Of a stretch of DNA of 64,000 nucleotides, positions 1 to 64,000 are shown piece after piece. Source of the stretch: Mycolicibacterium arabiense (GTDB lineage: Bacteria; Actinomycetota; Actinomycetes; Mycobacteriales; Mycobacteriaceae); NCBI RefSeq assembly GCF_010731815.2, contig NZ_AP022593.1, forward strand, positions 1,364,001-1,428,000. Reading direction: 5' to 3'. Both the position numbers and the translations under genes were made by a program. Within the stretch, counting starts at the first letter, position 1, and each line of letters opens with the position of its first letter. The notes under the pieces were generated by a model, which was not told the origin of the DNA, did not search any database, and saw only the letters and a program-made list of their open reading frames with translations.

Positions 1-955
1 CCCGGGTCGAGTCCAGGATCGCGCGGGCGCGTTCGGTGTCGCCGGCGTCGAGTTCCTGCAGCGCCGTGGACGCGGCGGGGTAGATGGCGGCGAAGATGCC
101 CAGCAGCGCGTCGGAATGTCCTCGGTCGTCGCCGACGATCAGTTCCGGATAGTTGAAGTCGTCGCCGGTGTAGAGCCGTACGCCATCGGGAAGTGCGCGA
201 CGCAGCGCGATTTCGTGTTCGGCGTCGAGCAGGGACACCTTGACCCCGTCGACCGCGTCGGCGTGTTCTTCGATCAGGCTCAGGAAGGTCCCGGTGGCCG
301 AGGCGACGTCGGTGCTTCCCCAGTAGCCGCGCAGCGCGGGGTCGAACATCTCCCCCAGCCAGTGCAGGATGACGGGCCGGTCCACGTGGGCCAGCAGCGT
401 CCGGTACACGGTCAGGTAGTCCTCGGGCGACTGTGCGACCGCGGCCAGCGCCCGGGACGCCATCACGACGACGCGGGCGCCTGCGCCTGCGACGACGTCG
501 ATCTGCTCGCGGTAGGCATCGCCGATCATCCGCAGCCCCGCCACCCCGGACGGAACGTCGGCGATACGCAGTTGGTCGGTACCCGCGCCGCAGGCCAGTC
601 GCCCACCCGACTTGGCGGCTTCCTCGCCGCTGCGTCGGATCAACTCGGCCGTTGCGTCCCAGTCCATGCCCATGCCGCGCTGGGCGGTGTCCATGGCGTC
701 GGCGACGCCCAGCCCGTACGACCACAGCTCGTGGCGGTAGGCCAGCGTCGCGTCCCAGTCGAGGTCGGCGGGCGCCCCTGGTGCGTTGTCGGCCGTGGTG
801 CGGGGCACGACGTGCGCTGCGGCGTAGGCGATCCGGGACCGGATCGGTCCGTCGGGTTTGCGCCACGGACCCGGTGTGCCGAGGCGGTGTGCGCGCAGTT
901 CACCGTCGAGGGGAAGGGTGACGACGAGGTCGGTCGGCGCGTGGGTGAGCGTCAT
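1..955 (-). CDS. DUF993 family protein (dihydrodipicolinate synthase-like), 3' end outside window
   Basis: The minus-strand frame is open from an ATG at 955 to the left edge, so the C-terminus is missing and about 318 residues are visible. The translation begins MTLTHAPTDLVVTLPLDG and contains GRLACGAGTDQL, GARVVVMASRAL and VILHWLGEMFDPALRGYWGS. I recognise these as DUF993, a family with a TIM-barrel fold like class I aldolases of the dihydrodipicolinate synthase type. No substrate is established that I know of. The ATG overlaps the stop of the upstream oxidoreductase (ATGA, 955-952), so the two are translationally coupled and probably act in one catabolic route. An aldolase or lyase step is inference from fold and context. 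The family call is fairly secure; the function is not. Confidence 0.8.
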   Translation of the reverse strand, partial: MTLTHAPTDLVVTLPLDGELRAHRLGTPGPWRKPDGPIRSRIAYAAAHVVPRTTADNAPGAPADLDWDATLAYRHELWSYGLGVADAMDTAQRGMGMDWDATAELIRRSGEEAAKSGGRLACGAGTDQLRIADVPSGVAGLRMIGDAYREQIDVVAGAGARVVVMASRALAAVAQSPEDYLTVYRTLLAHVDRPVILHWLGEMFDPALRGYWGSTDVASATGTFLSLIEEHADAVDGVKVSLLDAEHEIALRRALPDGVRLYTGDDFNYPELIVGDDRGHSDALLGIFAAIYPAASTALQELDAGDTERARAILDSTR

Positions 956-2130
956 AGCGCGATCTCCGGCACCTCGACGCGGATGCCGCGGGCCGAACTC
1001 GTCAGGCCGAGTTCGGCGAGTTGCACGCCGCGCGCTGCCGAGAGCAGCCCGAAGCGGTGCGGCCGGCCGGCGACGGCGTCGCGCAGGTACTCCTCCCACT
1101 GCAACTTGAACCCGTTGTCCAGGTCACCGTTGGCGGGCACCTCGAGCCACTGGTCGCGGAACTTCTCGGTGACCGGCAGGTCGGGGTTCCACACGGGTTT
1201 CGGGGTGTGCGCCCGCTGCTGTGCGACGCAGCGCCGCAACCCGGCGACCGCGGACCCGTGGGTGCCGTCGATCTGGAATTCGACGAGTTCGTCGCGGTAG
1301 ACGCGGACCGCCCACGACGAGTTGATCTGGGCGATGATCCCGCCCTCGATCTCGAAGATGCCGTAGGCGGCGTCGTCGGCCGTGGCGGGGTAGGCCGTGC
1401 CGGACTCGTCCCACCGGGTGGGGATGTGGGTGACGGCCTTGGCGGTGACGGCCCGAACCGTGCCGAGCAGACCCTCCATGACGTAGTTCCAGTGGCAGAA
1501 CATGTCGACGGTGATGCCACCGCCGTCCTCGGCGCGGTAGTTCCAACTGGGGCGTTGCGCGGCCTGGCCGTCGCCTTCGAACACCCAGTAGCCGAACTCG
1601 CCGCGCATCGAGAGGATCCGGCCGAAGAAGCCCTCGTCGACCAGGCGGCGCAGCTTGACCAGCCCGGGGAGGTAGAGCTTGTCGTGCACGACGCCCGCGA
1701 CCACGCCTGCGTTCTCCGCCATCCGCGCGAGTTCGATTGCCTCGGTGAGCGTCTCGGCGGTGGGCTTCTCGGTGTACACGTGCTTGCCCGCCTTGATGGC
1801 TGCGGTCAGCGCCTCGACCCTGCGTGAGGTGACCTGGGCGTCGAAGTACACGTCGACCGACGGGTCGGCGATCACCGACGCGGCGTCGGTGGTCCAGTGT
1901 TCGATGCCGTGCTCGGCAGCCATGTCGGCGAGCCGATCGGCGTTGCGGCCGACGAGGATCGGTTCGACGTCGAGGCGCGTGCCGTCGTCGAGGGTCAGGC
2001 CCGAGTCGCGCAGCGGCAGGATCGAGCGGACGAGATGCTGGCGGTACCCCATCCGTCCGGTCACGCCGTTCATCGCGATGCGAAGGGTTCTGCGGTCGCC
2101 CTGACGTGCAGGGGTGGTGGAAGAAGACAT
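952..2130 (-). CDS. Gfo/Idh/MocA family NAD(P)-dependent oxidoreductase
   Basis: 392 aa. The N-terminal Rossmann segment (about residues 16-30, IAMNGVTGRMGYRQ) has a glycine-rich turn. The family EKP motif is at 121-123 (VYTEKP), and a typical C-terminal alpha/beta substrate domain follows with GGGITVDMFCHW. The enzyme should oxidise or reduce a hydroxyl of a sugar, inositol or similar polyol using NAD(P). It is the first gene of an operon with the DUF993 gene (ATGA overlap) and is divergent from a LacI regulator. A TTGACC-17-TACCGT promoter and a LacI-type operator lie directly upstream. The start was chosen because nothing in frame upstream is better. The family is certain; the substrate is unknown. 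Confidence 0.9.
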   Translation of the reverse strand: MSSSTTPARQGDRRTLRIAMNGVTGRMGYRQHLVRSILPLRDSGLTLDDGTRLDVEPILVGRNADRLADMAAEHGIEHWTTDAASVIADPSVDVYFDAQVTSRRVEALTAAIKAGKHVYTEKPTAETLTEAIELARMAENAGVVAGVVHDKLYLPGLVKLRRLVDEGFFGRILSMRGEFGYWVFEGDGQAAQRPSWNYRAEDGGGITVDMFCHWNYVMEGLLGTVRAVTAKAVTHIPTRWDESGTAYPATADDAAYGIFEIEGGIIAQINSSWAVRVYRDELVEFQIDGTHGSAVAGLRRCVAQQRAHTPKPVWNPDLPVTEKFRDQWLEVPANGDLDNGFKLQWEEYLRDAVAGRPHRFGLLSAARGVQLAELGLTSSARGIRVEVPEIAL

Positions 2131-2197
2131 GTGAGTGTGCCCCGTCTGATGGGCGCGGACGTATGCGACGCCGCGCGGATGCGGTCGGTTGCACTTC

Positions 2198-2211
2198 GGA
2201 ATGCGCTTTCC
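2198..2211. promoter_or_regulatory. LacI-family operator, copy 1
   Basis: GGAATGCGCTTTCC. This is the exact reverse complement of copy 2 at 3401-3414. It is a palindrome with one mismatched pair and a central GCGC, as LacI-family sites usually have a central CG. It lies just downstream of the -10 box of the oxidoreductase promoter and about 90 bp upstream of the LacI gene. Confidence 0.75.
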
Positions 2212-2240
2212 ACGGTAAGCTGCCGAGGCGCGGCGGTCAA
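2212..2240 (-). promoter_or_regulatory. Promoter of the Gfo/Idh-DUF993 operon
   Basis: Read on the minus strand: TTGACC (2240-2235), a 17-nt spacer, then TACCGT (2217-2212). This fits a mycobacterial SigA-type promoter. The operator at 2198-2211 begins at the very next base, where a bound repressor would block initiation. Confidence 0.65.
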
Positions 2241-2300
2241 GCGTCGCGTCGGATCCGTGTCGATCCGGTCAGCCGGACCCGGACGTGGAGGACGCAGCAG

Positions 2301-3326
2301 ATGGCGGTGACCCTGCAGGACGTGGCCGCGCGGGCGGGAGTCTCGCAGGCCACCGCGTCGCGGGTGCTCAACGGGTCGGCCCGCGTTCCCGGCGAAGGCG
2401 TCGCCGACCGGGTCCGCACTGCCGCCCGTGAACTCGGATACGTCCCAAATGCCCAGGCCCAGGCGCTCGCCCGTGCCTCGACCGGCCTGCTGGGGTTGAT
2501 CGTGCACGACATCGCGGACCCGTACTTCTCCTCGATCGCCCGCGGTGTGCAGTCCGCTGCCAGAACGGCCAACAAACAGGTGCTGTTGGCCAGCACCGAC
2601 CGCGACTTCGACATCGAGCGCGACGCGGTCAGCACCTTCATCTCGCACCGCGCCGACGCCATCGTGCTGGCGGGTTCGCGCCAGAGCGGCGACCTCGACC
2701 GCGACCTGGAGACCGAGTTCGGCCGCTACCGGGCCAACGGCGGGCGCGTCGTGGCGATCGGGCAGCCGCTGGCGTTCGGCGGCGCCGTCGAACCCGAGAA
2801 TCACTACGCCTCTGGGCAATTGGCGGACGCCCTGATCGAGGCCGGGCATCAGCGGTTCGCCGTGATCGGCGGGCCTGGCAACATCCGCACGTCGGTGGAC
2901 CGCCGCAACGGCTTCGTCGAGACCCTGGCCAGGCGCGGACTCACCCCCCTGGTTGAGGTATCCGGCGACTTCACCCGCGACGGTGGCCATTCCGCGGCGC
3001 ACCGCCTGGCCGCGGCGTTGCAGGTGACCGCCGACTCCGGGGCTCCGCCGGTGTGCGTCTTCGCCGTCACCGACGTAATGGCCATCGGTGCGATCGCCGC
3101 GTGGCGCGACCTCGGACTGAGCGTGCCGCGCGACGTCTGCATCGCCGGCTTCGACGACATCCCGACACTGCGCGACCACACCCCCAGCCTGTCGACCGTG
3201 GCGCTGCCACTGGAGGAGATCGGTACGCGCGCCGTCGAATTGGCGTTGCGGACCGATGCCGACGCCGCGGATCTCCGCGAGCGGATCCCCGGCCGCGTGA
3301 TCCTGCGCGACAGCACACGCCTCTGA
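2301..3326 (+). CDS. LacI-family transcriptional regulator
   Basis: 341 aa from the ATG at 2301, with GGAGG nine bases upstream (2287-2291). A longer upstream reading is open but has no such site. Residues 3-24 (VTLQDVAARAGVSQATASRVLN) are the LacI helix-turn-helix and hinge start. A periplasmic-binding-protein-like sensor domain follows from about residue 60 (GLIVHDIADPYFSSIARGVQ), ending near IAGFDDIPTLRDHTPSLSTV. It sits between the oxidoreductase operon and the ABC transporter operon. Both promoters carry the same 14-bp site, so it is very likely a local repressor released by the transported compound or a derivative. The effector is unknown. Confidence 0.93.
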   Translation: MAVTLQDVAARAGVSQATASRVLNGSARVPGEGVADRVRTAARELGYVPNAQAQALARASTGLLGLIVHDIADPYFSSIARGVQSAARTANKQVLLASTDRDFDIERDAVSTFISHRADAIVLAGSRQSGDLDRDLETEFGRYRANGGRVVAIGQPLAFGGAVEPENHYASGQLADALIEAGHQRFAVIGGPGNIRTSVDRRNGFVETLARRGLTPLVEVSGDFTRDGGHSAAHRLAAALQVTADSGAPPVCVFAVTDVMAIGAIAAWRDLGLSVPRDVCIAGFDDIPTLRDHTPSLSTVALPLEEIGTRAVELALRTDADAADLRERIPGRVILRDSTRL

Positions 3327-3358
3327 TCAGCGCGAACACGCCGGGCACGGCGAGGGCG

Positions 3359-3388
3359 TTGACAGTGTGGGCTGCATCACGTTATCGT
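3359..3388 (+). promoter_or_regulatory. Promoter of the ABC transporter operon
   Basis: TTGACA (3359-3364), an 18-nt spacer, then TATCGT (3383-3388, a TAnnnT -10). The transcript should start around 3395, a few bases before the operator at 3401, so a bound repressor would block it. Confidence 0.7.
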
Positions 3389-3400
3389 CGGCCTTGCTTC

Positions 3401-3414
3401 GGAAAGCGCATTCC
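3401..3414. promoter_or_regulatory. LacI-family operator, copy 2
   Basis: GGAAAGCGCATTCC, identical on the opposite strand to the site at 2198-2211. It lies between the predicted transcription start and the permease ATG at 3461. The shared site ties the transporter and the oxidoreductase operon to one regulator. Confidence 0.75.
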
Positions 3415-3460
3415 CAACGGGCGCTGAGATCGCCCGGGCCCTTCGAACTTAGGACTGTCC

Positions 3461-4336
3461 ATGGCCGTTACCGCTCCGGCCGGGCTGCGCGACACCGCGC
3501 AGCCGGTCTCGCAGCCGGCATCACGACGACCGCGCCGCCCATCGTTCTCACCACGCGCCACCCTGTCGAACTTCTGGCGTCCGATGGCGCTGTTGGCCGC
3601 GCTGCTCGCAGCCTGGTGGGCCGTGACGGAGGCCGAACTGGTCGCGCCCTACATCCTCCCGTCACCGGCCGACACGTGGGCCACCGCCCGGGAGAACGCC
3701 GCCTACCTAGCCCAGAACACCTGGGTCACCACCTGGGAGACGGTGATCGGCTTCGCGATCGCCGCCGTCTTCGGCGTCCTGATGGCCGTCGTGATGGTGT
3801 ACTCCTCCAACGTGGAGAAGACGGTCTACCCGTTGATCCTCTTCGCACAGGTGGTGCCCAAGATCGCGATCGCGCCACTGTTCATCGTGTGGCTCGGCTT
3901 CGGCCCCTCGCCCAAGATCCTCGTCGCCGTCCTGATGGCGTTCTTCCCGGTCGTCATCTCGTGCCTCGCAGGTCTGCGGACGGTGGATCCCGAGATCCTC
4001 GAACTCACCTCGACGATGGGTGCGAGCCGTTTCAAGACGTTCATGAAGATCCGGTTCCCGGCCTCGCTGCCACAGCTCATGTCCGGCCTGAAGGTCGCTG
4101 CCACGCTCGCCGTCACCGGCGCCGTGGTTGGCGAGTTCGTCGGCTCCAACGAAGGACTCGGCTACGTCATCCTCCAGGCGAACGGCAACGTCGACACCGC
4201 AATGCTGTTCGCCGCCCTGATCATCATGTCCTTCCTGGGCATCGTGCTCTTCGCCATCATCGAGATCGCCGAGAAGCTGCTCATCCCCTGGCATTCCTCA
4301 CGACGCGCCGCCTCATCGACCACCCACGCCGTCTGA
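3461..4336 (+). CDS. ABC transporter permease, NitT/TauT (SsuC-like) type
   Basis: 291 aa. A basic N-terminal tail of about 40 residues is followed by roughly six hydrophobic helices. The permease loop that contacts the ATPase is LTSTMGASRFKTFMKIRFPASLP (EAA-type). It resembles the inner-membrane subunit of nitrate, taurine, sulfonate and pyrimidine-precursor importers. It is the first gene of a three-gene operon: 33 bp to the binding protein, then 10 bp to the ATPase. AGGA at 3451 supports the ATG at 3461. The operator at 3401 suggests induction by substrate. Confidence 0.9.
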   Translation: MAVTAPAGLRDTAQPVSQPASRRPRRPSFSPRATLSNFWRPMALLAALLAAWWAVTEAELVAPYILPSPADTWATARENAAYLAQNTWVTTWETVIGFAIAAVFGVLMAVVMVYSSNVEKTVYPLILFAQVVPKIAIAPLFIVWLGFGPSPKILVAVLMAFFPVVISCLAGLRTVDPEILELTSTMGASRFKTFMKIRFPASLPQLMSGLKVAATLAVTGAVVGEFVGSNEGLGYVILQANGNVDTAMLFAALIIMSFLGIVLFAIIEIAEKLLIPWHSSRRAASSTTHAV

Positions 4337-4369
4337 CCCACCACCGTCGACCCAATCAAGGAGACACCC

Positions 4370-5407
4370 ATGACGTTCACCCGACGCCGCGCCGTCGCCA
4401 TCGCCGCGGCCGCCACCGCCACCGCCCTCACGCTGACCGCCTGTGGCGGAAGTGGTTCGCAGAGCACCGATTCCGCCGACGGCTCGGCCGCACCGGCAAC
4501 GCTAATGCTGAACTGGTACCCCTACGGCGAGCACGCACCGTTCTACTACGGCGTGGAGAAGGGGATCTTCGCCAAGCACGGCGTGGACCTGACGATCGAC
4601 GCCGGCCAGGGCTCCACCAAGACCGTGCAGGCCGTCGGCTCCCAACAGACCGACTTCGGCTGGGCAGACACCCCCGCGGTGCTGAGCAACATCGACAAGG
4701 GCGTCGACGTCAAGAGCGCAGGGGTGTACCTGCAGACCACGCCGTCGGCCGTGCAGGTGTTCGCGGACTCCGGGATCAACACGCCGCAGGACCTCGTCGG
4801 CCGCACCATCGCCGTCTCCGCCGGTGACGCGCCCACCACGACGTTCCCGATCTTCCTCGACAAGGTCGGCATCGCCGACGATCAGGTCAAGCAGCAGAGC
4901 CTCGACGCGGCGGGCAAGATGGCCGCAATGCTCTCGGGTCGCGTCGACGGCCTGATCGGCTTCGCGCACGACCAGGGGCCGACGATCGCAAACAAGAGCG
5001 GCCGCGAGGTGCGCTACCTCCGCTACTCCGACGCCGGCCTCAACTTCTACAGCAACGGGCTGATCGCGAACACCAAGACGATCGCTGACGACCCGGAACT
5101 GGTGCAGGCCATGGTCGACGCCACCAGCGAGGCCTACGCCGCCGCGGCAGCCGACCCACAGGGCGCCGTCGACGCGATGGCCGGCAAGGATCCGCAGATG
5201 CCGCCGCGCGAGGTGCTGCTCGAGCAGTGGCAGCAGACCATCCCGCTGCTGAACACTCCGGCCACGGCGGACAAGGCGCCCGGCGTCAACGCCGAGGAGG
5301 ACTGGACGGCCACCATCGCCACCCTCAACCAGGCCGGCCTGCTGGAGACGGCGAAGAACCCGTCGGAGTACTGGGATTCGTCCTTCGCTCCGCGCGGCGA
5401 GCAGTAG
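4370..5407 (+). CDS. ABC transporter substrate-binding lipoprotein (NMT1/THI5-like, SsuA/ThiY type)
   Basis: 345 aa. The export signal has a basic start (TRRRAVAIA) and lipobox LTAC with the lipidated cysteine at residue 25. The mature part begins LMLNWYPYGEHAPFYYGVEKGIF and continues with a TVQAVGSQQTDFGWADTP segment, typical of NMT1/THI5-like or SsuA-like proteins that bind small organic ions or pyrimidines. It should sit on the outer face of the membrane and feed the permease. AAGGAG lies upstream of the ATG. Family membership is clear. The ligand cannot be read from the sequence. The LacI and dehydrogenase context argues for a carbon source rather than sulfonate. Confidence 0.9.
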   Translation: MTFTRRRAVAIAAAATATALTLTACGGSGSQSTDSADGSAAPATLMLNWYPYGEHAPFYYGVEKGIFAKHGVDLTIDAGQGSTKTVQAVGSQQTDFGWADTPAVLSNIDKGVDVKSAGVYLQTTPSAVQVFADSGINTPQDLVGRTIAVSAGDAPTTTFPIFLDKVGIADDQVKQQSLDAAGKMAAMLSGRVDGLIGFAHDQGPTIANKSGREVRYLRYSDAGLNFYSNGLIANTKTIADDPELVQAMVDATSEAYAAAAADPQGAVDAMAGKDPQMPPREVLLEQWQQTIPLLNTPATADKAPGVNAEEDWTATIATLNQAGLLETAKNPSEYWDSSFAPRGEQ

Positions 5408-5417
5408 GGGGACGCAG

Positions 5418-6227
5418 ATGAGCACCGCCATGATCGACACCGAGACCGGCGTGACGCCGGCGGCGATCTCCATCGACGACCTCACCGTCACCTTCTCGTC
5501 CAAGCGCGGCACCACCACCGCGCTCGAGGACATCGACCTGTCCGTGGCCGACGGCGAATTCGTCACCATCGCAGGCCCTTCCGGCTGCGGTAAGTCGACG
5601 CTGCTGAAGGTGATCGCAGGCCTCACCAACTCCACCCGGGGCGAGGTGCGGTTGCGGGGCCGCGACGTCCGCGGGCCCCAGCGCGAGATCGGCTACGTCT
5701 TCCAGCGCGCAGCCTTGCTGGAATGGCGCAGCGTGCGCAAGAACATCCTGCTGCAGGCCGAGATGCGCGGCATGTCACGCCAGGCCGCAGCGCGCCGCTG
5801 CGACCACCTGCTCGAGATGACCGGGCTGACCGGGTTCGAGAACGCCATGCCGTACGAGCTGTCCGGCGGTATGCAACAACGAGTCTCACTGTGCCGGGCG
5901 CTGCTGCACGAACCCGACGTGCTGCTCATGGACGAGCCCTTCGGCGCACTCGATGCGTTGACCCGCGAGAAGATGAACGTCGAGCTGCACCGGATCTGGC
6001 GCGAGACCAAGACCACCGTCGTCCTGGTCACCCACTCCGTCGCCGAGGCGGTCTACCTGGCCAACCGCGTGGTGGTGATGAGCCCGCGTCCCGGCCGCAT
6101 CGTCGAGACACTCGACGTCGACCTGCCGGGGCACCGCGACTACGCCGAGACGATGGAACGCCCGGAGTTCATCCACGTCGCCAACCGCGTGCGCGAACTG
6201 CTGGGCAGCGCTTCGGCCGCCGACTGA
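5418..6227 (+). CDS. ABC transporter ATP-binding protein, NitT/TauT (SsuB-like) type
   Basis: 269 aa. Walker A is GPSGCGKST (53-61), the Q-loop is FQR near 95, the signature LSGGMQQ is at 148-154, the Walker B/DEP is at 171-174 and the switch histidine is in VTHSVAEAV. It energises the permease encoded two genes upstream. It has no extra C-terminal regulatory domain. A purine-rich GGGGGACGCAG precedes the ATG. It converges with the merR gene with only 11 bp between stops. Confidence 0.93.
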   Translation: MSTAMIDTETGVTPAAISIDDLTVTFSSKRGTTTALEDIDLSVADGEFVTIAGPSGCGKSTLLKVIAGLTNSTRGEVRLRGRDVRGPQREIGYVFQRAALLEWRSVRKNILLQAEMRGMSRQAAARRCDHLLEMTGLTGFENAMPYELSGGMQQRVSLCRALLHEPDVLLMDEPFGALDALTREKMNVELHRIWRETKTTVVLVTHSVAEAVYLANRVVVMSPRPGRIVETLDVDLPGHRDYAETMERPEFIHVANRVRELLGSASAAD

Positions 6228-6238
6228 ACGACGACCGG

Positions 6239-6676
6239 CTAGCCCTGCTCCGGCCCGGAGTGCTGCGCCGCGATCTGCTCGACGGTGGCACCATCGACCA
6301 GTCGGTCCAGGGCGCCGATCATCGTGGCGCACTCCCGCGCCGGATGATCGGTCGGGCAGTTCAGCGCATGGGTGAGGAACTCCTTGGCACCCCGGGCCTG
6401 TGCGATCACCCGATCCAGTTCGGCGATCTGGTCGCGAATCGTCGCGCGCCACTGTTCGCTCGGGGCGTCGAGGACCTCGGCGGCCGCGTCCAGCGGCAAG
6501 CCCAACCGGTGCGCGATCTTCAGGAACGCCAGGTGGCGCATCTCCTGGGGCCCGTACATGCGCCTGCCTGCCCGACGTGCCACCGGTCTGACCAACCCGC
6601 GGTCGTCGTAGTAGCGCAGCGCCGACGGCCGCATCCGCAGCCGCGCGGCCGCCTCGCCGATCGAGATCACGTCCAT
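6239..6676 (-). CDS. MerR-family transcriptional regulator
   Basis: 145 aa. The winged HTH (residues 5-31, IGEAAARLRMRPSALRYYDDRGLVRP) is followed by a dimerisation helix. A C-terminal loop, CPTDHPAREC, has cysteines at 107 and 116. Paired cysteines here resemble the metal or thiol sensing loop of CueR-like MerR proteins, but many actinobacterial homologues carry this loop and the signal is unknown. It is divergent from the methyltransferase gene; the shared 45-bp region holds a MerR-type promoter. The ATG at 6676 is the first codon of the conserved domain. Confidence 0.88.
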   Translation of the reverse strand: MDVISIGEAAARLRMRPSALRYYDDRGLVRPVARRAGRRMYGPQEMRHLAFLKIAHRLGLPLDAAAEVLDAPSEQWRATIRDQIAELDRVIAQARGAKEFLTHALNCPTDHPARECATMIGALDRLVDGATVEQIAAQHSGPEQG

Positions 6677-6683
6677 ACGACAT

Positions 6684-6714
6684 TTGACTTCAACCCGGCT
6701 TGAACCGGCAAGGT
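6684..6714 (+). promoter_or_regulatory. MerR-type promoter with 19-bp spacer
   Basis: TTGACT (6684-6689), a 19-nt spacer, then CAAGGT (6709-6714). The inverted repeat TTCAA-N6-TTGAA (6689-6704) lies across the start of the spacer. Over-long 19-bp spacers with a dyad between -35 and -10 are the hallmark of MerR-activated promoters. The GTG of the methyltransferase follows seven bases after the -10, so the transcript is predicted to be leaderless. Confidence 0.65.
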
Positions 6715-6721
6715 CGAATCC

Positions 6722-7339
6722 GTGAGTGAGCCAGCGTCCCCCCAACCCGTCAACCACCACGCCGACCACCCAGGTTTCGCAGGCATCGGCGGAGCGCTCT
6801 GCGGTCTGGTCTTCCTGCTCGTCGGCCGCGCCAACGCGAGGCTCGTGGTCGCGCTCGCGCGCCCCGCGGTGGGTGACCACGTCGTCGACGTCGGATGCGG
6901 GCCCGGCACCGCCGCCCGGGCCGCCGCGCGGCGCGGCGCCCGCGTCACCGGTGTCGACCCCGCCGAAACCATGCTGCGCTTGGCGCGCGCCGTCACCCAC
7001 CGTCAGGACGTCACGTGGGCCGAGGGCTCCGCCGAGGCACTACCCGTCGCCGACGGTACGGCGACCGTCGTATGGGCACTGGCCACGGTGCACCACTGGC
7101 GTGACGCGAGTGCCGGTGTCGCCGAGGCACACCGGGTGCTGCGGGCGGGTGGACGCCTGATCGCGATCGAACGCCGGACGACCCGGGACGCGACCGGCCT
7201 GTCCAGTCACGGGTGGACCCGCGAGCAGGCCGAGTCCTTCGCCGAGCTGTGCCGCACCACCGGCTTCGTCGACGTCGACGTGCGCGGCGAGCGGGCCGGA
7301 CGACGCGACGTGTGGGCGGTCATCGGTCACCGCGCCTGA
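6722..7339 (+). CDS. Class I SAM-dependent methyltransferase
   Basis: 205 aa from a GTG at 6722. Motif I (VVDVGCGPGTA, about 54-64) binds S-adenosylmethionine. Motif II is at GVDPAETML and the post-I acidic region at EGSAEALPVADG. The fold is that of small UbiE/Methyltransf_11 proteins, and the acceptor is unknown. The probable promoter is the MerR-type site at 6684-6714, so the neighbouring MerR protein likely controls it. It converges with the MATE gene, with stop codons three bases apart. Confidence 0.85.
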   Translation: MSEPASPQPVNHHADHPGFAGIGGALCGLVFLLVGRANARLVVALARPAVGDHVVDVGCGPGTAARAAARRGARVTGVDPAETMLRLARAVTHRQDVTWAEGSAEALPVADGTATVVWALATVHHWRDASAGVAEAHRVLRAGGRLIAIERRTTRDATGLSSHGWTREQAESFAELCRTTGFVDVDVRGERAGRRDVWAVIGHRA

Positions 7340-7342
7340 CGC

Positions 7343-8671
7343 TCAACCCGTGCCCGCCACCAACCACCGGCCGGAGGCGGCGCGCCAGCCGACGAACACC
7401 AGGCGCAGCGCCATGAACGTGGTGAGCCCCGCCCAGATGCCGAGCAGCCCCCAGCCGAACGCCAGCGACAGCCAGATCGGCGGCAGGAACCCGATCAGCG
7501 CGGACGCCAGCGTGGCGTTGCGCATGAACTTTGCGTCCCCCGCCCCGAGCAGCACGCCGTCGAGCGCGAACACGATGCCCGCCACCGGAAGCTGCGCCAC
7601 CAGGAACCACCACGGCACGTCGATCTCGTCGAGAACCGAACGGTCGCTGGTGAACAGCGTCGGCACCACCGACGCGCCGGCCGCGAACGCAGCCGCCAGC
7701 ACCGCGGCAGCCAGCGTCGAGAACACCGTCACCCGCCACGCAACGGACTTGGCGTGCGCGAGCTGACCGGCGCCCAGCGCAGCACCGACCAGTGACTGTG
7801 CCGCGATGGCCAGGGAATCGAGCACTAAGGCGAGGAAGCTCCACAGTTGCAGCACCACCTGGTGCGCAGCGACCGCAGCCGCCCCGAACCGCGCGGCGAC
7901 GGCTGCCGCCGAGACGAAGCAGGCCTGAAAGGCCAACGTGCGCACCAGCAGATCGCGACCCATCACCACCTGCGCCCGCAGGATGCCGACGTCGATGCGG
8001 AGCGGAACGCCCTCGGCGAGCAGCGCCCGGCAGAACAGCAACGCCGCCAGCCACTGCCCCACCAGATTGGCCACGGCCGAGCCTGCCAGCTCCAGCCGCG
8101 GCATCCCCAGCCAGCCGTACACCAGCAGCGGGCACAGCACGGCCGACACCGCGAAGCCGAACACCACGAAGCGCAACGGCCGCACGGTGTCCTGCACCCC
8201 GCGCATCCAGCCGTTGCCTGCCAGCGAGATCAGGATCGCAGGCGCTCCGAAGATCGCGATCCGAAGCCACGGCAGTGCCTCGTCGGCGATCTCGCCGCCA
8301 TCGGCGATCACGCCGAGCAACGGCACCGCGCACACCTGCACCACCGCCACCACCAGCAGACCCAGCCCCACGGCGAGCCACGTCGCCTGCACGCCCTCGC
8401 CCACCGCCGAATCCCGTTCGCCCGCACCGAAGTAGCGCGCCGAGCGCGCCGTCGTGCCATAGGACAGGAACGTCAACTGCGACGCCACCAACGACAGGAT
8501 TAGCCCACCGATCGCCAGACCTGCCAGCGCCAGCGCGCCGAGGCGGCCGACGACCGCGAGGTCGAACAGCAGGTACAGGGGCTCCGCCGCGAGAACGCCG
8601 AGCGCGGGAAAGGCGAGTCCCGCGATGCGCCGGCCGGTGGCAGGCGTCAGCGGGTCCGGACCCTCAGCCAA
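7343..8671 (-). CDS. dinF: MATE-family (DinF-like) multidrug efflux transporter
   Basis: 442 aa with 12 hydrophobic helices and the MatE repeat. The N-terminal part reads IAGLAFPALGVLAAEPLYLLFDLAVVGRLG, typical of the DinF subgroup that exports cationic compounds with Na+ or H+ antiport. It corresponds in position and type to Rv2836c (dinF). The start used is a TTG at 8671; I found no ATG or GTG in frame between there and the end of nrnA, so the true start is uncertain by a few codons. It is the last gene of the leftward rimP-nusA-infB series. Confidence 0.88.
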   Translation of the reverse strand: MAEGPDPLTPATGRRIAGLAFPALGVLAAEPLYLLFDLAVVGRLGALALAGLAIGGLILSLVASQLTFLSYGTTARSARYFGAGERDSAVGEGVQATWLAVGLGLLVVAVVQVCAVPLLGVIADGGEIADEALPWLRIAIFGAPAILISLAGNGWMRGVQDTVRPLRFVVFGFAVSAVLCPLLVYGWLGMPRLELAGSAVANLVGQWLAALLFCRALLAEGVPLRIDVGILRAQVVMGRDLLVRTLAFQACFVSAAAVAARFGAAAVAAHQVVLQLWSFLALVLDSLAIAAQSLVGAALGAGQLAHAKSVAWRVTVFSTLAAAVLAAAFAAGASVVPTLFTSDRSVLDEIDVPWWFLVAQLPVAGIVFALDGVLLGAGDAKFMRNATLASALIGFLPPIWLSLAFGWGLLGIWAGLTTFMALRLVFVGWRAASGRWLVAGTG

Positions 8672-8712
8672 CTCGCGCGTCGACGACGTCGGCCAATGCG
8701 CCGGGGCCCGGG

Positions 8713-10204
<1,492 letters not shown>

Positions 10205-10225
10205 GGAAAACCGCCTCGGTCGTCA

Positions 10226-13042
10226 TCACGTGCGTGCTTTTTCTACCAACTCGTAGGCCTCGATCACGTCGCCCTCCTTGATGTCGTTGAAGGTCAGCGT
10301 CAGACCACACTCGTAGCCGTCGCGCACCTCCGTGACATCGTCCTTCTCGCGCTTCAGCGACGAGATGGTGACGGTCTCGGCGATCACGATGTTGTCGCGA
10401 AGCAACCGCGCCTTGGCGTTGCGTCGCATGATGCCGGACGTGACCAGGCAGCCGGCGATGTTGCCGACCTTCGAGCTGCGGAAGATCGCCCGGATCTCGG
10501 CGCGGCCGAGTTCCTTCTCCTCGTAGATCGGCTTGAGCATGCCCTTGAGCGCACTCTGGATCTCGTCGATGGCCTGGTAGATCACCGAGTAGTACCGGAT
10601 GTCGACGCCCTCGCGGTTGGCCAGCTCGGTGGCCTTGCCCTCCGCGCGCACGTTGAAGCCGATGATGATCGCATCCGAAGCCGACGCCAGGTTGACGTTG
10701 GTCTCGGTGACACCACCGACACCGCGGTCGATGACGCGCAGTTCCACCTCGTCGTCGATCTCGATGCCCAGCAGGGCCTCCTCCAGCGCCTCGACGGTGC
10801 CGGAGTTGTCGCCCTTGAGGATCAGGTTCAGCTGCGAAGTCTCCTTCAACGCTGCGTCGAGATCGTCCAGGCTGATGCGCTTGCGCGTACGTGCGGCCAG
10901 CGCGTTGCGCTTGCGTGCACTCCGGCGATCGGCGATCTGGCGAGCGGTCCGGTCTTCGTCGACCACCAGCAGGTTGTCACCGGCGCCCGGCACCGACGTG
11001 AAGCCGATGACCTGAACCGGCCGCGACGGCAGCGCCTCGTGGACGTCCTCGCCGTGCTCGTCGACCATGCGACGAACGCGACCGTAGGCATCGCCCGCCA
11101 CGATCGAATCGCCGACCCGCAGGGTGCCGCGCTGGATGAGCACGGTCGCCACGGGACCACGGCCACGGTCGAGGTGAGCCTCGATCGCGACGCCCTGGGC
11201 CTCCATGTCGGGGTTGGCGCGCAGGTCGAGCGCCGCGTCCGCGGTCAACAGCACCGCTTCGAGCAGGGCGTCGATGTTCGTGCCCTGCTTGGCCGAGATG
11301 TCGACGAACATGGTGTCGCCACCGAAGTCCTCCGCCACCAGGCCGTACTCGGTGAGCTGACCACGGATCTTGGCCGGGTCGGCGCCTTCCTTGTCGATCT
11401 TGTTGACCGCCACCACGATCGGCACGTCAGCGGCCTGCGCGTGGTTGATCGCCTCGACCGTCTGCGGCATGACGCCGTCGTCGGCCGCGACCACCAGGAT
11501 CGCGATGTCGGTGGCCTTCGCGCCACGGGCACGCATGGCGGTGAACGCCTCGTGACCGGGGGTGTCGATGAAGGTCACCAGTCGCTCGTTGCCGTCCAGC
11601 TCGGTCAGCACCTGGTAGGCGCCGATGTGCTGGGTGATGCCACCGGCCTCGCCCTCGCGGACGTTGGCCTGACGGATCGAGTCGAGCAGTCGGGTCTTGC
11701 CGTGGTCGACGTGACCCATGACGGTGACTACCGGCGGACGGAACTCGAGGTCGTCCTCGCCGCCCTCGTCCTCGCCGTAGGTGAGGTCGAAGGACTGCAG
11801 CAGTTCGCGGTCCTCGTCCTCGGGCGACACGACCTGGACGACGTAGTTCATCTCGCTGCCGAGCAGCTCGAGGGTCTCGTCACCTACCGACTGGGTAGCG
11901 GTGACCATCTCGCCGAGGTTGAACAGCGCCTGGACCAGCGATGCCGGGTTGGCGTTGATCTTGTCGGCGAAGTCGACCAGCGACGCGCCGCGGGCGAGCC
12001 GGATGGTCTCGCCGTTGCCGTGCGGCAACCGCACCCCACCGACGACCGGTGCCTGCATGTTCTCGTATTCGGCGCGTTTCGCCCGCTTCGACTTGCGGCC
12101 ACGACGAACGGCGCCACCGGGGCGACCGAACGCACCCGCCGCACCGCCACGCTGACCGGGACGACCACCGCCGCCACCACCACCGGGCCTGCCGCGGAAA
12201 CCGCCCGCGGCTGCACCGCCGGCACCGGCGCCACCGCCGGGTCCGCCACCGCGGTAGTTACCACCGCCACCTGCGCCGGGAGGGCCACCGGGACGACCGC
12301 CGCCGCCACCGGGTCCGCGGCCACCTGGGCCGGGACGGGCACCGCCGGGACGACCCATGGCGCCGGGCCGTGCGCCGGGCGGGCGCGGAGGCATGTTGCC
12401 GGGCGTCGCGCCGGGACGAGGGCCGCCACCGGGACGCGGGCCGCCGGGGCCTGCGGCGGGACGCGGGCCACCCGGGCCTGCCGCACCGGGACGCGGAGCC
12501 GGACGCTCGACCGGCTGCTGCGACGAGAAGGGGTTGTTGCCGACGCGCGGCGTGCGCGCGGCGGGCTTGGGTGCACCTGGCCGGGGACCTGGCGTCGGGC
12601 CTGCGGGGCGCGGGGCCTCACTGGCGGCAGGCGCTGCCGGAGCGGCGGGCGCGGCCGGGGGCGCAGGTGTCGCCGGCGCGGCGGGGGCGGCCGGAGCTGC
12701 GGGCGGGGCCGGCGGTGCTGCTGCGGCCGCAGGCGGGGCGGGCGGAGCAGGCCGCGGGCCGCCGGGCTTCGGCGCGGTCGAGACCGGGGCCTCGGCTGCG
12801 GGCGGCCTGGGCGCGCCCGGCTTGGGTGCCGTCGATGCGGCGGATCCGTTTCCGGAGGGTGCGGGGGCCTTGGCGGCCTTGTTCCCCCCGAACGACTCGC
12901 GCAACCGGCGCGCGACGGGGGCCTCCACGGTGGAGGACGCTGACTTCACGAATTCGCCCTGATCGCTCAGTCGGGCGAGTACTTCCTTGCTGGTGACACC
13001 GAGTTCTTTCGCCAACTCGTGCACGCGGGCCTTGCCTGCCAC
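10226..13042 (-). CDS. infB: Translation initiation factor IF-2
   Basis: 938 aa. An IF2_N segment (residues 2-50, [20 protein letters not shown]) is followed by a Pro/Ala- and then Gly/Arg-rich low-complexity stretch to about residue 320, a second IF2_N segment, and the GTPase domain. The G1 motif GHVDHGKT is at 442-449, with DTPGHE and NKID further on. Beta-barrel and C-terminal domains complete the protein. IF-2 places fMet-tRNA on the 30S subunit and promotes subunit joining. Length is normal for actinobacteria (M. tuberculosis about 900). The low-complexity stretch produces long open frames on the opposite strand that are not genes. Confidence 0.98.
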
Positions 13043-13118
13043 TACATCTCCTGTCTGGGAGACACGGCGGTGGGTGGCCGCGCCTCGGGTTTAGCTATGA
13101 CGCATGGTCATCGGAACT

Positions 13119-13499
13119 TCACGGTGTGCTCATGTTCTTCGCTACCTGTTCTGTTGCCGGGTCGGCTCGTCCCTTGCCGTCTTCTAGCTCGACGACGAAG
13201 AACTCGACAACCGCGGATGTGTCCGGCGGACCGGTGATGCGCAACGCTCGGGTGAAGGCTCGCCGCCGGATCGCTGAGTCGAGGCACTGCTGGTCGAGAT
13301 GCAACCACGCACCCCGCCCGGGCAGATTACCCGCTGAGTCAACGGTCACGACGCAGTCGCCGTTCCCGTCGCGCTCGGCGACCACTCGCAGCAATTCGGC
13401 AGCCAACTCTCGTCTCCGGCATCCCACGCACGTACGCACCGGTCCCTGGGGTTCGTCGGTGCGTCCGGGCACGGAGGCAGAAGTCTCGCGCTGGATCAC
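13119..13499 (-). CDS. ylxR: YlxR (DUF448) RNA-binding protein
   Basis: 126 aa. The family core is RTCVGCRRRE (cysteines at 24 and 27) and the GRGAW motif (61-65), on a small basic fold proposed to bind RNA. The gene always lies between nusA and infB, as here (Rv2840c position). The homologue in other bacteria has been linked to the RNase P RNA component; the role here is inferred. The start is a GTG at 13499. A TAGACT box ends five bases upstream, so a short-leader or leaderless transcript for ylxR-infB is possible. Confidence 0.92.
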   Translation of the reverse strand: MIQRETSASVPGRTDEPQGPVRTCVGCRRRELAAELLRVVAERDGNGDCVVTVDSAGNLPGRGAWLHLDQQCLDSAIRRRAFTRALRITGPPDTSAVVEFFVVELEDGKGRADPATEQVAKNMSTP

Positions 13500-13546
13500 G
13501 GTTCAGTCTAGCCGCACCGGACCCGCACGCGGAATCGCGTGTCGAC

Positions 13547-14590
13547 CTAGCCGTCCCGGGCAGCTCCGCGGGCTGCGCTCGGCGCGGGCGACCCGTCGGC
13601 CTCCGATGCCGCGTCGCTGCGGATGTCGATGCGCCACCCCGTCAGGCGGGCGGCCAGCCTGGCGTTCTGCCCTTCCTTGCCGATGGCCAGCGACAGCTGG
13701 AAGTCCGGAACGATCACGCGGGCGGCGCGGGTGGCCTCGTCTATGACGGTCACCGACACCACCTTGGCCGGCGACAGCGCGTTGGCGACGAAGCGGGCCG
13801 GGTCCTCGTCGTAGTCGATGATGTCGATCTTCTCGCCGGACAACTCACTCATCACGTTGCGCACCCGCTGGCCCATGGGGCCGATGCAGGCACCCTTGGC
13901 GTTGAGGCCCGACGCCCGCGACGCCACTGCGATCTTCGACCGGTGCCCGGCCTCGCGTGCGACGGCGGCGATCTCGACCGAACCGTCGGCGATCTCCGGC
14001 ACCTCGAGTGAGAACAGTTTGCGGACCAAGTTCGGGTGGGTGCGGGACAGTTCGATGCGCGGCTCGCGCGGGCCGCGGGTCACGCCGATCACGTAGCACC
14101 GCAACCGATCGCCGTGCTCGTAGCGTTCGCCGGGCACCTGCTCGGCCGGGCGGATCATCCCCTCGGAGCCCTTGGCCTCGGTACCCAGACGCACGACGAC
14201 GTTGCCCCTGGCGTTCTCCCTGGCGTCGCGTTGCACGACCCCTGCCACGATGTCGCCCTCACGGGCCGAGAACTCGCCGTAGATCCGCTCGTTCTCCGCA
14301 TCGCGGAACCGCTGCAGCATCACCTGGCGCGCGGTCGTCGCGGCGACGCGACCGAAGCCCTCGGGAGTGTCGTCCCATTCCTGGATCAGGTTGCCGTCGG
14401 CGTCGTTCTCCCTCGCCATCACCCGCACCGAACCCGACTTCCGGTCGATGTCGATCCTGGCGTCGGCCTGGTGGCCCTCGGTGTGCCGATAGGCGGTCAG
14501 CAGCGCCGTCTTGATCGTCTCGAGTAATTCGTCGACCGCGATTCCGCGGTCGACCTCGATGGCGTGTAGTGCGGCCATGTCGATGTTCAC
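13547..14590 (-). CDS. nusA: Transcription termination/antitermination protein NusA
   Basis: 347 aa from a GTG at 14590 whose last two bases belong to the rimP stop (GTGA). An N-terminal RNA polymerase-binding domain is followed by an S1 domain ([13 protein letters not shown]), then KH1 ([18 protein letters not shown]) and KH2 ([18 protein letters not shown]). It lacks the C-terminal acidic repeats of E. coli NusA, as usual in actinobacteria. It modulates pausing, termination and rRNA antitermination. The protein start [17 protein letters not shown] matches the M. tuberculosis protein as I remember it, supporting the GTG. Confidence 0.97.
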
Positions 14591-15159
14591 GAGGCCGGCT
14601 CCTCTCCGGACAGGCCTGCCAGCTCGAGTTCGCGCCGGTTCGGCGGCGAGAACTCGACCTGGACAACGGCGTTGGAAATCTCGGTCAGGGGCAGACTGCG
14701 CACGGCGTACTTGCCGCGTGCACCGTCGGCAACCACCACCGCCACGGCGTCGTTCGCCAGCGGGCCCAGCCGGCCCTCGAGGCGCGACCCGTCGGACAGC
14801 GTCAGCTCGACCTTGCGGCCCTGCGCGCGGCGGTAGTGCCGGGGCGCGGTCAGTGGCCGGTCGACCCCGCGCGACGTCACCTCGAGGACGTACGGCGGTC
14901 CGCCACCGGTGGGCTCGTCGAGCTGGTCCATGAGTTCGGACGCGATCCGGCCGAGTTCGGCGACGGAATCCAGGTCCAGGTGCCCCTCGGTGGCGTCGTC
15001 ACCGTCGGCGATCACGGCGATCCGTGGGGGACGCGAGGACGCCTGGACCTCCACGTCCTCGATGACGCATCCGCGGCGCGCGAACTCCTCCGTGAGCAGC
15101 TCGGTCACCTCGGCCGGCGTGGGCAGGCGGGCGGACCGTAGCGGGGCATCCGATGCCAC
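14587..15159 (-). CDS. rimP: Ribosome maturation factor RimP
   Basis: 190 aa from the GTG at 15159, chosen because AGGAG lies seven bases upstream; a longer upstream reading has no such support. The N-terminal alpha/beta domain is [27 protein letters not shown] and the C-terminal SH3-like barrel is [19 protein letters not shown]. RimP is needed for 30S assembly. It is the first gene of the rimP-nusA cluster (GTGA overlap). A TATCGT box (15232-15227) upstream may be its -10; I see no clear -35. Confidence 0.93.
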
Positions 15160-15323
15160 GGCGAGCTCCTCGTCTTGAGTTGTGCGGACATGTTCCCAGG
15201 TGGGCGGCACCCGGGATCGAGTATCAACGATACGCCAGCCAGGGCGGGCCGATTGGCAAACCGCAGGCAGGCGGGCCGGGCTGGCGCGCGGGACGCCCGG
15301 CGGCGGGATGGCAGGATGTCGGT

Positions 15324-15833
15324 GTGCCGAGCGCCCTCCCCCACCTCAGCAGGCGGCGTCTGCTGATCGGATCGGCGGCGCTGGCGGCGCTCGGCGCAAC
15401 GTCGGTGGCCTGCGGATCCAAGACCCCGCCGCCGGACGTCTCCGCCCTGACCGCACAGCTGGAACGGGCCCGATCCGACAGCCAACTGGCGGCCGGCGCG
15501 GCCTCCTCGGCGCCGCCGCCCGTCGCGACCGCACTGAACGCCGTCGCCGCGGAGCGGTCGGCCCACGCCGAGGCGCTCGCCGAGGAGATCACCCGCATCA
15601 CCGGCGCGACGCCCACCAGTTCCACGTCGTCGACCACTCCGTCGGCTTCGGCGCCGAGCCAACCCCCCGCGCCGCCCACGCCGGGCTCGGTCGTCGCCGC
15701 CCTACGGCAGTCGGCGGACGGCGCCGCGCAGGCGGCGGCCGAGGAGACCGGCTACGCCGCGGGCCTGCTGGGGTCGGTCGCCGCGTCCTGCACGGCGGCA
15801 TTCAGCGTGGCGCTGGCAGGGGTCGCGCCATGA
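15324..15833 (+). CDS. Putative lipoprotein, divergent from rimP
   Basis: 169 aa. The GTG start is at 15324. The N-terminus has twin-arginine-like RRRLLIGSAALAALGATSVAC with the candidate lipidated Cys near residue 29. The rest is an Ala-rich helical region (VSALTAQLERARSDSQLAAGA), a Ser/Thr/Pro linker and another helical segment. It is probably anchored outside the membrane. It overlaps the following ferritin-like gene by ATGA (15830-15833). Position and pairing correspond to Rv2843-Rv2844. The first helical half may be an incomplete ferritin-like bundle. The function is unknown. Confidence 0.75.
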   Translation: MPSALPHLSRRRLLIGSAALAALGATSVACGSKTPPPDVSALTAQLERARSDSQLAAGAASSAPPPVATALNAVAAERSAHAEALAEEITRITGATPTSSTSSTTPSASAPSQPPAPPTPGSVVAALRQSADGAAQAAAEETGYAAGLLGSVAASCTAAFSVALAGVAP

Positions 15834-16363
15834 CGTCACCGACCCCGCCCACCACACCAGCCACCACCACGACGACCACCACGCCGTCGCCGATCACCAG
15901 CGCCAGCCGCACACCCGATCCGGCCCGGCCCGAGGGACCGGACGGGGCGCTGTTCGACGCGATCGCGACCGAACACGGCGTGATCTACGGCTACGGCCTG
16001 GTCTCCGCGCACTCCACCCCGGACGTCAACGACCTCGTGTCGGCGGCCATGCGGACCCATCGCAAACAACGCGAGGAGGGCATCGCCCGACTCACCGGCC
16101 GCGGCGCTCCCGCGCCGCTACCTGCCGCGGGATATCAGATCCCCATCGACGTCGACGAACCCGACGACGCCGCGACGCTGGCCGTGCGAATGGAAGAGGA
16201 CAGCGCCGTCGCGTGGCGCGCCGTGCTCGAGCAGGCGACGACGACCGAGGACCGCACGCTGGCCGTCACGGCCCTCACCGAGGCCGCCGTCACCGCCGCC
16301 AGGTGGCGGGCCGTGCTCGGCACGTCACCGACCACCGTCGCGTTCCCCGGCGGCAGCGAGTGA
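15830..16363 (+). CDS. Ferritin-like domain protein (DUF4439)
   Basis: 177 aa. A Thr/Pro-rich head of about 40 residues is followed by a helical ferritin-like domain starting GALFDAIATEHGVIYGYGL. It continues with DDAATLAVRMEEDSAVAWRAVLEQ and ends in TEAAVTAARWRAVLG. It is of the type annotated DUF4439 (Rv2844). Glu/His residues appear at helix positions, but I cannot establish an intact di-iron site. It is translationally coupled to the preceding lipoprotein, so the two may form one envelope-associated unit. Redox or metal function is inference. Confidence 0.78.
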   Translation: MTSPTPPTTPATTTTTTTPSPITSASRTPDPARPEGPDGALFDAIATEHGVIYGYGLVSAHSTPDVNDLVSAAMRTHRKQREEGIARLTGRGAPAPLPAAGYQIPIDVDEPDDAATLAVRMEEDSAVAWRAVLEQATTTEDRTLAVTALTEAAVTAARWRAVLGTSPTTVAFPGGSE

Positions 16364-16375
16364 CGGTGGCGCCCG

Positions 16376-18133
16376 TCAGCTGGTGAGCGCCGCGAAGATC
16401 TCGCTCGCCGCGGTGTCGACGGGAATCTCCGTCGTGGCGCCGGTGAACCGGTTGCGCAGCTCGACCTTGCCGTCGGCCCAGCCCCGGCCCACCACCACGA
16501 TCCACGGCACGCCGAGCAGTTCGGCGTCCTTGAACTTGATGCCCGGCGAGGACTTTCGGTCGTCGAGGAGCACCTCGAGGCCCATCCGGTCGAGGTCGCC
16601 TGCGATGCCCGTCGCGCCGACGCGGGCGTCCTCGTCCTTGTTGGCGATCACGACGTGTGCGTCGAACGGTGCGACGGCGCTCGGCCAGCGCAACCCGAGT
16701 TCGTCGTGCTGCTGTTCGGCGATGACGGCGACCATGCGGGATATCCCGATGCCGTAGGAACCCATCGTCAGCCGCACCGGCTTGCCGTTCTCGCCGAGCA
16801 CGTCGGCGGCGAAGGCGTCGGTGTACTTGCGGCCGAGTTGGAAGATGTGACCGATCTCGATGCCGCGCGCCGACACCAACGGGCCCATGCCGTCCGGTGA
16901 GGGATCGCCGTCGCGAACCTCGGCGGCCTCGATGGTGCCGTCGGGGACGAAGTCGCGACCCGCGACCAGGCCCACGACGTGCTTTCCCTTCTCGTCGGCA
17001 CCGGTGATCCACGCCGTGCCGTCGACGATGCGCGGGTCGACGAGGTAGCGAACCCCGTTGGCCAGCAACCCCTTCGGGCCGATGTAGCCCTTCGCGAGGA
17101 ACGTGTTCTTCGCGAAGTCGAGGTCGTCGAGCAGCGCGTACTCGGCAGGGTCGAGCGCCGCGCCGAGGCGCTTGTCGTCCACCTCCCGGTCACCGGGCAC
17201 GCCGACGGCGAGCAACTCCCACTCGCCACCGGGCAGGCGCGTCTTCAGCAGCACGTTCTTGAGGGTGTCCGCGCCGGTCACCTCACGCCCGGCGAACTGC
17301 GGAAGGTCGGCGCCGTTGGCCCACTCGACGAGCGTCGCGATGGTCGGCGTGTCACCGGTGTCGTGCACGACCGCCTCGGGCAGGTCGTCGAACGGCTGCG
17401 GCGCCGGCGGGCGGGTCACCACGGCTTCGACGTTCGCGGCGTACCCGGATTCCAGACAGCGCACGAAGGTGTCCTCACCGACCTCGCTCTCGGCGAGGAA
17501 CTCCTCGGACGCGCTGCCACCCATCGCGCCCGACACCGCCGAGACGATGACGTAGCGCACCTCGAGCCTGCTGAACATCCGTTGGTAGGCCTCGCGGTGC
17601 GCGTGATAGGCGTCCTTGAGCCCGGCGTCGTCGACGTCGAAGGAGTACGAGTCCTTCATCACGAACTCGCGGCCGCGCAGGATGCCCGCGCGGGGACGCG
17701 CTTCGTCGCGGTACTTGGTCTGGATCTGGTACAGCCGCAGCGGGAAGTCCTTGTAGGAGCTGTACTCCCCCTTCACCGTCAGCGCGAACAGTTCCTCGTG
17801 GGTCGGGCCGAGCAGGTAGTCGTTACCGCGCCGGTCCTTGAGCCGGAACAGGTTCGGGCCGTACTCGGTCCACCGGTTCGTGGTCTCGTACGGCGCGCGC
17901 GGCAGCAGCGCCGGTAGCAGGATCTCCTGGCCGCCGATCGCGGCCATCTCCTCGCGCACCACCTGCTCGACCTTGCGCAGCACCCGCAACCCCAGCGGCA
18001 ACCACGAGTACAGACCCGGTCCGACGGGGCGGACGTAACCAGCGCGGATCAGTAGTTTGTGGCTGGGCACCTCGGCGTCGGCCGGGTCGTCGCGAAGGGT
18101 GCGGAGGAACAGCTCCGACATGCGGGTGATCAC
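16376..18133 (-). CDS. proS: Prolyl-tRNA synthetase
   Basis: 585 aa from the GTG at 18133 ([21 protein letters not shown]); a TTG at 18142 and an ATG at 18121 are alternatives. It is a class II synthetase of the bacterial type. The catalytic core is split by an editing insertion domain (about 220-400) that hydrolyses Ala-tRNA(Pro). Class II motifs are seen in [37 protein letters not shown] and [13 protein letters not shown]. An anticodon-binding domain lies at the C-terminus. TAAGGT (18147-18142) eight bases before the GTG suggests an almost leaderless mRNA. It corresponds to Rv2845c. Confidence 0.97.
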
Positions 18134-18160
18134 AGGCGACAACCTTAGCGATGCCGGCGG

Positions 18161-18853
18161 TCAGTCCCGTCCCTGCCACGTGCAGATGCACGCCTCGCTG
18201 CCCTCGGGGTCCGCCAGCACCCAGAACGACGGTGCCGCGCCGGCGTCGAGCAAGGTGCCGCCTGCCGCGAGTGCGGCGTCGATGCGGGCCTGGGCGTGTT
18301 CGGGCGGCACGTCGACGTCGAGGTGGATGTTGTTGCGCTGGGTCCGCGGCTCGTCCATCTGCTGGAACCAGATCGCCGGGCCACGGCCCAGCGGGTCCAC
18401 CAGTGCGTCGGGCGGCAGGTCGGCCGGCTGTGGCTCGTCGACGTAGCCCGTGACGGCCTGCCAGAACGGGCGCACGCGGGCGATGTCGAGCGCGTCGATC
18501 GCGATCTCGATGGTCTGCGGCGGCACGGCGTCACCCGCGACGGTGGTGAGCGACTCGGCGGCCAGCGCCTCGGTGACCCGGCGCGCCAGCGAAAGGTCGA
18601 GCCCGGTCACGGCGCCACGGGCTGCAGTGTGCAGCCGCAGTACCGCCCGCCCGGACGTCACCTCGGCGGTGAGGTGACCGGTGCCGTCGGTGCCCGCCGC
18701 GGACACCGCGATCGTGACGGCGCGCAGGGCCTCGTCGAGTGAGGGAACCAGCACGTGCGTGATCACCACGCCGAGGATCAGTCGCCACTCGAGCGGGTCG
18801 ACGGCCTCGGAGACCTGCCCGCGGGTGAGCGCCGCGTCTCCCGCGTGCGTCAC
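18161..18853 (-). CDS. Fusion of a pterin-carbinolamine-dehydratase-like domain with a glyoxalase/VOC domain
   Basis: 230 aa from a GTG at 18853 that shares GTGA with the stop of the upstream transporter. Residues 1-95 (GDAALTRGQVSEAVDPLEWRLI, then VTSGRAVLRLHTAARGAVTGLDLSLARRV) resemble a 4a-hydroxytetrahydrobiopterin dehydratase fold. The usual catalytic histidine pair is not evident. Residues about 105-230 (QTIEIAIDALDIARVRPFWQAVTGY to FWVLADPEGSEACICTW) are a VOC/glyoxalase domain. The substrate is unknown. Coupling to an EfpA-like pump suggests a detoxification or resistance role, which is inference. Confidence 0.75.
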   Translation of the reverse strand: MTHAGDAALTRGQVSEAVDPLEWRLILGVVITHVLVPSLDEALRAVTIAVSAAGTDGTGHLTAEVTSGRAVLRLHTAARGAVTGLDLSLARRVTEALAAESLTTVAGDAVPPQTIEIAIDALDIARVRPFWQAVTGYVDEPQPADLPPDALVDPLGRGPAIWFQQMDEPRTQRNNIHLDVDVPPEHAQARIDAALAAGGTLLDAGAAPSFWVLADPEGSEACICTWQGRD

Positions 18854-20331
18854 AGCTCGCCCGCCTCCACTGCCTCCTTCGTGTGCTGCGCTCGCGCGAT
18901 GTCCTTGGCGGAGAAGCCGATCCAGAACGCGGCGACGCCCACCAGGATCGAGACGCCTGCGACCCACAGCAGGGAGTACGTGTATCCCTCGCCGAGGGCG
19001 TCGAGCTGAGGCGGTGTCATGTTCTTCACCGGGCCCGTCGTGCCGCCGAGGTACAGCGTGCGCGACTGCTGGACCGCCATGATCGCGACCAGGACGAGCG
19101 GGCCGCCGAGGTTCTGCACCATCAGCGTGATCGCGGAGACCGGCCCGATCTCGCTGGGCCCCACCTTCGCGACCGCGCAGAGCGGCAGCACCACCGAGAT
19201 GATCCCGATGCCGAACCCGCCGATCACGATCGGCAGGAAGAGGTTGGGGAAGTACGGGATGGTCCGGTCCAGCGTCGATCCGTAGAGCATCGCGGCGAGC
19301 ACGAACAGGCCGCCTCCGATGATCAGCCAGCGCGGGGCGTACATGGGCGCCAGCCGGGTGGCCAGGACGTTGCCTACTCCAACCGCGACCGCGAACGGCA
19401 GGAAGCAGATGCCTGCCCGCAGGGCGGAGTAGCCGAGCACGTCCTGGGCCAGCAGACCCACCATCACCGTCACCGTCAGCAGCACGCCGCCGCCGAGGAA
19501 CCACGCGGTGAACGTCGCCACCCGGTTGCGATCACTGAACACCGAGAACGGCACCAGCGGGTTGTCCGCGGTGCGCTCGACGAAGAAGAACGAGAGGAAG
19601 AAGACCACCGCGGCGACGGCTGCACCGATGACCCAGGGGTCGACCCAGCCGCGTGGCGGGCCCTGCGTGAAGACCAGGACCGCCGAGGCGCAGCCTAGCG
19701 TCGCCAGCAGTGCGCCCGTGACGTCGAGCTTGAGCCGTTCGTGGTTCGTCTCGGCGATCTTGTAGACCGCCACGACGATGATCACGATGCCGATCGGCAC
19801 GTTGATGAGGAATGCCAGACGCCACGAGATGACGGTCAGCAGGCCGCCGAGCACCAGGCCCATCACGGACCCGATCGCCTGCATGCCCGCCGACACGGCC
19901 ATCGCCTGGTTCCTGGCCTGCCCGACGGCATACGTCGTCGCGATCAGCGCCAGCCCGGTCGGCGCGGCCACTGCCGCCCCGACCCCCTGCAGCGCGCGGG
20001 CCACAATCAGCGTGTACTCGTCGGTCGCGAGCCCGCAGACCAGCGAGGCGATGGTGAAGACCCCGACGCCGGAGAGAAATGCCCGTTTGTGGCCGATGGC
20101 ATCGCCGACCCGGCCGCCGAGCAGCAGCAGACCACCGAACGCCAGCACGTAGGCGGTGATGACCCAACTCTTGCCCGCGTCCGACATGTCGAGGTCGGCC
20201 TGCATGCGCGGTAGCGCGACGATCACGATGGTGCCGTCGAGCGTCGACATCAGTTGCATGCCGGTGATCGCGACGATGGCGGCGCCGAGGACCGATGAGG
20301 ACAGCGGTGCGGTACCGCGCTCGGCAGACAT
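18850..20331 (-). CDS. MFS drug efflux transporter, DHA2 family, EfpA paralogue
   Basis: 493 aa with about 14 hydrophobic helices. Motif A is GGRVGDAIGHKRAFL. It shares long identical stretches with the nearby efpA product, including SRTLYLGGTTGPVKNM and the C-terminal AGEL, so it is a true paralogue rather than a generic MFS. It exports compounds across the inner membrane using the proton gradient. TAGGGT (20345-20340) lies eight bases before the ATG, and a 6-6-6 inverted repeat overlaps it. The downstream PCD-VOC gene is translationally coupled. Confidence 0.88.
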   Translation of the reverse strand: MSAERGTAPLSSSVLGAAIVAITGMQLMSTLDGTIVIVALPRMQADLDMSDAGKSWVITAYVLAFGGLLLLGGRVGDAIGHKRAFLSGVGVFTIASLVCGLATDEYTLIVARALQGVGAAVAAPTGLALIATTYAVGQARNQAMAVSAGMQAIGSVMGLVLGGLLTVISWRLAFLINVPIGIVIIVVAVYKIAETNHERLKLDVTGALLATLGCASAVLVFTQGPPRGWVDPWVIGAAVAAVVFFLSFFFVERTADNPLVPFSVFSDRNRVATFTAWFLGGGVLLTVTVMVGLLAQDVLGYSALRAGICFLPFAVAVGVGNVLATRLAPMYAPRWLIIGGGLFVLAAMLYGSTLDRTIPYFPNLFLPIVIGGFGIGIISVVLPLCAVAKVGPSEIGPVSAITLMVQNLGGPLVLVAIMAVQQSRTLYLGGTTGPVKNMTPPQLDALGEGYTYSLLWVAGVSILVGVAAFWIGFSAKDIARAQHTKEAVEAGEL

Positions 20332-20340
20332 GTCTCGCCA

Positions 20341-20358
20341 CCCTACCGATTAGTAGGG
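20341..20358. promoter_or_regulatory. Perfect inverted repeat CCCTAC-N6-GTAGGG at the EfpA-paralogue promoter
   Basis: Six-base arms (20341-20346 and 20353-20358) around a 6-nt spacer. It overlaps the predicted -10 TAGGGT (20345-20340, minus strand). Geometry and the TAC/GTA inner bases match the repeat at efpA (23879-23896). It is a probable repressor operator. Confidence 0.55.
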
Positions 20359-20399
20359 ACCGCCGGTAACGGCAACCGTCGACCGGGGCTTACGAGTCG

Positions 20400-21227
20400 C
20401 TAACCAATGTCGGCGGTCGCTGCCTCGTCGCGCTGCGGCAGCAGGTCGTCGAGACGTTCCCGCAGCGCCGTGGTGACCAGCTGCCACGCGTCGGACCCGA
20501 GGACGAGCCGCCGCGGCGGATTGGCCGAGTCGCCCGCCCGGACGATGGCGGCGACGGTCTTCTCCTGGCTGTCGACCATCTCCTCGACCGACATCGGTGG
20601 CTGGTCCGCCGGGCCGCCGCGGTAGGGCTCGCTGAGCGGCACCCGGGTGGCGGCGTCGAAGAAGCCCGTCCGGACGACGCCCGGTTCGACGAGCGTCGTG
20701 CGGATGCCGAACGGTTCGACCTCCTGGGCCAGGGCCTCGTAGAAACCCTCGATCCCCCACTTGGTCACGTGGTACATCGAGAACCCGGGGAAGGCGATGT
20801 GGGCGCCCATGCTCGACATCTGCATCAAGAGGCCGCCGCCCTGGGCGCGCAGATGCGGCACCACGGCACGTGCCAGCTGCACCGAGCCCGTCAGGTTCGT
20901 GTCGATCATGCGGTGCACGTCGTCGTCGGAGAGGTCCTCGGCGGCGCCGAAGACCCCGTACCCGGCGTTGGCCACGACGACGTCGATGCGGGTGTGAGCG
21001 TCGAAGGCCTCGTCGACGACGGCACGCAGCCGCGCGGTGTCGGTGACGTCGAGCGGTCGCAGCCAGAGCCGGTCGCCGTAGCGATCGAGGAGGTCGGCGA
21101 GTGCTGCGGTGTCGCGGGCGGTTGCCGCCACGCGGTCTCCGCGGGCGAGCAGTTGCTCGGCGAGTTCGCGCCCCATTCCGCGGGATGCGCCTGCGATGAA
21201 CCAGGTCTTGGGTGTCTCGGATGCCAT
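20400..21227 (-). CDS. Short-chain dehydrogenase/reductase
   Basis: 275 aa from the ATG at 21227, preceded by GGAAGAGG; an upstream extension overlapping the LysR promoter is unlikely. The cofactor motif is AGASRGMGRELA (TGxxxGxG type, with an alanine for the first Thr), followed by NAGYG, the catalytic Tyr/Lys in YHVTKWGIEGF and Ser in MSSMG. It is a classical SDR likely using NADP. The substrate is unknown. It is divergent from a LysR regulator, the usual arrangement for a regulator and its target. Confidence 0.88.
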   Translation of the reverse strand: MASETPKTWFIAGASRGMGRELAEQLLARGDRVAATARDTAALADLLDRYGDRLWLRPLDVTDTARLRAVVDEAFDAHTRIDVVVANAGYGVFGAAEDLSDDDVHRMIDTNLTGSVQLARAVVPHLRAQGGGLLMQMSSMGAHIAFPGFSMYHVTKWGIEGFYEALAQEVEPFGIRTTLVEPGVVRTGFFDAATRVPLSEPYRGGPADQPPMSVEEMVDSQEKTVAAIVRAGDSANPPRRLVLGSDAWQLVTTALRERLDDLLPQRDEAATADIG

Positions 21228-21243
21228 GTCGGCCTCTTCCTCA

Positions 21244-21280
21244 GCTCGGTGTCGGTCGACAGGTGCAACGGACACCGAGC
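21244..21280. promoter_or_regulatory. 10-bp perfect inverted repeat between the SDR and LysR genes
   Basis: GCTCGGTGTC (21244-21253) and GACACCGAGC (21271-21280) are exact reverse complements separated by 17 nt. The dyad lies 17-53 bases upstream of the SDR start and 57-93 upstream of the LysR start. It is a candidate LysR regulatory site, or a 5' leader hairpin on the SDR transcript. Confidence 0.5.
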
Positions 21281-21324
21281 CGGAGTTGATCCATGCGCGC
21301 GATGAGCATCCCGCATCTCGGACA

Positions 21325-21330
21325 TACGCT
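21325..21330 (+). promoter_or_regulatory. -10 box of the leaderless LysR gene
   Basis: TACGCT ends six bases before the ATG at 21337. This is the spacing expected when transcription begins at the A of the start codon. No convincing -35 is seen and there is no ribosome binding site. Confidence 0.55.
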
Positions 21331-21336
21331 TGGCGC

Positions 21337-22284
21337 ATGGCTACGCGAACCCGGGTGGACGAGATGACGCTGGCCGGTCTGCGCGTCTGCCGTGAGATCG
21401 CGCTGCTCGGGTCGTTCAGCGCCGCGGCCCGATCGCTGGGCTACTCGCAACCGGCGATCTCCCGTCAGGTGGCCGCGATGGAGGCGGCGGCGGGGATGCC
21501 GCTGTTCGTGCGCGAGACCCGCGGGGTCCGCCTCACTGCGGCGGGGACTGCCGTGGTGAACCACGCCGGTCGCATCCTCGGCGACGTGGACTCGCTCGGC
21601 CAAGATCTCGAGGGTCTCGGCGACAGACTGGTCGGCCGGCTGCGCGTGGGCGTGTTCCCCACCGCGGCTGCCGTGCTCGCGCCGAGGGCCATCGCGCACC
21701 TGACGTCGGAGCACCCGGCGCTCTCGGTTCGACTCAGCGAGGCGTCGACGCCCGCGCTGCTCGGCGAGCTGCGCAACGGGCGTCTCGCCGTCGCCGTCAT
21801 CGCGGCGGGCACCGGTCTACCGTCCTACGACCTGGAAGGTCTCGTGGTGCGCAGGATCCCGGCGGGCGACTTGTGCGTCGCGGTATGGGAGGGCCACCGG
21901 TTGGCCACCCGTGCGGGCAGCGCGCCTGCGCCGGTGGACGAACTGGCAGGCGAGCGCTGGGTGGTGGGTGTGGGCGACAGGGGCGACCCGCAGTTCGCGG
22001 CGTGGCCGACGCTGCGCGAGCCGGTGATCGCCCATCGCGCACGGAGTTGGCCGTCGCGGCTGGGTCTCGTCGCGGCCGGGCTCGGTATCTGCGTCATGCC
22101 CGAACTCGCCGCGGCGTCGACGCCCGAGGGAGTGACGACGGTCCGCGTGGACGATCCGGGCTGGCCCGGTCGCGTCACGCTGGCGGTCGCGATGGCGAAC
22201 CCGACTGCCGAGGTACGCGCCGCGCTCGACGCACTGGAGTCGGCCGGCCTCGGCATCCGCGCCTATCTGCGGGGACCCGACTAG
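21337..22284 (+). CDS. LysR-family transcriptional regulator
   Basis: 315 aa from the ATG at 21337. The HTH is at about 20-45 (SFSAAARSLGYSQPAISRQVAAME). An LTTR substrate-binding domain follows from about residue 95 (GRLRVGVFPTAAAVLAPRAI). It is divergently transcribed from the SDR gene, which it probably regulates together with itself. The inducer is unknown. The start fits a leaderless mRNA with -10 at 21325-21330. Confidence 0.9.
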   Translation: MATRTRVDEMTLAGLRVCREIALLGSFSAAARSLGYSQPAISRQVAAMEAAAGMPLFVRETRGVRLTAAGTAVVNHAGRILGDVDSLGQDLEGLGDRLVGRLRVGVFPTAAAVLAPRAIAHLTSEHPALSVRLSEASTPALLGELRNGRLAVAVIAAGTGLPSYDLEGLVVRRIPAGDLCVAVWEGHRLATRAGSAPAPVDELAGERWVVGVGDRGDPQFAAWPTLREPVIAHRARSWPSRLGLVAAGLGICVMPELAAASTPEGVTTVRVDDPGWPGRVTLAVAMANPTAEVRAALDALESAGLGIRAYLRGPD

Positions 22285-22293
22285 CGCGACGAG

Positions 22294-23874
22294 CTACAGC
22301 TCTCCGGCGTCGATCGCGTCCTTGACTTCCTGGGCGTGGGCGACCTGCTCGGCGGTGTAGCCGATGAACAACGCGACGGCACCCACGACGACGGCGACGG
22401 CGGCGACCCAGAGCAGCCCGTAGGTGTAGCCCTGGTCGAGGGCGTGCAACTGCGCGGCGTCCATGTTCTTCACCGGCCCGGTCGTGCCGCCGAGGTACAG
22501 CGTGCGCGACGTGATGACGGCCTGGATGATGGCGAGCACCACGGGGCCACCGAGGTTCTGCAGCATCAGCGCGATCGCCGACACCGGCCCGATGTCGTCG
22601 AATCCGACGCCCGCGATGGCCGAGATCATCAGCGGCACCACGATCATGCCGATGCCGAGGCCACCGACGGTGATGGGCAGTACCAGGTTCGGGAAGTACG
22701 GGATGTCGCCGTGCAGCGTCGAGCCGTAGAGCATCGCGGCCAGGACCAGCACGCCACCGCCGATCACCAGCAGCCGCGGCGGGAACCGCGACGCCAGGAA
22801 CGACGACAGCCCGAGGCCGATGCCGAGTGCGATGACGAACGGGATGAATCCGATGCCGGCACGCAGGGCGCTGTAACCCATGACGTCCTGGACGTACAGG
22901 CCGATGAGCACGGTCAGCGTGAACATCACCCCGCCTGCGAGGAAGACCGCGGCGAACGTCGCGACCCGGTTGCGATCGCGGAAGAGGCTGAACGGCACCA
23001 CCGGGTTGACCGCGTTGCGCTCGACGTAGACGAAGGCGGCGAAGAACACGAACGCTCCGAGGCAGGAGCCCAGGGTCAGAGCCGACGTCCAGCCCTTCTC
23101 CGGCCCCATCGAGAAGCCGAACACCGCAGCCGTGCACGCCAGCGTCGCCAGGATGGCTCCCGCGGCGTCGAGCTTCATCCGCTCGCGGTTGGTCTCGCGC
23201 AGCGTCTTGCGCGCCAGGTAGATCATGATCAGGCCGATCGGGACGTTCACCAGGAACGCCCAGCGCCACGACACCTCGGTCAACGCGCCACCGACGACCA
23301 GACCCATCACGGATCCGACGCCGGTCATCGCGGCGAACACCGCGGTGGCGGCGTTGCGGGCCGGGCCCTTCGGAAACGTCGTCGCGATCAGCGCGAGGCC
23401 GGTCGGCGAGGCGATCGCTGCACCGACACCCTGCAGCAGGCGGGCCACGACGAGCGTCGACTCGTCCCACGCGACACCGCAGAGGATGGAGGCGATCGTG
23501 AACAGCGAGACGCCGACGATGAAGGTCTTCTTGCGGCCGATCGTGTCGCCGAGCCGGCCACCGAGCAGCATGAGCCCGCCGAACGTCAGCACGTAGGCCG
23601 TGATGACCCAGCTGCGCCCGGCGTCGGACAGGTTGAGTTCGTCCTGGATCTTAGGAAGTGCGACGATCGCGACGGTGCTGTCCATCGTCGCCAGCAGCTG
23701 CATGCCGCCGATCGCGATGACCGCGGCGAGGAAGCGACGTGACGGCAACCACGTTGGGTACCAACTGCTTCGCGTGATCTGCGTTGGCGTGATCGGCATG
23801 GGAAGCGCCCCTTCGCCGGAGTCCTCGGACTTACGGCCGGCAACGGCGCGCTCCGCGTCATTGAGAGCGGGCAT
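22294..23874 (-). CDS. efpA: MFS efflux transporter EfpA
   Basis: 526 aa, 14 predicted helices. An N-terminal cytoplasmic extension of about 45 residues is characteristic of mycobacterial EfpA (530 aa in M. tuberculosis, Rv2846c). Motif A is GGRLGDTIGRKKTF and motif C-like sequence is GVGSVMGLVVGGAL. EfpA is an essential or drug-inducible efflux or lipid transporter in the inner membrane. A TTAAAG-17-TAAGGT promoter lies immediately upstream. The -10 (23888-23883) ends eight bases before the ATG, so the leader is at most a couple of bases. A perfect 18-bp dyad overlaps the -10. Confidence 0.93.
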   Translation of the reverse strand: MPALNDAERAVAGRKSEDSGEGALPMPITPTQITRSSWYPTWLPSRRFLAAVIAIGGMQLLATMDSTVAIVALPKIQDELNLSDAGRSWVITAYVLTFGGLMLLGGRLGDTIGRKKTFIVGVSLFTIASILCGVAWDESTLVVARLLQGVGAAIASPTGLALIATTFPKGPARNAATAVFAAMTGVGSVMGLVVGGALTEVSWRWAFLVNVPIGLIMIYLARKTLRETNRERMKLDAAGAILATLACTAAVFGFSMGPEKGWTSALTLGSCLGAFVFFAAFVYVERNAVNPVVPFSLFRDRNRVATFAAVFLAGGVMFTLTVLIGLYVQDVMGYSALRAGIGFIPFVIALGIGLGLSSFLASRFPPRLLVIGGGVLVLAAMLYGSTLHGDIPYFPNLVLPITVGGLGIGMIVVPLMISAIAGVGFDDIGPVSAIALMLQNLGGPVVLAIIQAVITSRTLYLGGTTGPVKNMDAAQLHALDQGYTYGLLWVAAVAVVVGAVALFIGYTAEQVAHAQEVKDAIDAGEL

Positions 23875-23878
23875 GCTC

Positions 23879-23896
23879 GATTACCTTACAGTAATC
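23879..23896. promoter_or_regulatory. Perfect inverted repeat GATTAC-N6-GTAATC at the efpA promoter
   Basis: Arms are 23879-23884 and 23891-23896 around a 6-nt spacer. It covers the -10 TAAGGT (23888-23883) of efpA. Binding here would prevent initiation, so a TetR- or MarR-like repressor of drug efflux is a reasonable inference. Confidence 0.6.
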
Positions 23897-23907
23897 TTAG
23901 GAATCCT

Positions 23908-25122
23908 TTAAGCCGCGAAGGCTGCCACGGCCCCGATCACGATGATCGCGGGGGGCCTTATGCCCTCCGAACGGATCTGTTCGGCCGCGCCGGCCAGGGT
24001 CGTCCGCAGGGTCCGCTGCGCGGCGGTCGTGCCGTGCTGGACGACGACCACCGGCGTTTCCGCAGGTCGACCGCCCTCCAACAGGACCTTCGAGAACAGC
24101 TCGATGCGCTCGACGGCCATCAGCAGGACGATCGTTCCGGACAGCGCCGCCAACGCATTCCAATTCACTAACGATTCGGGATGGTCGGGTGCGAGATGCC
24201 CGCTGACCACCACGAACTCGTGGTTCACGGCCCGGTGCGTCACGGGTACGCCTGCCATCGCGGGAACCGATATGGCGCTGGTCACACCGGGTACGACGGT
24301 CACCGGGATCCCGGCCTCGGCGCACGCGATCACCTCTTCGTAGCCGCGCGCGAACACGAACGGGTCACCGCCCTTGAGGCGGACGACGAACTTGCCCTCC
24401 CTGGCCCGTTCCACCAGCACGGCGTTGATCGCGTCCTGGGCCATCGCCCGCCCGTACGGGATCTTCGCGGCGTCGATCACCTCGACGTGCGGAGCCAGCT
24501 CGGCGAGCAGTTCGGGCGGTGCCAGCCGGTCGGCGACGACGACGTCGGCCTGAGCCAGCAACCTGCGGCCGCGCACCGTGATCAGCTCGGGGTCTCCCGG
24601 TCCGCCGCCGACCAGCGCGACGCCGCCGCGCAGCGATTCGGACCCCGTGTCGGCGATGACGCCGCTCTGCAGTGCCTCGTTGATCGCGGTGCGGATCGCG
24701 GCGGAGCGCCGATGCTCCCCGCCCGCCAGCACGCCGACCGACAGCCCGTCGTACTCGAAGGACGCGGGGGTCACCGCCGTGCCGTCCTGTGCCGCGTCGG
24801 CGCGCACGCAGAACACGTGTCTGCTCTCGGCCTCCGCGACGATCGCGGCGTTGACGTCCGGATCGTCGGTGGCGGCCATGGCGTACCAGGCGCCGTCGAG
24901 GTCACCGTCGCGGTAGTCGCGCAGCTCCAAGTGGATGCCCGGCCGCTGATCCTTGAGTGCTTCGACTGCGGGCGTGGCGGCTCTGGCGATCACGTGCACG
25001 TCGGCGCCGTTGGCCAGCAGCAGGGGCAACCGCCGCTGGGCCACGGTGCCGCCGCCGATCACGACGACCTTGCGGCCGGACAGCCGAAGCCCGACGAGGT
25101 AGGCGTTCTCGGTCACGATCAC
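23908..25122 (-). CDS. cysG: Siroheme synthase: precorrin-2 dehydrogenase plus uroporphyrinogen-III C-methyltransferase
   Basis: 404 aa from a GTG at 25122 (GTGA overlap with the cobB stop). The N-terminal NAD-dependent domain has GGGTVAQRRL (23-32). From about residue 165 the SAM-dependent methyltransferase domain shows VALVGGGPGDPELITVRG, VRLKGGDPFVFARGYEE and VVPGVTSAI, the SUMT signatures. It makes precorrin-2 from uroporphyrinogen III and oxidises it to sirohydrochlorin, at the branch between siroheme and cobalamin. It corresponds to Rv2847c and ends the chelatase-cobO-cobB-cysG operon. Confidence 0.93.
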   Translation of the reverse strand: MIVTENAYLVGLRLSGRKVVVIGGGTVAQRRLPLLLANGADVHVIARAATPAVEALKDQRPGIHLELRDYRDGDLDGAWYAMAATDDPDVNAAIVAEAESRHVFCVRADAAQDGTAVTPASFEYDGLSVGVLAGGEHRRSAAIRTAINEALQSGVIADTGSESLRGGVALVGGGPGDPELITVRGRRLLAQADVVVADRLAPPELLAELAPHVEVIDAAKIPYGRAMAQDAINAVLVERAREGKFVVRLKGGDPFVFARGYEEVIACAEAGIPVTVVPGVTSAISVPAMAGVPVTHRAVNHEFVVVSGHLAPDHPESLVNWNALAALSGTIVLLMAVERIELFSKVLLEGGRPAETPVVVVQHGTTAAQRTLRTTLAGAAEQIRSEGIRPPAIIVIGAVAAFAA

Positions 25123-26519
25123 CCGCCGAGCTTAGAGGCTGCACGAGTGGCGCTCGACTCGACCGCCGCCGCCGCGAACCGGGTGGCAGCGGCCGGGTGG
25201 GCCGCTGCGTGGGTGTGCAGGTACGCCGCATGCACGCCGTCGAGCACGGCGCCGTCGGACACGTTGCGCATCGCGCTGCTCGTCGACCCCGCGCGAAACA
25301 CCCACGCCGGTGCGTAGTCTCGCGCGAACTCGACCGCGGTGCGGTGGAACTCGTGGCCTACCGCACGCGAGCCGGCGGCGTGCAGCGCCGAGTCCGACGT
25401 CGCCACGGCGTCGCGGTAGCCGAGGGTGAGCCGCGGCGTGAAGGTGGCAGACCCCGCGAGGACGCCGCACATCGGTGCCCCGTCGAGGTCGTCGACGAGG
25501 TAGGTCAGCCCCGCGCATTCGGCATGAATGGGCCCGCCGGTGCGGGCGAGGTCCCGGATCTGTTGCCGCACGGTCGCATTGGCCGACAGCTCACCGGTGA
25601 ACTGTTCCGGGAACCCACCGGGCAGCACGACCGCCCCGGTGCCGTCGGGCAGCGGATCGATCAGCGGGTCGAAGTCGACGACCTCGGCGCCGGTGGCGCA
25701 CAGCAGTTCGCGGTGCTCGGGGTAGCCGAAGCTGAACGCCCGCCCGGCCGCCATCGCGATCACCGCGCCGCGGCCCGCGGGTTCCGCGACGACCGGGTCC
25801 CATGCCGCGCCGCCGACATGTCCTGCGGCGGCGGCGATCACTGCAGCCAGGTCGACGTGGCGGGTCACCAGATCGGTCATCGCCGCCACTGCCCGGTCGG
25901 CCATCGCGCCGTATTCGACGGCGGTCACCAGGCCGAGATGCCGTGAGGGAATCGACAATTCGTCGGCGCGGGGAATGGCGCCGAGCACCTGCACGCCCGC
26001 GTGTTCGCAGGCCTGCCGCAGCACCTCCTCGTGCCGCGGCGATCCGACGCGGTTGAGGATCACCCCGGCGATCCGCAACGAGTCGTCGAACGTCGAGAAG
26101 CCGTGCAGCAGCGCGCCGACGCTCTGGCTCTGGCCGCGAGCGTCGACCACCAGCACCACCGGAGCGCCCAGCAGACCGGCGACCTGCGCGGTGGACCCGC
26201 GGGCGACGCCGACGGCGTGCGGATCGATGCGGCCGTCGAACAGGCCCATCACGCCTTCGATCACGGCGACGTCGCAACCGTGGCTGCCGTGCAGGAAGAG
26301 CGGGCCGATGAGGTGCTCCCCCACCAGCACGGGGTCCAGATTGCGGCCCGGCCGCCCGGTGGCCAGCGCGTGATAGCCGGGATCGATGAAGTCGGGGCCC
26401 ACCTTGAACGGCGCGACGCGGTGCCCGGCCCGCCGCAACGCCCCCATGAGGCCGGTGGCGACGGTGGTCTTGCCGCTACCCGACGAGGGCGCGGCGACGA
26501 CGACGGCGGGCACGCTCAC
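25119..26519 (-). CDS. cobB: Cobyrinic/hydrogenobyrinic acid a,c-diamide synthase
   Basis: 466 aa. The N-terminal dethiobiotin-synthetase-like ATP domain has the P-loop APSSGSGKTTVA (9-20). The C-terminal class I glutamine amidotransferase-like domain has GGFPEQFTGEL and the cysteine nucleophile in HAECAGLTYL. It amidates the a and c side chains of the corrin ring using glutamine and ATP. It corresponds to Rv2848c. It is ten bases from cobO upstream and overlaps cysG downstream, so it is part of one operon. Confidence 0.93.
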   Translation of the reverse strand: MSVPAVVVAAPSSGSGKTTVATGLMGALRRAGHRVAPFKVGPDFIDPGYHALATGRPGRNLDPVLVGEHLIGPLFLHGSHGCDVAVIEGVMGLFDGRIDPHAVGVARGSTAQVAGLLGAPVVLVVDARGQSQSVGALLHGFSTFDDSLRIAGVILNRVGSPRHEEVLRQACEHAGVQVLGAIPRADELSIPSRHLGLVTAVEYGAMADRAVAAMTDLVTRHVDLAAVIAAAAGHVGGAAWDPVVAEPAGRGAVIAMAAGRAFSFGYPEHRELLCATGAEVVDFDPLIDPLPDGTGAVVLPGGFPEQFTGELSANATVRQQIRDLARTGGPIHAECAGLTYLVDDLDGAPMCGVLAGSATFTPRLTLGYRDAVATSDSALHAAGSRAVGHEFHRTAVEFARDYAPAWVFRAGSTSSAMRNVSDGAVLDGVHAAYLHTHAAAHPAAATRFAAAAVESSATRAASKLGG

Positions 26520-26529
26520 GCCGACCCAC

Positions 26530-27144
26530 TCACCATTCGATGCCGCGCTGACCCTTGCGGCCGGCGTCCATCGGGTGCTTGACCTTGGTCATCTCGGTGA
26601 CGAGGTCCGCAGCGTCGATCAGGGCGGCGGGAGCGTCGCGGCCGGTGACCACGACGTGCTGCTGCCCGGGTCGCGACGCCAGCACGTCGACGACCTCACC
26701 GACGTCGACCCAGCCCCACTTGAGCGGGTAGGTGAACTCGTCGAGCACGTAGAAGTCGTGGCGCTGCTCGGCGATGCGCCGGGCGATCTCGGTCCATCCG
26801 TCGGCGGCCGCTGCCGCATGATCGACGTCGTCACCCTGCTTGCGGGTCCACGACCAGCCCGAGCCCATCTTGTGCCACTCGACCGCCCCGCCGACACCGT
26901 GCTCGTCGTGCAGCTCGCCGAGTCGGCGGAAGGCGGCCTCCTCGCCCACCTTCCACTTCGCACTCTTGACGAACTGGAAGACCCCGATGTCAAAACCCTG
27001 GTTCCAGGCGCGCAGGGCCATGCCGAACGCCGCGGTCGACTTGCCCTTGCCCGGACCGGTGTGCACGGCGAGCAACGGCGCATTGCGGCGCGCTCTGGTC
27101 GTCAGTCCGTCCGCGGGGACGACGAGCGGTTGACCCTGTGGCAT
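26530..27144 (-). CDS. cobO: Cob(I)yrinic acid a,c-diamide adenosyltransferase
   Basis: 204 aa from the ATG at 27144, preceded by AGGAG; an upstream in-frame extension lacks support. The P-loop is HTGPGKGKSTAAFG (28-41), typical of the CobA/CobO/BtuR family, with VLDEFTYPLKWGW and VVVTGRDAP. It transfers the 5'-deoxyadenosyl group of ATP to the reduced corrinoid cobalt. It corresponds to Rv2849c and sits 16 bp downstream of the chelatase ATPase. Confidence 0.94.
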   Translation of the reverse strand: MPQGQPLVVPADGLTTRARRNAPLLAVHTGPGKGKSTAAFGMALRAWNQGFDIGVFQFVKSAKWKVGEEAAFRRLGELHDEHGVGGAVEWHKMGSGWSWTRKQGDDVDHAAAAADGWTEIARRIAEQRHDFYVLDEFTYPLKWGWVDVGEVVDVLASRPGQQHVVVTGRDAPAALIDAADLVTEMTKVKHPMDAGRKGQRGIEW

Positions 27145-27160
27145 CCGACTCCTCTGCTGG

Positions 27161-29047
27161 CTAGGCGGCTTGGCGTTGGTCGGCACGCTGCCGGACCAGC
27201 TGGGCCAGGCCGTCGGCGCGCAGGTCGGCCAGCCGTACGGCGGGCGCTCCCAGCCGGCGGGCCAGGTCCTCGGCCAACCCCAGTCTGACGTACGACGTCT
27301 CGCAGTCCACGACCACGGCGGCGACCCCCTCGGCGGCCAGCATGGCGGCCGCGGTCCTGGTGCGTCCCAGCGGATCCGGACCGCCCGTAGCCCTGCCGTC
27401 GGTCACGACCACGACCAGGCTGCGACGGGCGCGGTCGCGGGCCTTCTCGCGCAGTACGACGTCGCGCGCCTTGAGCAGGCCGAGCGCCAGCGGCGTCTTG
27501 CCGCCGGTGTCGAACCGCGCGAGCCGACGGCTGGCGATGTGCACCGAGGAGGTCGGCGGCAACGCGACGTCTGCGCGCTGGCCGCGGAACGTGATGACGG
27601 CGACCTTGTCGCGACGCTCGTAGGCGTCGCGCAGCAGCGACAGCGTGGCTCCGCCGACCGCGGCCATCCGGTCGCGGGCTGCCATCGATCCCGAGGCGTC
27701 GACGACGAAGACCACCAGGTTGCCCTCGCGGCCCTCCCGTACCGAGCGCCGGACGTCGTCGGCCGCGACGGTTACGCGGCCACCGCGTCGCTGGCGCCCC
27801 GCCGCGGTCAGCAGCGTGCCGAACAGGTGCACGCCGTGCCCTGCCACCAGGTCGTCGGTCGCCGCGATCGACTTGCCGGTCGCGTTGCGGGCACGCGACC
27901 GCCTGCCGGGCGCACCCTCGCCCACGCCGGGCACGACCAGGGCCTTGGTCCGGAACGTCGCCGACGGTGCGGCGTTGGGCTTCGACGCGGGTGGTTTCGA
28001 CTTCTGCTGCGACGCATCGCCGTTCGGGGTGTCCCCGGTCTGACCACCGCCGCCACCGGGCGGTTCGGGTTCGGGGCCGTCGGGCTCGGCCCCATCTGAC
28101 GGGGTTCCGTCGGGCTCGTCGGCGGACTCGCCCGCCTCGGCCAGCGCCTCGTCGAGCCGATCCTGATCCAGCCCCGGATCGTCGAACGGGTCACGCCTAC
28201 GGCGGTGCGGCAGCGCGAGTTCCGCGGCGACTCGGATGTCCTCTTCCTCCACGGTTCCAACTCCACGCCACGCCGCGTGCGCCACCGCGGTGCGGGCCAC
28301 CACCAGATCGGCCCGCATGCCGTCGACGTCGAAGGCAGCGCACAGCGCAGCGATCCGTCGCAGCTCCGAGTCGGGCAGCACCACACTGGGCACTGCGGCG
28401 CGAGCGGCGGCGATGCGAGCGGACAGCTCGGCGTCGGCGCCGGCGTAGCTGTCGGCGAAGCCGTGCGGATCGGCCTCGAAGTCCATCCGGCGCCGGATCA
28501 CCTCGACGCGCACGTCGACCTCGCGGGAGGCACGCACGTCGACGGTCAGGCCGAACCGGTCGAGCAGCTGCGGGCGCAGCTCGCCCTCCTCGGGGTTCAT
28601 CGTCCCGATCAGGATGAACCGCGCCTCGTGGCTGTGCGATACGCCGTCGCGCTCGACGTGCACGCGCCCCATCGCTGCGGCGTCGAGCAGCACGTCGACC
28701 AGATGGTCGTGCAGCAGGTTGACCTCGTCGACGTACAGCACGCCGCCGTGCGCCCTGGCCAACAGCCCCGGGGAGAACGCGTGTTCGCCGTCGCGCAGCA
28801 CCCGTTGCAGGTCGAGCGAGCCGACGACGCGGTCCTCGGTGGCGCCGATCGGCAGCTCGACCAGTCGCGCCTCGGCGTCGATGGCGGTCAGGACGTTCGT
28901 CAGCGCGCGGACCGCAGTTGATTTCGCAGTGCCCTTCTCGCCGCGGATCAGCACGCCGCCGATCTCGGGCCGCACGGCGCACAGCACCAGCGCCAGCTTC
29001 AGCCGGTCCTGCCCGACCAGCGCGCTGAACGGATAACCCGGGCCCAT
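27161..29047 (-). CDS. Magnesium/cobalt chelatase ATPase, fused BchI- and BchD-like subunits
   Basis: 628 aa from the ATG at 29047; a GTG at 29059 overlapping the GNAT stop is an alternative. The N-terminal AAA+ domain has Walker [10 protein letters not shown] (36-44), Walker [12 protein letters not shown] and an ESDELRR-like arginine region. A Pro/Gly/acidic linker follows, then a C-terminal VWA domain with the MIDAS motif [12 protein letters not shown]. It corresponds to Rv2850c (about 629 aa). In chelatases the I and D subunits drive metal insertion by the large H/CobN subunit, which is not in this window. Next to cobO and cobB, cobalt insertion for cobalamin is the likely role. Confidence 0.88.
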
Positions 29048-29051
29048 CGCG

Positions 29052-29513
29052 TCAGCCACCGTGAAAGCCGCTGCGCAACATGGGCACGTGAGGTATGCCG
29101 TCGTCGAGGAACTCGGCGCCGTCGCGCACGAAGCCGTGCTTGGCGTACATGTCCTCCAGGTAGGTCTGGGCGTTGATGTGGCAGGGGTAGTCACCCACCT
29201 CGGCCAACGCCGCCTGCATGAGCCTGCTGGTGTGGCCGTGACCGCGTTCGGACCGCTTGGTGCACACCCGGCCGATGCGGAACACCTTCTCGCCGCCGGG
29301 ATACTCCTCCATCAGCCGCAGCGTGGAGATGACGACGCCGTCGCCGTCCTCGAGCCAGAAGTGCCGGGTCTCGGCGAGCAGATCACGCCCGTCGAGTTCC
29401 GGGTACGGCGTGGCCTGCTCGACGACGAACACCTCGACGCGCAGCTTGAGCAGTTCGTAGAGCGTCGCGGCGTCGAGGTCCTTGGCCCAGCTGCGTTTCG
29501 AAGCGACCGTCAC
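29052..29513 (-). CDS. GNAT-family N-acetyltransferase (ElaA-like)
   Basis: 153 aa from a GTG at 29513 sharing GTGA with the mqo stop. The sequence [26 protein letters not shown] is the ElaA-type start. The acetyl-CoA motif is [25 protein letters not shown], followed by [17 protein letters not shown]. The substrate is unknown. It corresponds to Rv2851c. It is translationally coupled to mqo and abuts the chelatase gene. Confidence 0.88.
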
Positions 29514-31033
29514 GCTGACGCGACGGCCTGCGCGGCAGCGACTTGCGCCTTCGGCTCGTTCAGTTTGAGGATCTCGGTGCCCCTGGCCCACACTTCCTCG
29601 AACAGCTTGGGCTCGGTCGACAGCTGCACGCCGAGCGACGGCACCATCTCCTTGAGCTTGGGCTGCCATGCGGTGAACCGCTCCGGGAAGCAGCGCTCCA
29701 TCACGTCGAGCATGGCGGGTACCGCGGTGGAGGCACCGGGCGAGGCGCCGAGCAGTCCGGCGATCGAACCGTCGTCCGCCGTCAGCACCGTGGTGCCGAA
29801 CTCGAGCACGCCGCCGGCGCCCTTGCGACGGATGACCTGGACGCGCTGGCCGGCGATGTCGAGTTCCCAATCGGAATCCACTGCGCTGGGTGCGAATTCG
29901 CGCAGCGCGTCGACGCGGTCGGCTTCGCTGAGCGCCAATTGTCCGATGAGGTACTTCAGCAGGCTCACCTCGGTCAGGCCGACGCCGAGCATGGAGACCA
30001 GGTTGTTCGGCTTGACCGACAGCGGCAGGTCGGTGACCTTGCCCTGCTTCAGGAACTTCGGCGACCACCCGGCGAACGGCCCGAAGAGCAGGTAGGAACG
30101 CCCGTTGATCACGCGGGTGTCGAGGTGGGGCACCGACATCGGCGGGGCGCCGAGTGGCGGGGCGCCGTACACCTTGGCCTGGTGCATCGCGGCGAGTTCG
30201 GGGTTGCCCGAGCGCAGCCACTGGCCGCCGACGGGGAAGCCGCCGAATCCCTTGGCCTCCTTGATGCCCGACTTCTGCAGCAGCGGCAACGCGCCACCGC
30301 CTGCGCCGACGAACACGAACTTCGCGTTGATCTTGCGCTTGTTGCCGTTGCGGCGATTGACCACCTTCACGGTCCAGGAGCCGTCGGACTCCTTGTGCAG
30401 GTCGCGCACGTCGTGCCCGAACAGCGTCGTCATCCCGCGTTGGGCGGTGTAGCCGATCAATTGCCGTGACAGCGAACCGAAGTCGACGTCGGTGCCGTCC
30501 TGGGTCCAGTTCAGCGCGACGGGCTCGGAGAAGTTCCGCTTGGCGGCCATGAACGGCAGCCTGCGGGCGAACTCGGCCTCGTCGTCGATGTACTCCATCG
30601 TCGCGAACAGCGGGTTGGTGACCAGCGCGTCGTACCGGGCGCGCAAGTACTTCGCATTCTCGGCGCCGTGCACGAAGCTCACGTGCGGGATCGGGTTGAG
30701 GAAGCTGCGCACGTCCGGCAGCACCCCGTTGTCCACGGCGTACGACCAGAACTGACGCGACACCTGGAACTGCTCGTTGACGTGCACGGCCTTGGTGATG
30801 TCGACGGTTCCGTCGGAGCGCTGCGGGGTGTAGTTCAGCTCGCACAGCGCCGAGTGACCGGTGCCCGCGTTGTTCCACGGGTCGCTGCTCTCGGCGGCGG
30901 CGCCGTCGAGTCGCTCGACGAGCGTGATCGACCAGTTGGGCTCCAGCAGGCGCAGCAGCGCTCCGAGGGTCGCACTCATGATGCCGGCGCCCACCAGGAC
31001 GACATCGGTCTTCACTGTCTTGAGCTCAGTCAC
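29510..31033 (-). CDS. mqo: Malate:quinone oxidoreductase
   Basis: 507 aa from a GTG at 31033 with AGGA upstream. The FAD-binding [13 protein letters not shown] motif is at about 16-28, followed by [22 protein letters not shown], a hallmark of [16 protein letters not shown] and [16 protein letters not shown] are further family segments. The peripheral membrane flavoprotein oxidises malate to oxaloacetate and reduces menaquinone, replacing or complementing malate dehydrogenase. It corresponds to Rv2852c. Confidence 0.96.
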
Positions 31034-31178
31034 CTGTCAGGTCCTTCGTGGTCGCGCATCGTTTACGGCTTACCGTCCATCAGGTTATCGGGTGGTGGGT
31101 ACCCGTTCGTCGCCGCAGGTACCGTTCGCCGACAACGTCACGGGGCGATCCTCACCACACCCTCGCCGCGGGCGGCCC

Positions 31179-31184
31179 TAGAGT
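31179..31184 (+). promoter_or_regulatory. -10 box of the leaderless hydrolase gene
   Basis: TAGAGT ends seven bases before the GTG at 31192, giving a predicted leaderless mRNA. No ribosome binding site and no clear -35 are visible. Confidence 0.5.
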
Positions 31185-31191
31185 TGAGGTC

Positions 31192-32229
31192 GTGACTCGG
31201 TCCGCGGCTGCGTGGGAACCCGACGTGCTTCCCGGCTACTGGCAGCAGACCATCCCACTCGGTCCCGACCCGGACCGTGAGGGCGATCTGGTGGCCACCC
31301 TGGTCCGCCGCGGCGACGGCGGCGGCTCGACCCGTGCGGTACTCGCACTGCACGGCTACACCGACTACTTCTTCCACACCGAGCTGGCCGACCGCTTCGC
31401 CGCGCGCGGGTTCGCCTTCTATGCGCTCGACCTGCACAAATGCGGGCGATCGCGACGTTCGGGGCAGACACCGCACTTCACGACCGATCTCGGCGGGTAC
31501 GACGAGGAGCTGGTTCGTGCGCTCGACCTCGTCGAGTCGGACACCGGTGGGGCGCAGGTGTGCGTCTACGGCCACTCGGCCGGTGGCCTGATCGCGACGC
31601 TGTGGCTCGACCGGATGCGGCGGCGCAGTGCGGCGCCCGGCGTCGTGGGCCTGATCCTCAACAGCCCGTTCTTCGACCTGCACGGGCCGCCCGTGCTGCG
31701 GGCCGCACCCACGTCGGCGGCACTGCTCGCGCTGGCCCGGGTACGCAAGCGTCAGGTCGTCCGCAAGCCAACGCCCGGCGGGTACGGCACGTCCCTGCAC
31801 CGCGACTACGGCGGCGAGTTCGACTACGACCTGGAGTGGAAGCCGGTGGGCGGATTCCCCGTCACGTTCGGCTGGCTGAACGCGGTGCGCCGCGGGCACG
31901 CACGGTTGCACCGCGGACTCGACGTCGGCGTGCCAAACCTGATCCTGCGGTCCGACCGCAGCGTGCCCGAGGCGCCGGACCCGGAGAGCATCCAGCGCGG
32001 CGACGCGGTGCTCGACGTCGCCCAGATCGCCCGGTGGGCGGGGTGCGTCGGCAACCACACGACCGTGGCACCGATCGTCGACGCCAAGCACGACGTGTTC
32101 CTCTCGCTGCCCGAGCCGCGCGCTGCGGCCTACCGGGAACTCGACCTGTGGCTGGACCGTTTCCTACCGGTGCCCGAAACGGGATCCGGGCACGACTCCC
32201 CCACCAACACCCGAACCGAACGAGGCTGA
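31192..32229 (+). CDS. Alpha/beta hydrolase (serine aminopeptidase/monoglyceride lipase type)
   Basis: 345 aa from the GTG at 31192. The oxyanion region is ALHGYTDYFFHTELADRF and the nucleophile elbow is GHSAGG (Ser about residue 128). The catalytic His is probably in VDAKHDVFLS near residue 302. The fold resembles Hydrolase_4 lysophospholipases. It corresponds to Rv2854. The mtr gene starts five bases after its stop, so the two form an operon. A role in lipid hydrolysis is family-based inference. Confidence 0.86.
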   Translation: MTRSAAAWEPDVLPGYWQQTIPLGPDPDREGDLVATLVRRGDGGGSTRAVLALHGYTDYFFHTELADRFAARGFAFYALDLHKCGRSRRSGQTPHFTTDLGGYDEELVRALDLVESDTGGAQVCVYGHSAGGLIATLWLDRMRRRSAAPGVVGLILNSPFFDLHGPPVLRAAPTSAALLALARVRKRQVVRKPTPGGYGTSLHRDYGGEFDYDLEWKPVGGFPVTFGWLNAVRRGHARLHRGLDVGVPNLILRSDRSVPEAPDPESIQRGDAVLDVAQIARWAGCVGNHTTVAPIVDAKHDVFLSLPEPRAAAYRELDLWLDRFLPVPETGSGHDSPTNTRTERG

Positions 32230-32234
32230 CGCAC

Positions 32235-33629
32235 GTGGAGCATTACGACCTGACCATCATCGGATCCGGTTCTGGCAACAGCATTCCCGACGCCGGCTTC
32301 GATCCCCGCTACGGGTCGATGCGCGTCGCGCTGTGCGAGGAGGGCGTCTTCGGCGGCACGTGCCTCAACGTCGGCTGCATCCCGACCAAGATGTTCGTCT
32401 ACGCCGCCGAGGTGGCCCAGATCGTCGAGCGGAGTTCGCGCTACGGCATCGACGCGCACACCGACCGTGTCCGCTGGCGCGACATCGTCGACCGGGTCTT
32501 CGGCCGCATCGACCCGATCGCCGCGGGCGGCGAACAGTACAAGCGCACGCTGCCCAACATCGACGTCTACGGCAGCCACACCCGGTTCGGGCCGACGCAG
32601 CCGGACGGCCGCTACACGCTGCGCACCGATGCGGGCGAGGAGTTCACCTCCGATCAGGTGGTGCTCGCCGCGGGTTCCCGGATCAACGTTCCCCAGGCGA
32701 TCATCGACTGCGGCGTGCACTACGAGACCAGCGACACCATCATGCGGATCCCAGAACTGCCGGAGCACATGGTGATCGTCGGCGGTGGCTTCGTCGCCGC
32801 CGAGTTCGCGCACGTCTTTTCGGCTTTGGGCGTGCGGGTGACGATCGTCGTGCGCGGTGACGGCATGCTCACCCACTGCGATCCGACGATCTGCCACGGT
32901 TTCACCGACATCGCCATGCGCAAGTGGGACGTGCGCACCCACGAGAACGTGATCGGCTCGCACCAGAACGGCGACCGCGTCGTGCTCCACCTCGACGACG
33001 ATCAGGAACTCGAGGCCGACCTGCTGCTCGTCGCGACCGGACGCATCCCCAACGGCGACCTGCTCGACGCCCACCTGGCCGGCGTGAAGGTCACCGAGGG
33101 CGGCATGGTGGTCGTCGACGAGTACCAGCGCACCACCGCACGCGGGATCTACGCCCTCGGCGACGTGTCGTCGGCCTGGCAGCTCAAGCACGTGGCCAAC
33201 CACGAGATGCGGGTGGTACGACAGAACCTGCTGCAGGACTGGGACGACACCACCGCGATGGCGCAGAGCGACCACCGGTTCGTCCCGTCGGCGGTCTTCA
33301 CCGACCCGCAGATCGCCATGGTCGGCCTCACCGAGATCGAGGCACGCGAGCAGGGCTTCGACGTCGTGGTGAAGACGCAGAAGTACGGCGACACCGCCTA
33401 CGGCTGGGCGATGGAGGACACCGTCGGCATGGCGAAGGTGATCGGCGACCGGGCGACCGGCACCATCCTCGGCGCCCACCTGATGGGCTACCAGGCCTCG
33501 ACGCTGATCCAGCCGCTGATCCAGGGCATGAGCCTCGGGCAGACCGCGGCCGAAGTGGCCAAGGGGCAGTACTGGATTCACCCCGCGCTCTCGGAGGTCG
33601 TCGAGAACGCGCTGCTGGGGATCGTCTAG
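32235..33629 (+). CDS. mtr: Mycothione reductase
   Basis: 464 aa from the GTG at 32235. The FAD motif is IIGSGSGNS, the redox-active disulfide is C43/C48 in GGTCLNVGC, and the NADPH motif is VIVGGGFVAAEFAHVF. The C-terminal catalytic His-Glu pair is H449/E454 (HPALSE). Homodimeric flavoprotein that reduces mycothiol disulfide with NADPH, the actinobacterial counterpart of glutathione reductase. The sequence IPTKMFVYAAEVA and its position (Rv2855) distinguish it from lipoamide dehydrogenase. It converges with nicT, 13 bp apart. Confidence 0.95.
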   Translation: MEHYDLTIIGSGSGNSIPDAGFDPRYGSMRVALCEEGVFGGTCLNVGCIPTKMFVYAAEVAQIVERSSRYGIDAHTDRVRWRDIVDRVFGRIDPIAAGGEQYKRTLPNIDVYGSHTRFGPTQPDGRYTLRTDAGEEFTSDQVVLAAGSRINVPQAIIDCGVHYETSDTIMRIPELPEHMVIVGGGFVAAEFAHVFSALGVRVTIVVRGDGMLTHCDPTICHGFTDIAMRKWDVRTHENVIGSHQNGDRVVLHLDDDQELEADLLLVATGRIPNGDLLDAHLAGVKVTEGGMVVVDEYQRTTARGIYALGDVSSAWQLKHVANHEMRVVRQNLLQDWDDTTAMAQSDHRFVPSAVFTDPQIAMVGLTEIEAREQGFDVVVKTQKYGDTAYGWAMEDTVGMAKVIGDRATGTILGAHLMGYQASTLIQPLIQGMSLGQTAAEVAKGQYWIHPALSEVVENALLGIV

Positions 33630-33642
33630 GCGCGGCAGCCAG

Positions 33643-34749
33643 TCAGGAGACCGGCGGGCTCCAGCGTTCCTCGACGCGACCGAATTTCCAGAACAGCAGC
33701 GCGACGAGCCACGACACGACGAACATCCCGACGATCATGAAGCCGACCGACTCGAGGTTCGCGGACCCGATCGCCGCCAACGGGCCGGTCTCGAGGCCGA
33801 GGCGGTCGGCGAGCAGACCGGCGAGCACGATCACGCCGATGACGAGCGCGACGAAGACGGACAGCACGGTCACCGTGAGGTTGTAGTAGACCTTGCGAAC
33901 GGGCTTGAGGAAGGCCCAGCCGTAGGCGCGGGACATGAAGATGCCGTCCAGCGCGTCGAAGAGGCTCATCCCGGCGGCGAAGAGGACCGGGAGCACGAGG
34001 ATCGCGTACCACGGCAGCGTGAATGCGGCTGCGCCCGCCGCGAGCACCAGCAGCGCGACCTGCGTCGCGGTGTCGAAGCCCAGGCCCATGAGCAGGCCGA
34101 CGGGATAGAGGTGCCACGGCTTGTTCACCCGTCGCATCACCCGGCCCAGCAGCCGCGCCAGGAAGCCGCGGTTCTCCAGGTGGCGTTCCAATTCCGCCTC
34201 GTCGAAGTCCCCGGAGCGCATGCGGCGCAGCACCTTTGCGATGCCGACGACCGCGAACAGGTTGCTCAGGCCGACCAGGATGAGGAACGTTCCGGCGACC
34301 ACCGAGCCGATCAACCCGAGCGTCTGCAGCATCGGCGAGCCCTCGTCCTGCACCGGCCCGGCCAGGGCGCGGACGCCGAGCGCGAGCAGCAGGGCCAGGC
34401 CGAACACGACACTGGAGTGGCCCAGGGAGAACCAGAAACCCGCGGACACCGAGCGCTTGCCCTCACCGACGAGCTTGCGGGTGGTGTTGTCGATCACCGC
34501 GATGTGGTCGGCGTCGAAGGCGTGCCGCACCCCCAGCAGATAGGCCGTCACGCCGAGCCCGATCCCGAACACCCCGGCCGACCCGAGGGTGATGTGCTGC
34601 GGTGCGACGCCGAAGACCAGGACGCCCCAGCCGAAGCCGTGCAGCGCGACGACGATCGCGGAGATCGTGGCGATCGACGTCCAGTCGGCTCGGTCGAAGC
34701 TGGCCGCGCGGATGGTCGGCGACGTCGGCGCAGTGGACTCGACACTCAT
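33643..34749 (-). CDS. nicT: Nickel/cobalt permease (NiCoT family)
   Basis: 368 aa with about eight hydrophobic helices. The family signature RHAFDADH is at 75-82 (HX4DH, metal recognition), with GFWFSLGHSSVVF and LLMGLGFDTATQVALL as the other conserved segments. It is a single-polypeptide high-affinity importer of Ni2+ and/or Co2+. It corresponds to Rv2856 but is read convergently with mtr here. The promoter TGGACA-18-TAGGCT predicts a leaderless mRNA, and a long palindrome overlaps the -35, so metal-dependent repression is likely. Cobalt supply for the cob genes nearby is inference. Confidence 0.93.
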   Translation of the reverse strand: MSVESTAPTSPTIRAASFDRADWTSIATISAIVVALHGFGWGVLVFGVAPQHITLGSAGVFGIGLGVTAYLLGVRHAFDADHIAVIDNTTRKLVGEGKRSVSAGFWFSLGHSSVVFGLALLLALGVRALAGPVQDEGSPMLQTLGLIGSVVAGTFLILVGLSNLFAVVGIAKVLRRMRSGDFDEAELERHLENRGFLARLLGRVMRRVNKPWHLYPVGLLMGLGFDTATQVALLVLAAGAAAFTLPWYAILVLPVLFAAGMSLFDALDGIFMSRAYGWAFLKPVRKVYYNLTVTVLSVFVALVIGVIVLAGLLADRLGLETGPLAAIGSANLESVGFMIVGMFVVSWLVALLFWKFGRVEERWSPPVS

Positions 34750-34755
34750 CGCTGG

Positions 34756-34785
34756 AGCCTAAGCGGACCCGCCGATATCTGTCCA
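34756..34785 (-). promoter_or_regulatory. Promoter of nicT
   Basis: Minus strand: TGGACA (34785-34780), an 18-nt spacer, then TAGGCT (34761-34756). The ATG at 34749 follows after six bases, the leaderless spacing. Confidence 0.65.
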
Positions 34786-34799
34786 TGCGAACAGATGTC
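34774..34799. promoter_or_regulatory. Operator-like palindrome over the nicT -35
   Basis: Core ATCTGT-N8-ACAGAT (34777-34782 and 34791-34796). Outward extension gives nine-base arms with one mismatch (GATATCTGT against ACAGATGTC). It covers the -35 box, so a bound protein would block polymerase. A nickel/cobalt-responsive repressor is the natural guess; the ArsR gene 1.3 kb away is one candidate. Confidence 0.65.
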
Positions 34800-34820
34800 G
34801 TGGGGTCGGGGTTCGAACCG

Positions 34821-35642
34821 TCACACCTTGATCGCGGTGACCAGCAAGTACTCGGCCACCCAGGTCCCGTCGTCACGGCGCCAGTCGGTGAGGAAGGTCA
34901 GGAAGTCGCGGTCGAGCGCGGCGACCCGCTCCGGATCGTCGGCGTTGAACCGGTAGGCCGCGATGGTCGGCCCGTAGTTCTGCTTCCAGTACTCCCGGAA
35001 CTCGAGGGGGTCGGAGCAGTGGTCGAGTGTCACCGTCTGACGCCGCATCCTCAGGTCGGAGACGCGGTCGCCGAACAGCTCCCGGACGTGCTCCTCGTCG
35101 CCCCACGACGGTGGCGGACTCGCTCCCGGCGGCGGTGGCGGCGCGTACGGCTTGATGGTCGCGAACAGCTGGCCGATGAACCCGAGCGGCGTCCAGTTGA
35201 TCATCCCGATCCTGCCGCCCGGGCGGCACACCCTGATCAGTTCGTCGGCCGTCGGCCGATGGTGCGGTGCGAACATGGCGCCGACACACGACATCACCAC
35301 GTCGAAGGCGTTGTCGGCGAACGGCATCGCCTCGGCGTCCGCCTCGGTCCACTCCAGCTCGACGCCGAGGGAGGCCGCGAGCCGGCGCCCCGCGTCGAAG
35401 AGTTCGGGTGTCAGGTCGCTCGCGGTGACGACGGCGCCCGCGGCGGCTGCGGGGATGGCCGCGTTGCCCGAGCCCGCGGCGACGTCGAGCACCCGGTCGC
35501 CCGGCCCTACTCCGCACGCGCGCACCAACTCCGGGCCGAGTTCGGGGATCAGTTCCGCCGCCACGGCCGGATAGTCGCCCGAGGCCCACAGCGCCCGGTG
35601 CTTGGCCTTCAATGCTCGGTCGGCGTCGTCGGTGGTCGTCAT
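34821..35642 (-). CDS. Class I SAM-dependent methyltransferase (UbiE/Methyltransf_11 type)
   Basis: 273 aa. Motif I is RVLDVAAGSGNAAIPAA, post-I ASDLTPEL, motif II EADAEAMPFADNAFDVVMSCVGAMFAP and motif III RVCRPGGRIGMINW. A proline-rich stretch (PYAPPPPPGASPPPSWG) separates the core from a C-terminal cap that probably contacts the acceptor, which is unknown. An ATG at 35642 fits the motif spacing. The gene stands alone between the nicT promoter region and the arsR gene. Confidence 0.85.
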   Translation of the reverse strand: MTTTDDADRALKAKHRALWASGDYPAVAAELIPELGPELVRACGVGPGDRVLDVAAGSGNAAIPAAAAGAVVTASDLTPELFDAGRRLAASLGVELEWTEADAEAMPFADNAFDVVMSCVGAMFAPHHRPTADELIRVCRPGGRIGMINWTPLGFIGQLFATIKPYAPPPPPGASPPPSWGDEEHVRELFGDRVSDLRMRRQTVTLDHCSDPLEFREYWKQNYGPTIAAYRFNADDPERVAALDRDFLTFLTDWRRDDGTWVAEYLLVTAIKV

Positions 35643-35735
35643 GTCACCCTCCTGCAGGTCGTGTGCTGAACGTCCACACCGTCGCCGACGCTACTTCGGC
35701 GATGTTTCGGCCGTCGTGAAACGAGCAGCTCAGGT

Positions 35736-35753
35736 CGGGTCGACGCCGACCCG
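35736..35753 (-). terminator. Hairpin just downstream of the arsR gene
   Basis: CGGGTCG (35736-35742) and CGACCCG (35747-35753) form a 7-bp stem with a 4-nt loop, starting six bases after the arsR stop on the minus strand. There is no U-tract, which is common in mycobacterial terminators. The function is tentative. Confidence 0.35.
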
Positions 35754-35758
35754 GAGGA

Positions 35759-36076
35759 TCACTCGTGGCGGGCGCCGATCCAGTGCAGGAGGTCGTGGAC
35801 GATCTCGTCGTTCAACCGGTAGCTGACGGTCCGACCGACCCGGGTGCTGACCACCCAGCCTTGGCTGCGCAGCACGCGAAGCGCCTGGGACACGGCGTTC
35901 TCCGAACGGCCGAGTGCCACGCCGAGATCGCCGACGCAGATGCCGGGCGCCCGGTGCAGGGACAGCAGGATCTCGAGGCGGTGCGGATCCGACAGCAGGT
36001 CGAAGCGCCGCGCCCAGCCGTCGGTGTCGACGTCGGCCAGTGCCGACGACGCCTGTTGCACCGTCCGATCGTCCAC
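35759..36076 (-). CDS. ArsR/SmtB-family transcriptional regulator
   Basis: 105 aa from the GTG at 36076. The winged HTH is PGICVGDLGVALGRSENAVSQALRVLRSQG (about 48-77), with the wing at RVGRTVSYRLND. The C-terminal helix carries NDEIVHDLLHWIGARHE. Several His/Asp/Glu residues stand where alpha-5 metal ligands lie in SmtB/NmtR-like sensors, so metal sensing (Ni, Co or Zn) is plausible but not certain. TAGATT (36088-36083) ends six bases before the GTG: a leaderless transcript. The closest metal gene is nicT. Confidence 0.88.
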   Translation of the reverse strand: MDDRTVQQASSALADVDTDGWARRFDLLSDPHRLEILLSLHRAPGICVGDLGVALGRSENAVSQALRVLRSQGWVVSTRVGRTVSYRLNDEIVHDLLHWIGARHE

Positions 36077-36082
36077 GGGTGC

Positions 36083-36088
36083 AATCTA
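36083..36088 (-). promoter_or_regulatory. -10 box of the leaderless arsR gene
   Basis: TAGATT (36088-36083, minus strand) followed by six bases and the GTG at 36076. It lies within 40 bp of the stop of the SARP gene, so arsR can be transcribed independently. Confidence 0.5.
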
Positions 36089-36103
36089 GTCCTCCGGGAC
36101 CGC

Positions 36104-39007
36104 TCAGACGGGTCGGGAATGACGCAGCAGGCCGGCGCGGGCCAACGCGAGGGCCTCGACCCCGGTGAGCCGGCGGGACCCCGCGAGCGCGCCGTCGGTG
36201 CCGGTCTCGGCCCCCGGCCCGCGCAGGGTCGACAGCACCGCGTCGGCGTCGGCGGCCGCGCCCAACCGTGCCAGCAGTCGCCCGGCGTACCTCAGCCCGA
36301 ACCAGTGCTGTGCTCCGGCTCCCGGTCCCGCCTGGTCCCAATGGCCGAACACCTCCAGGAACATCCGCGCCGCGGCGTGTGGATCGCCGTCGACGGCCCG
36401 GATCGCGGCGGACTCCATGCGCGCGATGCCGGTCAGCCAATTGTTCTGCACCGGCTCGGCGAGTTCGAATCCCTGCTGCAGGAACCGGAGAGCGCGCACG
36501 GGGTCGGTCGTCTTCAACGCCCGCCCCATCGCACACCGGGCCATCGCCAGGGTGCTCGGGTTGGCTGTCGGTTCCGCCACCCGCAGGGCCTCTGCGGCGA
36601 CGTCGATCCCGGCGTCCGGCTCATCGAGGACGTCGTGGGCGACCGTCGTGTTGTAGAGGATCCAGACCAGCCGGGACGGGGTGGCGTCAGCACGGGCGGG
36701 TTCGGCGGCAGCCCGGTAGTACGCCAGCGCTGCACCGTGGTCGTACTGCACGACCGCGACGTCGGCCACGACGTCGGCGGGGTAGCCGAGATAGGAATGC
36801 CCGCGCTCGGGCTCCCGGCCCTCGGCACGCCGGGCCAGGGCGAGCGCGCGGGGGAAGTCGCCGCACACCCACGCCCCGCGCGCGGCGACCCCGACGGCGG
36901 CGGCGAACGCCGGTTGGTCGGGATCGGCGGCGTCGATCGCGCGCTCCACCCAGTCCATCGACGTGTAGCCCACCCGCATGTGCATCAGTTCGGGCAGTGA
37001 CGCCACCAGGCGCAGCGCCAGTGCCGTATCGCCCTGCCCCATCGCGCGTTCGAAGGCCGACCGCAGGTTGTCGTTGTCGGGCGAGGTGAACGTCGTTCCG
37101 GCCGTGGGCGCCATCCGGGCGATCCAGGTGGCTTCGTCGGGTCCGTGCATGGCGTCGGCGCCGCGTTCGGCGAGTTCGATGAAGTACGTCGCGTGGCGCG
37201 AGCCGATGTAATCGTGCGCGCCGGCCTCGCGCAGCCGCTCGCGGCCGAACGCGCGCAGCGTCTCGAGCAACGCATAGCGGGTCGTGCCCGTGCCGCTGCG
37301 CACGGCGACCATCGACTTGTCGACGAGCCCGCTCAGCGATTCCAGCGTGTCGTCCTCGAGATCGCCGGGGTCCGCGCAGACCCCGTGCGCCGCTTCGAGA
37401 TCGAAGCTGCCCGAGAACACCGATGCCCTGTCGAACAGGCGCCGCTCCGGCTGTGCGAGCAGTCGGTATGACCAGTCGATGGTCGCGGTGACGCTCTGCT
37501 GACGTGGATGGGACCCGCGCGCCCCGCCGCTCAGGACGCGCAGCCGGTCGAGTCGTCGGGCGACGTCCAGACTGCTCATCACGCGCAACCGCGCCGCCGC
37601 CAGTTCGATGGCCAGCGGCACGCCGTCGAGGCGACGGCAGATCTCCGCCACCGCGCCGATCGGCTCCGTGTCGAGGTCGAAGTCGGGCCGGATCGCCCTG
37701 GCTCGCTCGGCGAACAGCTCGGTCGCCTCCGCCTCGGGCAGGGGGTCCAGCGGCAGCAGCCGCTCCCCTTCGATGCCCAGCGGCTCGCGGCTGGTCGCGA
37801 GCACTGCGACGTCGGCGCATTCCTCGACGATCCGATCGACCAGCGGTGCGACGTCGGCGAGCACGTGCTCGCAGTTGTCGACGACCAGCAGCATCCGGCG
37901 GGAGCGCAGGTGCTCCACCACCGCGCTGTCGAAGTCGGTGTCGTGGCCGCGGGACAGGCCGAGCGCCACGGCCGCAGCGCGCCCCACCGTGGCGCCGGGT
38001 TCCAGCGGCGCCAGTTCACACGTGCAGACACCGTCGGCGTAGTGCTTGCCGATGAGGTGTGCCGACTCCGACGCGAGCCTCGTCTTGCCGACCCCGCCCA
38101 CGCCGGTCAGGGTCAGCACCGCACCGGGCCTGATCGATGCCGCGATGCGCTCGAGTTCGGTAGTCCTGCCGACGAATCGGTTTCCCCTCCTGCCTCCCGT
38201 GGTCGGTGCGCGCGGGCGGTCCGGCGGTGGCGACACCGGCACCGGCGTCGGTGTCGGGGTCGGAGTCGGCGCGGCCGCCGCTCCCTCCAGGATCTCCTGA
38301 TGGACGGCCCGCAGCGCGGGGCACGGGTCGATGCCCAGCTCGTCGGCCAGCCGGTCGCGCATCCGGCGGTAGGTGTCCAGGGCGTCGCCCTGCCTGCCGC
38401 AACGGTATTGGGCGAGCATCAGCTGACCGGCCAGCCGCTCGTCGAGCGGGTGGGTGGTGATCGCGACGGACATGTCCGCCAGCAGTTCCGCGTGCCTGCC
38501 CGCCGCCAGCGCGGCATCGTTGCGGTCGAGCACGATCGAGAAGCGTTCGACCTCGAGCGCGGCGCGCAGATCGGCGATCCAGGGTGTCTCCAAGCCTGCG
38601 AACGGTTCCCCGCGCCAGAGCGCCAGCGCCTCGTCGAACGCTTCCGACGCACTCGCCGGGTCGGTCGTCGCGCGCGCGCGAGATGCCTTGGCGTGGAACA
38701 GGTGCAGATCGACGCAATCCGGTGCGACCACCATCGTGTAGCCGACCGACCCTCGGCCGATGCTGACGCCGTCCGCCGGGTGCAACGAGTGCCGGAGCCG
38801 GGAGACATACGCCGACAGCGCATTGCGGGCCCGGTGTGGTGGCCGCTCCGCCCAGACCCGCTCGACGAGCTGGTCCACCGACACCGGCCGGTTCGCGTCG
38901 ACGAGCAAGGCCGCCAGCACGCAGCACTGGCGGGCATGCCCGATCTCGAGGCGCCGTCCGTCCACGCGGACCTCGACCTCGCCGAGAACGCGGAACTCGA
39001 CCGACAT
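36104..39007 (-). CDS. AfsR/SARP-family regulator with NB-ARC ATPase and TPR-like C-terminus
   Basis: 967 aa. Residues 1-95 form an OmpR-like winged-helix DNA-binding domain (FRVLGEVEVRVDGRRLEIGHARQ). The bacterial transcriptional activator domain lies at about 97-245. A Thr-Pro repeat linker is at 247-262. The STAND/NB-ARC ATPase has P-loop GVGGVGKT (302-309), a Walker B LLVVDNCEH and ATSREPLGIEGERLL. The last 350 residues are helical repeats. Such proteins switch on gene sets after ATP binding and a sensed signal. No target is obvious except the PGRS gene 78 bp upstream on the same strand. Confidence 0.92.
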   Translation of the reverse strand: MSVEFRVLGEVEVRVDGRRLEIGHARQCCVLAALLVDANRPVSVDQLVERVWAERPPHRARNALSAYVSRLRHSLHPADGVSIGRGSVGYTMVVAPDCVDLHLFHAKASRARATTDPASASEAFDEALALWRGEPFAGLETPWIADLRAALEVERFSIVLDRNDAALAAGRHAELLADMSVAITTHPLDERLAGQLMLAQYRCGRQGDALDTYRRMRDRLADELGIDPCPALRAVHQEILEGAAAAPTPTPTPTPVPVSPPPDRPRAPTTGGRRGNRFVGRTTELERIAASIRPGAVLTLTGVGGVGKTRLASESAHLIGKHYADGVCTCELAPLEPGATVGRAAAVALGLSRGHDTDFDSAVVEHLRSRRMLLVVDNCEHVLADVAPLVDRIVEECADVAVLATSREPLGIEGERLLPLDPLPEAEATELFAERARAIRPDFDLDTEPIGAVAEICRRLDGVPLAIELAAARLRVMSSLDVARRLDRLRVLSGGARGSHPRQQSVTATIDWSYRLLAQPERRLFDRASVFSGSFDLEAAHGVCADPGDLEDDTLESLSGLVDKSMVAVRSGTGTTRYALLETLRAFGRERLREAGAHDYIGSRHATYFIELAERGADAMHGPDEATWIARMAPTAGTTFTSPDNDNLRSAFERAMGQGDTALALRLVASLPELMHMRVGYTSMDWVERAIDAADPDQPAFAAAVGVAARGAWVCGDFPRALALARRAEGREPERGHSYLGYPADVVADVAVVQYDHGAALAYYRAAAEPARADATPSRLVWILYNTTVAHDVLDEPDAGIDVAAEALRVAEPTANPSTLAMARCAMGRALKTTDPVRALRFLQQGFELAEPVQNNWLTGIARMESAAIRAVDGDPHAAARMFLEVFGHWDQAGPGAGAQHWFGLRYAGRLLARLGAAADADAVLSTLRGPGAETGTDGALAGSRRLTGVEALALARAGLLRHSRPV

Positions 39008-39085
39008 CGCGTACAGCGTCCACCACGCCGGGACCGCCTGTCAGCGAAACACCTCAACCAGAGACGCCCTGCCGGTGCCGACGCA

Positions 39086-40621
39086 TTACCCGTCGGCGCC
39101 GTCGTCGCCGTCGGTCCCGTTGCGGCTGCCCGGGGTCTTGCCCGTGCCTGCGCCCCCGGACCCGCCGGAACCACCGCTCGCCCCTGCGCCGCCGTCACCA
39201 CCGTTGCCCCCGTTGCCGCCGCTGGCGGTGTTCGTGCTCGACGTCGCAGTGCCGCCGTCACCGCCGGCACCGCCGCGTGAACCCGCGCCACTGGCGCCGC
39301 CATCGCCTCCGGTGCCGCCGGCCGCCGGACCCGCTGCGGCCTGCGAGCTGCCGCCACGTCCACCGCTGCCGCCGACTCCGAGGACGCCCCCGTCACCACC
39401 GTTGCCGCCACCGTTGCCGTTGGCGTCGTTGGCTCCGACGTTGCCGCCCACGTTGATCGCCGTCCCGCTGTCGCCGCCCCGGCCACCATTGCCGCTCAGT
39501 TGCGCGTCCCCGCCGTCGCCACCTGCTCCCGAGTTGGACGAGCCGTTGCCGGCCGTGGTCGCGTCGCCACCCGTCCCGCCGTTGCCACCGTTGCCGAACT
39601 GACCGGCCGTGCCGCCGCGCCCACCCGTGCCGCCGTTCGTCGTGCCGTCGGACGTGCTGGCGTCACCGCCGTCGCCGCCCCTGCCGCCGTGGCCCGCCAG
39701 CGCGCCGCCGCTGCCGCCGTTGCCACCGTGACCGCCCGTCTGGTCTCCGGACAGCGGCCCGATGGCGTCACCGCCCGAACCGCCCGCGCCGCCGTTGCCG
39801 AACACCCCGGCGTTGCCGCCGTTGCCGCCCCGCGCGCCGAATCCGCCGATACCCCCGGCGCCGCCATTGCCGAACAACCCTGCGACGCCGCCGTTCCCAC
39901 CGGCCTGCCCGGCGATCCCGGCACCCCCGGCGCCGCCGTTGCCGAACAGCAGCCCTCCCCGGCCGCCCGCCTGGCCCGGACCGCCTGCGGCACCGTTGCC
40001 GATCAGCAGGCCGCCGTTTTCACCGGGAGCCAGACCGTCGCCGACGAACAACCGGATGAAGGCGCTGATCGGGTCGCCCGCAGCCGGTGCCAGGGTCACC
40101 GTGGGGGCCACGGCGATCGCCGATCGCCACACCGCGGCCTCGGCTGCCGTCGACGGACGCACGCCGGTGACGATCCGCGCCTCTGGTGACCGGCCGTCCC
40201 GCCGGTGCGTCGCCGTGCTGGCGCGAGCCGGCTCCGGTACCGCGCCCGTGCCCGTCGTCGCACCGGGCGCCGTGACGGACGCCGTGCCGAGCGGGGTCGC
40301 CCACCCATCGGCGGCGGTCGCCGGGCGAGGTGACGCCCATGCCCCCGGCACGGTCGGCGCCGAGGTGACCGGGGCCTCGGAGTGGAACCGGCCCGGCTCG
40401 TGGTGCCTGCGCTCGGGCGTCGCCGGTACCGGCGCGACACCGAGCGCGACCGAGTGTCGCGCAACCGGTTTCGGCGCGGGTGCGTCGGACGGGGCGGCGA
40501 GCACCACGCCGACGCCGAGCACCACGGCCAGCGTCCCCGTGCGTCCGACGCACCCGGATGCCGTCCGGTACCGGCGGTGCCGCGTCCTGCGGACCTCGTC
40601 ACTGCTGGGGAAGTCGTTCAT
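39086..40621 (-). CDS. PGRS-like glycine-rich repeat protein without a PE domain
   Basis: 511 aa from the ATG at 40621 (GGAG upstream). Residues 1-25 are basic, and 28-45 ([18 protein letters not shown]) are a signal or anchor segment. A Pro/Ala/Thr-rich region runs to about 180, then [15 protein letters not shown]. From about 203 to the end are Gly-Gly-X repeats such as [15 protein letters not shown] and [12 protein letters not shown]. These repeats are those of mycobacterial PE_PGRS proteins, but the 110-residue PE domain is absent, so type VII secretion by the usual route is not expected. The function is unknown; surface location is inference. Confidence 0.82.
39090..40020. repeat. PGRS repeat tract (GGX-coding)
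   Basis: Dense degenerate repeats of CCGCCGTTGCCGCC-like units, which encode Gly-Gly-Asn/Ala-Gly-Gly on the minus strand. It is the repeat part of the PGRS-like gene, not a CRISPR or satellite. Such tracts are prone to length variation and assembly error. Confidence 0.85.
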
Positions 40622-40729
40622 GGTCTGCTCCGAACTCGTCGTGGGTGTGCAAGGTGACACAACCCTCGGAGTCGTCGATGCAGAGGCGGTGAAGCGGCGA
40701 TGAAACGCGCAGGCCGTCGCCCGTCGGTG

Positions 40730-41470
40730 CTAGTCCAGGAACCCGTGCAGCAGCGCAGCCGAGCCCCACACGTGCGCGGTCATCACGTCGGCGGCGGCCT
40801 GGGCGTCGCCAGCGAGGATCGCCATCACGATCGCCTCGTGCTGCTCGTCGGAGTGGGCAATGTTCAGTGACAGCAGCGGGATCTGGTCGAGTAGCTCGTT
40901 GAGCCGCATGCGGTTGTCGGCGACCAGCGGCACCAGCGACGGCGTTCCCGCGACCTCGGCGATCGCCAGGTGCAGCCGCGAGTCGAGCCGTCGATAGTCC
41001 TCCGGTGGCGCTGCCCGCACGTCGCACAGCTTGCCCCACAGCGTCTCCCGGTCACCGGCGGTCAGCGTGCGGCCTGCCGCCATGCGAGCCGCCCCCACCT
41101 CGAGGATCTCGCGCAGGCGCAGTGCATCGTCGATGTCGGCGCGGCTGAACCGGATCCCGTCGGGACTGGGCGTGGGCAGCTCGTCGGCCAGGAACGTCCC
41201 GCCGTACCGTCCCCGCCGCGACACCAGGTAACCCGCCTCGGCCAGCGACTTGATGGCCTCCCGGACCGTGTCGCGGCTGACGCCGAGCCGGGTGGCCAGT
41301 TCGCGTTCCGGGGGCAACGACTCCCCCGGTGCCAGCACGCCGAGCCGGATCGTCTCGAGCAGCCGCCCGACGGTGTCCTCGAACGCATTGCCGAGCCGCA
41401 CCGGACGAAGCAGTGTCGCAGCCGCCGCCTCCGCGTCGGAGCGCTCGGGCGTCGGCTGCGGCTCGGTCAT
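40730..41470 (-). CDS. FadR-type GntR-family transcriptional regulator
   Basis: 246 aa from the ATG at 41470. The wHTH (residues about 30-80) includes LAPGESLPPERELATRLGVSRDTVREAIKSLAEAGYL. The C-terminal FCD-type helical domain has DALRLREILEVGAARMAA and DSRLHLAIAEVAGTPSL, where Asp/His residues commonly bind a metal and the effector. It is the last gene of the glnA4 operon, 14 bp after the SDR stop. It probably represses this operon and the divergent permease in the absence of substrate. Confidence 0.88.
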   Translation of the reverse strand: MTEPQPTPERSDAEAAAATLLRPVRLGNAFEDTVGRLLETIRLGVLAPGESLPPERELATRLGVSRDTVREAIKSLAEAGYLVSRRGRYGGTFLADELPTPSPDGIRFSRADIDDALRLREILEVGAARMAAGRTLTAGDRETLWGKLCDVRAAPPEDYRRLDSRLHLAIAEVAGTPSLVPLVADNRMRLNELLDQIPLLSLNIAHSDEQHEAIVMAILAGDAQAAADVMTAHVWGSAALLHGFLD

Positions 41471-41484
41471 GGGATCGTCGTCCC

Positions 41485-42258
41485 TTACAGCGGTGTCACG
41501 TAGTGGCCGCTGATGCCGCCGTCGACCAGGAAGCTCGATGCGGTGATGAACGATGCGTCGTCGCTGGCGAGGAACGCCACCGCGGCCGCCAGCTCCTCCG
41601 GCTCGGCGAAGCGCCCCACGGGAACGTGGACGAGCCGGCGCGCCGCCCGCTCGGGGTCCTTGGCGAACAGCTCCTGCAGCAGCGGGGTGTTGACCGGGCC
41701 GGGGCACAGGGCGTTGACCCGAATGCCCTGGCGCGCATACTGCACGCCCAGTTCGCGTGACATCGCCAGCACGCCACCCTTGGACGCGGTGTAGGAGATC
41801 TGCGACGTCGCCGAGCCCATGACCGCGACGAACGACGCCGTGTTGACGATCGACCCACGCTGCTGGGGCACCATGTGCCGCAGTGCGGCCTTGCAGCAGA
41901 AGAAGACCGACTTGAGGTTGATGTCCTGCACCCGGTCCCACGCCTCGATGCCGGTGTTCTCGATGAGATCGTCCTCCGGCGGGCTGATGCCCGCGTTGTT
42001 GAAGGCGATGTCTACCGAGCCGTGGGTCTGCGCGGCGGTGTCGAACAGGTTGTCCACCGCGACCTGGTCGGAGACGTCGACCTGGACGAAGGTGCCGTTG
42101 AGGTCGTCGGCGACGGTCTTTCCCGTCGCCGGGTCGATGTCACCGATCACGATGGTGGCGCCCTCGGCGCGCATCCGCCTGGCGGTGGCCAGACCGATGC
42201 CGCTGGCTCCGCCGGTGATGACGGCGACCTTGCCGGCCAATCGCTTGGTCAGGTCCAT
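41485..42258 (-). CDS. Short-chain dehydrogenase/reductase of the gamma-glutamylation cluster
   Basis: 257 aa from the ATG at 42258, two bases after the aldehyde dehydrogenase stop. TGGASGIG (15-22) binds NAD, with acidic GDID after beta-2 suggesting NAD preference. NNAGISPP, catalytic Ser in NTASF and YTASKGG follow, ending in LVDGGISGHYVTPL. It corresponds to Rv2857c. In this operon it could oxidise the alcohol of a gamma-glutamyl amino alcohol to the aldehyde used by the next enzyme, which is my inference. Confidence 0.9.
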   Translation of the reverse strand: MDLTKRLAGKVAVITGGASGIGLATARRMRAEGATIVIGDIDPATGKTVADDLNGTFVQVDVSDQVAVDNLFDTAAQTHGSVDIAFNNAGISPPEDDLIENTGIEAWDRVQDINLKSVFFCCKAALRHMVPQQRGSIVNTASFVAVMGSATSQISYTASKGGVLAMSRELGVQYARQGIRVNALCPGPVNTPLLQELFAKDPERAARRLVHVPVGRFAEPEELAAAVAFLASDDASFITASSFLVDGGISGHYVTPL

Positions 42259-42260
42259 GT

Positions 42261-43628
42261 CTAGCTTTCCTCCGATACTGCGTAGAAGACGTTCTTGGTC
42301 TCGGTGAAGTGCAGCGGTGCGTCGGGTCCGAGTTCGCGGCCGAGGCCTGACTGCTTGAAGCCGCCGAACGGGGTGTTGTAGCGCACCGACGAGTGCGAGT
42401 TCACGCTCAGGTTGCCTGCCTCCACGGCGCGCGAGACGCGCATGGCACGCGACAGGTTGTCGGTCCAGATCGATCCGGACAGGCCGTAGGGGCTGTCGTT
42501 GGCCAGTTCGATCGCATCGGCCTCGTCGTCGAAGGGAAGCACTGCCACGACGGGTCCGAAGATCTCCTCGGTGACGGTCCGATCGGTGCGCTGCGGCGTC
42601 AGCACCGTCGGCGCGAACCAGTAGCCGGGGCCCTGCGGCGCCGACCCGCGGAACGCCACCGGCGCGTCGTCGGGCACGTAGGCGCGCACCGACTCCCAAT
42701 GCGGCTTGGAGACCAGCGGGCCCATCTCGGTGCCCCTGTCGGTGGGGTCGCCGACCGCGACGCCCTGAACTGCGGGCTCGAGCAGCTCCATGAACCGGTC
42801 GAAGACGCTGCGCTGCACCAGGATCCGGCTGCGGGCGCAGCAGTCCTGACCGGCGTTGTCGAATACGCCGTACGGAGCTGTGGCTGCGGCCTTCTCCAGA
42901 TCGCAGTCGTCGAACACGATGTTGGCGCTCTTGCCACCGAGTTCCAGGGTCACGCGCTTGACCTGCGCCGCGGCGCCGGCCATCACCCTCGTCCCCACCT
43001 CGGTCGAACCGGTGAACACCACCTTGCGGACATCCGGGTGGGTGACGAAGCGCTCGCCGACGACCGACCCGCGACCGGGCAGCACCTGAAACAGATCGGG
43101 ATCGAGCCCCGCCTCCACGGCGAGTTCGCCGAGTCGGATCGTGGTCAGCGGCGTCCATTCCGCCGGCTTGATCAGCACGGCGTTCCCCGCTGCGAGTGCG
43201 GGAGCGAAGCCCCACGACGCGATGGTCATCGGGAAGTTCCACGGGGTGATGACCCCGACCACCCCGAGCGGCTCGTGGAACGTCACGTCGAGTCCGCCGG
43301 CGACGGGAATCTGCTTGCCCGCCATGCGTTCCGGGCTCGCGGAGTAGAACTGGAGAACGTCGCGGACGTGACCGGCCTCCCACTCGGCATTGCCGATCGG
43401 ATGCCCCGAGTTGGCCACCTCGAGGGCGGCCAGCTCGTCGACGTGGGCGTCGACGACGGCCGCGAAGGCCCGTAGGCCGGCCGCACGCTCGGCGGGAGCC
43501 GCCTTGGCCCACCGCTTCTGGGCGACCCTGGCGCGCGCCACGGCGTCGTCGACGGCGTCGACGTCGAGCTGTTCGACGGTGCGCAACACCTCCTCGGTCG
43601 CCGGATTGATCAGCGTGCTGCTCGTCAT
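42261..43628 (-). CDS. aldC: NAD(P)-dependent aldehyde dehydrogenase
   Basis: 455 aa from the ATG at 43628, whose A is also the last base of the upstream stop. The catalytic Glu is in VTLELGGKSANIVF and the Cys in NAGQDCCARSR; GSTEVGTRV binds the cofactor and EEIFGPVVAVLPF is the conserved C-terminal segment. It corresponds to Rv2858c (aldC). Between a glutamine amidotransferase and glnA4, it matches PuuC in the gamma-glutamyl pathway: oxidation of a gamma-glutamyl aldehyde to the acid. Confidence 0.93.
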   Translation of the reverse strand: MTSSTLINPATEEVLRTVEQLDVDAVDDAVARARVAQKRWAKAAPAERAAGLRAFAAVVDAHVDELAALEVANSGHPIGNAEWEAGHVRDVLQFYSASPERMAGKQIPVAGGLDVTFHEPLGVVGVITPWNFPMTIASWGFAPALAAGNAVLIKPAEWTPLTTIRLGELAVEAGLDPDLFQVLPGRGSVVGERFVTHPDVRKVVFTGSTEVGTRVMAGAAAQVKRVTLELGGKSANIVFDDCDLEKAAATAPYGVFDNAGQDCCARSRILVQRSVFDRFMELLEPAVQGVAVGDPTDRGTEMGPLVSKPHWESVRAYVPDDAPVAFRGSAPQGPGYWFAPTVLTPQRTDRTVTEEIFGPVVAVLPFDDEADAIELANDSPYGLSGSIWTDNLSRAMRVSRAVEAGNLSVNSHSSVRYNTPFGGFKQSGLGRELGPDAPLHFTETKNVFYAVSEES

Positions 43629-44449
43629 CAGACCCTTTCTCCTGTGCGTACCGGTGCATGTCGGGAAGCGTTGGGCGAGTAGTGCGCCGCCGCCGCGACC
43701 ACGGCGGCGAACAGCCGCAGGTCGTCGAGGCGTTCTTCGGGATGCCACTGCACGGCCAGGACCCAGCTGTCGGGGTGCGCTCGCGGATCCACCTCGACGG
43801 CCTCGATGACGCCGTCCGAAGCGTCGCGCGCGGCCACGATCAGGCCGTCGCCAAGACGGTCGATCGCCTGGTGGTGGTAGCACTGCGCCTCGGAGGACTC
43901 GCCGATCAGGCTCGCCAGCCGCGTGCCGGGCACGGTGCGGACGGCGGTCGTCGTGAAGACGGCGTTGCCCACCTGGTGTCTGCCGTGGCCGAGCACGTCG
44001 GGCAGGTGCTGGTGCAGTGTGCCGCCGAGAGCGACGTTCAATACCTGTGCGCCGCGGCAGATCCCGAGCACCGGCAGCCGTCGCGCCAGCGCGGCGCGCA
44101 ACAGCGCGAACTCCCACGCATCGCGGTCGTCGGCAGGTTGGTCGGTGCTCGGATGCGGCTGCTGGCCGTAGCTCGCGGGCGACACGTCGCGGCCGCCGGT
44201 CACGATCAGCCCGTCGAGACCGTCGAGCACCCTGTCGACGATGCCGGCGTCCACCGGCTGCGGCGGCAACAGCGTCGCGATGCCACCCGCCCGGGTGACG
44301 CCTTCGACGTAGATGGCGGGCAGGAAGCTCGCCCGCACGTCCCACACCCCGGTCTGAGCCTGCTGCAGATAGGTCGTCAGCCCGAGAACCGGCGGGCAGG
44401 CGCGAAGCGACCCGGGAGATGTAACGGGCCTAGAGCCGTTCGAATCCAC
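43628..44449 (-). CDS. Class I glutamine amidotransferase / gamma-glutamyl-acid hydrolase (PuuD-like)
   Basis: 273 aa from a GTG at 44449 that overlaps the end of glnA4 by 20 bp. Cys nucleophile in LGICRGAQVLNVALGG and the His-Glu pair in VLAVQWHPEE complete the triad; GGRDVSPASYG is typical of peptidase C26. Members such as PuuD hydrolyse gamma-glutamyl-GABA to glutamate and the free acid. It corresponds to Rv2859c. The product depends on the amine fed into the pathway. Confidence 0.9.
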   Translation of the reverse strand: MDSNGSRPVTSPGSLRACPPVLGLTTYLQQAQTGVWDVRASFLPAIYVEGVTRAGGIATLLPPQPVDAGIVDRVLDGLDGLIVTGGRDVSPASYGQQPHPSTDQPADDRDAWEFALLRAALARRLPVLGICRGAQVLNVALGGTLHQHLPDVLGHGRHQVGNAVFTTTAVRTVPGTRLASLIGESSEAQCYHHQAIDRLGDGLIVAARDASDGVIEAVEVDPRAHPDSWVLAVQWHPEERLDDLRLFAAVVAAAAHYSPNASRHAPVRTGERV

Positions 44450-45830
44450 GGCGCCTCTCCCAATCGGTCACGGCGGCGTTGTACGCCTTCAGTTCGACGC
44501 GCGCGTAGTTCAGGTAGTGGTCCACTACGGCGTCACCGAAGGCCGCGCGGGCGATGGTCGAGCCGTCGAGCAGGTCGGCGGCTTCGGCCAGCGTGGTCGG
44601 AAGCCGTTCGGCGCCTGAGGTATACGCGTTGCCGACGGTCATCTCGGGCAGTTCCAGCCCCTCGTCGATGCCGTGCAGACCGCCGGCGATCAACGCGGCG
44701 ACGGCGAGGTACTGGTTGACGTCGCCACCGGGCGCGCGACACTCCATGCGCATGCCCGGTCCGCGTCCGACGACGCGCAGCGAGCAGGTGCGGTTGTCCA
44801 TGCCCCATGCGACGGCCGTGGGCGCGAAGCTGCCGTCCGCGAACCGCTTGTAGGAGTTGATGTTCGGTGCGTAGAAGAGGCTGAACTCGCGCAGTGTGGC
44901 GAGCTGGCCTGCGATGAAGCTGCGGAACATCGCCGACATGCCGAGTTCGTCGTCGTCGTCGGCGAACACCGCACTACCGTCCTGTCCGCGGAACGAGATG
45001 TGGATGTGACAGCTGTTGCCCTCGCGCTCGTCGAACTTCGCCATGAACGTCAGGCTCTTGCCGTGCTGGTCGGCGATCTCCTTGGCACCATTCTTGTAGA
45101 TGGTGTGGTTGTCGCAGGTGACCAGCGCCTCGTCGTAGCGGAAGCCGATCTCCTGCTGCCCCAGGTTGCATTCGCCCTTGACGCCCTCGCAGTACATGCC
45201 TGCGCCCTCCATGCCGAGCCGGATGTCGCGCAGCAGCGGCTCCATCCGCGTCGACGCCAGCATCGCGTAGTCGATGTTGTAGTCGGTTGCGGGCGTGAGG
45301 TTGCGGTAGTCGGCCTTCCAGGCGTCGCGGTAGGAGTCGTCGAACACCATGAACTCGAGTTCGGTCGCGGCGACCGCGCCCATGCCGCGTTCGCTCAACC
45401 GGTCGAGCTGCGTGCGCAGGATGGTGCGGGGCGCCTGATCCACGGGCTTGCCGTCGGTCCACGACAGGTCGGCCATGACCAGTGCCGTGCCGGGCAGCCA
45501 CGGCAGCAGCCGCAGCGTCGAGAAGTCCGGCGTCATCACCATGTCGCCGTAACCGGTCTCCCAGCTCGAGATCGCGTAGCCGTCGACGGTGTTGTTCTCG
45601 ACGTCGACCGCGAGCAGGTAGTTGCAGCACTCGGCGCCGTGCGCTGCGACGTCGTCGACGAACAGGCGCGACGAGATGCGTTTGCCGATCAACCGGCCCT
45701 GCATGTCGGTGAAGCCCACGACCACGGTGTCCAGCTCGCCCGCGGCGACGAGGCGTTCCAATTCGGTTTGCGACAACATGCCGGGCGTACTGCTGCTCTT
45801 GGGCGTCACGGGCTCTCCCCTGTCGGACAT
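44430..45830 (-). CDS. glnA4: Glutamine synthetase-like gamma-glutamyl-amine ligase GlnA4
   Basis: 466 aa. A GS beta-grasp domain (VVVGFTDMQGRLIGKRI) precedes the catalytic domain with ATELEFMVFD, VKGECNLGQQEIGFRYDEAL, EGNSCHIHISFRG and RMECRAPGGDVNQYLAVAALIAGG. It matches Rv2860c (GlnA4) closely as I remember it. GlnA4 proteins are not the main ammonia-assimilating enzyme. A Streptomyces GlnA4 has been reported as a gamma-glutamylethanolamide synthetase, and relatives act on polyamines. It is the first gene of a five-gene catabolic operon and is divergent from a permease. Confidence 0.9.
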   Translation of the reverse strand: MSDRGEPVTPKSSSTPGMLSQTELERLVAAGELDTVVVGFTDMQGRLIGKRISSRLFVDDVAAHGAECCNYLLAVDVENNTVDGYAISSWETGYGDMVMTPDFSTLRLLPWLPGTALVMADLSWTDGKPVDQAPRTILRTQLDRLSERGMGAVAATELEFMVFDDSYRDAWKADYRNLTPATDYNIDYAMLASTRMEPLLRDIRLGMEGAGMYCEGVKGECNLGQQEIGFRYDEALVTCDNHTIYKNGAKEIADQHGKSLTFMAKFDEREGNSCHIHISFRGQDGSAVFADDDDELGMSAMFRSFIAGQLATLREFSLFYAPNINSYKRFADGSFAPTAVAWGMDNRTCSLRVVGRGPGMRMECRAPGGDVNQYLAVAALIAGGLHGIDEGLELPEMTVGNAYTSGAERLPTTLAEAADLLDGSTIARAAFGDAVVDHYLNYARVELKAYNAAVTDWERRRGFERL

Positions 45831-45869
45831 GTCGGAAAGTCAACCATTGGATGGCGGTGCACCCGAGTC

Positions 45870-45929
45870 GACCAGTACAGATTTACACGACTGTCACGCC
45901 CAAAGGTAGGACAGCAGACCAATACGGTC
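45870..45929. promoter_or_regulatory. Repeated GACCARTAC motif in the glnA4/permease intergenic region
   Basis: GACCAGTAC (45870-45878) and GACCAATAC (45917-45925) are direct repeats 47 bp apart. The second continues to GACC-AATAC-GGTC, a GACC/GGTC dyad (45917-45929) like FadR-type GntR sites with a central odd spacer. The 162-bp region serves both directions. I could not fix a convincing -10/-35 for either gene. Confidence 0.4.
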
Positions 45930-45992
45930 CTATTCTCCCTAGGCAGTGCGCGGCGTCAAGTCCGGGCTCGGAACTCCAGAAGGGGTACGACA

Positions 45993-47573
45993 GTGCCAGA
46001 GGGTCATGAACTACTGGACGACGACGAACGACACCTCGCCTCGCTGGGCTACACCCAGGAGTTGAACCGGTCCTGGTCCGGGTTCAGCAACTTCGCCATC
46101 TCGTTCTCGATCATCTCGATCCTGGCGGGCTGCTTCACCTCGTTCGGCCTCGGCTGGAACAACGGCGGCCCCGCCGCCATCGCATGGGGCTGGCCGATCG
46201 TCTCGGTGTTCATCCTGATCATCGGCCTGTGCATGTCCGAGCTGGTCTCGGCCTACCCGACGTCCGGTGGAATCTATTGGTGGGCGGCGAAATTGGGCGG
46301 GCCGAAGGCCGGCTTCTACACCGGCTGGCTCAACCTGATCGGCCTGATCGCGATCCTGGCGTCCGTTGCCTACGGCTGCGCAACCTTCCTCGACCTCACG
46401 CTCGGCACGTTCAGCGAGACGTGGCTCAACGGATACAGCCTGACGAGGACCTTCGTCCTGTTCGTCGTCATCCTGGCGATATCGGCGCTGATCAACATCT
46501 TCTCGTCGCACCTGCTCGCCGTCATCAACAACGTCTCGGTGTGGTGGCACGTCGCGGGCGCCTCCGCGGTGATCCTGATCCTGTGGCTGCTGCCCGAGCA
46601 GCACGCTGGCTTCGGTGACGTGTTCGCCAAGACCATCAACAACAGCGGCATGTTCGGCGGCGAGACCTCGGGCATCGGTTTCCTGCTGTTCGTGCTCCCC
46701 ATCTCGGCGATCCTCACGCAGTACACGATCACCGGCTACGACGCCTCGGCGCACCTGTCGGAGGAGACCAAGAGCGCGGCAGACGGTGCGGCCAAGGGCA
46801 TCTGGCGGTCGATCTTCTACTCGGCCATCGGCGGCTGGATCCTGCTGCTGACGTTCCTGTTCGCCGTCAACGACTCCGACGCGGTGTCGGCGGGCGGCGG
46901 CGCGGTGGTCGGCATCTTCAACCAGGCGCTGGACTCTCAGTGGGTGGCGATCATCCTGCTGATCTCGACGGCGGGCCAGTTCTTCTGCACCACCGCGTGC
47001 CAGACCAGTTCGTCGCGCATGCTGTTCGCCTTCAGCCGCGACCGCGCGGTGCCCGGCCACCAACTGTGGTCGAAGGTGAGCAGGAACAAGATCCCGGCCA
47101 ACGGCGTCATCATCACGGCGGTTCTCGCAATGGTCATCACGCTGCCAGCCCTCGTCGAGGTGGACATCAACGGCGCTCCGGTGCCCGTCGCCTTCTTCGC
47201 CGTGGTGTCGATCGGCGTGGTCGGCCTCTACCTCTGCTTCGCCGTACCGATCTTCCTGCGCTGGCGGATGGGCGACGACTTCGCGGTGGGCAAGTGGAAC
47301 CTGCGCGGACACCACAGGTGGATGGCACCGGTCGCGGTCGTCGAGATCGTCATCACCTCGATCATCGCGATGTTCCCGACGTCCTCGGGCGGCGTGCCCT
47401 GGGGCGACGCGTTCGAGTGGAAGTACGTGAACTACACGCCGCTACTGGTCGGTGGGGTGTTGCTCCTGTTGTGGATCTACTGGCACGCATCGGTGAAGAA
47501 GTGGTTCACCGGTCCGATCAAGCAGGTCGACCTCAGCGGCACCGGTGACGAGGTCGTGCTGGACAAGCCGTGA
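45993..47573 (+). CDS. APC-superfamily amino acid/amine permease
   Basis: 526 aa from the GTG at 45993 with AAGGGG about eight bases upstream; longer readings overlap glnA4 on the other strand. About 12 helices. The start DDERHLASLGYTQELNRSWSGFSNFAISFSIISIL and the helix SELVSAYPTSGGIYWW are typical of the amino-acid/choline (GabP/UGA4-like) subfamily. It should import the substrate of the divergent glnA4 operon, an amine or amino alcohol, by proton symport. The transported molecule is not determined by sequence. Confidence 0.88.
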   Translation: MPEGHELLDDDERHLASLGYTQELNRSWSGFSNFAISFSIISILAGCFTSFGLGWNNGGPAAIAWGWPIVSVFILIIGLCMSELVSAYPTSGGIYWWAAKLGGPKAGFYTGWLNLIGLIAILASVAYGCATFLDLTLGTFSETWLNGYSLTRTFVLFVVILAISALINIFSSHLLAVINNVSVWWHVAGASAVILILWLLPEQHAGFGDVFAKTINNSGMFGGETSGIGFLLFVLPISAILTQYTITGYDASAHLSEETKSAADGAAKGIWRSIFYSAIGGWILLLTFLFAVNDSDAVSAGGGAVVGIFNQALDSQWVAIILLISTAGQFFCTTACQTSSSRMLFAFSRDRAVPGHQLWSKVSRNKIPANGVIITAVLAMVITLPALVEVDINGAPVPVAFFAVVSIGVVGLYLCFAVPIFLRWRMGDDFAVGKWNLRGHHRWMAPVAVVEIVITSIIAMFPTSSGGVPWGDAFEWKYVNYTPLLVGGVLLLLWIYWHASVKKWFTGPIKQVDLSGTGDEVVLDKP

Positions 47574-47577
47574 CGCG

Positions 47578-48156
47578 TCACCGCGTCAGCGCGTCGTAGA
47601 GCGTGTCGACGAATGCGTTCTCCGACAACGACCGTCGTGCCAGCGGCCCGGGCGCCCCAATGCTCAGCTGGTAGATGCCGACGGTCAGCGTGATCGCCAT
47701 CGCCGCTCGGCGCTGCGCCTCGGCGTCGGGCTGGCCCAGTTCGACGAGCAGGCCCGCGACGTAGTCCAGGCGGCGCGCGACCACGCGCTCGACCGACGCC
47801 GTGACGCCCTCGCCGCCGGCTTCGAGATAGAGCATCAGCTCACCGGGTGCCACGGTGCCGTCGAACGTCGACACCACGCGGGTGAGGAGGCGCCGGAGTT
47901 TGTCGGCCGCACCCTCCCCGCGCTCGGACTCGGCGATGATCGCCTCGGTGTTCTCGGCCTCCCAGGAGTCGATGGCCGTCTCCAGCAATGCTCGACGATC
48001 GGCGAAGTGCCAGTAGAAGGAGCCCTTCGAGACTCCGAGCGTGCGGGCCAGCGCCTCGACCCGCACCGCCGACGGCCCACCGGTTCGCAGCGCTCGTAGT
48101 GCAGCGGCGGCCCAGTCCTCGCGCGTCACGGTGCCCGAAGGTCTTTTCGGCGGCAT
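47578..48156 (-). CDS. TetR-family repressor
   Basis: 192 aa from the ATG at 48156. It was chosen over the ATG at 48162 because TACCGT (48168-48163) ends six bases before it, the leaderless spacing. The HTH is VRVEALARTLGVSKGSFYWHFADRRALLETAI (about 31-62). The ligand domain carries EAGGEGVTASVERVVARR. The -10 lies inside a perfect 18-bp palindrome, so the protein is almost surely autorepressing and controls the divergent DUF6463 gene too. It converges with the permease gene, stops four bases apart. Confidence 0.9.
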   Translation of the reverse strand: MPPKRPSGTVTREDWAAAALRALRTGGPSAVRVEALARTLGVSKGSFYWHFADRRALLETAIDSWEAENTEAIIAESERGEGAADKLRRLLTRVVSTFDGTVAPGELMLYLEAGGEGVTASVERVVARRLDYVAGLLVELGQPDAEAQRRAAMAITLTVGIYQLSIGAPGPLARRSLSENAFVDTLYDALTR

Positions 48157-48158
48157 CG

Positions 48159-48198
48159 CCATACGGTACCGTATGGACATCCATACGGGGGCGTATGG
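48159..48198. promoter_or_regulatory. Tandem TetR operators
   Basis: CCATACGGTACCGTATGG (48159-48176) is a perfect 18-bp palindrome. CCATACGGGGGCGTATGG (48181-48198) has the same 7-bp arms around GGGG. Centres are 22 bp apart, about two helical turns, so two dimers would bind on one face. The first covers the -10 and an upstream ATG of the repressor gene. Confidence 0.8.
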
Positions 48199-48219
48199 AA
48201 CCGACACCGGAGGGCAACC

Positions 48220-48615
48220 ATGACCACCAATCACCTGCATCGCGTCGCCGCTGCGACCATCGCAACCGGCATCGGCCACAACCTGATCGGAGCGTGGCTC
48301 TACCGCCGCCAGCTCGCCGGATTCGTGCACGACGGCCTGGTCGACGCCGTGGCGAACCCACGGCTGAACGGGGCAGAGCGGGGCCGGCGGGAGACCGCGC
48401 TGTGGTTCCTGATGTCGGGTGCGGCGTTCACGACCCTGGGTGCAGGCCTGCGACACAGCAGTGCAGCCGACGGGGCGATCCGCCCGATCGCGAACGGCAT
48501 GACCGCGATGGGCGCCGTCGGTGCCTTGGCGATGCCGAAATCGGGATTCTGGCTGCTGCTGGCCGAAGGCGTGGCGGCACGTCGGCTGAGCCGACGGCCG
48601 GCGATCACCAGGTAG
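48220..48615 (+). CDS. Small membrane protein, DUF6463-like
   Basis: 131 aa, with GGAGGG before the ATG. Roughly three to four hydrophobic helices (VAAATIATGIGHNLIGAWL, ALWFLMSGAAFTTLGAGL, GMTAMGAVGALAMPKSGFWLLLAEG). It resembles DUF6463 proteins that are commonly paired with a divergent TetR. The function is unknown. It is controlled by the tandem palindromes upstream. Its 3' end overlaps the convergent hydrolase-like gene by 11 bp. Confidence 0.78.
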   Translation: MTTNHLHRVAAATIATGIGHNLIGAWLYRRQLAGFVHDGLVDAVANPRLNGAERGRRETALWFLMSGAAFTTLGAGLRHSSAADGAIRPIANGMTAMGAVGALAMPKSGFWLLLAEGVAARRLSRRPAITR

Positions 48616-49168
48616 AGGTCCGCATGACGATCTCGGCCGCCAGCTGGGCCGTGGACTCCTGGGCATTGCGACGACCGAGCAACTCGACGAGGCGGTAGTC
48701 GCCGTACACGTAGCGCTGGCTGGCCCTGGCCACCGCGCGAGCGGCCGGCGAGCTGACCAGCGCGGTCGTATTCACCTCGACGGGCGGACAGTCGGCGTCG
48801 CGGACGATGCCTGCCTGATCGGCCACGCACGGGTGGCCGCGATCGACCACCACCAATCCGATGAAGCGATCGAGACGCGTGGCGGCCAGCTCCCACGCCA
48901 GCTCGCCCCCCACCCGGTCGCCGACGAGCAGCGCCCACCGGACGCCGAGCGCGTCGAGTATGCCGATGACCGACTTCGCCGACAGGTTGGGGTCCGGGCC
49001 GATCACGATGGTCTTGAGCGACGCGGTGTGCAGGCGTTGGCACACGCCGTCGTAGGCCGACGGCCCCTGGTGCGCGGCGCCGAGCAGTACCACCACCGAC
49101 CCCTGTTCGGGGCCTGAGACGTCGACGGTTGCGGCGAACCCGTCGACGGTGAGAACGGTCGAAGGCAT
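48605..49168 (-). CDS. Short alpha/beta-hydrolase-like protein with a degenerate nucleophile elbow
   Basis: 187 aa from the ATG at 49168. The first strands look like an alpha/beta hydrolase: GSVVVLLGAAHQGPSAYDGVCQRLH, then TIVIGPDPN and WALLVGDRVGGELAWELA. The elbow GDRVG has Arg where Ser, Asp or Cys should act, no catalytic His region is evident, and the protein is about 80 residues short of the family. It may be a non-enzymatic relative. TAGCGT (49180-49175) six bases before the ATG predicts a leaderless mRNA. It overlaps the DUF6463-like gene tail-to-tail. Confidence 0.7.
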   Translation of the reverse strand: MPSTVLTVDGFAATVDVSGPEQGSVVVLLGAAHQGPSAYDGVCQRLHTASLKTIVIGPDPNLSAKSVIGILDALGVRWALLVGDRVGGELAWELAATRLDRFIGLVVVDRGHPCVADQAGIVRDADCPPVEVNTTALVSSPAARAVARASQRYVYGDYRLVELLGRRNAQESTAQLAAEIVMRTSTW

Positions 49169-49231
49169 CCGGCCACGCTACAGGCAATGATCATGCCGGG
49201 TGCGGGTTTCAACCGGTCTCGAACCCGACGC

Positions 49232-49927
49232 TCAGCCGGTCTCCAGGCGAGCGGCCTGCCGAGTCGCGATCTCCATAAACGTCTGGGGCAACTCGGCTTT
49301 GACTTCGATGTCGGGATTCGGCGTAGGGAACGCGATGCCGAACAACGCCGATGAACCGACGTTGCCGAACCAGAAGTAGACGCTGCTCTCGGTACTGCCG
49401 AGACGCATCGTCTGTTGGTACGCCAGCGTGTCGGCGCTCGTGGTGCTCAACCGAGAAGTGGTCATCGGAATTCCCGGCGACGACGAATCGAAGAAGGCCT
49501 CGAATCGTGCACACCGCTGCGCCTCCGCGGCCAGCGCGTCGATGTCGAGGCGCCACGACAGCACGGTCATCGAGATTCGCGCGCCGTCATAGCCGACGAC
49601 GTACTCGATCGCGCTGCCCGGGCCGCGCTCAGCCGACCCCGCGATGACCCGGGTCAGTCCATCGGTGCACCCGGTCGGCTTCGACAGCATCGGAGGCGGT
49701 GCGCCTGCGCCGTCGGCCCTACTCGGGTCGGCCTCGGCGCGGTCGTACCGGACGCCGGGCGGGAAGTCCTCGGCACGCAGGACGCCGCGCTCGAGCCGTG
49801 CACCGGGCCAACTCGGGCTGCCCCCGACGACGGTGCCGTCGAACAGCGGAGCGCAGCCGCCACCGATCACCGCCACGACCACCAGCGCGGCGACGCGGGC
49901 ACTCGATCGCCGGGAACGGCCGGTCAC
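49232..49927 (-). CDS. Putative exported lipoprotein
   Basis: 231 aa from a GTG at 49927. A basic N-terminus and hydrophobic core (RSSARVAALVVVAVIGGGC) end in a lipobox-like IGGGC with Cys at about 25. The mature domain has a single Cys pair candidate (TGCTDGL and QRCARFEAF) and a globular pattern (EYVVGYDGARISMTVLSW). It recalls mycobacterial sensor/DUF5642-like lipoproteins, but I am not sure. It is nine bases downstream of cobQ, so probably cotranscribed. The function is unknown. Confidence 0.72.
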   Translation of the reverse strand: MTGRSRRSSARVAALVVVAVIGGGCAPLFDGTVVGGSPSWPGARLERGVLRAEDFPPGVRYDRAEADPSRADGAGAPPPMLSKPTGCTDGLTRVIAGSAERGPGSAIEYVVGYDGARISMTVLSWRLDIDALAAEAQRCARFEAFFDSSSPGIPMTTSRLSTTSADTLAYQQTMRLGSTESSVYFWFGNVGSSALFGIAFPTPNPDIEVKAELPQTFMEIATRQAARLETG

Positions 49928-49936
49928 GGTTCCACG

Positions 49937-51421
49937 CTACTGGAGCGTCGAGGCGATGATCGGCCGTCGCGGGGGCCCGTGCCTGGCCAGCCCGAGCAAC
50001 GCCTCGACGTCCACGTGCTGCTCGAGCAGGTCTGCGGTGAGGTCGAGTTGCCGGTCGCGGCGCGCTTGGACGTCGACGTCGTCGGCGACGGTGAAGCCGT
50101 GCCGCCCGGCAGCCGCAGCCGCATCGGCCAGCCACGTTCGGCGGACGTCGTCGTTGTCGAGCAGGCCGTGCCAGTGCGTGCCATAGACGCATCCCCGCCG
50201 GATGCCGATCCCGAGCCAGTCGTCGTCGACGCTGCGCGCCACCCTGCCGTGGTGGATCTCGTAACCGTGCAACGGGATCTCCCAGTGCCGCAGCGTCTTC
50301 TCCGCGTCGAACTCGATGTCCGCGTCCAGCAGCGCGAGACCGTCGACGTCGACGCTGCCCGACTCGACGGGATCGTCGATCCGGCGGCACAGCATCTGGA
50401 AGCCACCGCAGACTCCCAGCACGGCACGCCCGGACGCGGCATGGGCGGCGATGCCGTCGGCCAGACCCCGTTCGCGCAACCACCGCAGGTCCGACACCGT
50501 CGCCTTGCTCCCCGGGATCACCACCACGTCGACGTCGGCGAGGTCGGCGGGGTCGGCGACCCACCGCACCAGCACGCCGGGTTCGCACGCCAGCGCCTCG
50601 ACGTCGGTGGTGTTCGAGATCCGCGGCAGCCGAATCGCAGCCACGGTCAGCCACTCCGTACCGTGCGGCGCGCGCGGCCTGCCGACCGTGCGGTGGACGT
50701 CGACCGACAGCGAGTCCTCGGCGTCGAGCCACAGGTCGTCGCTGTACGGCACCACGCCGTAGGTGGGGCGACCGGTCAATTCTCGCAACTGGTCCAGACC
50801 CGGCGCGAGCAGCGCGGGGTCACCGCGAAACTTGTTGACCAGGAAGCCGGCGATAAGTCGCTGATCGTCGGGTTCGAGAACCGCGACGGTGCCGAACAGG
50901 TGCGCGAGCAGCCCGCCCCGGTCGATGTCGCCGACCACGACCACGGGGAGATCCGCCGCTCGCGCCAATCCCATGTTGGCCAGATCGGTTGCACGGAGGT
51001 TGATCTCGGCAGGCGAACCAGCACCCTCGCACACGACGACGTCGAATTCGCCTCGCAGCGAGGTCAATTCGGCCAGCACGATCTCGCTGAGGTGCGCGCG
51101 GTGCCGGAAGTAGTCCCCCGCCCTGACCGTCCCGGTGACCTTGCCCCGGACGACGAGTTGCGACGTGCGGTCGGAGCCGGGCTTGAGCAGGACGGGATTG
51201 AACCGCGTGCTGGGCGCCAGACCCGCCGCACGCGCCTGCATCGCCTGGGCGCGGCCGATCTCGCCGCCGTCGGCCGTGACCGCCGAGTTGTTCGACATGT
51301 TCTGCGCCTTGAACGGTGCGACCCGCACCCCGCGGCGCGCCAGCAGCCGACACAGACCGGCGACCACCATGGACTTGCCCGCGTCCGACGTGGTGCCTGC
51401 GACCAGCAGCGCGCCGCTCAC
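49937..51421 (-). CDS. cobQ: Cobyric acid synthase CobQ
   Basis: 494 aa from a GTG at 51421 (GTGA overlap with mapB). The N-terminal ATP-binding domain has [19 protein letters not shown] (P-loop) and the family sequence [23 protein letters not shown]. The C-terminal glutamine amidotransferase domain has the Cys in [11 protein letters not shown] and His in [16 protein letters not shown]. It amidates the b, d, e and g side chains of adenosylcobyrinic acid a,c-diamide. Its location next to mapB differs from M. tuberculosis, where cobQ1 is elsewhere (Rv0255c) as I recall. Confidence 0.95.
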
Positions 51422-52281
51422 CTATCCGGCAGCGTCAGGACGTCGGCTCCGTCGTCGGTGACCACCAGGGTGTGCTCGAACTGCGCGGTCCACTTCTTGT
51501 CGCGGGTGGCCACGGTCCAGCCGTCGTCCCAGATCTCGTAGTCCAGGCCACCGAGGTTGATCATCGGCTCGATGGTGAAGGTCATCCCGGGTTCGAGGAC
51601 GGTCTCGACGGCGGGCTGGTCGTAGTGCAGGACCACCAGACCGTTGTGGAAGGTGGTGCCGATCCCGTGGCCGGTGAAGTCGCGAACGACGTTGTAGCCG
51701 AATCGGTTCGCGTAGGCCTCGATGACCCGGCCGACCACCGAGAGCGCGCGCCCCGGCTTGACGGCCTTGATCGCGCGCATCGTGGCCTCGTGCGTGCGCT
51801 CGACGAGCAGCCGGTGTTCCTCGGACACGTCGCCGGCCAGGAACGTGGCGTTGGTGTCGCCGTGCACCCCGTCGATGTAGGCGGTGACGTCGATGTTGAC
51901 GATGTCGCCGTCGGAGATCACCGTCGAGTCGGGGATGCCGTGGCAGATGACCTCGTTGAGCGACGTGCAGCAGGACTTCGGAAATCCCTTGTAGCCCAAC
52001 GTCGACGGGTAGGCGCCGTGGTCGACCATGTACTCGTGCGCGATGCGGTCCAGTGCGTCGGTGGTGACACCGGGCGCGACGGCCCTGCCCGCCTCGGCCA
52101 GCGCGTTCGCCGCGATGCGTCCGGCGACGCGCATCTTCTCGATCACCTCGGGTGTCTGCACCCACGGTTCGTCGCCTTCGCGCACGGTCGGCTTCCATGC
52201 GTACTCCGGCCGCGGGATCGCGGCGGGGACCGGCAGTGTCGGCGAGAGGTCACCGGGGCTCAGAGCAGTGCGTACAGCCAT
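51418..52281 (-). CDS. mapB: Methionine aminopeptidase, type I
   Basis: 287 aa. An N-terminal extension of about 40 residues with a PxxP-rich start ([13 protein letters not shown]) precedes the catalytic domain. Metal ligands are in [19 protein letters not shown] (two Asp), GHGIGTTFH (His), TIEPMI (Glu) and QFEHTLVV (Glu). It removes N-terminal methionine from new proteins. It corresponds to Rv2861c (MapB/MetAP1c, 285 aa). TAGGCT (52293-52288) ends six bases before the ATG at 52281, so a leaderless transcript carrying mapB-cobQ-lipoprotein is predicted. Confidence 0.95.
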
Positions 52282-52287
52282 CGGACC

Positions 52288-52293
52288 AGCCTA
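52288..52293 (-). promoter_or_regulatory. -10 box of leaderless mapB
   Basis: TAGGCT, six bases before the ATG, minus strand. The same hexamer and spacing are used by nicT. No clear -35. Confidence 0.5.
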
Positions 52294-52324
52294 ATTGGTC
52301 GGCGCGGGGACCGGCGGGCACCAG

Positions 52325-52342
52325 CGGTAATGGTGTTACCGT
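52325..52342 (+). promoter_or_regulatory. Operator-like dyad and -10 box of the thioesterase gene
   Basis: CGGTAA-TGGTG-TTACCG (52325-52341) is a perfect 6-bp inverted repeat with a 5-nt spacer. The -10 TACCGT (52337-52342) lies in its right arm, six bases before the GTG at 52349. A repressor bound here would block this leaderless promoter. Confidence 0.55.
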
Positions 52343-52348
52343 ACGGCG

Positions 52349-52744
52349 GTGATCGAAGAGGGACACATCCTGCGCCGACTCGGCATGCGCGACGTCGAGG
52401 AATGCCTCGACCAGGGCAACGAGCGGCTGGTGATCGAGATGGACAACCGCCCCGATCTGGTCAACATCCGCGGCGCCCTGCAGGGCGGGCTGGTGGCCAC
52501 TCTCATCGACATCGTGGCCGGCAGGCTGGCCGGCGAGGTCGCCGGGGCGGGCAAGGACGTGACCACCGCCGACATGAACGTGCACTTCCTCGCGCCGATC
52601 GTCGACGGACCCGCGCGTGCCGAGGCCACGATCGTGCGGGCGGGACGGCGGCTGATCGTCACCGCGGTCGACGTCTACGACGCGGGCAGGCAGCGCCTCG
52701 CGACGCGGGCCACGCTCACCTTCGCGGTGCTCGAACGCCGGTAG
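52349..52744 (+). CDS. PaaI-like hotdog-fold thioesterase
   Basis: 131 aa from the GTG at 52349, a predicted leaderless start. The hotdog core is seen in DLVNIRGALQGGLVATLIDIVAG (central helix) and DVTTADMNVHFLAPIVDGPARAEATIVRAGRRLIV, the layout of 4HBT/PaaI acyl-CoA thioesterases. The catalytic Asp/Glu is probably D in LIDIVAG. The substrate acyl-CoA is unknown. It is divergent from mapB and convergent with the DUF1707 gene (two bases between stops). Confidence 0.85.
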   Translation: MIEEGHILRRLGMRDVEECLDQGNERLVIEMDNRPDLVNIRGALQGGLVATLIDIVAGRLAGEVAGAGKDVTTADMNVHFLAPIVDGPARAEATIVRAGRRLIVTAVDVYDAGRQRLATRATLTFAVLERR

Positions 52745-52746
52745 TC

Positions 52747-53355
52747 CTAGCCGCGGCGGATGCGACCCAACCCGGCGCGCCTCGGCCCGCGGATGTCGAT
52801 CGACCCGCACACGCTGCGGCCGGTGAGGATGACGTGCGGCCTGCCCTCGGCCGGCGCATCCTTGCGGTGATCGCGCGCGCTGCCGACGATCACCTCGACG
52901 TCGTCGATCGAGGCACTGGCCCCCTCGGGCAGCCGGATGTCGACCGAGCCGAACTTCATGTCGAGTTCGATGACGACGATGGGCCCGGCGAAGCGCGCCT
53001 TGGTGAGATCGAGGTCCACTGACCCCATGCGGCGATGCAGCGCGAGCCGGGTGGGCACCACCCACTCCCCCTGGCGCTTCAACGACCCCAGCACGCCGCG
53101 CAGTTCGACACGGTCGGTGGCGGTGGTGACGATGGCGCCGGGACCGGGCAGGTCGCCCACGAGTGCGGCCAGTTCGGCCTGCAGCCGGGCACCCGCGACC
53201 GCGGCGGACCGCTCCTCGAACTCGTCGATGTCGATGAGCCCGAGCGCGACCGCGTTGTGCAGGCGGCGCAGCGTGCCGTTGCGGTCGGCGTCCGATATGC
53301 GCAGCGCGTCCGCGGCTGTCACCGCCGGTAAACGGGAGAGGTCCTCGTCGGTCAT
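52747..53355 (-). CDS. DUF1707 (SHOCT-like) domain protein with C-terminal LiaF-like domain
   Basis: 202 aa. Residues about 17-70 (LRISDADRNGTLRRLHNAVALGLIDIDEFEERSAAVAGA) are the DUF1707 helical motif common in actinobacteria. The C-terminal half (VLGSLKRQGEWVVPTRLALHRRMGSVDLDLTKARF and FGSVDIRLPEGASASIDD) is beta-rich like the cell-wall-active antibiotic response (LiaF/DUF2154) domain. It probably acts at the membrane in envelope stress, which is inference. TAACGT ten bases before the ATG may be the -10. Confidence 0.8.
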   Translation of the reverse strand: MTDEDLSRLPAVTAADALRISDADRNGTLRRLHNAVALGLIDIDEFEERSAAVAGARLQAELAALVGDLPGPGAIVTTATDRVELRGVLGSLKRQGEWVVPTRLALHRRMGSVDLDLTKARFAGPIVVIELDMKFGSVDIRLPEGASASIDDVEVIVGSARDHRKDAPAEGRPHVILTGRSVCGSIDIRGPRRAGLGRIRRG

Positions 53356-53379
53356 GGCAGCGTCAACGTTACCGCTGCT

Positions 53380-55197
53380 TCAGGCGAGGTAGCCCGATGG
53401 CAGTCCGCCGAACATGTCGCCGACCATCCGCACGGCGTACTCGGAACTGCCGCCGCCGACGATGAGTGCTGCGAAGGCCATGTCCCCGCGGTATCCGGCG
53501 AACCACGCGTGCGAGCCGCCTGCGAATTCGGCCTCACCGGTCTTGCCGCGCACGTCGCCCGCATCGCCGAGGTCCTTGGCGGTGCCGTTGGTGACGACCA
53601 GTCGCATCATGGGTCGCAGACCGTCGACCATCTTCGGCGAGATGGGTGCGCCTGCATCGATCACCTCGGTCGGCCTTCCCGCGATCAGCTGCGGCACGGG
53701 CGTCCTGCCCGCGGCCACGGTCGCCGCGACCAGTGCCATGCCGAACGGGCTGGCAAGCACCTTGCCCTGGCCGAAGCCGTCCTCGGTGCGTTCGGCGAGG
53801 TTCACGGTGGGCGGCACGGAACCGGTGACGGTGGTGATGCCGTCGACGACGTAGTCGGGGCCGATGCCGTACTGCGCGGCAGCGTTGGTCAGGCCCCGCG
53901 GCGGCATCTTGCTGGCGAGTTCGGCGAACGTCGTGTTGCACGAGCTGGCGAAGGCGCGTGAAAGCGGCACCGTGCCGAGATCGAAGCCGCCGTAGTTCGG
54001 CACGGTGCGATGCCCGATGTCGAGGTGGCCGGGGCAGCCAAGCAGGGTGTTGGGCGTCGCCATGTCGCGGTCGATCGCGGCGCCGGCGGTGACGATCTTG
54101 AAGGTCGAGCCGGGCGGGTAGAGGCCCATGGTCGCGGTGGGGCCATCCTGGTCGGCCGCGGCGTTCTGCGCGACCGCGAGGATCTCCCCCGTCGACGGCT
54201 TGAGCGCGACGATCATGGCCTTCTTGCCGACCATGTCGACGGCGTCCTGCGCGGCGTTCTGCACGGCGCGGTCCAGGCTGATCGTCACCGAGGGTGCCGG
54301 CGCGCCTGGGACCTCGTTGAGCACGTCGACCTCGGCGCCGTTCTGGTTCACGCTGACGATCCGCCAGCCGGCCTCGCCGTCGAGTTGGTCCATGACCGAG
54401 GTCTTGACCTGGTTCACGATGGCCGGCGCAAAGCCGTCGTCGGTGGGCAGCAGGTCGGGCTGTGGGGTGACGACCACACCGGGCCGGTTGGCGAGCATCC
54501 CCTGGACGCGGTCGTGGTCGGCCTGGTTCAGCGTCACCAGGGTCATCGGGCGCGGCGACGAACTGGCCTGCTCGGCGAGGCGCTGGCCGTTCAGCGCGGG
54601 GTCGAAGGGGCGCAGCGCGTCGGCCACCGCGGTGGCGGTCGGCATCAACTCGCCCCCGGCGGCGCGGGCGTCGAGGGCGTAGCCGTACCGGTAGCCGGGC
54701 ACCAGCACGTCGGTGCCGCCGTGTTCGTTGACCGACGCCCGGCGCGGCGGGTCCGACCGCAGCGCGAAGGTCTGGTGCTGTCCGAGTTTGGGGTGCAGAC
54801 CCGCTGCGCTCCAACGGACTTCCCAGCGTCCTTCGTCGCGGATCATGTTGAGCTGACCGTCGTAGCTCCAGGTGCGGTTCTTCGGCAGGTGCCACGTGTA
54901 GCGGTACTTCACGCTGCCGGTGTCCTCGGCGTAGCGCGAGCCGATGACCGTCGCCTCCAGGGAGGTTGCCTGCAGGCCCTTCCACGCTTCGTTGAGCGCC
55001 TCGCGCGCTTCGGCGGGCTGGTCGGCCAGATCGGCGGCCGCGGCGGTGTCGCCCTTTCCCAGCGCGGCGAAGAAGGCCTCCGCCGTCGGCTCGGGGCCCT
55101 GCGGTTTCGGGGTGCATGCACTGAGCGCGCCTGCGGCGAGGACGGTGACCGTCATCAGCGCTGCGACGCGCGATACAGATGAGGTTATCGATGCCAT
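53380..55197 (-). CDS. Penicillin-binding lipoprotein (transpeptidase)
   Basis: 605 aa from the ATG at 55197. Lipobox LSAC with the Cys near residue 24 (AGALSACTPKP). An NTF2-like MecA_N domain (about 30-150) is followed by a dimerisation segment and the transpeptidase domain: SxxK in PPGSTFKIVTAG, SxN in SSCNTTF, KTG in RGKTGEAEFAGG. It resembles low-affinity class B PBPs and corresponds to Rv2864c (603 aa). It cross-links peptidoglycan outside the membrane. TAACAT (55211-55206) lies eight bases before the ATG. Confidence 0.94.
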   Translation of the reverse strand: MASITSSVSRVAALMTVTVLAAGALSACTPKPQGPEPTAEAFFAALGKGDTAAAADLADQPAEAREALNEAWKGLQATSLEATVIGSRYAEDTGSVKYRYTWHLPKNRTWSYDGQLNMIRDEGRWEVRWSAAGLHPKLGQHQTFALRSDPPRRASVNEHGGTDVLVPGYRYGYALDARAAGGELMPTATAVADALRPFDPALNGQRLAEQASSSPRPMTLVTLNQADHDRVQGMLANRPGVVVTPQPDLLPTDDGFAPAIVNQVKTSVMDQLDGEAGWRIVSVNQNGAEVDVLNEVPGAPAPSVTISLDRAVQNAAQDAVDMVGKKAMIVALKPSTGEILAVAQNAAADQDGPTATMGLYPPGSTFKIVTAGAAIDRDMATPNTLLGCPGHLDIGHRTVPNYGGFDLGTVPLSRAFASSCNTTFAELASKMPPRGLTNAAAQYGIGPDYVVDGITTVTGSVPPTVNLAERTEDGFGQGKVLASPFGMALVAATVAAGRTPVPQLIAGRPTEVIDAGAPISPKMVDGLRPMMRLVVTNGTAKDLGDAGDVRGKTGEAEFAGGSHAWFAGYRGDMAFAALIVGGGSSEYAVRMVGDMFGGLPSGYLA

Positions 55198-55360
55198 TGA
55201 GGCTGATGTTAAGAGTGTGACGACCGGATGCGTCGGAGGCGCACCGAGATCGTCGAGATCCGACCGTGACGAGCCGGTGATCGCGCCGAGACGGCATTCA
55301 CGGTCGCTCGGCGCGCCTGTGCACGACAGTGGGTTCCGTCTCGGCGAGGCAGGCCGGAGT

Positions 55361-56215
55361 TCAGTCGAGCAGGACGGTGGCGAACGTGCCGACCTGGCTG
55401 AAGCCGATCCGGTCGTACGTCGCGCGGGCGATCGTGTTGAACGCGTTGACGTAGAGGCTCGCGATGCGGCCGCTGCGCACGACGGCACCGGCGAGGGTCG
55501 CCGTCCCCGCCGCGCCGATGCCGCGACCACGCCACTCCGGATGCACCCACACGCCCTGGATCTGGCCGACGGCAGGCGACTGAGACCCGACCTCGGCCTT
55601 GAACACGACCTCGCCACGCTCGAACCGGGCCCACGCGCGGCCCGCCGCGATAAGACCCGCGACGCGCCTGCGGTACCCGCGGCCGCCGTCGCCGAGCCGG
55701 GGATCGATGCCGACCTCGCCGATGAACATGTCGATGGCCGCGACCAGGTAGGCGTCCAACTCGTCCATCCGCACGGGACGCACGCCGGCGTCGAGCGCGC
55801 ACGTCGGCTCCCGGTCGAGCGCCATCAGCGGTTGGTCGTCGCGCACGTCACGCGCTGGGCCCCAAGCCCTTTCGAGCCGAGCCCACATGGGCAGCACCAG
55901 ATCGGCGTGTCCCACCAGCGATGAGCACCGCCTGGGCGTGCTCATCGCCTTGTCGGCGAATGCGACGACGTCTGCCGCGTCACCGCGCAGCGGGATGAGG
56001 TTGGCGCCTGCGAAGCACAGTGACTGGGTGGGCTCGCGTCGCGTCCACAGTTCGCCACCGATGGCCGTCGGATCCACGCCGTGATCGGCGACCCGCGAGG
56101 CGACCATGCAGGAGCCGACCGGATCCTCGGCGAGTACGCGGTGCACCGCCGCGGCGTCGCGCACGACCGTCACGCGTCGCTCGTCGGCGATGCGGAAGAG
56201 CGGAGGAGCCGACAT
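55361..56215 (-). CDS. GNAT-family acetyltransferase (Rv2867c-like)
   Basis: 284 aa from the ATG at 56215, which gives the same length as the M. tuberculosis homologue as I remember it. The N-terminal half (VVRDAAAVHRVLAEDPVGSCMVASRVADHG and LCFAGANLIPLRG) is a DUF4081-like module. The C-terminal half is a GNAT domain with the acetyl-CoA motif GVWVHPEWRGRGIGAAG and NAFNTIARATYDRIGFS. The substrate is unknown. It is the last gene of the dxr-rip1-ispG series, 55 bp after ispG. Confidence 0.9.
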   Translation of the reverse strand: MSAPPLFRIADERRVTVVRDAAAVHRVLAEDPVGSCMVASRVADHGVDPTAIGGELWTRREPTQSLCFAGANLIPLRGDAADVVAFADKAMSTPRRCSSLVGHADLVLPMWARLERAWGPARDVRDDQPLMALDREPTCALDAGVRPVRMDELDAYLVAAIDMFIGEVGIDPRLGDGGRGYRRRVAGLIAAGRAWARFERGEVVFKAEVGSQSPAVGQIQGVWVHPEWRGRGIGAAGTATLAGAVVRSGRIASLYVNAFNTIARATYDRIGFSQVGTFATVLLD

Positions 56216-56270
56216 GGGGACTCTTTCTGCGGCGATGCGGTCAGCGGTGACCCCGCTCACAGGGTCGTGC

Positions 56271-57443
56271 TCAGCTTACGGTCACCACGGGTGCACCGCT
56301 CGGACTTGCCGCGGGGCCGTCTTCCGTGTTGATCTGCTCGGCGATGCGCATGGCCTCTTCGATCAGCGTCTCGACGATCATCGACTCGGGCACGGTCTTG
56401 ATGACCTCGCCGCGCACGAAGATCTGGCCCTTGCCGTTGCCCGACGCCACGCCGAGGTCGGCCTCGCGCGCCTCGCCCGGTCCGTTCACCACGCAACCCA
56501 TGACGGCGACGCGCAGCGGTACGTCCATGCCCTCGAGACCCGCCGACACCTCGTTGGCGAGCGTGTACACGTCGACCTGGGCGCGTCCGCACGACGGGCA
56601 CGACACGATCTCCAGGCCGCGGGGCCGGAGGTTGAGCGATTCGAGGATCTGGTTGCCGACCTTGATCTCCTCGACCGGCGGCGCGGACAGGGACACCCGG
56701 ATGGTGTCGCCGATGCCGCGCGAGAGCAGCGCGCCGAACGCGACGGCCGACTTGATGGTGCCCTGGAATGCCGGACCGGCCTCCGTGACCCCGAGGTGCA
56801 GCGGGTAGTCGCACTTCGAGGCGAGCAGCTCGTAGGCGGCGACCATGATGACCGGGTCGTTGTGCTTGACGCTGATCTTGATGTCGCCGAAGCCGTGCTC
56901 CTCGAACAGCGACGCCTCCCACAGGGCGGACTCGACGAGCGCCTCGGGGGTGGCCTTGCCGTACTTCTCCATGAACCGCTTGTCCAGCGATCCGGCGTTG
57001 ACGCCGATGCGGATTGGGATGCCCGCCGCGCCTGCCGCCTTCGCGACCTCCTTGACCCGGCCGTCGAACTCCTTGATGTTGCCGGGGTTCACGCGCACCG
57101 CGGCACAGCCGGCGTCGATGGCCGCGAAGATGTACTTGGGCTGGAAGTGGATGTCGGCGATCACCGGGATGTTCGCCTTCTTGGCGATCGCGGGCAGCGC
57201 GTCGGCATCCTCCTGCCGCGGGCACGCCACGCGGACGATGTCGCAGCCCGACGCGGTCAGCTCGGCGATCTGCTGCAGCGTGGCGTTGATGTCGTGGGTC
57301 TTGGTGGTGCACATCGACTGCACTGCGATCGGGTAGTCGCTGCCGACCCCGACGTCGCCGACCATGAGCTGTCGGGTCTTTCGGCGCGGTGCCAGGGTGG
57401 GCGCCGGCGGCGCCGGCATGCCCAGGCCGATGGAGGTGGTCAC
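56271..57443 (-). CDS. ispG: 4-hydroxy-3-methylbut-2-enyl-diphosphate synthase (IspG/GcpE)
   Basis: 390 aa from the GTG at 57443 with AGGAG upstream. The TIM-barrel substrate domain is followed by the [4Fe-4S] domain: cysteines in [13 protein letters not shown] and [16 protein letters not shown], plus the catalytic Glu in the latter. It converts MEcPP to HMBPP, the penultimate step of the MEP isoprenoid pathway. It corresponds to Rv2868c. It lies eight bases after rip1 and two genes from dxr, another MEP enzyme. Confidence 0.97.
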
Positions 57444-57451
57444 GAGTTCTC

Positions 57452-58681
57452 CTACTGGAAGATCCTGATGGGGTTGACCAGGTCGGCGGTGACGGTCAAC
57501 AGCATGTACGCGCCCACCACGGCCAACACGACGTAGGTGGCGGGCATCAACTTGAGGTAGTTCACCGGGCCGCCGGCGACCAGGCCGCGCGCACGGCGCA
57601 CCATGTCGCGCAGCTTCTCGTAGGTCGCGACCGCGATGTGGCCGCCGTCGAACGGCAGCAGGGGCAGCAGGTTCACCGCACCCAGCACGAAGTTCAGCTG
57701 CGCGAGGAAGAACCAGAACATCACCCACAGGCCGCGGTCGACGGTGTCGCCGCCGATGATGCTGGCGCCGACGACGCTGATCGGCGTCTCCTTGTCGCGT
57801 TCCGCGCCACCGATGGCGTCGACGAGCGCGCCGACCTTGCTGGGGATCTTCGCGAGCGACTTGCCCAGCTCGACCGCGAGGTCGCCGGTGAACGCGAACG
57901 TCGCGGGCACCGCCGAGAGCGGGTTGTACTGCGTCGGGCCGAACGTCGCGGGCGCGATGCCGACGGCTCCGACGGGAGTCGGCGCGGTGGCGTCGGCCGA
58001 GGTGAATCGGTCGGCGCGGGTCACGTCGACGGTGGTGGTGAACTCGCGCTGCTGTCCGTTCTCGTCGCGGCGCACGGTGAACGCCGTCGGGCCGTCGAGC
58101 TTGCGGACCGTCGCGACGAGTTCGTCGAAGTTCGCCACGTCGGTGTCGCCGACCTTGGTCACGACGTCGCCTGCCTGGATGCCCGCCAGCGCGGCGGGAC
58201 CCGGGCCGGTGCACTCGCCCAACTCCTCCTTGGAGATCTGCGATGCCACGCACGCGGTCTCGCCGACCATCGCGTTGGTGGGCTGGTGGAGGTTGGGCAG
58301 CCCCCAGGCGATCGCGATGCCGTAGATCAGCGCGAGGCCGATGATGAAGTTCATACCCGGCCCGGCGAACAGCACGGCGACGCGCTTCCACACCTTCTGC
58401 CGGTACATCGCGTACGGGCGGTCCTCGGGCGCCAGTTCCTCGACCGACGTCATGCCCGCGATGTCGCAGAACCCGCCGAGCGGAACCGCCTTGACGCCGT
58501 ATTCGGTCTGGCCGAGCCGGTTGGGTCGCATGGTCGACCAGATCGTCGGACCGAAGCCGACGAAGTAGCGACGCACCTTCATGCCGGTCGCGCGAGCGAC
58601 CCACATGTGTCCGCATTCGTGCAGGGCCACCGAGATCAGGATGGCCAGGGCGAAGAGCACGATGCCCGTGACGAACATCAT
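57452..58681 (-). CDS. rip1: Site-2 intramembrane metalloprotease Rip1 (RseP/M50 family)
   Basis: 409 aa from the ATG at 58681, whose ATGA overlaps the dxr stop. The zinc motif HECGH is at 21-25 in the first membrane helix. A PDZ domain lies about 125-210 ([20 protein letters not shown]), and the third ligand is in [14 protein letters not shown]. It cleaves membrane-bound anti-sigma factors and other substrates; in M. tuberculosis Rip1 (Rv2869c) controls several sigma factor pathways. One such anti-sigma factor is RskA, which governs SigK, relevant to the FAS1 genes nearby. Confidence 0.96.
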
Positions 58682-59895
58682 CGAGTTCCCAAGACCTCCT
58701 GTGTCGCGCTCGCGTGGGGTTCCAGAGCGCTGCGGGCCCGGTCCCGGGCCCAGTCCTGCGCTTCGAGTACGTCTTCCACGGTAGCCGGTTCGGCTGCCCA
58801 CTGGTCTGAGGCGTGCAGCACGTCACCGATGGTTCGCACGATCGCCGGGAAGCCGATCCGACCCGCCAGGAACGCCTCGGCCGCCTCCTCGTTGGCGGCG
58901 TTGTAGACCGCGGTCATGCAGCCACCCACCGTTCCGGCGTGTCGGGCCAGGTCGACGGCGGGGAACACCTCGTCGTCGAGCGGTTCGAACTCCCAGGTCG
59001 AGGCGGTGGTCCAGTCGCACGCCGCGGCAGCGCCGGGCACGCGGGCGGGCCAGCCGAGCGCCAGGGCGATCGGCAGCTTCATGTCGGGCGGGCTGGCCTG
59101 GGCGATCGTCGACCCGTCTACGAAGGTGACCATCGAGTGGATGATCGACTGCGGGTGCACGACGACGTCGATGCGCTCGTACGGCACGCCGAACAGCAGG
59201 TGCGTCTCGATCAGTTCGAGTCCCTTGTTCACCAGCGACGCCGAGTTCAGCGTGTTCATCGGGCCCATCGACCACGTGGGGTGGGCGCCTGCCTGTTCGG
59301 GCGTCACCGCGTCCAGCGCATCGGCCGTCCAGCCGCGGAACGGTCCACCCGACGCCGTGAGCACCAGCCGGGCCACCTCGTCGGGCGTTCCGCCGCGCAG
59401 GCACTGCGCCAGCGCGGAGTGTTCGGAGTCGACGGGGACTATCTGTCCGGGTGCCGCGGCCTTGACGACGAGTGGCCCGCCCGCGACCAGGGATTCCTTG
59501 TTGGCCAGCGCAAGCCGGGCGCCGGACTCGAGCGCGGCGAGCGTCGGCCGCAGGCCCAACGCACCGACCAGGGCATTGAGTACGACGTCGGCTTCGGTCT
59601 CCTCGACGAGCCGGGTGGCGGCGTCGGGTCCGGCGTAGGTCACGTCGCCCATCCGCTCGGCCGCGGCCGGGTCGGCGACCGCCACGTTCGTGACCCCGGT
59701 CGCGGTCCGCTGGCGGGCGAGCAGGTCGGCGTTGGCGCCGCCCGCGGCGAGACCCACGACCTCGAACCGGTCGGGATTGGCCGCGATCACCTCGAGCGCC
59801 TGGGTCCCTATCGACCCCGTGCTACCGAGCACCAGGACGCGTAGCCGGTCGCCGGTCATCGCTGCCCGCGCGTGCGCTCGTCGGTGGTCACTCAC
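58678..59895 (-). CDS. dxr: 1-deoxy-D-xylulose 5-phosphate reductoisomerase
   Basis: 405 aa from a GTG at 59895; the ATG at 59859 ([15 protein letters not shown]) is a good alternative start. The NADPH motif [11 protein letters not shown] is near residue 24 (by the longer start). Metal/substrate segments are [10 protein letters not shown] and [10 protein letters not shown], with [26 protein letters not shown] the conserved core. It converts DXP to MEP, the first committed step of isoprenoid synthesis. It corresponds to Rv2870c and heads the dxr-rip1-ispG operon. Confidence 0.97.
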
Positions 59896-59960
59896 TCATT
59901 GTGCCGCCCGGTTGGCACAGGTCCGAATTGTGACGCGACTGTGACGCAAGTCGCCTCGTC

Positions 59961-59987
59961 CCATCCGGCCCCCAGGTCAGCGCGAAT
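59961..59987 (+). promoter_or_regulatory. SigK-like promoter candidate upstream of the FAS1 genes
   Basis: CCATCC (59961-59966), 15 bases, then GCGAAT (59982-59987). The SigK consensus I recall for mpt70/mpt83 is CCATCC with CCGAAT downstream, so five of six -10 bases agree. The spacer is at or one base below what I would expect. It lies 64 bases upstream of the ATG at 60052. Confidence 0.5.
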
Positions 59988-60051
59988 CACCCACGTCATC
60001 GACCTAGGGCCGCGACTCCGCAGCCCCAGACACATTGGAGTGTGATCAGCA

Positions 60052-60738
60052 ATGAATTCAGCTCACCGCAGGGTGATCGCCGCAGCAAGCCTGAGCGCGA
60101 TTGCCGCCTTCGGCGCAGTTGCGTGTTCGAGTGAAACTGCCAATGAAACCTCGAGCAGCGCGAGCAGCGCGTCGTCGAGCGTGATGAGTTCGTCGTCGTC
60201 CTCGGCCCCGTCGAGCAGCGCGATGGCCGATCCCGCCGCCAACCTCGTCGGCCCGGGCTGCGCGGCCTACGCCGAGCAGGTGCCCTCGGGCCCCGGTTCG
60301 GTTGCGGGCATGGCGATGGACCCGGTCGCCACCGCCGCGTCCAACAACCCGATGCTCAAGACGCTCACCTCGGCGCTCACGGGCAAGCTCAACCCCAACG
60401 TGAACCTGGTCGACACGCTCAACGGCGGCGAGTTCACCGTGTTCGCGCCGACCGACGAGGCGTTCGCGAAGATCGATCCGGCCACGCTCGAGACGCTCAA
60501 GACCGACACGGATCTGCTGACCAGCATCCTGACCTACCACGTCGTGCCCGGCCCCGGTGCCGCACCGGCCGACGTCGCGGGTGAGCACAAGACGGTGCAG
60601 GGTGCCAACGTCACCGTCACCGGCGAGGGCGAGAGCCTGAAGGTCAACGACGCCGGCCTGGTGTGCGGTGGCGTGCAGACCGCCAACGCGACGGTCTACA
60701 TGATCGACACCGTCCTCATGCCGCCGGCCGCCGGCTAG
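60052..60738 (+). CDS. FAS1-domain lipoprotein, MPT83-like
   Basis: 228 aa, ATG at 60052 preceded by GGAGTG. The signal peptide ends in lipobox VAC (Cys 25, FGAVACSSE). A Ser-rich linker of about 30 residues follows, then the fasciclin/FAS1 domain (about 90-228): [29 protein letters not shown] (H1 box) and LTYHVVPG (H2 box). It corresponds to MPT83 (Rv2873), a surface lipoprotein linked to adhesion and host recognition in pathogens. The next gene is a close copy without the lipobox. Confidence 0.92.
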
Positions 60739-60760
60739 ATCCACCCCTGAACCCACGAGT

Positions 60761-60801
60761 GGCGTCCCGGCGCATCATCCCCGTGCTCGCGCCGGGGCGC
60801 C
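60761..60801 (+). terminator. Strong hairpin between the two FAS1 genes
   Basis: GGCGTCCCGGCGC (60761-60773) pairs with GCGCCGGGGCGCC (60789-60801), 13 pairs with one G-U, loop of 15. It starts 22 bases after the first stop. There is no U-tract. It could partly terminate transcription or stabilise the upstream message, leading to more of one protein. Confidence 0.5.
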
Positions 60802-60853
60802 TCTCGTGCCCCACCGAACCATCGAACGAAACCAATCGAAGGGTGCTACCGCA

Positions 60854-61465
60854 ATGAACCTGATGGACCACACCAAGAAGGCCGTGACGGGCGCCTCGAT
60901 CGCTGGCATGGCGTTCGCAGGAATCCTCCTCTCGAGCGGCACCGCCGCTGCTGATCCCGCAGCCGGACTCGTCGGCCCGGGCTGCGCAGGCTACGCCGCG
61001 CAGAACCCCGTGGGCCCCGGCTCCGTTGCCGGCATGTCGATGGATCCCGTCGCCACCGCAGCGTCGAACAACCCGATGCTCAAGACGCTGACCGCAGCCG
61101 TCTCCGGCCAGCTCAACCCCGAGGTGAACCTCGTCGACACGCTCAACGGCGGTGAGTTCACGGTGTTCGCGCCGACCGACGACGCGTTCGCCAAGATCGA
61201 CCCGGCCACCATCGACAAGCTCAAGACCGACGCTCCCCTGCTGACCAGCATCCTGACCTACCACGTGGTCCCGGGACGCGTAGCGCCCGCCGACCTGGCC
61301 GGGATGCACAAGACGGTCGAAGGCAAGGACGTCACCGTCACCGGCATGGGCAACGAGCTGAAGGTCAACGACGCATCGGTCGTCTGCGGCAACGTCCAGA
61401 CCGCCAACGCCAACGTGTACCTCATCGACACGGTGCTGATGCCGCCGGCGCAGCCCGCGATGTAA
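60854..61465 (+). CDS. Secreted FAS1-domain protein, MPT70-like
   Basis: 203 aa from the ATG at 60854. A Sec signal peptide ([29 protein letters not shown]) with AXA cleavage replaces the lipobox of the upstream gene, so this product is released. The FAS1 domain contains [45 protein letters not shown] and LTYHVVPG, nearly identical to the preceding protein, so the pair arose by tandem duplication. It resembles MPT70 (Rv2875). The dipZ gene that separates mpt83 from mpt70 in M. tuberculosis is absent. Confidence 0.92.
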
Positions 61466-61482
61466 TAGCACTCCACTTCGAG

Positions 61483-61510
61483 GGCGGTCCGGCCAGTTGG
61501 CCGGGCCGCC
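61483..61510. terminator. Bidirectional terminator hairpin between FAS1 and AraC genes
   Basis: GGCGGTCCGGCCA (61483-61495) pairs with TGGCCGGGCCGCC (61498-61510), 13 bases with one G-U and a tight loop that opens to four or more. It lies 17 bases after the FAS1 stop and 8 before the convergent AraC stop. TTCGTCGTC follows on the plus strand. Confidence 0.65.
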
Positions 61511-61517
61511 TTCGTCG

Positions 61518-62513
61518 TCAGCCGGTGGCCCGTACGCCGAGTGGTGTGCGACCCGTCCTGCGGTTGAACGCACGGTGGAACGAATTCGGATCGTCGTAGC
61601 CCAGGAGGAACGCGATCTCGGTCAGCGGCAGCGCGGACTTCGTCAGGTAGTGGCGGGCCAGTTCCTCGCGTACGTCGGCCAGGATCTCGCCGAACGTGAC
61701 GCCCTCCTCGCCGAGGCGGCGCTGCAGCGTTCTGGTGCTGACGCCGAGGTGGCGGCTGACGCCATGGGTGGTGCCCGCACCGGCGGGCAGTAGTTCGACG
61801 AGCGCGGCGCGGACCTTGGCGCGCAGGGTCGCATCGGCGGCGAGATCCTCTAGGCGGCGGCGCAATTCGGGTTCGAAGAACTCCCACATGCCTGCGTTCG
61901 CGGTCAGGAACGGCCGGGTGGCGTCGAGCCGCGAGAACCGGACGGCAGTGGTGGCACCCCGTTCCACCCTCATACGAAGCCACGCCTCGACGGCGGCGAC
62001 GTTGCGCGGGGGCCGCGGCAGGACGACGCGCTGGGGCACCACCTGGGTGCGGGTACCGAAGCGGGCCAGGGCGACCCAGAAGGTCACTTCGACGACCGGC
62101 AGCACCGCAGGCGGCGGATCGCCTGCGGGCCAAGTGATCTCGAGATCCACCCCGTCGGCATCCGCGGTCACCCGGAGGCGCAGCGGGCCGAGCAGCCGCT
62201 TATGGACGGCGATGCGTTCGGCCGCCACGTGCAGGTTGGGGCTGCACATCGCCGCGAAGATCGGCGGGTCGAACACCTCCGGGCTGAGCGTGTCGGCGAC
62301 CGTGATGGCCAGGTCCCGGCCGCCGACGAGTTGCTCTAGCGATTCGAACAGGGCGTAGTACTGCGCGGGTGACAGCACGGCCTCGTCTCGACTGAGTAGG
62401 TCGCCGGGTAGCCCTGCTGCGTCGAGGAGGTCCGCCGGCCGCACGCCGAGGTCGGCGAGCAGGACCCGAACGAACGGCAGCGACAGCCGAAACGGCGCGA
62501 GCAGACCGCTCAT
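61518..62513 (-). CDS. AraC-family transcriptional regulator
   Basis: 331 aa from the ATG at 62513, sharing ATGA with the SDR stop. The N-terminal AraC_binding_2/DUF4034-like sensor region (about 1-220) has PAQYYALFESLEQLVGGRDLAI. The C-terminal two-HTH domain has GVSRHLGVSTRTLQRRLGEEGVTFGEIL and LPLTEIAFLLGYDDPNSFHRAFNRRTGRTP. It is of the OruR/ArgR-like type often controlling fatty acid or alcohol metabolism. It is cotranscribed with the SDR upstream. Direct repeats before that operon are candidate binding sites. Confidence 0.9.
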   Translation of the reverse strand: MSGLLAPFRLSLPFVRVLLADLGVRPADLLDAAGLPGDLLSRDEAVLSPAQYYALFESLEQLVGGRDLAITVADTLSPEVFDPPIFAAMCSPNLHVAAERIAVHKRLLGPLRLRVTADADGVDLEITWPAGDPPPAVLPVVEVTFWVALARFGTRTQVVPQRVVLPRPPRNVAAVEAWLRMRVERGATTAVRFSRLDATRPFLTANAGMWEFFEPELRRRLEDLAADATLRAKVRAALVELLPAGAGTTHGVSRHLGVSTRTLQRRLGEEGVTFGEILADVREELARHYLTKSALPLTEIAFLLGYDDPNSFHRAFNRRTGRTPLGVRATG

Positions 62514-63445
62514 GTCCTCACGGCGGCGGACACGTCGACCCGAAGGCCGGTCTCGGACTCGGCGACGCGCCACAGCGTTTCAATCGCCCCGGCGCTGCCG
62601 GGCCGCACCAGCGGCTTGCGCACCGGCGGACCGTTGGTGACGAACAGCGGTCCGTAGAACCCGCCACCGGGAGCCGCCGGGTCGACGGCCGCGCGCAACT
62701 GACTGAGCGCGCCGCGGTCGGTCGACATGCCCGTCAGCTTGACCAGCTTCTCCGAGAGCGCGCCGAGCAGGCCCGCGCTGCCGTGAGCCTGCGTCGTGGT
62801 CTGGAGGTCGGAGTTCGTCAGCCCCGGCTGGGCAGACAGCGCCTTCGCGTCGACGCCCGCCCGGTCGAACTGCGCCTGCAAGCCAACCGCGAGATGACGC
62901 ATCGCCAGCTTGGTCTGGCCGTACATGCGCCATGCGTCGAAGCCGTCGCGCATGTGCGGATCGGCCGGATCGATCGGGCGGCCCGCGTGTTGGGCGGTAC
63001 TCGATAGCGTCACCACCCGCGCGCCGGGCGTCGCCACGACGACCGGCAGCAGGTGCGAGATCAGCGCCCAATGGCCCAAGACGTTCGTGCCCATCTGGGT
63101 GTCGAAGCCGTCGACCGTCGTTCCCGCCGGCAGCGCCATGACGCCGGCGTTGCACATCAGGATGTCGATGCGGTCATGGGCGGCTGCGATCTGCTTGGCA
63201 GCCGTGGCGACCGACGCCAGCGAGCCGAGGTCGAGCCGAACGATCTCGAGTGCCGCGCCGGGGTGAGCGGCCATGATCTCGACGTGCGCGTCTGCCGCCT
63301 TGGCCTCGTTGCGCACCGCCATCACGACGTGGGCCCCTCGGCCGGCGAGCGCCTTGGCGGACGCGAGTCCGAGTCCGCCGTTGGCTCCGGTGATCACGGC
63401 GACCTTGCCGTGCAGATCGGGGATGTCCTTCGTTGACCAGCTCAT
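62510..63445 (-). CDS. Short-chain dehydrogenase/reductase (retinol dehydrogenase-like)
   Basis: 311 aa from the ATG at 63445 with AAGGA upstream. TGANGGLG (about 19-26) binds NAD(P), with CNAG, Ser in TLSSTAQ and YxxxK in YGQTKLAM. The pattern (LDLGSLASVATAAKQI, DGFDTQMGTNVLGHWALISHLLP) is that of oxidoreductases annotated as retinol dehydrogenase/protochlorophyllide reductase-like in mycobacteria. The substrate is unknown, probably a lipophilic alcohol. It is the first gene of a two-gene operon with the AraC regulator. Confidence 0.88.
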   Translation of the reverse strand: MSWSTKDIPDLHGKVAVITGANGGLGLASAKALAGRGAHVVMAVRNEAKAADAHVEIMAAHPGAALEIVRLDLGSLASVATAAKQIAAAHDRIDILMCNAGVMALPAGTTVDGFDTQMGTNVLGHWALISHLLPVVVATPGARVVTLSSTAQHAGRPIDPADPHMRDGFDAWRMYGQTKLAMRHLAVGLQAQFDRAGVDAKALSAQPGLTNSDLQTTTQAHGSAGLLGALSEKLVKLTGMSTDRGALSQLRAAVDPAAPGGGFYGPLFVTNGPPVRKPLVRPGSAGAIETLWRVAESETGLRVDVSAAVRT

Positions 63446-63531
63446 GGGTGTCCTTCGGTAGTCGATGGGTCGTCGATTGCTTTCGATTGACCCAAAGCTA
63501 CGACGACGTCCGCGACACCGCGCTCGCAATG

Positions 63532-63580
63532 CGCGCCACCTGACACGCAGATCGCGCCACCTGTCTCCTCAGATGGTGCG
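63532..63580. promoter_or_regulatory. AraC-type direct repeats upstream of the SDR-AraC operon
   Basis: CGCGCCACCTG occurs exactly at 63532-63542 and 63553-63563, 21 bp apart (two helical turns). A third copy on the other strand (63570-63580) matches nine of 11. AraC proteins bind direct repeats with this spacing. The region is 87-135 bases upstream of the SDR start and also faces the photolyase gene. Confidence 0.6.
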
Positions 63581-63672
63581 CACGGTCCCGCCGTCGACGA
63601 CGACGTCCGCTGCGGCCGCCCGCGATCCGTCCTCGTAGTTTCCGCGTCGGGGAAACCGGGCAGGAACAGGGC

Positions 63673-64000
63673 ATGCCCACGCTGCTGTGGTTCCGACGTG
63701 ACCTGCGCCTCCACGATCTGCCTGCCGCACTGGACGCCGCAGCAGGCGACGGCGAGGTGCTGGCCTGCTTCGTCCTCGATCCCCGCCTGCACGCATCGTC
63801 GGGCGCGCGCAGGCTGCGCTACCTCTACGACGCGTTGCGGGATCTTCGCGACGGTCTGGACGGCAAGCTCCTGGTGACCAGCGGACGCCCCGAGGAGCGA
63901 ATCCCCGCGTTGGTTAAGGCGGTCGGGGCCACCGCGGTGCACGTGTCGGAGGACTTCACGCCGTTCGGGACCCAACGCGACGCGAAGGTCCGCGCCGCGC
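63673..64000 (+). CDS. phr: Deoxyribodipyrimidine photolyase, N-terminal part (runs off window)
   Basis: 109 codons visible from the ATG at 63673, with AGGAACAGG upstream; no stop before the right edge. The translation MPTLLWFRRDLRLHDLPAAL and LVTSGRPEERIPAL is the N-terminal photolyase/cryptochrome domain that holds the antenna chromophore. The FAD and DNA-binding C-terminal domain lies beyond the window. It repairs cyclobutane pyrimidine dimers with light. A cryptochrome-like role cannot be excluded from this part alone. Confidence 0.88.
   Translation, partial: MPTLLWFRRDLRLHDLPAALDAAAGDGEVLACFVLDPRLHASSGARRLRYLYDALRDLRDGLDGKLLVTSGRPEERIPALVKAVGATAVHVSEDFTPFGTQRDAKVRAA

Follow-up and report, generated by a model that had tools for sequence, protein, structure and literature searches.

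The two copies of GGAAAGCGCATTCC that flank a lacI gene of Mycolicibacterium arabiense are conserved across many actinobacteria, and they are therefore very probably the real binding sites of this regulator, in a pathway for what is probably a sugar-like nutrient. The predicted regulon comprises two operons, i.e. the genes for a Gfo/Idh dehydrogenase, a DUF993 protein and a TIM-barrel enzyme on one side, and those for an NMT1-type ABC importer on the other; this composition is well supported. As a conserved local regulon of the LacI family with two operons, it belongs to a kind of system that is already known.

The lacI gene (2301..3326, forward strand) lies in the window, i.e. the whole 64,000-nucleotide stretch analysed. 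It encodes a protein of 341 amino acids with a helix-turn-helix and a periplasmic-binding-protein-like sensor domain. The family domains were confirmed with Pfam (PF00356 with 52.4 bits at a cut-off of 27, PF13377 with 104.9 bits at a cut-off of 26.5), so that the gene between the two operators is indeed of the LacI type. The enzyme operon runs leftward and begins with the gene of a Gfo/Idh/MocA-family dehydrogenase (952..2130, reverse strand; PF01408, PF22725), a relative of the solved structure 3oqb. The ATG of the next gene, which encodes the DUF993 protein (1..955, reverse strand; PF06187), overlaps the stop codon of the Gfo/Idh gene. This gene is cut by the window edge and continues to about G000:C2:1363760; its full length is contained in L006, and the protein is a relative of the solved 4dnh, which we take to be SMc04132. 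The TIM-barrel (AP_endonuc_2) isomerase-like gene follows DUF993 outside the window (G000:C2:1362941-1363858, L127). A structure search with the orthologue from L094 as the query related it to 7vpf ('Xylose isomerase') and to 3ju2 (SMc04130). On the other side of lacI, three forward-strand genes encode the importer: a permease (3461..4336, PF00528), an NMT1/THI5-like solute-binding protein (4370..5407, PF09084) whose closest solved relative is 3ix1, and an ATPase (5418..6227, PF00005). Among the models listed, none of the six locus proteins reached an NCBIfam equivalog cut-off (for the ATPase these were the best 25 of 187 models), no equivalog was named for the DUF993 and TIM-barrel proteins, and no Rfam family was found in positions 1-9000.

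Operator A (2198..2211, reverse strand) reads GGAAAGCGCATTCC toward the Gfo/Idh gene, abuts the 3' end of a -10 hexamer and lies 67 bp from the start codon; operator B (3401..3414, forward strand) reads GGAAAGCGCATTCC toward the ABC operon, starts 12 nt past a -10 hexamer and lies 46 bp from the start codon of the permease. The earlier note had called the two sites identical, palindromic 14-mers at these positions. The positions are correct and the sites are exact reverse complements of each other, but the palindrome is imperfect, because the W positions 5 and 10 are unlike between the arms. The operator is thus an even, 14-bp palindrome with a central CG pair whose arms agree at 6 of 7 positions. 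Operators of the LacI family are typically even palindromes with a central CG, at a distance of 30-140 bp from the start codon (PMC4052901). On the forward strand, both operators share CTTC immediately to the left of the 14-mer; it is kept at A and B in 15/15 same-genus loci. Of the 44 named loci that share this gene order, 41 were counted (L067, L071 and L088 gave no peptide-marker match and were left out); here CTTC is present at 21 of the A sites and 34 of the B sites. As a separate observation, the asymmetry of the operator (A at positions 5 and 10) has a constant orientation with respect to transcription in the named full loci, at 44/44 B sites and 41/44 A sites; a symmetric dimer would not need such a constant orientation.

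The promoters were as previously described, both in their hexamers and in their spacers, and they are conserved in the same-genus loci. That of the enzyme operon (2212..2240, reverse strand), read from the sequence, consists of TTGACC (2240-2235), 17 nt and TACCGT (2217-2212); that of the transporter operon (3359..3388, forward strand), found by a consensus scan, consists of TTGACA (3359-3364), 18 nt and TATCGT (3383-3388). The scan of positions 2050-3520 reported the rightward promoter alone (10/12; shuffle mean 0.0), the leftward one scoring under the threshold. TTGACC together with an operator-abutting TANNNT is conserved leftward in 15/15 same-genus loci, the own locus included, and TTGACA-16..19-TANNNT is present rightward in 14/15. 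The forward strand of the leftward -10 region contains TAAGCT (2216-2221), a possible overlapping -10 of lacI, i.e. a bidirectional promoter. As operator A lies in the upstream region of lacI and TAAGCT is a potential -10, autoregulation of lacI is possible.

We consider it highly probable that a dimeric LacI repressor acts at both operators by a steric block, and that a catabolite induces the importer and the enzymes together. In the absence of its ligand, the product of lacI would occupy both operators. Operator A covers the start region at the promoter of the enzyme operon, and B falls into the early transcribed region just downstream of the transporter-promoter -10 box, so that the bound repressor would block RNA polymerase at both; steric repression is the best-supported reading of these positions. 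A catabolite of the imported, probably sugar-like solute would then free the repressor, and the importer, the Gfo/Idh dehydrogenase, the DUF993 protein and the TIM-barrel isomerase-like enzyme would be induced together. The binding by the neighbouring LacI protein, the repression, the induction and the class of the substrate are what we infer.

In the window the motif has two matches, both with 0 mismatches; shuffles (n=100, at most 2 mismatches) gave a mean of 0.51, and 8/100 reached two matches at this looser level. In the whole genome (6,451,210 bases, 2 contigs) GGAAWGCGCWTTCC has no exact match besides the two operators, and no one-mismatch match was found in the entire 6.45 Mb. At up to 2 mismatches there are 41 places vs 24 for the reversed control pattern. 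The sites are thus few and lie at the operons adjoining the regulator gene; with no further exact or one-mismatch site, the term local regulon is correct for this genome. A global regulon of the exact motif in this genome was considered as well and is ruled out by there being only two sites.

Conservation within the genus was followed in 198 genomes, the own one included, in which lacI was searched at E<=1e-60. Seventeen were positive: the own gene, 14 genes at 84-87% identity, and two, in genomes G056 and G084, at 47-48%. At the own locus and at all 14 close orthologues (15/15) both operators are in place. GGAAAGCGCATTCC is found at 15/15 B sites and 14/15 A sites, the remaining A site being GGAATGCGCATTCC. 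Around the operators of the same-genus loci conservation falls off, save for the hexamers of the promoters and some bases next to the sites. An exact site occurs in 29/198 genomes, and at least two exact sites in 16, every one of which is lacI-positive, i.e. 16/17 lacI-positive vs 0/181 lacI-negative genomes. In G056, the 17th lacI-positive genome, one of the two sites at the locus is exact and the other has one mismatch. A single exact site occurs in 12/181 lacI-negative congeners, and the reversed control pattern gave one match each in 5 of the 198 genomes. DUF993 is present in 22/198 genomes, among them all 17 lacI-positive ones; the 5 DUF993-positive genomes without this lacI have no exact site. 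In a wider draw, the exact site was found in 56/396 genomes and at least two in 33 (a manual count; lacI was searched in 198 only). Sites and regulator hence co-occur and are conserved across genomes, as expected of a local regulon; the sites, their position, their conservation and their co-occurrence with lacI can be read directly in the sequences.

That the repeat is a chance or mobile one with no regulatory role can practically be dismissed. A 14-mer in two copies is by itself possible by chance in a large genome, and one exact copy does occur in some lacI-negative genomes (the 12 of 181 above), but chance would not account for a position-specific conservation across several genera with flanks that are little conserved, nor for the co-occurrence with lacI.

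Two genomes in which the locus is rearranged help to see what the sites belong to. The gene order in G056 is ABC operon, lacI, Gfo/Idh, DUF993, with the exact site before the permease and the one-mismatch site before Gfo/Idh. G084 has the ABC and enzyme operons in divergent, back-to-back arrangement; two exact sites, 203 bp from each other, are present, but lacI is missing from between the operons, and the only lacI relative at E<=1e-50 is about 2.4 Mb from the operons. In both arrangements the sites go with the operons, and in G084 the regulation would act in trans.

The absence of an adjoining lacI in G084 can also be taken to mean that another regulator, of the LacI family or a CcpA-like global factor, mainly reads the operators and that the lacI gene next to them has no part in this. 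The motif does look like LacI-type sites in general, and genomes of other families contain many copies that are not near these genes. A comparison with CcpA suggests itself, as the recognition-helix sequence is similar here and the operator is AAAGCGCTTT-like; the cre consensus is of this AAAGCGCTTT-like form. Nevertheless, the pairs of exact sites within the genus occur only together with a lacI relative, the two genomic sites do not make a global regulon, and the LacI protein scores far under the cut-off of the CcpA model (137.8 vs 442.35 bits). We therefore regard another principal regulator as very unlikely and retain the neighbouring LacI protein as the predicted reader of both operators. 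The RbsR equivalog (NF047341) did not fit either (170.7 vs a cut-off of 382 bits). The recognition helix was tried as a source of specificity and was uninformative, since its segment is also found in some relatives without the operon; the pattern used for it had no match in 14/80 named loci.

Among genomes from other families of this order, 77/397 contain the motif, with up to 9 copies each, and it is not tied to the operon genes. For example, G510, G474 and G604 each have 6-9 copies of GGAAAGCGCTTTCC, away from the operon genes. From the 22 exact sites in these three genomes, 15 were inspected (L148-L162). Many of them lie within open frames, and no operon-type relatives of Gfo/Idh, DUF993 or the TIM-barrel protein were found within about 1.5 kb of them; the surroundings contained one weak LacI match and one weak ATPase match. 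Two of the 15 sites, L151 and L154, are closely preceded by a TATTCT hexamer. As the motif elsewhere in the order is found in up to 9 copies, often inside genes and not close to those of the operon, other factors may read similar sequences. Its diagnostic value is therefore confined to the genus and does not extend to the whole order.

More distant loci were studied through 80 named loci, the best of 436 lacI relatives; these and the genomes above are partly the same assemblies, so the counts are not additive. The same gene order is found in 44 of these best 80, each with exactly two exact sites, in Mycolicibacterium/Mycobacterium, Tsukamurella, Nocardia, Kitasatospora, Rhodococcoides and Williamsia. 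In these 44 loci B is identical in 44/44 and A in 41/44. The earlier note had let its reading depend on conservation of the motif upstream of orthologous operons, and the reading withstood this test in 15/15 same-genus and 44/44 named loci. Gfo/Idh stands beside lacI in 74 of the best 80 loci, and within 330 bp upstream of it there is an exact site in 69 cases, a one-mismatch site in 4 and none in 1 (L098); the 6 named loci without Gfo/Idh have no exact site. Overall, the 80 loci contain 113 exact and 20 one-mismatch sites, and the reversed control gave 0 and 0.

The spacing of the operators is 1.15-1.22 kb across loci, which raises the question of whether the repressor additionally joins them in a loop that spans lacI (about 1.2 kb) and is held in helical register. 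The spacing was examined in the 76/79 loci with an oriented pair, and its components in 73; a tree-aware null reduced the 73 loci to 54 representatives, and a component-shuffle test was also run. Taken modulo 10.5 bp, the spacings cluster (R was 0.55 with 54 lacI sequences and about 0.5-0.57 overall), and the excess over the tree-aware null had p values of 0.0105-0.0285 in six variants, uncorrected and for a signal that was noticed post hoc. Coarse clustering (28 and 25 sequences) gave best periods within 4-30 bp of 10.5 and 10.4, but finer clustering (54, 47 and 45 sequences) gave the edge of the range, 29.9, and 52 and 38 sequences gave yet other values (10.9 and 10.7). Furthermore, the match of the LacI protein to E. 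coli LacI stops at residue 314 of the chain. The tetramerisation tail of E. coli LacI would begin about where this protein ends, so that dimers are expected. Helical phase should also matter little at 1.2 kb, and the operator pair of G084 is 203 bp apart. Being post hoc and dependent on the method, helical-phase looping is kept as a weak lead; we think it very unlikely, and dimers at the two operators remain the preferred reading.

The arrangement is similar to the local LacI regulons of RegPrecise (Ravcheev et al. 2014, PMC4052901), which have the regulator beside its targets, catabolic and uptake genes as the targets, and an even palindrome with a central CG. It differs from the regulons described there in its Gfo/Idh-DUF993-TIM-barrel targets and in the NMT1/THI5-type importer, here in mycobacteria. 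A further parallel is the SMc04130-SMc04139 cluster of Sinorhizobium meliloti, which includes the TIM-barrel relative solved as SMc04130 (3ju2). In this cluster, SMc04133 is annotated as an oxidoreductase, SMc04132 as uncharacterised and SMc04135 as a solute-binding protein (PMC12542648), and SMc04134 is called a transcription factor (PMC11387232). Searches of the full-text PMC literature, which does not cover subscription papers, found no paper on DUF993, alone or with LacI, and nothing for 3OQB/4DNH or 7VPF. Nothing on this regulon was found in PMC full text either; a prediction in a database of the RegPrecise type may exist.

For the widespread DUF993 operon, the regulon provides an operator, a regulator and a set of targets that can be tested, and the operator is a sequence handle by which other actinobacteria can be searched for the importer and enzymes linked to it. 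The regulon also connects sugar-type enzymes and a regulator of the LacI family with an importer of the NMT1/THI5 type, which bears on the substrate of the importer. With somewhat less than even confidence, we propose that the operator pair marks an undescribed pathway in which the Gfo/Idh, DUF993 and TIM-barrel isomerase-like enzymes would degrade a sugar-like compound, one repressor would also govern its uptake, and the importer would have been swapped between lineages, i.e. the NMT1/THI5-type in mycobacteria and nocardias and a sugar-type SBP_bac_8 system in some Micrococcales. Genes of a glycerate-kinase cluster, present in 10 of the 47 loci with clustered genes, hint at three-carbon products.

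Some Micrococcales lack the NMT1-type importer and have binding-protein genes of the SBP_bac_8 type (Pfam was run on 1 of the 13 genes of this cluster). A one-mismatch site was found within 200 bp upstream of 6/13 of these genes (4/8 loci), and no site upstream of the other 7/13. In Zhihengliuella salsuginis (L092) three successive genes of the cluster (9058, 13387 and 15002) each have a one-mismatch operator upstream, which suggests several importers under one regulator. Finally, a record of Sporosarcina (Bacillota, L111) contains a Gfo/Idh-DUF993-lacI set with an exact operator, as in Arthrobacter, and would reflect either gene transfer or contamination.
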